From the IMG/VR virus record IMGVR_UViG_3300008050_000317, positions 1 to 23,894 of that record: 23,894 bases of DNA, one strand, 5' to 3'. The notes below the pieces were generated by a model. The model saw only the letters and a program-made list of their open reading frames with translations, made no database searches and had not been told where the DNA came from. Within the stretch, counting starts at the first letter, position 1. Each line of letters starts with the position of its first letter. The position numbers were made by a program, and so were the translations under genes. Below, in pieces: positions 1-23,894 of this stretch. The stretch comes from a virus.

Positions 1-1
1 T

Positions 2-316
2 ATTTTATCAACAAAGGTTGCTACAACTAATTCAGAATCAGATGATACTACAATTGATTTCCTTGCTTCTTTTACAGGAACGCAATTACAAGGTAATTCA
101 GTTAGTGAGTTTGGTTTATTTGGAAATGTTCCTTTAGATACTTCTTTTGATGATATGGCAACAGCAACAGGATATAGTGCAACAGTTTATAATGCAGATA
201 CTAATGCTGCTGGGGATTTAGAAGAAATAATGTTTGCAAGAATTAATTTTGATGCAATTGGCCCCTTTGCCGCATCAGACACAATTGAATTTATATTAGT
301 ATTAGAGGTGGAATAA
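2..316 (+). CDS. Tail-associated structural protein, C-terminal fragment (5' end outside window)
   Basis: An open frame enters from the left edge and runs 104 codons to a TAA at 314-316. The C-terminal part reads like phage tail or baseplate-associated proteins that share a pattern of a GLFG-type turn, then MFARINF, then a final beta-strand rich in Ile/Glu (IEFILVLEVE). Known members of that group sit beside tail-fibre genes, as this one does. The next gene starts two bases after the stop, and its ribosome-binding site (GAGGTG, 305-310) lies inside the last codons here, so the two are translationally coupled. The product is probably a beta-rich virion component, but the missing N-terminus prevents a firm family assignment. 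Confidence 0.6.
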   Translation: MLSTKVATTNSESDDTTIDFLASFTGTQLQGNSVSEFGLFGNVPLDTSFDDMATATGYSATVYNADTNAAGDLEEIMFARINFDAIGPFAASDTIEFILVLEVE

Positions 317-317
317 A

Positions 318-1829
318 ATGGTAGCAAATCAGGGTGAAATAACACAATTGGCGGCTTCACCGTCAAGTGGAATAGTTGATGGTGTGGACACAGTTCATAG
401 TGGAATAGTAAAGGCTTTACAATCTTTTGATAAAGGTGATATTTGTATAGGTCATGCAGGATTTACAATTACTGATGGTGGTACTTATACTCAATATAAT
501 TTAGCACAACCAATTCATTTTACTGCTAATAATAAATATACTACTCATACTTCAACCTTAACTGTTGCTTATGCCGCAGAAGTTCAACACGCATCATATA
601 CTAGATATGATTGGGTTTTATTAAATCCTGCTACACCAGCATTAGTAATTTTAAAAGGTGCAGAAGCAGCAACACCAACAGTAGCAGATATTACCGCAGG
701 TTATATTCCTATTGCTTTAGTTAAAATTACTTCTTCTGGAACATCTGATGATGATAAAACAGATTATTCATTCCAATTATTTACTTTAGATAAACAAGAT
801 AATTCATTATCAATTGGTTACGATGGTGGTTCTTATTATGTTGAAGGAATGTCTGTTACAAATGCAGCAGGTGATACTACTATTGAAAATAAAGTTTCAG
901 ATAAAGATGTTATTTTTAAAGTAAATGATGGTGGTTCATCAACAGAAGTAATGAGATTAGATGGAGATGTTTCTTCATTAAAAATGGCATCAGGAAAATC
1001 AATTCAATTAGGTGGTGCGGCTTGTGCCGTTTCTGGTGATGGTACTGATATAACTATTAATGGTGGTGGGGATTTAACTGGAACTCTTGCTGGAGATTTA
1101 AGTGCTATTCTTGCTGGTGGAGATGCTACTATTACAGCAGTAGCAGCATCTAAACCTACACTTACTTTAAAATGTATGTTTCCTCATGCAACAAACCCTA
1201 CGGGTTCTCCACAATTAATTTTCCATTCAGAAAGAAATACTGGAAGTGTTGTTGATGCAAGAGATGGTGATGATATTGGTCTTATTAGTTTTAATGGTTA
1301 TGATGATGGAACACCCTCAACACAAACTTATGCAACTATTTTAGCAGAAACTTTAGACGTTTCTTCTGGTACAGAAAAAGGTAAATTAACAGTAAATGTT
1401 GCTTCTTATAATGGAACATTAACTGAAACACTTACACTTTTAGGTTCAACAACAGGTTCAGGAACATTAGTTAATGTTGGTATTGGACAAAGTACCCCAT
1501 TAAGTCAATTATCAGTTGGCGGGGCTATGTCATTTCCAATAAGATATGATACTACTACTAGTCAAACTTTAGGATTAGGAGATTATTGTTTAATAGTTAA
1601 TAATGCTGGAACTTCAGTAGTTAATTTACCCCAATTAGCAACAGTAGGTGATGGAAGAATATATAGAATAGTATCGCATCAAGCAGCATTAACACTTACT
1701 GCTAATGGTAGTGAAGATATAATGGGTGCTGGAACTACTCTTCCAATTAGTGCTGCGAATTGGATTGATATAATGTCATATAATACCGGAACTACTTGGA
1801 AATTAGTTGGTAAAGGTTCAATAGCCTAA
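318..1829 (+). CDS. Tail-fibre / receptor-binding-like structural protein (503 aa)
   Basis: A 503-residue protein very rich in Gly, Thr, Ser and Ala and poor in Cys, without signal peptide or membrane segment. The middle (about residues 185-245) has the pattern DKDVIFKVNDGG, then EVMRLDG, then SGKSIQLGG, typical of repeated beta-strand tail fibres and adhesins in marine viruses. The last ~90 residues (NLPQLATVGDGRIYRIV onward, ending WKLVGKGSIA) resemble a C-terminal fibre domain in which a small beta-sandwich caps the trimer. The start at 318 follows GAGGTG with normal spacing. It is the last plus-strand gene before the convergent junction. A role in host attachment is inferred from composition and context; no catalytic motif was seen. 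Confidence 0.7.
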   Translation: MVANQGEITQLAASPSSGIVDGVDTVHSGIVKALQSFDKGDICIGHAGFTITDGGTYTQYNLAQPIHFTANNKYTTHTSTLTVAYAAEVQHASYTRYDWVLLNPATPALVILKGAEAATPTVADITAGYIPIALVKITSSGTSDDDKTDYSFQLFTLDKQDNSLSIGYDGGSYYVEGMSVTNAAGDTTIENKVSDKDVIFKVNDGGSSTEVMRLDGDVSSLKMASGKSIQLGGAACAVSGDGTDITINGGGDLTGTLAGDLSAILAGGDATITAVAASKPTLTLKCMFPHATNPTGSPQLIFHSERNTGSVVDARDGDDIGLISFNGYDDGTPSTQTYATILAETLDVSSGTEKGKLTVNVASYNGTLTETLTLLGSTTGSGTLVNVGIGQSTPLSQLSVGGAMSFPIRYDTTTSQTLGLGDYCLIVNNAGTSVVNLPQLATVGDGRIYRIVSHQAALTLTANGSEDIMGAGTTLPISAANWIDIMSYNTGTTWKLVGKGSIA

Positions 1830-2072
1830 TACTAACTATTAACCTTTTTAAGGGAATAATGTTAGGTATATAGCGAAGCGTTATAGGCGAATGGGAGGGT
1901 TCGGTGGGTCATCCCGCCCCCTCAACAAAAGGATGCCTCTATGCCCCCTCTATGGGGTCTATAAGGGGCATATTTGGCTTCTAAGTGAAGCCTAAAATCA
2001 AGGTATCAAAAAGTGTTATTTTTTAATCCAAAAATATAACATCGTTAAAAATCGAAATAAAAATTTTTAAAA
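1830..2072. other. Non-coding convergent junction with hairpin cluster
   Basis: No credible gene lies between the end of the plus-strand tail genes and the end of the minus-strand train. The stretch 1860-1995 is clearly more GC-rich than its surroundings and holds several inverted repeats in a row: CCTT/AAGG (1843-1853), a 7-bp stem with one G-T pair (1869-1875 with 1879-1885), an 11-bp GC stem (1895-1923), TATGCCCC with GGGGCATA (1940-1947 and 1965-1972) and GGCTTC with GAAGCC (1976-1981 and 1987-1992). The remainder (1993-2072) is plain AT-rich sequence with T and A runs. A bidirectional terminator is the simplest reading; a structured RNA, packaging site or origin is possible. Confidence 0.7.
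1895..1992. terminator. Candidate terminator / structured RNA hairpins
   Basis: The strongest stem pairs GAGGG (1895-1899) with CCCTC (1919-1923) and GGTGGG (1903-1908) with CCCGCC (1913-1918), with a TTC bulge and a TCAT loop. Two further hairpins follow at 1940-1972 and 1976-1992, and then A/T-rich sequence with T runs (2027-2033). It lies between converging transcripts, so termination is the likely job. Archaeal terminators usually need only T tracts, so stems this strong are more than expected. Confidence 0.45.
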
Positions 2073-2246
2073 CTAGGAAACCATTGTTCCCTTATTATTT
2101 TTAATTTGGCCTTCTCCAGCCCATAAACCTAAACAATCTCTACATTCCCAAATCTTAATAGAATTGGGTTTGCCCACATACATACCTATTATGCGTTTAG
2201 GTATTGTTCTAAATGAACAATGTGGACAAACCATTCTTAACCCCAT
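2073..2246 (-). CDS. Zinc-ribbon microprotein (57 aa)
   Basis: A 57-codon frame on the minus strand starting at an ATG that overlaps the stop of the upstream membrane microprotein (TAATG, 2244-2248). It is preceded by GGTGA about 11 bases upstream. The product has two CxxC knuckles, CPHC at residues 7-10 and CRDC at 35-38, separated by a short basic loop (TIPKRI), which is the arrangement of a small zinc ribbon. It is the last gene of the minus-strand train before the convergent junction. Function is unknown; small zinc ribbons in archaeal viruses often bind nucleic acid or proteins. The coupling and the paired CxxC motifs argue that it is real. Confidence 0.7.
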   Translation of the reverse strand: MGLRMVCPHCSFRTIPKRIIGMYVGKPNSIKIWECRDCLGLWAGEGQIKNNKGTMVS

Positions 2247-2401
2247 TATCTATTTTCACCTTTTCTAATATCAGTCATTATATTTTCCATGTATTCCTCA
2301 ATAGAATCTTCATCATATGAAGAACCACCAAACGCTGCAAAAAATAACAGCGTTATTATTATTGTAAATAAAATCCATCCAAATATTTCACCCGTACTCA
2401 T
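2246..2401 (-). CDS. Single-pass membrane microprotein (51 aa)
   Basis: A 51-codon minus-strand frame. Residues 6-26 (IFGWILFTIIITLLFFAAFGG) form one strongly hydrophobic helix. The C-terminal half is charged and mostly acidic (DEDSIEEYMEN, then a short basic end), so by the positive-inside rule the orientation is not obvious. Its stop overlaps the start of the zinc-ribbon gene (TAATG), and its own start lies 2 bases past the stop of the exonuclease gene. No family is recognised. Small single-pass proteins in tailed viruses include holin-like, superinfection-exclusion and membrane-anchoring proteins, but nothing in the sequence chooses between these. Confidence 0.65.
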   Translation of the reverse strand: MSTGEIFGWILFTIIITLLFFAAFGGSSYDEDSIEEYMENIMTDIRKGENR

Positions 2402-2403
2402 TT

Positions 2404-3045
2404 TTACCACTCCACTTTTAATTTTACTTTTTTACCTTTTTCTATACTAAAGGCATTCAATTCTTTATCCAACCCATGTTTATACAAATCATATACTAAT
2501 TCACAATCCTTTAAACAGTAATCCACTACTGTTTGATATTCTCCAGTTTTCCATAATTTTGGAGCCATATAACTTTCTAATGATTTACTTTGTCCAAGAG
2601 TATTATCAACTAAATTTTGAAGAGTAAATCTTTCACCATGACCTTTAAGTAATTCTTTACTTGTATCAATGTACTGTTTATTATTTAAAAATTTTCTAAT
2701 ACAATATATGTCTAAAGAATCTCTTAATACTGGTAAATCAAATACTGCAATATTATGCCCTAATAATTTAGTTCCAGATTTAAGAGCATCATCTAAATCA
2801 TATTTTAATTGCCTTAATGGTAAAATTTGAGTATTACTCTTTGCAACAACATCATTAACAATATCTTCTTCAACATAGATTTTACCGATATTTCCATCCC
2901 ATGTTGCTACTGTTGATACTAAAAACATATGAGTATTTTTCCAACCACCAATTTCAGTAGAAAGATTTTTAGTTTCAATATCAAGTGCTAATATATCAGT
3001 TGCCACCTTTTGTCCCCCAAAGTTTATGTAATTGTTTTGATTCAT
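2404..3045 (-). CDS. DEDDy-type 3'-5' exonuclease (RNase H-like fold)
   Basis: The protein carries the exonuclease motifs in order. ExoI is LALDIETK near the N-terminus with the D-x-E pair, the middle motif is GHNIAVFDLPVL with the second Asp, and the C-terminal motif is YCLKDCELVYDLY, a YxxxD arrangement that marks the DEDDy subclass. About 200 residues is normal for a stand-alone DnaQ-like exonuclease. The polymerase in this window has its own exonuclease domain, so this enzyme probably trims recombination or repair intermediates, or host nucleic acid. The start is uncertain: ATG at 3045 overlaps the upstream gene by 50 bases without a clear ribosome-binding site, while GTG at 3004-3006 overlaps by only 11 and follows GGGGG. 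The GTG may be the true start. Confidence 0.8.
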   Translation of the reverse strand: MNQNNYINFGGQKVATDILALDIETKNLSTEIGGWKNTHMFLVSTVATWDGNIGKIYVEEDIVNDVVAKSNTQILPLRQLKYDLDDALKSGTKLLGHNIAVFDLPVLRDSLDIYCIRKFLNNKQYIDTSKELLKGHGERFTLQNLVDNTLGQSKSLESYMAPKLWKTGEYQTVVDYCLKDCELVYDLYKHGLDKELNAFSIEKGKKVKLKVEW

Positions 3046-3232
3046 CACTTGTTGTTTCCGGCATTTCATATGTAGGCTTTACGAGGAAAAATACTATATT
3101 TGTTCCTGCTACATTTACACTTGTAGTTGGAAACCAACCTTGTTCCCCCTTTGCATTTAATTTTTCAATAATCGCTTTTGGCCCTTGATTAATATCAAAA
3201 ACTATAAAGTCATTTTCGTAACTTACTTTCAT
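2996..3232 (-). CDS. Small conserved-looking protein, DUF4177-like (78 aa)
   Basis: A 78-residue protein whose central pattern (AIIEKLNAKGEQGWFPTTSV) resembles the helix-Gly-x-x-Gly-Trp signature of the small DUF4177-type alpha-beta fold. Beta-strands predicted at residues 1-15 and 40-53 fit that fold. The start at 3232 overlaps the stop of the helicase-like gene by 4 nt (ATGA) and has GGATG upstream. Its 3' end overlaps the following exonuclease gene. No enzymatic motif is visible. The family likeness is by pattern only. Confidence 0.55.
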   Translation of the reverse strand: MKVSYENDFIVFDINQGPKAIIEKLNAKGEQGWFPTTSVNVAGTNIVFFLVKPTYEMPETTSDESKQLHKLWGTKGGN

Positions 3233-4671
3233 TCTTCCACATCCTTTAATTTAATATAAACTGTTTTGTTTATTTTCTTTTCTTCGAACTTGTTTTTTAT
3301 TTTCGGCCAATTCCTATAAAATTTGGCTTGGGGAATATCATAATCATCATCAAGACTTATTCTAAAATTGGCTTTATTTACCCAACCATCTGTGTCATTA
3401 CAATTATGATAAGCATTAATATAATCATCAAAACCAATTTTTTCAACGATACTTTGCCTATTAGTTCTTAGGGTAGTAATCATCCAAGACACCAATGACA
3501 TATAACCTTGCCGCACAACCCAAGTCGCTTGTCTTACATTTCTCGGAAAAACCACCCATTGTTCATTTTCATTTCTTGATGGTGTTTCAGTAATAGCACA
3601 CAATACGGCTAATTTAGTTATATACATTAAAGAATTAGTTTCAAACAAACTAACAATCTTTTTTACACCATCATTCAATTTACTTAAATAGGCCCTCATA
3701 TTATCATATTCAGTTTCAATTATTTCTGGAACACCCTCAGCAAAAGTAACAATATTATGCATAGCGACCCCACTATCTTTTCTTTCTCTTACAGTATAGT
3801 GTATTTTATGTAAAGCCTTAGCGAATTTGTTTCTTGGCGCACTTCTTTCTTTTACAGTACCAATTGAGTATATTAATTCTTTACGCATTACATCTAATGT
3901 GTGTTGAGGAACATCTCTAACAAACATAAACATTCTTTGTAAAACACCTTTAGTTGCGATAACTTCTGTTAAATGTTCTGGTGGATAAGTTGTTCCCCAA
4001 ACAGAACGCTGACAATCACAAGTAATTTCAGGCCCTTGCGCTAATTTCTTTTTAATTAGATAACCTTCTGTTGTTAAAGTATTCATTAATTTTTGAAAAT
4101 AAGTAACAACATTTTCTTTATGAGCAAAATTCTTAAATATACCAGAAGATTCAAATTCATCAAACATAGCAAGACCACTACCTTCAAGAGAACCTAATAC
4201 TGGTATAGAAATTTCTTTAGGCTCACCTTCTGGATAAAGATTTGTATCTCTATCTTTAACATAAAGAGGGTTTGGTACTTTCTCCGTTGTACCAATCAAT
4301 CCTGCATCAGTAGTATCAACAACATCAAATACTGTGTGATAAGGTTCTTCTTCATTAATATCAACCAATTTATAAGTTTGTTTTACTATTTCAGTATAAA
4401 AATCATTTAAAACAGATTTACCACTTCTCGCAGTTTGAATCCAACAAACATGAACCCTAGAATCTTCCATTGTAAATCCAAAAGGTATTCTAACATCATC
4501 TTTTAATAAAGACCCTAATAAATTAAAATAAGCCAATATTGCAGCAAATTCATTATGTCTTGATACTTGACCAAAAGCCTTTGACCACTCTCTAATTAAT
4601 GAGGGCAATCTTTCATCAGTCATAGCATCTATTATATCTATTTCATAAAATTCATCTATTTCATCTGTCAT
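3229..4671 (-). CDS. AAA+ helicase-like ATPase (MCM / DUF3987-like), candidate replicative helicase
   Basis: A 480-residue P-loop protein. The Walker A region is QTARSGKS (residues 79-86), lacking the usual first Gly, and Walker B is GLAMFDEFE with DE at 171-172. A later segment (TTYPPEHLTEVI, then GVLQRMFMFVRDVP) matches the sensor and arginine-finger region of DUF3987/MCM-like plasmid and virus proteins. The C-terminal ~100 residues are helical and lysine-rich and may form a winged helix. It sits directly downstream of the primase and ERCC4 nuclease genes, with ATGA overlaps on both sides. No other replicative helicase is visible here, so it probably unwinds DNA at the viral fork, though this is inference. 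Alternatives are a primase-associated or packaging-type ATPase. Confidence 0.6.
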   Translation of the reverse strand: MTDEIDEFYEIDIIDAMTDERLPSLIREWSKAFGQVSRHNEFAAILAYFNLLGSLLKDDVRIPFGFTMEDSRVHVCWIQTARSGKSVLNDFYTEIVKQTYKLVDINEEEPYHTVFDVVDTTDAGLIGTTEKVPNPLYVKDRDTNLYPEGEPKEISIPVLGSLEGSGLAMFDEFESSGIFKNFAHKENVVTYFQKLMNTLTTEGYLIKKKLAQGPEITCDCQRSVWGTTYPPEHLTEVIATKGVLQRMFMFVRDVPQHTLDVMRKELIYSIGTVKERSAPRNKFAKALHKIHYTVRERKDSGVAMHNIVTFAEGVPEIIETEYDNMRAYLSKLNDGVKKIVSLFETNSLMYITKLAVLCAITETPSRNENEQWVVFPRNVRQATWVVRQGYMSLVSWMITTLRTNRQSIVEKIGFDDYINAYHNCNDTDGWVNKANFRISLDDDYDIPQAKFYRNWPKIKNKFEEKKINKTVYIKLKDVEE

Positions 4672-5348
4672 TGTTTCACCTTCTTTTCGGAGTTTAATAC
4701 ACTATTTATTCTATCAGCAATTACTGAACCGATACCATCTATCTTTGTCAATTCATCTAAATTACAATCGCCAATTTCCATTATACAACCGTGTTCTTTA
4801 AGAATCGCCTTTGCTTTTGTTTGGCTTACACCTTTTATTGCTGTTAGCATATCAACCCTAACATCATTAGTAGCGACTCTTTTAAGTAATGTTGGGTTAA
4901 TTACATTTCTTTCAACAGGGGCCATCTTAGCAATAGTAATTATTTCATCAACGGCATCAACTATATTATTACGCCAAATTAATTGTACATCATAATCTAA
5001 TCTTATTCTTCCTATTGCTCCAATAAATTGATTTCTTAATAATTGTTTATAATTTGGCCCAGCATTTTTCATATACTTAGTAACTTTCATAGCATCATTA
5101 ATAGTACCATAAATAACAACAAAGTTCTTTTTATAACATCTATCCATATTATCTAATTGAACCCAAATCCTTTTGTTAATTACAGAACCAATAAAATCAG
5201 ATGCAGATTTCGCCTCAAAACAAACATCACCTATTACATAATCTCCTACTTCAAGCCATTTCTTTTCATTAGGTATATTTTTCTTATTTGCTCTTTTAAT
5301 AATTAATTCACTTAATTTAGAATTTTCTCTTGAATCAATTATCAACAT
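4668..5348 (-). CDS. ERCC4-family (XPF/Mus81-like) structure-specific nuclease with helix-hairpin-helix
   Basis: Residues 1-60 carry the ERCC4 nuclease signature: IDSRE (D5, R7, E8), VGDYVIG (34-40), then EAKSASD (45-51) where the family normally has ERKxxxD. The Arg is therefore Ala while the Glu, Lys and Asp remain. The last ~65 residues hold tandem helix-hairpin-helix motifs (AIKGVSQTKAKAIL and KIDGIGSVIADRI), which bind branched DNA. At 226 residues it equals the nuclease plus HhH part of archaeal XPF, without the helicase half of Hef. It would cut flaps, forks or recombination intermediates. A strong GGAGG lies 8 bases before its start inside the end of the primase gene, which it overlaps by 14 bases; it overlaps the helicase gene by 4. 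Confidence 0.85.
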   Translation of the reverse strand: MLIIDSRENSKLSELIIKRANKKNIPNEKKWLEVGDYVIGDVCFEAKSASDFIGSVINKRIWVQLDNMDRCYKKNFVVIYGTINDAMKVTKYMKNAGPNYKQLLRNQFIGAIGRIRLDYDVQLIWRNNIVDAVDEIITIAKMAPVERNVINPTLLKRVATNDVRVDMLTAIKGVSQTKAKAILKEHGCIMEIGDCNLDELTKIDGIGSVIADRINSVLNSEKKVKQ

Positions 5349-6348
5349 TTGGAAACCTCCAACATTTTCCTACACAATAACCTTCACTAATTAATTTATT
5401 ACAACTAGGGAACATATATCCTCCATCATTAGTTACAGTATATTCGGCATGATACTTTGTTACACTTTCATCCCAATCTAACCATATATTTTCATGAGAG
5501 GCTATTTTTCTTATTTCTTTAATTATCATTTCTAATACCTCTTGGTTTTTAACATAATCATAGCATTTCAAATTATTAGTTAATAATGTTCTATACCAAG
5601 ATACTAAGTAATATCTTGCTTGATGAGTAGGATTCTCAACCATGATGCTATTATACATACATGGTACAATTGGCAGTTTCCCAACCGCCTTTTGAGTAGC
5701 GATTTCAACAGGCGCAGTTTGAATAGAGGGGGCATTAGGCCACACAACCCCCCGATTTCCATACCGTTTCGGGGAGTTAAAACTTGGTTTCTTTGCTAAA
5801 GCAATTATTTGGTCTAAGGAACCTATATCTTCTTTTAATAAAGGAACACAATATAAACAATCATTTGTATTCATATTAACTGTATTAGGTATTCTTCGTA
5901 ATCTTCTAGTTTGAACACCCGATTTATCTAAAGTTCCGTTTTTTGTTAATGCAAATAGTTTATAGAAAAATTGTTGAATATCTCTAATATTATCTGAAAT
6001 TTCCCCAAACACAAAAACATGAAAACCATTACCACTAAATGACATTTCATATAAATAATCTTCTTTATCTAAATATTCTAATACTAATTTCATATCCTCT
6101 AATGATAACTCTAAAGGTTTGTCATGTGAATCGAAATCTAAAAATAATCTATCAAGAATGACTGATGATACTATTGCTTGCCTATCACCAAATCTTTTAT
6201 AATCATATACACTAGTATAACAATTCATTTTATTATTAAATCTATTTACAAAGGTTGTAAAATTTTCTGAAGAAGTAATAATTTCTCTCTTCATTTGTTG
6301 CTTTTTAGTTAAATGGCTACCTGCCCATACTTCTCTAGGAAACTTCAT
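5335..6348 (-). CDS. Archaeo-eukaryotic primase with PriL-like C-terminal cysteine domain
   Basis: The catalytic core shows AEP motif I as LFLDFD (D71, D73), motif II as SGNGFHVFVFG (H110) and motif III around TLDKSG (D141), followed by basic RRLRRIPNT. The C-terminal part has one Cys at 230 (VPCM), a following His/Arg-rich helix, and then C316, C325 and C329. That spacing of four cysteines resembles the iron-sulphur domain of the large primase subunit PriL. One 337-residue chain would therefore combine parts of PriS and PriL, as in some plasmid and virus primases. It would make primers for the polymerase encoded nearby. Start and stop overlap the neighbours by 4 and 14 bases. The AEP assignment is firm; the Fe-S role is inferred. 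Confidence 0.82.
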   Translation of the reverse strand: MKFPREVWAGSHLTKKQQMKREIITSSENFTTFVNRFNNKMNCYTSVYDYKRFGDRQAIVSSVILDRLFLDFDSHDKPLELSLEDMKLVLEYLDKEDYLYEMSFSGNGFHVFVFGEISDNIRDIQQFFYKLFALTKNGTLDKSGVQTRRLRRIPNTVNMNTNDCLYCVPLLKEDIGSLDQIIALAKKPSFNSPKRYGNRGVVWPNAPSIQTAPVEIATQKAVGKLPIVPCMYNSIMVENPTHQARYYLVSWYRTLLTNNLKCYDYVKNQEVLEMIIKEIRKIASHENIWLDWDESVTKYHAEYTVTNDGGYMFPSCNKLISEGYCVGKCWRFPNVDN

Positions 6349-6743
6349 ATTCTTTTCATCCCTTTAGGTAAATCTGTTCCGTCTTTTTGTTTTTTAGTTA
6401 CTGATTTTGGTTTTTGCACCTTTGGTTTTTTAGGAAGTTCCTTAGATTCTTCTTTCGGTTTAACATTAAAATTAACAGTAGCGGTTTCAAAATGCTTTTG
6501 GAAGGCTTCCATTATTTTATTTTTCAATACTAAAATTGTCTTTGTTCTATATATTTCCCCAAAGGTAATATCATCTTCAAAAACACATTGTTCTTCCCAA
6601 ATTAAATTAATTATGTCACTAGTACTAATAACTCCATCATACATTTGAATTGCTAATTCTTCAGATAATTCTGTTAATTTTAACATTTTGGCAAAATCCC
6701 AATTTGTTCCTGTTACTATTTCATTAATTTTTTCATCTATCAT
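6345..6743 (-). CDS. Unknown protein with lysine-rich tail (132 aa)
   Basis: No family is recognised. Residues 1-95 are predicted mainly helical (KMLKLTELSEELAIQMY, then KTILVLKNKIMEAFQKHF). The C-terminal ~37 residues are very basic and contain several Pro-Lys pairs (LPKKPKVQKPKSV), so the tail is likely disordered and may contact DNA. The ATG at 6743 overlaps the nuclease stop by 4 nt, and the 3' end overlaps the primase start by 4 nt. Sitting between a nuclease and a primase, it is probably an accessory replication factor, but this is context only. Confidence 0.6.
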   Translation of the reverse strand: MIDEKINEIVTGTNWDFAKMLKLTELSEELAIQMYDGVISTSDIINLIWEEQCVFEDDITFGEIYRTKTILVLKNKIMEAFQKHFETATVNFNVKPKEESKELPKKPKVQKPKSVTKKQKDGTDLPKGMKRI

Positions 6744-7684
6744 AACCAATCACTTTCCTCTTTTACTGAATCAGAAGAAGCAGGACAAATATCTATAAAG
6801 GAACAATGTACACATTTCTTATGGAAAAACGAGGTAGGGAACTCATTATTCTCATAAGCATAAATTAATTCTGCAATTGCTTTCATTGTTGAAGTCATAG
6901 TGGCTTTCTTTACTTTTTCAACGGTAATATGATTACTAGCAGGGTAATACCACCCCCAATGATTTATTGGTAATAATCCACAGTCTGGTGAATTTTCCAT
7001 TAATATTTTATAAAAAGCTAATTCTCTTCTAATCCCTGTTTTATTATCTTTCCAAGGCCCTGTTTTTAATTCCATAGGAATATATGAGTCACCTTCTTTA
7101 AATATTCTATCAATAATACCTTGAATATGAACAATATGGTTATTGATAAGAGGATATTTATTATGTAAATTATTCGTTATTAACAATCTAGCATTAAATA
7201 ACATTTCATTTCCTGCAGGTAAAAACTCTTCTAAATTATTATTTTCTTTCGCATCAAGAAAACGCTGAGTTTGAAATAATACTATTGAATCAGACAAATC
7301 CATATAATCACTAATAGGAAATAAACCCGTAAAATAGTCTTTTACTTCCACCATTGACATATTTTCTGCCTTTTTTATATCAACTGAATTATAAAAATCT
7401 TCAACAGAATCATGAATAAAAGTACCCTTTATCATTGGTTCTGTAACTTCAACAGGTCGCCTATCTATATAAGAAAACTCATACTGTTTTTTACACCATT
7501 TAAAAGCACCTAATGAGGATTTTGTTATTTTTAATAAAGGTTTATCAGGATTATTTACCCAACTAGATTCCCATTGATAAGTATATTCATCATCATCTTT
7601 AACGGGAGGTTTGACCCATTCACCTAATTCATTCTCTTTTCCGTACACTCTAATATATTCTTTCTTTTCTTCTTTTTCTGTCAT
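6740..7684 (-). CDS. Cas4/RecB-like PD-(D/E)XK nuclease with iron-sulphur cysteines
   Basis: About 314 residues with the RecB/Cas4 nuclease arrangement: a conserved His in GTFIHDSVEDFY, an Asp in IQGIIDRIF, and an ELKTG motif for the ExK pair, followed by an ELAFY segment in the place of the family's QxxxY motif. An N-terminal Cys (FKWCKKQYEF) and the C-terminal CVHCSFIDIC (C-x2-C-x5-C) give the four cysteines expected for a 4Fe-4S cluster, as in Cas4 and AddB. It would resect or process DNA ends. There is no CRISPR array or other cas gene in the window, so a role in replication or recombination is more likely than spacer acquisition. ATGA overlaps couple it to both neighbours. The final residues (EESDWL) echo the end of the polymerase fragment upstream. 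Confidence 0.82.
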   Translation of the reverse strand: MTEKEEKKEYIRVYGKENELGEWVKPPVKDDDEYTYQWESSWVNNPDKPLLKITKSSLGAFKWCKKQYEFSYIDRRPVEVTEPMIKGTFIHDSVEDFYNSVDIKKAENMSMVEVKDYFTGLFPISDYMDLSDSIVLFQTQRFLDAKENNNLEEFLPAGNEMLFNARLLITNNLHNKYPLINNHIVHIQGIIDRIFKEGDSYIPMELKTGPWKDNKTGIRRELAFYKILMENSPDCGLLPINHWGWYYPASNHITVEKVKKATMTSTMKAIAELIYAYENNEFPTSFFHKKCVHCSFIDICPASSDSVKEESDWL

Positions 7685-8472
7685 AACCAATCCTCCAATT
7701 GTTTTTGATTTGTGTCAATCATAAATTCTGCACAATCCCAACCCATAGCATCAAATATAGGTTTTGCTTTTTTCATTATTGATGTAGTAGCATAATCCTT
7801 CCAATCTGGGGTAAATTTATCATCAAACTCTTTCATCTCTTTAACTGAAACAAAAGTTGCTTTTCTTTCTTTTCCATTAGGAAGTATTACAAATTGTGGC
7901 CCTTTAATATATTTACATTTAATATATAGAAAGGAATCATTTATTGGGTTATCAGGGTCAATGTGTTGATTATAATAACAAACTCCTGCCACCCCACCAG
8001 CAATTGATTTATAATTCTCTAATGAATTTTTTAACCTTCGTCTTTTAACTATTTTATCTAATCCAATTTTACCTGAATTGACTAAATTAAATTGCTCTTT
8101 ACAAAATTTAACTATATCGTATTTTGTTTTTTGTTCTACCCACATTCTTAATAAATCGCCTTGAAACTTTTTTCCTATTTGGTTTTCAGTAATTTTTTTC
8201 ATTGAAAACCCTGTTACAATAAATTCTTGTTCATCTAAGAATTCACCATCTTTCCAATTAATTAATCCAGCGTTTCTATTTTTCTTAATACCTACACCTA
8301 ATGACTCATAATATTTTTCAAATTCAAGAGTTACAGGGTGATTTTCTAAACCTAAAACATTAGGGAATGATTCTCTAACATGGTTATTTAATTCATTACA
8401 TACTATTTTAGCCTTCTCTATATTATCAATAGGCACATAAATAGAATCAGTATGAGCATAGACTACTTTCAT
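7681..8472 (-). CDS. polB: Family B DNA polymerase, C-terminal subunit (motif C and thumb)
   Basis: The 263-residue product starts MKVVYAHTDSIYV, which is family B motif C and continues into the rest of the palm and thumb. The large fragment at 8730-10358 ends just before this point, so the two join without a gap. Motif C reads Y-A-H-T-D-S where the usual sequence is Y-x-D-T-D-S: the main metal-binding Asp (D9) is kept and the first Asp is His (H7). The last eight residues, QKQLEDWL, fit a PCNA-interacting (PIP) box, and a PCNA gene lies 2.6 kb upstream. The start has GGTGATGATGA directly before ATG and overlaps the winged-helix gene by 4 nt. No intein residues are present. With the large subunit it should form one polymerase. 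Confidence 0.88.
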   Translation of the reverse strand: MKVVYAHTDSIYVPIDNIEKAKIVCNELNNHVRESFPNVLGLENHPVTLEFEKYYESLGVGIKKNRNAGLINWKDGEFLDEQEFIVTGFSMKKITENQIGKKFQGDLLRMWVEQKTKYDIVKFCKEQFNLVNSGKIGLDKIVKRRRLKNSLENYKSIAGGVAGVCYYNQHIDPDNPINDSFLYIKCKYIKGPQFVILPNGKERKATFVSVKEMKEFDDKFTPDWKDYATTSIMKKAKPIFDAMGWDCAEFMIDTNQKQLEDWL

Positions 8473-8729
8473 TCATCATCACCTATCCATCTCCAAATTT
8501 GATTTCCAGTACGATTATGTTGTCCTACTTTTTCAACTTGAGGGTGACAAGTTAAAACTGATGATAATCTATTATTAGAAATCTTTACTTTGGTTTTAGT
8601 TCCCCTTATAGTAATATGATTATTTATTTTTTCAGATAATTCTGCTGTTTTAAATTCTTCTAATTGGGAAGCATATTCTTTTATTCTTTTCCATATGTGT
8701 CCCTTTTTTTTTAATGCGTGTCCTGACAT
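8469..8729 (-). CDS. Winged-helix protein inserted between the two polymerase genes (86 aa)
   Basis: An 86-residue basic protein. After an N-terminal helix (HIWKRIKEYASQLEEF) it shows a helix-turn-helix and wing pattern: TAELSEKINN, then NNRLSSVLTCHPQVEKVG, then a Trp-rich strand (NQIWRWIGD). This is typical of small archaeal winged-helix DNA-binding proteins. It lies precisely between polymerase motif B and motif C gene segments. Its ATG abuts the stop of the large fragment (TAAATG), with GGAG just upstream, and its stop overlaps the start of the small fragment (ATGA). It does not look like an intein or a homing nuclease. It may be a third subunit, a DNA-binding factor, or the leftover of a mobile insertion that split the gene. 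Confidence 0.7.
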   Translation of the reverse strand: MSGHALKKKGHIWKRIKEYASQLEEFKTAELSEKINNHITIRGTKTKVKISNNRLSSVLTCHPQVEKVGQHNRTGNQIWRWIGDDE

Positions 8730-10358
8730 TTACTCCATCTCCTGTACTTTGAATGCTGCGGTTCTAATTGCTTCTCTAGCACTTGCTGTAATTGAAGCGG
8801 CTAATTGAACATCAGACCAACCAAAACCTTGTTTAGCAATTACACCATAAAAGGAAGCCATTAGTCTTTTTGCAGCCATTTGATTATTAAACCATTTAGT
8901 ATATTCTTTTTTATTACCATCGGCTTTGGCTTTTTTCATTTTTCTCTTATATTCATCTCTTAAAGTTTTTAGTTCTAAAACAGAACGGGGTAATAATCCT
9001 AACTTATCCGTTTTATAATAAACCATTTTCTTTTCATCAGTTATACTGAAATCTCTCGGTGTTGCTAGATTACAAGCAAATTCAGTTGGTTTTGCACTTT
9101 TAGTTTCAAATGATATGTTTCTTGATAACATCATAGATGGGTATAGTCCAGCGAAGTCAAACGCCGCCACCCCTATATGTAATCCATTAGTTTTATTTTG
9201 CAGGGGATTATAAATCATAGCACCTTCATATTTCTCTTTAATCATACTTTTATCCCCTGTTGGTGCAATCCAATTAGCGTTACGCATGAAGTATATAGTT
9301 GCCATATTAGTAACATAAAAACAAGCATCAAAAGGTGCGTTTAGAAGGCTTTGTAGGGCTAAAATACCATCAGAAAGACCCATCTCATCATCTAATCTCT
9401 TAATCAAATCAACATCAATAAGGGCATACTCAAGGTATGTTTCCCTATCTTCTAACCATCCTCTTCTGAAAAACTCATTTTTATCGGGGAATTTTTCTGA
9501 TACTAATTTCTTTTGCCCTAATACTAGTTCAGATACATAGTCAAGTGCCAATGAAGGTAAAGTGCCTCTTTGTGAATCAGTCCATTGACGCTCAAAAGCC
9601 ACATTTAAATCAAGGGTTATACGCCCCCGTATAGGTTGCTCAATTTGAGAATAATTATGAATATACTTGCTTACTTTACCAAATGAACAACCCTTTACAT
9701 CATTATAGGGTGATAACCCTCTTGGGTCTATATCATTATAGTCTAACCTTTCAATCAATTTAGGTAAATCAGCAAATGACCCGAACCATGAAATTAACAT
9801 ATCGGGGTCTTGAGTTTGAATTAAATTAATAAATTGTTCTAACATTTCCTTTTCAGAACTTTCATTTGGTAACCAAGTTAATGTTGTGAATTTTTCTGTA
9901 TAGTTATCATATACTACAATAGCAGTAATAGCATCACCGTGTTCTGGGTCTTTATTAATCCATTCCATATCCCAATACCATTTCCTAAGATTAGTATTAG
10001 TTACTTCATTAACATTATCAATACAATATCTATAATGAAAAGGAACATCACCTTCATAAGTATTGCGCCACATTTTTCTTGCAGTTTTAACATCACCTGC
10101 TTTTAAAACCTTTACTTTCTTTAGTAGTGTACCTTGTAAACTTCTCCAATCTCCTGTTTCATATTTAAACGGGTATGTTAATTTAACTCTTTTACCGCCA
10201 ATACTTGTTGATATAGTATATGAATTGTACTCAGTTTCTAAATTATTTATGAAGAAATATGGTTCAAAATCTTCTATTGTTTTCTCTTGACGGACTTTAT
10301 TTTCATCTCGCCAACGGAGATTAATTGCTCGGTTTGCGTCTGTGTAACATATAATCAT
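8730..10358 (-). CDS. polB: Family B DNA polymerase, N-terminal subunit (exonuclease, motifs A and B)
   Basis: The 542-residue fragment contains the 3'-5' exonuclease and the fingers/palm start. ExoI is YWDMEW (D130, E132), ExoII lies near WFGSFADLPK (D197) and ExoIII is YALID (Y311, D315). Motif A is DFAGLYPS (401-408). Motif B is KRLMASFYG (497-505), where the usual Asn of KxxxNSxYG is Ala. The frame ends FKVQEME at residue 542, immediately before motif C, which is in another gene. Together the two fragments give about 805 residues, a normal archaeal PolB length. The ATG at 10358 is chosen because it sits one base after the upstream stop with GGTGG nearby; earlier in-frame ATGs exist at 10367 and 10391. 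This is the viral replicase. Confidence 0.88.
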   Translation of the reverse strand: MIICYTDANRAINLRWRDENKVRQEKTIEDFEPYFFINNLETEYNSYTISTSIGGKRVKLTYPFKYETGDWRSLQGTLLKKVKVLKAGDVKTARKMWRNTYEGDVPFHYRYCIDNVNEVTNTNLRKWYWDMEWINKDPEHGDAITAIVVYDNYTEKFTTLTWLPNESSEKEMLEQFINLIQTQDPDMLISWFGSFADLPKLIERLDYNDIDPRGLSPYNDVKGCSFGKVSKYIHNYSQIEQPIRGRITLDLNVAFERQWTDSQRGTLPSLALDYVSELVLGQKKLVSEKFPDKNEFFRRGWLEDRETYLEYALIDVDLIKRLDDEMGLSDGILALQSLLNAPFDACFYVTNMATIYFMRNANWIAPTGDKSMIKEKYEGAMIYNPLQNKTNGLHIGVAAFDFAGLYPSMMLSRNISFETKSAKPTEFACNLATPRDFSITDEKKMVYYKTDKLGLLPRSVLELKTLRDEYKRKMKKAKADGNKKEYTKWFNNQMAAKRLMASFYGVIAKQGFGWSDVQLAASITASAREAIRTAAFKVQEME

Positions 10359-10359
10359 A

Positions 10360-10608
10360 TCAACCATCCACCCATTTACCTGTCTTTCCATCTAATCTTT
10401 GCAATACACCCCAAAGGATTCTTTCATGCGCTCCATTATCAAACGCAACCCAAACAAATTGATTTGGATTTTTACCCTCAATAGGTGATTCTTGAACCCA
10501 TAACTTAGGATTAGTATAACCTGTTGATTCTTTCTTTAATCTAGTGTCCAATTGTTTCATTGAAAATCTCAATCTAACTCTTTCTATATATTCTCTATTT
10601 ACTTTCAT
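10360..10608 (-). CDS. Small protein of unknown function (82 aa)
   Basis: No family is recognised. The first ~30 residues are basic and helical (REYIERVRLRFSMKQLDTRL); the rest is a Trp-rich alpha/beta mix (KLWVQES, FVWVAF, ERILWGVLQRL). The ATG follows directly after the stop of the endonuclease VII-like gene (TAAATG), and its own stop is one base before the polymerase ATG. That packing places it in the replication train and argues that it is expressed. It may be a polymerase accessory protein, but nothing in the sequence shows it. Confidence 0.55.
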   Translation of the reverse strand: MKVNREYIERVRLRFSMKQLDTRLKKESTGYTNPKLWVQESPIEGKNPNQFVWVAFDNGAHERILWGVLQRLDGKTGKWVDG

Positions 10609-11049
10609 TTATTTCACCATTAAATATTTTATTGCGCCTTTTAAATTATTTATATTATCTTTAAAATAACCTAATGCTCTATTACAATTAGAACATAGTA
10701 GCCCTCTAACTTTTCCTGTCTTATGGCAATGGTCTACATTTAATATTTTTGTTAATTCGTTTTCATTAATTTTACAAATTAAACACTCATTATTTTGTTC
10801 CCTTTTTAAAGTCATATAATCATCATAAGTAATACCATATTTGTATATTAATTTTCTATTCCTATCTACTTTACCACCATTTTGTTTATAGCGATTCCTA
10901 TTTCTAGCATTTTTTCTTTTCTTATTACGACCAACCTCAATACATTTTAGGTTACCACAATATATTTTAAAATGCTGTCCACCTCGTTTCTTATTATTAA
11001 TAGTAAATAATTTCTTACACTTATTATTAGCACAAATTTTATACTTCAT
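10609..11049 (-). CDS. Endonuclease VII-like HNH nuclease (zinc-binding)
   Basis: The C-terminal half has the recombination endonuclease VII signature: YDDYMTLKREQNNECLIC, then NVDHCHKTGKVRGLLC, then SNCNRALGYF. This includes the HNH-type DHCHxTG core and two CxxC knuckles for structural zinc (C-L-I-C and C-S-N-C). The N-terminal half is a second Cys-rich piece (CANNKCKKLF, later YCGNLKC) followed by a very basic stretch. At 146 residues it is close to phage T4 endonuclease VII. Members resolve Holliday junctions and branched DNA before packaging; others are mobile homing-type nucleases. It lies two genes upstream of the split polymerase, which makes a homing origin worth considering. Start and stop abut the neighbouring genes. 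Confidence 0.85.
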   Translation of the reverse strand: MKYKICANNKCKKLFTINNKKRGGQHFKIYCGNLKCIEVGRNKKRKNARNRNRYKQNGGKVDRNRKLIYKYGITYDDYMTLKREQNNECLICKINENELTKILNVDHCHKTGKVRGLLCSNCNRALGYFKDNINNLKGAIKYLMVK

Positions 11050-11838
11050 TTATTCCACCACCACATAAGGTGCTCTTACAATAGTAATTAAACCACTAAC
11101 TAATAGTATTAAATTGTCTGTATTAAAATATACATTAAAACTACCGTCATTTAACGCTTTATGAATTGGCCCTGTAAAGGTAACACTCGCTTCACCAATT
11201 GTAGTTATTCCTTCAATTCTTTCAGCATAATGTTCATTACCCATTGATGACATTATACTTAACCCATGATTTGAATGAGCAAAAGTATAGACACCATGAC
11301 CAACAGATTCACAACTATTCATTATTTTTCTAAGTCTTTTACCTTCTATTTGAAATCCACTCTCTATCATAAATTGAGAAGTTGTGCCTTCATTCCCCCA
11401 TGAAATAGGTACTAAATCATTTGAATACGGTATATTATTTGTAGTGCTAAATAATCTTGATAAGGCCAAATCGTTTGGGTGTAATATACTAACAGGTATT
11501 GTCGCTGATTGTGGCTCAGAAGAAATAACACATAATTCTTCTATATTAAGTGTTATTCTCCCAGACATAGTTTTCAAATATTTCATCAGTTTTGGTATTT
11601 CTAACACAACTGATTCTTCATCTTCTTCAATAATGCTTGGAGCATAATAACAAACAAAAGTTTGATTATCACCATTCATGAAAAAATACCCTGTTCTCCA
11701 ACTATCCCTAACAGGTACAATTTTTACATACTCTCCTAGTGAGTCAGATTTTAATGACCCACTAGAAAAGTACTTTCCTTTTAATTCTACTGATTCCAAT
11801 ATCTCTATAAAAAATTCTTTATCAAAACTCAATTCCAT
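11050..11838 (-). CDS. pcn: PCNA-like sliding clamp
   Basis: About 262 residues, near the usual 245-260 of archaeal PCNA. The architecture is two similar alpha-beta domains: an N-terminal half with ELCVISSEP and IPVSIL-type strands, and a C-terminal half with YTFAHSNHGLSIMSSMGNEHYAERI, the counterpart of the PCNA segment where a helix is followed by D-x-x-G-I. The C-terminus ends in alternating hydrophobic strands (LILLVSGLITIVRAPYVVV), a normal PCNA finish. The sequence is divergent, so the call also leans on neighbours: polymerase with a PIP-like tail downstream and RFC small subunit upstream. The ATG at 11838 follows GGGTG and overlaps the stop of the membrane microprotein (TAATG). Confidence 0.75.
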   Translation of the reverse strand: MELSFDKEFFIEILESVELKGKYFSSGSLKSDSLGEYVKIVPVRDSWRTGYFFMNGDNQTFVCYYAPSIIEEDEESVVLEIPKLMKYLKTMSGRITLNIEELCVISSEPQSATIPVSILHPNDLALSRLFSTTNNIPYSNDLVPISWGNEGTTSQFMIESGFQIEGKRLRKIMNSCESVGHGVYTFAHSNHGLSIMSSMGNEHYAERIEGITTIGEASVTFTGPIHKALNDGSFNVYFNTDNLILLVSGLITIVRAPYVVVE

Positions 11839-11984
11839 TATAACACCCAAGTATAAAATCCATATATTAATCCAGTACTAAAACCAATTACCATTCCTAT
11901 AAAAAAAGAATATACTTTTTCTTTTCTAACAGCATGGACAATTGTTACAGTAGATGAAGGTCTATTTTTATCTTCAATCATCAT
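11838..11984 (-). CDS. Single-pass membrane microprotein (48 aa)
   Basis: A 48-codon frame with an N-terminal basic section (residues 1-23, ending VRKEKV) and a hydrophobic helix at about 24-47 that contains small residues (FFIGMVIGFSTGLIYGF). The positive-inside rule puts the N-terminus in the cytoplasm. It overlaps the RadA-like gene by ATGA at its start and the clamp gene by TAATG at its end, so it is tightly coupled inside the replication train. No family is recognised. It could tether replication proteins to the membrane, but that is speculation. Confidence 0.65.
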   Translation of the reverse strand: MMIEDKNRPSSTVTIVHAVRKEKVYSFFIGMVIGFSTGLIYGFYTWVL

Positions 11985-12826
11985 AATTCACCATCCTGTA
12001 TTTCTGTTATTGACTTCCAATCAACTTCACCATTAGAGATAGTTAAAAAGTTCCAAGTTTTACCAACTAATTTTGTTTGAGTTTTACTATCTTGTAAAGT
12101 AGCAAAATAACTACTTTTATTAGTAATAGTTTGTCTATTAACCTTAACAACTTGATTCATTTTATCCATTGTAGTTTCCCTTAAATTAGGTATTCTTCCA
12201 ACAGGATTAGGATTATTTACACCCTCATACACATCTTTCATATGAGTAATAAAGAATCTATCACACTCTAAACCATCAGTAATTTTTTCTACTAAATCCT
12301 CATATTTTTTATTCCTTTGGCCCCAAAGAATAGGTAAAAATTTTGCTTGTGTACTTCTTTTATCATCAGTCATAACCATAAAACATAACCTCAACCATTT
12401 ATCAACTCCATCAAAAACAAACTTTACAGTTTGCCCTTCAGCAATATAATCTTTAGCCCTAGAAATAAAGGCTTCTGCTAATTTTTCAGTTTCAGATAAA
12501 ATCGCAAACCCTTCATCATCTCTAACAATAGGATTTAATATTTCAATATTAGGGTCTGATTGCCAATTCGTTCTCCAAGTTGATTCCGAACCGTTATCAA
12601 AATCTAATACCATTATTTTAGCATTATTTTCTATTTCTTTTTCTGTTCTAGAATCCAAACAAATTCCACTTTTACCAACCTTTGCTTCACCAAAAATTAA
12701 GGTGCATAGGTTTGCTCTATGTTTTGCTTGAAGTTTTTTAATTCTTTCATCAACTTGTTTCTTTGCTAATTCTAATGCAGTTTCTTTAGTTACCGCTTTT
12801 CCTTCTGTCATATTTGTCCAACTCAT
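11981..12826 (-). CDS. RadA/Sak4-like recombination ATPase
   Basis: A 281-residue P-loop protein. Walker A is GEAKVGKS (46-53) and Walker B is KFVFDG (D139), with an acidic strand (IMVLDFDNGSESTW) between them in the place RecA-fold ATPases use for nucleotide-dependent switching. Downstream is a conserved-looking FFITHMKDVYEG segment that matches the strand before the loop contacting DNA. The protein lacks the N-terminal HhH domain of cellular RadA, and its size matches phage Sak4-type single-strand annealing or recombination proteins. It probably loads on ssDNA and drives homologous recombination with the SSB-like protein encoded just upstream. Start and stop overlap neighbours by 4 nt; its ATG is preceded by GGAGATGAAGAAGA. 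Confidence 0.72.
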   Translation of the reverse strand: MSWTNMTEGKAVTKETALELAKKQVDERIKKLQAKHRANLCTLIFGEAKVGKSGICLDSRTEKEIENNAKIMVLDFDNGSESTWRTNWQSDPNIEILNPIVRDDEGFAILSETEKLAEAFISRAKDYIAEGQTVKFVFDGVDKWLRLCFMVMTDDKRSTQAKFLPILWGQRNKKYEDLVEKITDGLECDRFFITHMKDVYEGVNNPNPVGRIPNLRETTMDKMNQVVKVNRQTITNKSSYFATLQDSKTQTKLVGKTWNFLTISNGEVDWKSITEIQDGEL

Positions 12827-13056
12827 TCTTCTTCATCTCCTTTTAAATAATTTCTTAATGCATCTTTGCATTGTTCTAATTGTGTTTCGTACACTTTTCT
12901 TGTAAATTTTTTTCCACTTTTCATATGAAAAACAATAGAATATAAACTATTGCTATTAAAATCCGTATTTGATAATTCCTCAGTCACATCACGCCATTCA
13001 ATACTTTCTATATTTTTAGTAGTTATAATTAAATTATGTAATCGTATAAATTCCAT
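12823..13056 (-). CDS. Small protein of unknown function, first gene of second train (77 aa)
   Basis: The 77-residue product has an N-terminal beta region (FIRLHNLIITTKNIESIEW), a strand pair (LYSIVFHMKSGKKFTRKV) and a C-terminal helix ending in an acidic tail (KGDEEE). This resembles the general shape of small PH-like or Sm-like beta folds, but no family is recognised. It is the promoter-proximal gene of the left-hand minus train, with a candidate TATA box about 45 bases upstream and GGTGAT before the ATG. Its last codons also form the ribosome-binding site of the RadA-like gene. Confidence 0.6.
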   Translation of the reverse strand: MEFIRLHNLIITTKNIESIEWRDVTEELSNTDFNSNSLYSIVFHMKSGKKFTRKVYETQLEQCKDALRNYLKGDEEE

Positions 13057-13095
13057 AATATATCACCATCATATTAGATTTATGGGAAACAGGTT

Positions 13096-13104
13096 CATAT
13101 AAAG
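13096..13104 (-). promoter_or_regulatory. Candidate archaeal TATA box for the second minus-strand train
   Basis: On the minus strand 13104-13096 reads CTTTATATG, close to the archaeal TATA consensus, with AGATAGTAT just upstream as a weak possible BRE. The predicted start, about 25 bases downstream, would fall near 13075, leaving a ~20-base leader that still contains the GGTGAT ribosome-binding site before the ATG at 13056. It lies in the only intergenic gap over 20 bases within the minus-strand block (13057-13176). Confidence 0.5.
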
Positions 13105-13176
13105 ATACTATCTCCTTTTAGCCCCCACCAAAATTTTCCTGTTATTACTGGATAAACCCACAAAATCTAATTAGTC

Positions 13177-14397
13177 TTAGAACCAACCTTCATATTGTTC
13201 TCCAGAATCAGTAAATGACACAGGAGAGCCACGCCTTTCAAGGGCAATTATTCCAAAAGTGTTAATACTACATTGTCTTAGTTCTTGTGTTTCTTGATTC
13301 CTACTTTGATTAGAACGCCCTACAATTAATACATGACTACCAATACCAAAATCAATGTCAAGATGTGGCGGAATCCAACAAGTTGTTGAAGCATAACCAT
13401 CAGAATCATAATCAAAATCAGCATTAATATCTGAAAGCATCAATGTCCTATTACCGTTAGAATTAGGGTTCATATTCATATTAATTACATTTCCATCAGT
13501 AACTACTACTCTAGTTTTTGTTGGATTATTTGCTACTGAATTGTGGTAGTTTTCAAGATTTACAAGAGAAGTAACATTACTCTTCATATGTTCAGCAATT
13601 AAATCTGGCAACGATGGTGTTTCTTTTGGTGTAGGTAGTTCTGAATTATAAACTACTGTTTCTAATGTTGTTTGAACAGGATAACCCTCATTCTTTTCTG
13701 CTGACCAAATTAAATCTATATTCAAAAATTGACCTGCATTAACTGACCAATCTTGAGCATTAGAATCTTTTGCCATAATACGCCAATATTGAATATTACC
13801 GTCACCGGCCTCACCAATAAAATGAATTGTTCTTCGCCAATTTGATAACGCTCTAGGATAACCATAAGTTTTACTTTGCTTTCCATCCCATCCTTCTTTA
13901 CGGTCATCTAAAGGAATAATAAATCTCCCTTCTAATTCCATTACAGATTCTGGTAAATCCTTATCCCAATTACGCTCTTTTAATTCGTTGTTTAGAATTT
14001 GGCTAATTTTATAACCACCTTCATCTAAAGCGTCAGCATAAGCAAACTTGCCAGCATTAAAGGCTAAGTTTCTATCTCTAAGATATTCCGCCTTCAATTG
14101 GTTGCGGTTATAATCTTCAAAATCTCTAGCCTCTTCAACTGCAACTACTACACCAAAACCGGTCTTTACTAAACTATTACCTTTACCTGTTTTTGGTGTA
14201 TCTCCACTTGCTTGAACTCTTTTCATTCCAGAAAACCATTGTCTAAACATTGATAATCCCAAATTAACTTCTATCTCGTTAGTTTGGTCTAATCCATTGT
14301 CATTAACAATAGCCCCCCATTTCTTTTCTACTTCTTCCACAGGCATTCCTAAGATTTGCGCTGCTTTTCTTATTTCATTTTCTATTTTTTCATTCAT
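13177..14397 (-). CDS. RPA/SSB-like single-stranded DNA-binding protein (406 aa)
   Basis: The N-terminus (AAQILGMPVEEVEKKW) matches the helical start common in archaeal RPA proteins. The last third has an OB-fold-like strand series (LMLSDINADFDYD, WIPPHLDI, SHVLIVGRS, INTFGIIAL). The middle (about 75-240) is alpha/beta with many aromatic residues. The final residues DSGEQYEGWF are acidic and end in Trp-Phe, like the C-terminal tip that bacterial and phage SSBs use to recruit partners. The start has GGGGAC upstream and lies 15 bases after the RFC stop. The next gene is separated by the 120-base gap, so this ends the upstream train. The assignment is from pattern and context rather than a decisive motif. 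Confidence 0.55.
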   Translation of the reverse strand: MNEKIENEIRKAAQILGMPVEEVEKKWGAIVNDNGLDQTNEIEVNLGLSMFRQWFSGMKRVQASGDTPKTGKGNSLVKTGFGVVVAVEEARDFEDYNRNQLKAEYLRDRNLAFNAGKFAYADALDEGGYKISQILNNELKERNWDKDLPESVMELEGRFIIPLDDRKEGWDGKQSKTYGYPRALSNWRRTIHFIGEAGDGNIQYWRIMAKDSNAQDWSVNAGQFLNIDLIWSAEKNEGYPVQTTLETVVYNSELPTPKETPSLPDLIAEHMKSNVTSLVNLENYHNSVANNPTKTRVVVTDGNVINMNMNPNSNGNRTLMLSDINADFDYDSDGYASTTCWIPPHLDIDFGIGSHVLIVGRSNQSRNQETQELRQCSINTFGIIALERRGSPVSFTDSGEQYEGWF

Positions 14398-14412
14398 TTT
14401 TTCTTGTCCCCT

Positions 14413-15300
14413 TTATTTCATTTGTGTAGCCAACCATGATATTATTATTTTTGGTGTCATGGTGCTACTTCTATATTCTGTTTCCCCTATAATTCTTAAA
14501 TACTTATATTTTATTTCTCTATCCATTCTGCTTTCTAAAATCACATCATGTAGGCCATTACATATGTCCTTTGTTGATATTCCTTTGGAAAGTAATTTGT
14601 GTAATTTATCTAATACGCACATATTATTAATTGAATCAATCATTATTTCTTCAAACATTGGGTCTATTATTTCAATTATAGAATCAAAACCCGCTTGCAT
14701 TTGTGTTATTGCTTTTCTTAAATCCCCATTAAAAGCATATGCTTGATTCATCCAAATTGTTGTTGGGATTTCTTCTCCTTTTTCTATTTTTAGTATTCTA
14801 TTAAGAGCCATAAATATATGTTTATCATCCAATTTACTAAATTGATAAGTTGCACACCTAGATTGTATTGGTGCTATTATTTTTGAGTTATCATTACAAG
14901 TAATAATAAACCTTATGTTGTTTGAATATTTTTCCATTATTCTTTTTAGTGCGTTTTGAGCATCTTTAGTCATACCATCCATTTCGTCTAATAAACATAT
15001 TTTAAATGGACAATTTCCTAATTTAACTGTTGAAGCAAAATCCTTTATTCTAGTTCTAACAGTTTCTAATTTTCTATCATCACTAGCATTTAATTCTAAA
15101 AAATTTAATACATAATCATCTTTTAAAATCTCATTAGCCAATGCTATACTTGCACTAGTTTTACCTGTACCCTGTTGACCGTATAATATAAGATTAGGAA
15201 TGTCATTAATTAATAACCAATTATTTGCGTCTTTAATAAAGTTCTCTTGCCCTATAATTTCATTTATTTTTTTTGGTCTATATTTTTCAGTCCACAACAT
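14413..15300 (-). CDS. rfcS: Replication factor C small subunit (clamp loader)
   Basis: Very clear family match: WTEKYRPKKINEIIGQE at the N-terminus, Walker A YGQQGTGKTS (40-49), ELNASDDR (69-76), Walker B LLDEMDGM (103-110, the DExx box), sensor 1 FIITCNDNSKI and the SRC motif QSRCATYQF (146-154). It is 295 residues against ~320 for cellular RFCS, with a shortened C-terminal collar. No RFC large subunit is visible in the window, so the virus may use a homomeric loader, recruit the host RFCL, or encode it elsewhere. It would load the viral PCNA. The ATG overlaps the upstream winged-helix gene by 14 bases. Confidence 0.95.
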   Translation of the reverse strand: MLWTEKYRPKKINEIIGQENFIKDANNWLLINDIPNLILYGQQGTGKTSASIALANEILKDDYVLNFLELNASDDRKLETVRTRIKDFASTVKLGNCPFKICLLDEMDGMTKDAQNALKRIMEKYSNNIRFIITCNDNSKIIAPIQSRCATYQFSKLDDKHIFMALNRILKIEKGEEIPTTIWMNQAYAFNGDLRKAITQMQAGFDSIIEIIDPMFEEIMIDSINNMCVLDKLHKLLSKGISTKDICNGLHDVILESRMDREIKYKYLRIIGETEYRSSTMTPKIIISWLATQMK

Positions 15301-15559
15301 GCCATAACTTCCTTTCTTCTCTTAATTTCCAAATTGTATAATTTCTGGTTTTTTCTTCTATCTCAAATAAACTTTTATATTTACTTAAATAATTTGCAAT
15401 TGCTCTTGGGTCAGGATAATGTTTATATCCAAACTCAGACCTTAATCTTTTACTTATTGTTTCAACAGTTGCTGGCCCTAATTTTAGGGCTTTAACTACC
15501 ATCCCTACTTTTCTAGGATGGGAAACTCTCATTCCTGTTGGTAAATGTTTATGAGGCAT
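15287..15559 (-). CDS. Winged-helix DNA-binding protein (90 aa)
   Basis: A 90-residue basic protein. HPRKVGMVVKALKLGPATVE, then SKRLRSEFGYKHYPDPRAIA, then NYLSKYKSLFEIEEK, then YTIWKL form helix, recognition-helix and wing elements of a small winged helix; DPRAIANYL is the likely recognition helix. It is likely a transcription regulator or a DNA-binding partner of the clamp loader gene that it overlaps. GGAG precedes its ATG. It differs in sequence from the winged-helix protein inside the polymerase locus, but the general architecture is alike. Confidence 0.65.
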   Translation of the reverse strand: MPHKHLPTGMRVSHPRKVGMVVKALKLGPATVETISKRLRSEFGYKHYPDPRAIANYLSKYKSLFEIEEKTRNYTIWKLREERKLWHVVD

Positions 15560-15896
15560 TTTTATTTCTCCTTGGATAATTAACTATTGTAAAGGGATTC
15601 CCTTCAATTGAATAGGCTAATAATTCATAAAAATAGTTTTTTGGCCATCGGCGTTTAACATGACCATCAATGAATAATAATTTATTAACTGGTAAATTAC
15701 TTTCTAACCAAGCCATTAAATGCTGTTCTGATGGAGAATTATATTTAAGTAATTCACTTACTTTATCTCTATCTGGGTTTCTTAAAAATTGACATATTAA
15801 ATTGAACATTTCTTTAGTGTTATTATTTTGTTCCCTGTTTGAAGCAATAGCAAATGTTTCTTTTTCTGAAACTTCTTCAACTTCTTTTACTAACAT
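15549..15896 (-). CDS. Unknown protein (115 aa)
   Basis: No family is recognised. Residues 25-70 look helical (KEMFNLICQFLR, DKVSELLKY, EQHLMAWLE), followed by an aromatic-rich section (RRWPKNYFYELLAYS) and a basic C-terminus (NYPRRNKNAS). The 3' end overlaps the winged-helix gene by 11 bases and carries that gene's GGAG ribosome-binding site. The ATG at 15896 shares its last base with the stop of the LAGLIDADG-like gene. Tight packing between DNA-binding genes supports expression, but the function is unknown. Confidence 0.55.
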   Translation of the reverse strand: MLVKEVEEVSEKETFAIASNREQNNNTKEMFNLICQFLRNPDRDKVSELLKYNSPSEQHLMAWLESNLPVNKLLFIDGHVKRRWPKNYFYELLAYSIEGNPFTIVNYPRRNKNAS

Positions 15897-16300
15897 TAAA
15901 TTACCCCCTTTAATCTTAAGAGTTCATCTAAACCTTCTTGCTTTGAATGTTGCCCCATATAAATAATATTAGCAGCATTACAAAAATTAGACCAATTAGA
16001 TTTATTGGATGGGGTATCTTCCGGCATCATATTACATAACTCTCTTATGTTTATTATACCTGATACCCAAAGAATTGGTTTGGGTCTAATATTACTTTCT
16101 CTTATTTTAAGTTTTGATTCGATGTTGTTATCAGTTAATCCTAATCGAACATTATTTAAAAACTCTTCGTTATCTGCTCTAACATTAACTCTAATTCTAA
16201 TTTCATAACCGACATCTTTTCTTTCGTTCCTATATATTGTCAATTCTGGCCTACCTATTGAAAGGAATATACCTTGCAGTTGTTCTTTATTAAAAGCCAT
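15896..16300 (-). CDS. Degenerate LAGLIDADG-like protein, probably without nuclease activity
   Basis: The N-terminus LQGIFLSIGRPEL (8-20) lines up with the LAGLIDADG helix (L-A-G-x-I-D-A-D-G), but both acidic positions are hydrophobic. It continues as the family does: alternating beta-strands (YEIRIRVNVRADNEEFL), helix, a basic strand (LKIRESNIRPKPILWV), then INIRELCNMMP. Its 134 residues equal one LAGLIDADG unit. Loss of the acidic residue removes the metal ligand, so the protein would bind DNA without cutting, perhaps as a domesticated homing enzyme used for regulation. The ATG directly follows the stop of the next gene upstream. This is pattern-based and needs a structure comparison. Confidence 0.5.
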   Translation of the reverse strand: MAFNKEQLQGIFLSIGRPELTIYRNERKDVGYEIRIRVNVRADNEEFLNNVRLGLTDNNIESKLKIRESNIRPKPILWVSGIINIRELCNMMPEDTPSNKSNWSNFCNAANIIYMGQHSKQEGLDELLRLKGVI

Positions 16301-16651
16301 TTAACCAAACCTACCATAAAATTCATAATTAAGTTTTAAATGTTCAAGGCCTTCTTTAATAGTTTTAGGAATAAAATCTAAATTAACTATTCCTGGGAAT
16401 ATCCATTGAATGTTCCATCCTCTATATGTACCAAAAGCCTCAGCCTTTTCTCTATCAACTTCTTCAGTAAGTTGAATGTATCTTATATCTTTATGGTTAT
16501 GCATCATAATTAAAGTTAAACCTTTATTAATAATAGCATTATCTTTAATACTCATTGGGCCATATACCATAAAAGAATATGAAGTTACACTACCATAATC
16601 TTCAATCCATAAAGATATTTCATCTTCATCTATATCAGAATTTTCAATCAT
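16301..16651 (-). CDS. Unknown acidic protein (116 aa)
   Basis: No family is recognised. The protein begins with an acidic segment (SDIDEDEISLWIEDYG), followed by strands (SYSFMVYGPM, GLTLIMMHNHKD, IRYIQL) and a C-terminal helix with aromatic residues. The stop is immediately before the ATG of the LAGLIDADG-like gene (TAAATG). The start at 16651 overlaps the SH3/histone-like gene by 4 nt. The fold is probably mixed alpha/beta. Its acidic character beside a basic histone-like protein might reflect partnership, but that is speculation. Confidence 0.55.
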   Translation of the reverse strand: MIENSDIDEDEISLWIEDYGSVTSYSFMVYGPMSIKDNAIINKGLTLIMMHNHKDIRYIQLTEEVDREKAEAFGTYRGWNIQWIFPGIVNLDFIPKTIKEGLEHLKLNYEFYGRFG

Positions 16652-17133
16652 TTTTTATCTCCCCTATCAATATGTAAAAAGATAGACTCTTTTATTGCAT
16701 AATCATTATTTTTAGGCCAATATCCTTTTCCAGTATTAGGAGGTATTTCTAACCAATACCAATGAGCAGGTATTAATCTCTTATGGTCTTTTCTTAAAGC
16801 ATTTGATTCAGCAAGGTCTAATAAACATAAAATTAAATTTTCTATATTTTCATAGGCAAAGGCTATAAATTCTTTAGATACTTGCATATCTGTATTCTTT
16901 TTAAATATACTTCCTAAATGTAATTTCGAATTAAACGATGGTTTATTTTCTTCAACTTTTTTAGGTACTATTAATTGCCCTTCTGAAAAATAAGGAACTT
17001 CCCTCCAATACATTTTTCTTTCTTTACCTCTAGCATTAGGTTGCCTAAGATAAACCCAACCATCTTCTATCCTTTTAACAATATAAATATCTCCATCTAA
17101 AGGTACTATATCTCCTAATTTACTTCTATACAT
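16648..17133 (-). CDS. SH3-like barrel fused to an H2A-like histone-fold domain (161 aa)
   Basis: Residues 6-48 (GDIVPLDGDIYIVKRI, GWVYLRQPN, WREVPYF) look like a small SH3/KOW-type beta barrel. Residues 68-129 follow the histone fold: a short helix LHLGSIFKKN, a loop, a long helix starting VSKEFIAF at 85, loop KRLIP (118-122) and helix AHWYWLE. Val85 to the residue before LIP is 34-35 positions, the same as in histone H2A and within one of archaeal histones. LLDLAESNAL and KRLIPAHW mirror H2A LELAGNAA and TRIIPRHL. The last ~30 residues are unassigned. It probably binds DNA or partners as a dimer. The likeness is read by eye and unproven. The start overlaps the upstream gene by 19 bases. Confidence 0.55.
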   Translation of the reverse strand: MYRSKLGDIVPLDGDIYIVKRIEDGWVYLRQPNARGKERKMYWREVPYFSEGQLIVPKKVEENKPSFNSKLHLGSIFKKNTDMQVSKEFIAFAYENIENLILCLLDLAESNALRKDHKRLIPAHWYWLEIPPNTGKGYWPKNNDYAIKESIFLHIDRGDKK

Positions 17134-17552
17134 ATTCTCTTCCCCCTATGGTATTTATTCATTGTTTTAATATTATAATTATCATTTAATTTAGTTTTAA
17201 ATGATTCTAAATCATCAGACCAATTAGCCGTTAATGACCATAGACATTTTTTTTCAGTTTCTTTATTTTTCCAAATATCATATAATATGTACTTTTCATT
17301 AGTAATGAAAGGAAATATCTTTAAAAAATAAGACAATTGGCTTTTTGTTAATCTAAGTGTTCCCCATCTACCATCATCCATATATTCACCCTTTTCCTTT
17401 CTATCTGTTCTTTTTGGTTTACTCATATATTCATTATAGATTTCATGTAATGTAACAAATTCTTTTTCTAATATAAATTGAGCAAGACAATTCATAAATT
17501 TCTTATTTGATTTAGTTAAAACTCCAAATCCTTTACTAGCACCTGCTGCCAT
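17115..17552 (-). CDS. Unknown basic protein, possible winged helix (145 aa)
   Basis: No family is recognised. Residues 12-45 form a helical pair (NKKFMNCLAQFILE, VTLHEIYNEYMSK) and a second helical segment LTKSQLSYFLKIFPF with a following strand (KYILYDIW), which together could be a winged-helix-like core. The C-terminus is basic (KYHRGKRICIEV). The ATG comes right after the ligase stop with GGAG nearby, and the 3' end overlaps the SH3/histone-like gene by 19 bases. It may bind DNA, but evidence is limited to charge and helix pattern. Confidence 0.5.
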   Translation of the reverse strand: MAAGASKGFGVLTKSNKKFMNCLAQFILEKEFVTLHEIYNEYMSKPKRTDRKEKGEYMDDGRWGTLRLTKSQLSYFLKIFPFITNEKYILYDIWKNKETEKKCLWSLTANWSDDLESFKTKLNDNYNIKTMNKYHRGKRICIEVN

Positions 17553-19082
17553 TTACATCATCTCCTTAACATCATCAATTGTATTAATTTCACTAACGCT
17601 TTTATCATTCCTAATTCTCATCATTCTTGGGAATCTTAAGCCATAATCACCCTGTTCATTCATTGTTACCATATCACTAGTAACTTGTAATACTACTCTA
17701 GGTGAAAACTTATGAGTTTCACCTTCTGTTCTTAATGTTAATAACCGTAGTTGTTGAGTTAATACAGATAAATCCGTATCGGAAAAACCAGTCCCAATAG
17801 CACCAATATTAATAAAACCACCATCATTATCATTAACAGCAATATCATATGAACCATAAACATTACTTCTTTTACCTTCACCATGTCTAGCACCTGTTAT
17901 TACAACATCTAATTCTATTCTTGGAGGTTTATATTTTATCCAGTTTAATGACCTTTTTCCCGGTTCATAATTTGCATCAAGATTTTTTATCATTATCCCT
18001 TCATAACCATTAGAAATGGCTTTTGAATAAAAAGGCATACTTGTTGAGGGGTTCATCACCCTTACGGCTTGGTTAGAAAACTTTTCTATAAACTCAATTC
18101 TTTCCCTTAATGGGGTGTTAATAAGCCCATTCCCCTTATACATTAGACAATCAAAAATTGCGAGGCTAACTTTGCATTTTCTAACGCCTTCGGTTGCGTC
18201 TTTGCTATGAAAGCGAGCATTCATAGTCTGAAATAGGGCAGGTTTTCCATCGGACTTAACCGGATAAATCTCCGTATCAATGATAAAGGGTGAAATATCC
18301 CATAATGTTACCTTTTCAACAATATCTGGGAATTGATGAGTTACAACTACTCCTTTGCGATTAAAGATTATTACAGTATCATTTTCTCTATGAATTTGAT
18401 ACCTAGCACCATCATATTTATATTCAATTAACTTATTTCTAGGCCATTTATTTTTAGGTGCTGCTTTGGCTAACATAGGGGCAATATAATTACCAACAAT
18501 TAATTCCATACTAGGTTCTTCATTCGCTTCATATGCTGAAACAGTATTAGTATAAGTATTAAACATTATATGTTTTTTTACTTCTTTTTGCTTTTTATTA
18601 TAAACTGCCGCTAATACTTTTACCATATTACCTTTACCAAAACCATGTCTTGTTTTTCTAGTCCAATACCGTATAAACCATTTTTTCTCTAAAGCACTCA
18701 TTTGTTCAAACGCATGGCAAAATAATTTATATGAATTGCCACCAATTTTACTACAATCCATAGTTATTAATGTAAATACTTGATTTAAGGTTAATCCGCT
18801 ATCTTCTCCACTCTCATCAAAGAAATAGACCCCTTCTCCTAAATCACCATAAATGTCACAATATGTATTAATTTCATCATCAAATACATCATAGAAATTA
18901 GATACCCATTTAATGGCTTTTTTTGTACCTAAATGGTTTATTGGATATTCATCTGTTAATAACCTAACCACTTTTTCTTTATCTTCAAAAGAATCCCAAG
19001 ACCTTTTCATTTGCACAATAGCAGCCGTTGGGGATAACCCTTCAATCGCTTGATTCAATCTACTAAAATTTAACCAACTCAT
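17553..19082 (-). CDS. lig: ATP-dependent DNA ligase
   Basis: A 509-residue enzyme with the nucleotidyltransferase motifs in order: motif I EYKYDGARYQ with the adenylated Lys at K222, motif III FIIDTEIYP, motif IIIa SLAIFDCL, motif IV YEGIMIKNL, motif V WIKYKP, then an OB-fold with a basic LRFPRMMRIRN end as motif VI. Residues 1-190 are the helical N-terminal DNA-binding domain of LigI-type ligases. Size is slightly below archaeal Lig (550-600). It would seal Okazaki fragments for the viral fork. The start overlaps a 17-residue microprotein gene by 4 nt (ATGA) and has GGAGAG upstream within that gene. Confidence 0.95.
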   Translation of the reverse strand: MSWLNFSRLNQAIEGLSPTAAIVQMKRSWDSFEDKEKVVRLLTDEYPINHLGTKKAIKWVSNFYDVFDDEINTYCDIYGDLGEGVYFFDESGEDSGLTLNQVFTLITMDCSKIGGNSYKLFCHAFEQMSALEKKWFIRYWTRKTRHGFGKGNMVKVLAAVYNKKQKEVKKHIMFNTYTNTVSAYEANEEPSMELIVGNYIAPMLAKAAPKNKWPRNKLIEYKYDGARYQIHRENDTVIIFNRKGVVVTHQFPDIVEKVTLWDISPFIIDTEIYPVKSDGKPALFQTMNARFHSKDATEGVRKCKVSLAIFDCLMYKGNGLINTPLRERIEFIEKFSNQAVRVMNPSTSMPFYSKAISNGYEGIMIKNLDANYEPGKRSLNWIKYKPPRIELDVVITGARHGEGKRSNVYGSYDIAVNDNDGGFINIGAIGTGFSDTDLSVLTQQLRLLTLRTEGETHKFSPRVVLQVTSDMVTMNEQGDYGLRFPRMMRIRNDKSVSEINTIDDVKEMM

Positions 19083-19132
19083 TCACAGCACTCTCCTTTA
19101 CACCCATCATATTTACATTCTTTACACATCAT
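19079..19132 (-). CDS. Cysteine-rich microprotein (17 aa)
   Basis: The frame MMCKECKYDGCKGECCE has five Cys in 17 residues (positions 3, 6, 11, 15, 16), enough to bind a zinc ion or a small iron-sulphur centre. Its ATG overlaps the stop of the 59-residue gene upstream and its TGA overlaps the ligase ATG, both in the ATGA arrangement used all along this train. Both overlaps in phase, plus the Cys content, suggest it is translated. It could alternatively be only a leader that carries the ligase ribosome-binding site (GGAGAG). Confidence 0.5.
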   Translation of the reverse strand: MMCKECKYDGCKGECCE

Positions 19133-19308
19133 TCTTCTTCACTCTCTTTTATTTTTTTTAATTCTTCTGCTCTTTTATTTACTTTCTGTTCTATTGCTAC
19201 TGAAATTAAAATTCTTATACAAACATCACAAACCGTGTACCTACCATAAATTATGGATACATAATTCTTATTATTACACAATGCACACTTTCTTGATGTA
19301 TTTATCAT
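19129..19308 (-). CDS. Zinc-ribbon microprotein with charged helix (59 aa)
   Basis: The product has CALC (residues 8-11) and CDVC (27-30), two knuckles of a treble-clef or ribbon zinc site, separated by a hydrophobic strand region (YVSIIYGRYTV). A helix then runs to the end with alternating Lys and Glu (KVNKRAEELKKIKESEEE). The ATG overlaps the upstream stop and the TGA overlaps the start of the 17-residue gene, each by ATGA. It may act as a small nucleic-acid or protein adaptor. No family is recognised. Confidence 0.65.
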   Translation of the reverse strand: MINTSRKCALCNNKNYVSIIYGRYTVCDVCIRILISVAIEQKVNKRAEELKKIKESEEE

Positions 19309-19415
19309 TTTTTACCCTCTTTAGGACATTTACAATAAGATAAAACTAATTCTCTCAATTTAGTTCTTTTGAAATGTTGGTTTGAAGGGTACTGAGAACA
19401 ATATTTACAACTCAT
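19305..19415 (-). CDS. Zinc-binding microprotein (36 aa)
   Basis: A 36-codon frame with CKYC at residues 3-6 and CKC at 28-30, a spacing that could bind one zinc, and a basic middle (QHFKRTKLRELVL). Both ends overlap neighbouring genes by ATGA. The upstream junction reads GGTGACGAAGAATGA, the repeated coupling motif of this region. Together with the 59- and 17-residue genes it makes a run of three Cys-containing microproteins just before the ligase. Confidence 0.6.
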   Translation of the reverse strand: MSCKYCSQYPSNQHFKRTKLRELVLSYCKCPKEGKK

Positions 19416-19678
19416 TCTTCGTCACCACTCATTGTATTTCTAGCCACTTGGCAAGATAATCTAATTTTTTGAGTTGATTCAAGATTCCAAAAACTATCTC
19501 TATCCCAATTAAATTTATCTTCAATATGATTACATAATTCCTTTCTAGATTTATCTTGTAAATCGTAATCAATTACTAGTCCTAATATTGGGCTAGTATC
19601 ATGCTCTAAAAATTTATCTAAAAATACATAAACTCTTCCCATAAAAGAAATGGTTTTTCTAATCAAAAATTGTATCAT
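19412..19678 (-). CDS. Unknown small protein (88 aa)
   Basis: No family is recognised. The N-terminal region is hydrophobic with aromatic residues (MGRVYVFLDKFLEHD, ILGLVIDYDL), then a charged helical part (SRKELCNHIEDKFN) and an acidic end (MSGDEE). The start is uncertain: ATG at 19678 overlaps the preceding gene by 20 bases, and another ATG at 19642 leaves a 16-base gap. The end carries the coupling motif for the next gene. Confidence 0.5.
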   Translation of the reverse strand: MIQFLIRKTISFMGRVYVFLDKFLEHDTSPILGLVIDYDLQDKSRKELCNHIEDKFNWDRDSFWNLESTQKIRLSCQVARNTMSGDEE

Positions 19679-19913
19679 CCATACCACCATCTAAACCACT
19701 AAGTATAAAAGCCATAAAATCTGCAAAATCTTCTTCAAAGTTGTTATCAAAAACACCTGTCAATATCGAACCATTTTGGTCTAAAACCATATCTAATTGT
19801 TTTGAATTCTGTTCAGTCATTATTTCAATAATGTCTAATCTTTTATCTAACTCATCTGCTCTTTGAATTATCTCTTTTAATAATTTAATTATCATTTTAT
19901 TACCATCAGTCAT
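19659..19913 (-). CDS. Unknown acidic helical protein (84 aa)
   Basis: Residues 6-45 are a heptad-like charged helix (MIIKLLKEIIQRADELDKRL onward), a likely coiled coil; the second half is acidic and rich in Phe/Asp (NNFEEDFADFMAFILSGLDG). The start follows GGTGAAGAAGA and overlaps the upstream stop by 4 nt. No family is recognised; a small oligomeric adaptor is plausible. Confidence 0.5.
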   Translation of the reverse strand: MTDGNKMIIKLLKEIIQRADELDKRLDIIEIMTEQNSKQLDMVLDQNGSILTGVFDNNFEEDFADFMAFILSGLDGGMDDTIFD

Positions 19914-20113
19914 TCTTCTTCACCTATGTTTTCTAATTTTGTATTCTCGTATCTTATAATGCCTGCCAATTGACCTTTCAACATACTAACTTCTCTTTCT
20001 AATTTAAAAGTTCGTGTCCACAATTGAGCATACTTTTCATCTATTTCAATAACAGCGTTTTTATATTTTTGTAAAAAATGTTCATAACACCTATCTTCAA
20101 AGTTCTTACTCAT
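19910..20113 (-). CDS. Coiled-coil microprotein (67 aa)
   Basis: A 67-residue mostly helical protein with leucine/isoleucine heptads (YKNAVIEIDEKYAQLW, FKLEREVSMLKGQLAGII) and an acidic end (IGEEE). The start and stop junctions are both perfect copies of GGTGAAGAAGAATGA (20110-20124 upstream and 19910-19924 downstream). No family is recognised; it resembles small coiled-coil proteins often found between virus replication genes. Confidence 0.55.
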   Translation of the reverse strand: MSKNFEDRCYEHFLQKYKNAVIEIDEKYAQLWTRTFKLEREVSMLKGQLAGIIRYENTKLENIGEEE

Positions 20114-20379
20114 TCTTCTTCACCACTTGTTTCAACTTCTGACAATACTTGGTTACGCAATATACCTTGCACAACAATCAAACAATCTCTCATTCCCATA
20201 AAATGGCCCACTTTAAATTCATTTTTCTCACTAATGCTAAATGCAAATGCATCTAAATTTTGCTCATCAGTTAAATTAGTATGCCCAAAAACTTCACCTT
20301 CAAGAAAAGCCGATGCTCGGTCTAGTATTAACACTAATTCTTGAAAAGATTTTATTTCGTTTCTAATATCATTCTCCAT
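20110..20379 (-). CDS. Unknown helical protein (89 aa)
   Basis: Predicted helices cover residues 5-30 (IRNEIKSFQELVLILDRASA) and 58-82, with a Gly-Met-rich turn (GHFMGMRDCLIVVQGIL) between. The ATG at 20379 has GGTGA eight bases upstream and overlaps the preceding gene by 11. The C-terminus ends GEEE inside the coupling motif. Not recognised. Confidence 0.5.
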   Translation of the reverse strand: MENDIRNEIKSFQELVLILDRASAFLEGEVFGHTNLTDEQNLDAFAFSISEKNEFKVGHFMGMRDCLIVVQGILRNQVLSEVETSGEEE

Positions 20380-20605
20380 TTTTTTCACCTTCATTAATTA
20401 TGTGAAGAATATTTACGCAAGTATTATCAACTACTTGCGGCGTTATTCTTCTCCTTTTATCCGTTCTATTTTTCTCCACTTCTTTTACAAAATGATTCAT
20501 TAATAGTTTCATGTGTTTAGAGAATCTAACCTTTGCTTCTCTTTCCCATTGAACACAAGAATTATTCTGTTGTATTGTTCTCTCTATTTCTCTTACACTC
20601 ACCAT
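20369..20605 (-). CDS. Basic helical protein, weak histone-fold resemblance (78 aa)
   Basis: The central and C-terminal part reads FSKHMKLLMNHFVKEVEKNR, a basic KRRRITP loop and a helix QVVDNTCVNILHII. The helix-RITP-helix order resembles the second half of a histone or TAF fold, but the long helix would be about nine residues short, so the match is weak. It is very basic and probably binds DNA. The start overlaps the PC4-like gene by 44 bases, more than usual here, so the true start may lie further inside. Confidence 0.45.
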   Translation of the reverse strand: MVSVREIERTIQQNNSCVQWEREAKVRFSKHMKLLMNHFVKEVEKNRTDKRRRITPQVVDNTCVNILHIINEGEKNGE

Positions 20606-20804
20606 CTAAAACGACCCCCAATATATTATGTAAATGTTCTAATTCACTCATATTTATTCTAATACCCTTACGAGTATGTTTTTCATTTTCATACCAACGA
20701 ATATCAACAACATTAATGTTCCAATAGTCGCCGGTTGTCACCTTTATTTCTTTAGTAGCAGTTCTTGGTATTCTGCCTCTAATTTCTTCATTATTCAATG
20801 TCAT
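20562..20804 (-). CDS. PC4/p15-like single-stranded DNA-binding protein (80 aa)
   Basis: Residues 19-62 fit the PC4 (transcriptional coactivator p15) core: KVTTGDYWNINVVDIRWYEN, then KGIRINMSELEHLHNIL, where family members have VDIRxY, a KGISL-type strand and a helix with Trp/Leu. PC4 proteins form dimers that bind ssDNA and junctions and affect transcription and replication. The ATG at 20804 is preferred to an in-frame GTG at 20813 because GGGTGA precedes it. It follows the chaperonin gene by 5 bases. It may act on viral late transcription or protect ssDNA. Confidence 0.75.
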   Translation of the reverse strand: MTLNNEEIRGRIPRTATKEIKVTTGDYWNINVVDIRWYENEKHTRKGIRINMSELEHLHNILGVVLDGECKRNRENNTTE

Positions 20805-20809
20805 TTTAA

Positions 20810-22363
20810 TCACCCATATATTTCTTCTTGTTTTTCACCAACCAATACTTCAGTTGTTAATACTAATTTAGCAATAGAAGTAGCAGTAATTACTGCATTT
20901 TTAGTAATTTTAACAGGGTCAAGTATTCCACTTTCCCATAAATCTTCATAACTCCCCGTTAAAGCATTAAATCCTACTGTTTCTGATATTATTCCATATT
21001 CCATTGATTGACCTGAATTATCTATTAGTTGTTTTAACGGGCGTTGTAGGGCTGTCAGAAGAATCCTTTTACCCATACTATCTGCATCATCATCTAATGC
21101 GCTTGTAGTATTGAATAGGGCTAATCCACCACCTACTACTACCCCTTCTTGTACCGCCGCCTTTGTAGCGTTCATAGCGTCATCTAATCTTTCTTTCTTT
21201 TCTAACAATTCACTTTCAGTAGGTGCGCCCACACTAACAACTGCAACACCGCCTGTTAATTTACCAATCCTTCTATGAAGTTTCTCTTTAAACCAATCAT
21301 TTTCTTGGTTATCCATTTGAGATTTAAGTAATTTAACTCTTTCTTTTATTTTAGATTTATCTGAATTTTCATTTACAATAACAGTTTTATTTCTATCCAC
21401 TTTAATTCTAGTGGCTTCACCTAAATCGTTTATATTTGCTTTAGTCCAATCATCATTCACATCTGAACTAAACACTTTTGCACCAGTTAAAACTGAAATA
21501 TCATTTAATATTTCTAATTGGTCTTGACCAAAATCTGGCGCACGAATAGCACAAACTCTTAAAGTTTGTTGCATAATATTTACTAATAAATTTGGAAATG
21601 CTGTTCCTTCTAATTCTTTAGCAACAATTAATAGAGGCTTCTTTACTTTAACCGTAATTTCTAATAATGGTATTAAATCTTGAAAATTATTAATTACAGA
21701 ATCAGTTAATAATAACAAACAATCGTTAAATTCACAAACTCCTGTTTCAGGATTATTTATCATAGCGTGGCTTAAATACCCTCTATCTAATTCCATCCCA
21801 TCAATAACTTCATAGGTTGTTTTTAATCCTTGACCATCTTCAACAGAAATGATACCTTCTCTCCCTACATCTTCCACAACATCAGCAATTAATTCACCTA
21901 ATTCTTTATCATTATTTGCTGCAATAGTAGCAACAAATTCTAGAGTTTCTCTACTATCAATAGAATGAGAAGCAGAATCTAAATATTCTATAACCTCATT
22001 AGTTGCTTCTGTTAATTGCTTTGATAGAGTAATAGGACACGCCCCATCATTTACTGCATCTAAACCTAATCTACATATTTGTTGTGTTAATAAACTTGCA
22101 GTTGTTGTTCCATCGCCTGTATTTTCTTGAGTCTTTGACGCTACTTCTTGAATTAACTCAACACCCATTTGCACAAATTCATCTTCACTATAAATTGCTT
22201 TAGCAATTGTTACCCCATCATTAATAATAATAGGTTTATTATTTTTCTTCAAAATAACTGTTCTTGCTTTTGGCCCAAGAGTAACATCAATAGTATTAGC
22301 CACTAAATCAATACCTTGCATTAATTTCTTTTGAGCATCTTTACCATATATAATTTCCACCAT
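20810..22363 (-). CDS. groL: Group I chaperonin (GroEL family)
   Basis: A 517-residue chaperonin whose sequence follows bacterial GroEL, not the archaeal thermosome: VTLGPKARTVIL, IINDGVTIAKAI, EVASKTQENTGDGTTTASLL with the catalytic Asp of GDGTTT, ISVEDGQGL, GMELDRGYLS, and EEL-like AAVQEGVVVGGGLALF preceded by RLDDAMNAT (the second ATPase Asp). It is slightly short (E. coli GroEL 548) and lacks the GGM-rich tail, ending GEKQEEIYG. A GroES-like gene is directly upstream with 1 base between. It would fold viral capsid or other proteins. Marine archaea mostly use thermosomes, so the gene probably came from bacteria or another virus. Confidence 0.96.
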   Translation of the reverse strand: MVEIIYGKDAQKKLMQGIDLVANTIDVTLGPKARTVILKKNNKPIIINDGVTIAKAIYSEDEFVQMGVELIQEVASKTQENTGDGTTTASLLTQQICRLGLDAVNDGACPITLSKQLTEATNEVIEYLDSASHSIDSRETLEFVATIAANNDKELGELIADVVEDVGREGIISVEDGQGLKTTYEVIDGMELDRGYLSHAMINNPETGVCEFNDCLLLLTDSVINNFQDLIPLLEITVKVKKPLLIVAKELEGTAFPNLLVNIMQQTLRVCAIRAPDFGQDQLEILNDISVLTGAKVFSSDVNDDWTKANINDLGEATRIKVDRNKTVIVNENSDKSKIKERVKLLKSQMDNQENDWFKEKLHRRIGKLTGGVAVVSVGAPTESELLEKKERLDDAMNATKAAVQEGVVVGGGLALFNTTSALDDDADSMGKRILLTALQRPLKQLIDNSGQSMEYGIISETVGFNALTGSYEDLWESGILDPVKITKNAVITATSIAKLVLTTEVLVGEKQEEIYG

Positions 22364-22364
22364 T

Positions 22365-22601
22365 TTAATCTCCCCTCAAATATAATAAATCTTTCCAATT
22401 TAATGCTATGTAATTCTCAATAGGATAAGCACTAGCATTATCTCTATATATAATTTCATGCCCTACTAAATCTTTTATAGACGCAGGGCATTCATCACCA
22501 ATAGCAACCACTTTTAAAGATTGTTTTTTATTAGTAATGATACCGGAAGCAGTTTTAGTTTCTTCTGATTCTAAAATCACCCATTCTCCAAATGCCCTCA
22601 T
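22365..22601 (-). CDS. groS: GroES-like co-chaperonin (78 aa)
   Basis: A short protein with an N-terminal strand (FGEWVILESEE), a mobile-loop-like segment (TKTASGIITNKKQ), which in GroES carries the GIVL contact to GroEL, then KVVAIGDECP, GHEIIYRDN and a final YIALNWKDLLYL strand. It is 78 residues against 95-97 in bacteria, apparently missing part of the roof loop. It abuts the GroEL-like gene, a classical groES-groEL order. Its start overlaps the preceding 55-residue gene by 4 nt, with GGAGATGAGGAAGA upstream. Confidence 0.85.
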   Translation of the reverse strand: MRAFGEWVILESEETKTASGIITNKKQSLKVVAIGDECPASIKDLVGHEIIYRDNASAYPIENYIALNWKDLLYLRGD

Positions 22602-22765
22602 TCTTCCTCATCTCCCAATTCATCAAGCATAATAAAACATAATGTCATTAATGCTTCTTTTGCCTTTGTATCCATAAGCAAATATTCTGGGGCATACTTT
22701 CTCAATATTACCTTATTTGGTTCAGATACTCTTTTAATTGTTTCATTTAATAATTTTTCACTCAT
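22598..22765 (-). CDS. Helical microprotein (55 aa)
   Basis: A 55-codon frame with ATGA overlaps at both ends. The product is helical: KLLNETIKRV, ILRKYAPEYLLMD and KAKEALMTLCFIMLDEL, then GDEEE. The acidic tail codons form the ribosome-binding region of the GroES gene. Not recognised; a link to chaperonin function is suggested only by position. Confidence 0.6.
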   Translation of the reverse strand: MSEKLLNETIKRVSEPNKVILRKYAPEYLLMDTKAKEALMTLCFIMLDELGDEEE

Positions 22766-22962
22766 TGTTTCACATCCACTTTGTCCATAACATATTTCTT
22801 AAACACATATTCTGGGTTTTTCCAGAACATATTACACTTTTTACACTTATATCTTGGTAATTTGCGTTTTGTTGTTTCCATTAAATCTTTATCACATTTA
22901 GGATAAATACATTTACAATAGAAGGTAAAAGACGGCTCACCTTCTTTACTATCGTAACTCAT
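22762..22962 (-). CDS. Zinc-ribbon protein (66 aa)
   Basis: Cysteines occur as CKC (16, 18), C23, CKKC (40-43), a rubredoxin-like or zinc-ribbon spacing with an aromatic residue after the second knuckle (NMFW). The rest is basic (TTKRKLPRYK, VFKKYVMDKV). Such small ribbons may bind nucleic acid or RNA polymerase. The start is at a perfect copy of GGTGAAGAAGAATGA, overlapping the JAMM gene by 4 nt. Confidence 0.65.
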   Translation of the reverse strand: MSYDSKEGEPSFTFYCKCIYPKCDKDLMETTKRKLPRYKCKKCNMFWKNPEYVFKKYVMDKVDVKQ

Positions 22963-23447
22963 TCTTCTTCACCTTCCCAATCTTTTATTAAAGTTTGATA
23001 ATTATCAAAATCTGGTATATTAATCTTTTGATAAAAACAAGTATGTTCATCACCTTTAAACCATGTCATCCATTCATCTCCACCAAGAACAATTGCTTGA
23101 CTTAAGACAGGTTCCCATGTTCTAATTGTTCTCCAATCAGTACCACTAAAATAAGCCTTACCAAAAGGATGAGTATGAATCCAACATTTAAGAGGTAATT
23201 TTAATCCTATTGGTGGTGTTTCAAACCACACAAATCCGGGATTTCCTACTGAAATGTATAAATTATTATTATCATCAACAACCACTTGTACTTCTCTAGG
23301 AATATCAAACGCTGTTAAACTCATTTCCCATATTGTATCTAAAAAATTATCATTACATATATCAATTCTTTCACCAATATTCGGTTCATGCCATGAATCC
23401 ATTATCTCTTGCTTCCAATTACCATTCATTATTACTAATTCACTCAT
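22959..23447 (-). CDS. JAMM/MPN+ metallopeptidase (162 aa)
   Basis: The motif HTHPFGKAYFSGTD (91-104) is an exact H-x-H-x7-S-x2-D zinc-peptidase signature of the JAMM family, with an upstream acidic residue (WFE, E76) as the candidate catalytic Glu. Strands before it (VQVVVDDNNNLYISVG) fit the MPN core. In archaea JAMM enzymes remove ubiquitin-like SAMP tags; in phages JAMM domains occur in tail-assembly proteins. At 162 residues it is a bare catalytic domain. The ATG at 23447 has GGTGATTAAA upstream, 5 bases after the membrane microprotein stop; upstream in-frame starts would run through that gene. Its placement near chaperonins hints at a protein-quality or host-modification role. Confidence 0.8.
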   Translation of the reverse strand: MSELVIMNGNWKQEIMDSWHEPNIGERIDICNDNFLDTIWEMSLTAFDIPREVQVVVDDNNNLYISVGNPGFVWFETPPIGLKLPLKCWIHTHPFGKAYFSGTDWRTIRTWEPVLSQAIVLGGDEWMTWFKGDEHTCFYQKINIPDFDNYQTLIKDWEGEEE

Positions 23448-23452
23448 TTTAA

Positions 23453-23626
23453 TCACCATATATTCCATACAGAAACACCAGTTACAACAACTATTACTAT
23501 TAAAGCAATATATGTCACATAAGGTGGGGTATGTTTTACTACCACTTCTTCTGTTTTTCCATTCATTTGTAGGCTCTCCCACTTTTCTTTACTACAAAAC
23601 TTTCCATTTTCATCTCTATATTTCAT
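23453..23626 (-). CDS. Single-pass membrane microprotein (57 aa)
   Basis: The ATG at 23626 overlaps the upstream stop by 4 nt (ATGA) and is preceded by GGAGTG. After a charged N-terminus (MKYRDENGKFCSKEKWESLQ) and VVVKHTPP, residues 37-53 are a hydrophobic helix (TYIALIVIVVVTGVSVW). A later in-frame ATG (23566) would give 37 residues. The tail ends after the helix, so most of the protein faces one side of the membrane. Not recognised. Confidence 0.65.
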   Translation of the reverse strand: MKYRDENGKFCSKEKWESLQMNGKTEEVVVKHTPPYVTYIALIVIVVVTGVSVWNIW

Positions 23627-23874
23627 CTTATCACTCCCTGTTTATCACTATTTTTCTGTAACTCTTTTATATGTATTGTGGGTAAATCAAATGCCACCCC
23701 ACAAGAACAATGCGCTACTTTTCTTCTATATGTTTTAGCATTAGGATTATAAATTAATGTCTTAATTCCATTAATTTCCATCCAACTATTTACATTCCAT
23801 TTCTTAGAACACTTTACACAAGTGTAACTTATTCCTTTACTCACATTCATTCTTCTTCCAAATCTATTTGTCAT
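23623..23874 (-). CDS. Zinc-ribbon protein (83 aa)
   Basis: Two knuckles, CVKC (19-22) and CSCG-type Cys (56, 58), with strand-like connections (KWNVNSWMEINGIKTLIY) make a short zinc ribbon. The N-terminus is basic (RFGRRMN), the C-terminus ends QKNSDKQGVIR. The ATG at 23874 follows GGTGGTGATGA; an internal ATG at 23850 follows GGAAGAAGA and could be the start instead. An upstream gene seems to end with TGA at 23871-23873 inside this start (ATGA), so the train continues beyond the right edge. Confidence 0.65.
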   Translation of the reverse strand: MTNRFGRRMNVSKGISYTCVKCSKKWNVNSWMEINGIKTLIYNPNAKTYRRKVAHCSCGVAFDLPTIHIKELQKNSDKQGVIR

Positions 23875-23894
23875 TTCATCACCACCATTACCAA

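What the first reader, a model, noticed from the sequence alone, without database searches (positions are those of the whole stretch)
7681..10358. DNA polymerase B split exactly before motif C, with a gene between the halves
The large fragment (8730-10358) ends a few residues before the place where motif C belongs, and the small fragment (7681-8472) begins MKVVYAHTDS, so the two rejoin without loss (542 + 263 residues). There is no intein sequence. As I recall, archaeal PolB is also naturally split in Methanothermobacter and, at motif C with a split intein, in Nanoarchaeum. A split with an unrelated gene between the parts is not something I can name in a described virus.
Basis: partly seen in the sequence, partly recalled or inferred. 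Interest (0 to 1): 0.75.

Follow-up and report, generated by a model that had tools for sequence, protein, structure and literature searches.

The report
Archaeal-virus DNA polymerase in two pieces
A marine archaeal virus makes its DNA-copying enzyme as two separate proteins that must come together so that each supplies half of the active site; the cut is real, happened once long ago, and is shared by a whole branch of these viruses, in which it has already been labelled though not, as far as I could find, analysed.

Summary
A family B DNA polymerase is encoded as 542 aa (8730-10358, minus) plus 263 aa (7681-8472, minus), broken just before motif C, with an 86-aa gene between and no intein. 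It is not a sequencing error. 191 fetched loci (136 distinct N-half sequences) with both halves, from magrovirus-like contigs, are broken at the same residue, with -4 to 2309 bases between the halves; the genes between vary and can be absent. Both halves are under equally strong purifying selection, and ~90-kb contigs carry no other PolB. I found an unsplit sister lineage (10 contigs, same gene order). In the tree all 62 split representatives form one clade beside it, so there was one ancestral fission and no re-fusion. Metal-binding Asp412 lies on one chain and Asp9 on the other, so only a heterodimer can be active. Motif C reads Y(G/A)HTDS: its first Asp is His in all of them and in the unsplit sister, so that change predates the split. 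Split PolBs are known (Aeromonas phage 25, Methanobacteriales, Nanoarchaeum), and the ICTV profile of a magrovirus family already labels 'PolB-NTD/CTD'. What drove the fission is undecided.

The parts
8730..10358 (-). PolB N-subunit, 542 aa: N-terminal domain, 3'-5' exonuclease, first half of palm (motif A), fingers (motif B), palm helix ending SITASAREAIRTAAFKVQEME
   Evidence: start at 10358 from relatives and upstream stop
7681..8472 (-). PolB C-subunit, 263 aa: second half of palm from the motif C strand, thumb, C-terminal tail
8469..8729 (-). 86-aa gene between the halves; positional orthologues in five other representatives of the window's subclade, absent or replaced elsewhere; no Pfam or PHROG family, weakly resembles small winged-helix-like proteins in other gaps (hhalign probability 28%)
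8443..8460 (-). motif C, YAHTDS (C-subunit residues 5-10); His7 at the place of the usual first Asp, Asp9 the metal ligand
9135..9158 (-). motif A, DFAGLYPS (N-subunit; Asp412 in 553-aa numbering)
8844..8870 (-). motif B, KRLMASFYG (N-subunit fingers helix)
7684..7707 (-). C-terminal QKQLEDWL; Q, L and W invariant in 20 relatives, resembles a clamp-binding (PIP) motif
   Evidence: PIP reading is inference
8469..8472 (-). ATGA overlap of the 86-aa gene's stop with the C-subunit start; at the other end TAA|ATG (8730/8729) abut
   Evidence: upstream stop within -10..+10 bases of the C start in 61 of 62 representatives, -4 in 35

Best explanation
The replicative PolB of this magrovirus-like virus is a two-chain enzyme. 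The N-subunit carries the N-terminal domain, the proofreading exonuclease, the fingers and half of the palm; the C-subunit carries the other half of the palm, from the motif C strand on, and the thumb. They are translated from neighbouring genes of one operon-like run and assemble without a covalent link, so the two catalytic Asp residues (motif A on N, motif C on C) meet only in the heterodimer. The break arose once, in the common ancestor of a large branch of these viruses, in the loop between a palm helix and the motif C strand; a sister branch keeps the unsplit gene. The seam then became a place where small genes come and go. Shown: the split, its conservation, single origin, purifying selection, absence of a second PolB on long contigs. 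Inferred: assembly, activity, role as replicase. Undecided: whether an inserted gene such as a homing endonuclease caused the fission.
For: 191 loci with both halves (136 distinct N-half DNA sequences) split at one residue, with -4 to 2309 bases between. Tree: 62 split representatives form one clade (SH-aLRT 100), sister to the unsplit His-type PolBs, haloviruses outside. dN/dS median 0.055 (N) and 0.054 (C) over 25 pairs, partly overlapping. Eight split-type contigs of 88-103 kb carry only the two halves, the two unsplit ones a single match. Exo residues D141, E143, D208 and polymerase residues D412 and D9 invariant in 62 of 62; Y322 and D326 in all 20 aligned. N and C distances correlate, r 0.84 against at most 0.24 in shuffles. 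Structure models: the parts of low confidence in each lone half are mostly palm segments that would face the other half (N 382-465 and 516-553; C 1-9 and 52-94), while exonuclease and thumb are confident.
Against: No two-chain prediction or experiment was possible. The His in motif C could mean reduced or altered polymerase activity. Low-confidence palm segments may partly reflect the shallow 20-sequence alignments.
Confidence: 0.88

Rival explanations
1. The fission was caused by insertion of a mobile homing endonuclease gene (HNH or GIY-YIG) at motif C, later lost or replaced by other genes in most lineages, as proposed for T4-like phages. It adds a cause to the best explanation and does not replace it.
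For: Motif C is a known intein site, YGD|TDS (PMC549080). In halovirus-like relatives L249, L252, L254 PolB is split elsewhere, downstream of motif C, with an HNH gene at the break. HNH-type genes lie in the gap of L034, L080, L155 and a GIY-YIG-type gene in L059. Unsplit sisters have a gene with HNH-like motifs directly after PolB, though Pfam does not call it HNH.
Against: Endonuclease genes are scattered on the tree and not in basal positions; most gaps, including the window's, have none. The break is about 7 residues upstream of the intein site. Lineages with no gene between (L016, L132, L133, L148) show the split needs no insert, though this could be loss.
Confidence: 0.35
2. One chain is restored after transcription or translation, by intein trans-splicing, RNA splicing, frameshifting or bypass.
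For: N. equitans PolB is trans-spliced by a split intein at motif C (PMC549080, PMC4104785). In L016, L132 and L133 an ATGA overlap would allow a frameshift.
Against: No intein or intron signature. The halves abut in some viruses and are more than 2 kb apart in others. Every split gene has its own stop and start, with the start tied to the stop just upstream.
Confidence: 0.03
3. Assembly artefact or decaying gene.
For: One contig, L141, has a visibly broken N-half.
Against: 136 distinct sequences share the same break, catalytic residues are kept and dN/dS is about 0.05 in both halves.
Confidence: 0.01
4. The heterodimer is an accessory or translesion polymerase rather than the replicase, because motif C lacks the first Asp as in archaeal B2 enzymes.
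For: B2/G2 PolBs have a conserved motif C His and only one Asp, and were proposed to be translesion enzymes (PMC7544198).
Against: Exonuclease residues are intact, unlike B2. No other PolB on eight ~90-kb split-type contigs. Sits with clamp loader, primase and ligase genes. Primer-independent PolBs lack the first Asp and are highly active. The metals are held by D404 and D542 in KOD; the lost residue matches D540.
Confidence: 0.1

Closest known systems
Magrovirales / Aoguangviridae, virus YSH_150918, 'PolB-NTD/CTD' (PMC10768690)
   Same: Marine archaeal tailed viruses with PolB as two genes and the same replication gene set
   Different: The profile text calls it simply a family B polymerase; I could not see where its split lies or what is between (figure and record not held). 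Split site, single origin, unsplit sister and His motif C were not found described.
T4-like Aeromonas phages 25 and 44RR, gene 43A/43B (PMC2988022)
   Same: Viral PolB fission with extra sequence associated; halves of phage 25 co-purify and are active
   Different: Linked to a seg endonuclease or untranslated spacer; sporadic within its group; site not compared here
Methanobacteriales split PolB3 (PMC4104785)
   Same: Two-polypeptide archaeal PolB without an intein
   Different: Cellular PolB3 group; thought to come from erratic intein excision; exact site not compared here
Nanoarchaeum equitans PolB (PMC549080, PMC4104785)
   Same: Break at motif C
   Different: Carries split intein halves, parts non-adjacent and trans-spliced; break at YGD|TDS, about 7 residues downstream of this one
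Halovirus PolBs (HRTV-25, HVTV-1, HGTV-1; B5-type)
   Same: Closest named full-length homologues, similar replisome genes
   Different: Unsplit, DTDS motif C, about 23-25% identity

Membership tests
B-family DNA polymerase (RNA/DNA-primed, proofreading) | PolB fold over both halves | tested here: met
B-family DNA polymerase (RNA/DNA-primed, proofreading) | Exo I-III acidic residues | tested here: met
   D141, E143, D208 in 62/62; Y322, D326 in 20/20
B-family DNA polymerase (RNA/DNA-primed, proofreading) | Motif A Asp and second motif C Asp (metal ligands) | tested here: met
   D412 and D9 in 62/62
B-family DNA polymerase (RNA/DNA-primed, proofreading) | Two Asp in motif C (usual, not universal) | tested here: not met
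   His at the first position in 62/62; several known groups also lack it
Naturally split PolB by gene fission | Two ORFs that together make one full-length PolB | tested here: met
Naturally split PolB by gene fission | Halves form an active complex | not testable with these tools
   no complex prediction or assay available
Intein-split PolB (Nanoarchaeum type) | Intein halves at the break | tested here: not met
   halves end and start as PolB sequence, no intein family hit
Homing-endonuclease-split PolB (Aeromonas phage 25 type) | Endonuclease gene at the break | tested here: not met
   window gene matches no endonuclease family; some relatives have one
Magrovirales | Replication and chaperonin gene set | tested here: met
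   PolB, RFC small subunit, ATP ligase, cpn60 by Pfam; primase by PHROG; compared
Magrovirales | Phylogenetic placement with named members (PolB or capsid) | not testable with these tools
   no named magrovirus record in the collections; no capsid gene was identified in the window

The most novel reading that the evidence does not exclude
Splitting the palm is adaptive: separate C-subunits and the changing genes in the seam tune dosage or assembly of the replicase, in an enzyme whose active site already runs with a motif C His in place of Asp.
Probability: 0.1. Interest if true: 0.6.

Novelty: new member of a known kind. Interest (0 to 1): 0.42.

Why it matters
It shows that a replicative polymerase broken through its catalytic palm can be fixed for a very long time across abundant marine viruses. 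An unsplit sister with the same gene order and the same His motif gives a natural before-and-after pair for testing what fission of a polymerase active site costs or buys, and what a His in motif C does.

Tried and rejected
Intein, group I/II intron and tRNA signals in the window: none. A second PolB elsewhere: none on ten 88-103-kb contigs. The 86-aa gene as a conserved partner: orthologues only in its subclade; profile comparison with gap genes of other clades is weak (probability 28%). My first count of ATGA at the C start was uninformative because the second codon begins with A; redone with true upstream stops. L263 as an independent split at motif C (502 + 255 aa, 11-base overlap, TTG start): only one contig found, so a frameshift cannot be excluded. 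In the tree the halovirus, L260 and L263 branches are long and their mutual placement is unsure, but the split clade and its unsplit sister do not depend on it. The reference magrovirus record ON649702 and three magrovirus papers (Philosof 2017, Zhou 2023, Prabhu 2025) are not held, so the earlier literature on this split could not be fully checked. In the cellular genome collection only one relative turned up, a contig binned as Maricaulis.

Full report
OBSERVATION. The window carries, on the minus strand, a 542-aa PolB N-half (8730-10358), an 86-aa ORF (8469-8729) and a 263-aa PolB C-half (7681-8472). The genes are packed tightly: TAA|ATG abut at 8730/8729 and an ATGA overlap lies at 8469-8472. 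Pfam, PHROGs and solved structures place the halves in complementary, adjoining parts of one PolB; on KOD-type structures the N model runs to residue 534 and the C model from 534 on. Alignment with full-length halovirus polymerases shows the halves rejoin in register.

EXTENT. 540 IMG/VR contig stretches encode a relative of the N-half (the best 80 were kept per scan). Over several scans, 191 loci contain both halves, with 136 distinct N-half DNA sequences (some contigs were fetched more than once). All break at the same residue, the C-half starting M(K/D/Q/E)(V/I/L)(V/I)Y(G/A)HTDS, in a few with a V or L codon. The interval runs from -4 bases (L016, L132, L133) to 2309 bases (L155). In 61 of 62 representatives the C start lies within 10 bases of the stop of the gene upstream, 35 of them with the 4-base overlap, as expected for translational coupling in one operon (inference).

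ORIGIN. A scan with halovirus PolBs brought in L264, an unsplit 817-aa PolB with the same neighbours: clamp (PHROG 947) before it, PDDEXK nuclease and the MKFPREMWAGSHL primase after it. Further scans gave 10 such contigs, two over 90 kb. In the tree (74 rows, quick method) the 62 split representatives are one clade with support 100, the unsplit ones their sister (99), and haloviruses lie outside. One fission and no re-fusion is the simplest reading.

FUNCTION. dN/dS is about 0.055 in both halves; eight split-type contigs of 88-103 kb hold no other PolB. Exonuclease and polymerase acidic residues are invariant, with Asp412 on the N-subunit and Asp9 on the C-subunit. These correspond to D404 and D542 of KOD, which hold the catalytic metals (PMC5718519, PMC7763228). 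So neither half can form the metal site alone (inference from homology). In structure models of the single halves, exonuclease and thumb are confident, but the palm segments that should pack against the missing half are not.

MOTIF C. The first Asp is His in all split sequences and in the unsplit sister, but Asp in the halovirus, L260 and cyanophage PolBs examined. The change therefore predates the split and is not its result. It corresponds to D540 of KOD, not a direct metal ligand in the cited structures. Loss of this Asp is known in B2/G2 (with a conserved His), PolB_SITDG and primer-independent PolBs, the last highly active (PMC7544198).

THE GAP. Contents vary by clade: nothing; one small gene (window subclade); a cassette of short ORFs in the largest clade; and sporadic HNH, GIY-YIG-type, MazG and a CRESS-type Rep domain. 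The seam behaves as a tolerated insertion site. Whether an endonuclease insertion caused the fission cannot be decided; the precedent is real, both in T4-like phages (PMC2988022) and in halovirus-like contigs whose PolB is interrupted by an HNH gene at another site.

COMPARISON. Split PolBs are a known kind. For this virus group the ICTV profile of Aoguangviridae abbreviates 'PolB-NTD/CTD' in a figure legend (PMC10768690), so the split itself has been annotated. In the papers I could read I found no discussion of its position, age, unsplit sister or the motif C His; three key papers were not held. Hence 'new member of a known kind', moderate interest.

Noticed in passing
L249:5556-6299, L252:5606-6457, L254:5522-6265: Halovirus-like PolBs are interrupted downstream of motif C, between an 'EGM' palm segment and 'ISGYP', with an HNH endonuclease gene at the break: an independent PolB fission at another site.
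   Followed up: partly
L263:3462-5727: PolB read as 502 + 255 aa with an 11-base overlap, breaking at motif C (canonical DTDS); either an independent split at the same loop or a frameshift. Only one contig was found.
   Followed up: partly
L153:3294-3638: A 114-aa ORF between the PolB halves matches Viral_Rep (PF02407, E 4e-17), a replication-protein domain of small circular ssDNA viruses, inside a tailed archaeal virus.
   Followed up: no
C-subunits of most relatives, e.g. L010, L019, L076: Most C-halves carry a cysteine-rich (CxxC...CxxC-like) insertion in the thumb that is absent in the window's subclade and in the unsplit sister L264.
   Followed up: no
window 10609-11049: Endonuclease VII-type gene upstream of PolB; about 70 bases near there match a Leptolyngbya phage record at 84% identity, perhaps a mobile endonuclease.
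   Followed up: no
L162 (NZMJ01000151.1): A magrovirus-like contig with split PolB is binned in a bacterial (Maricaulis) metagenome-assembled genome, probably contamination.
   Followed up: no
L141:2065-3731: On a 92-kb contig the PolB N-half is broken into several frames while the C-half is intact, probably sequencing indels.
   Followed up: no
window 2404-3069: A separate exonuclease-like gene (RNase_H_2 / DNA_pol_A_exo1 matches, weak) in addition to the PolB exonuclease domain.
   Followed up: no
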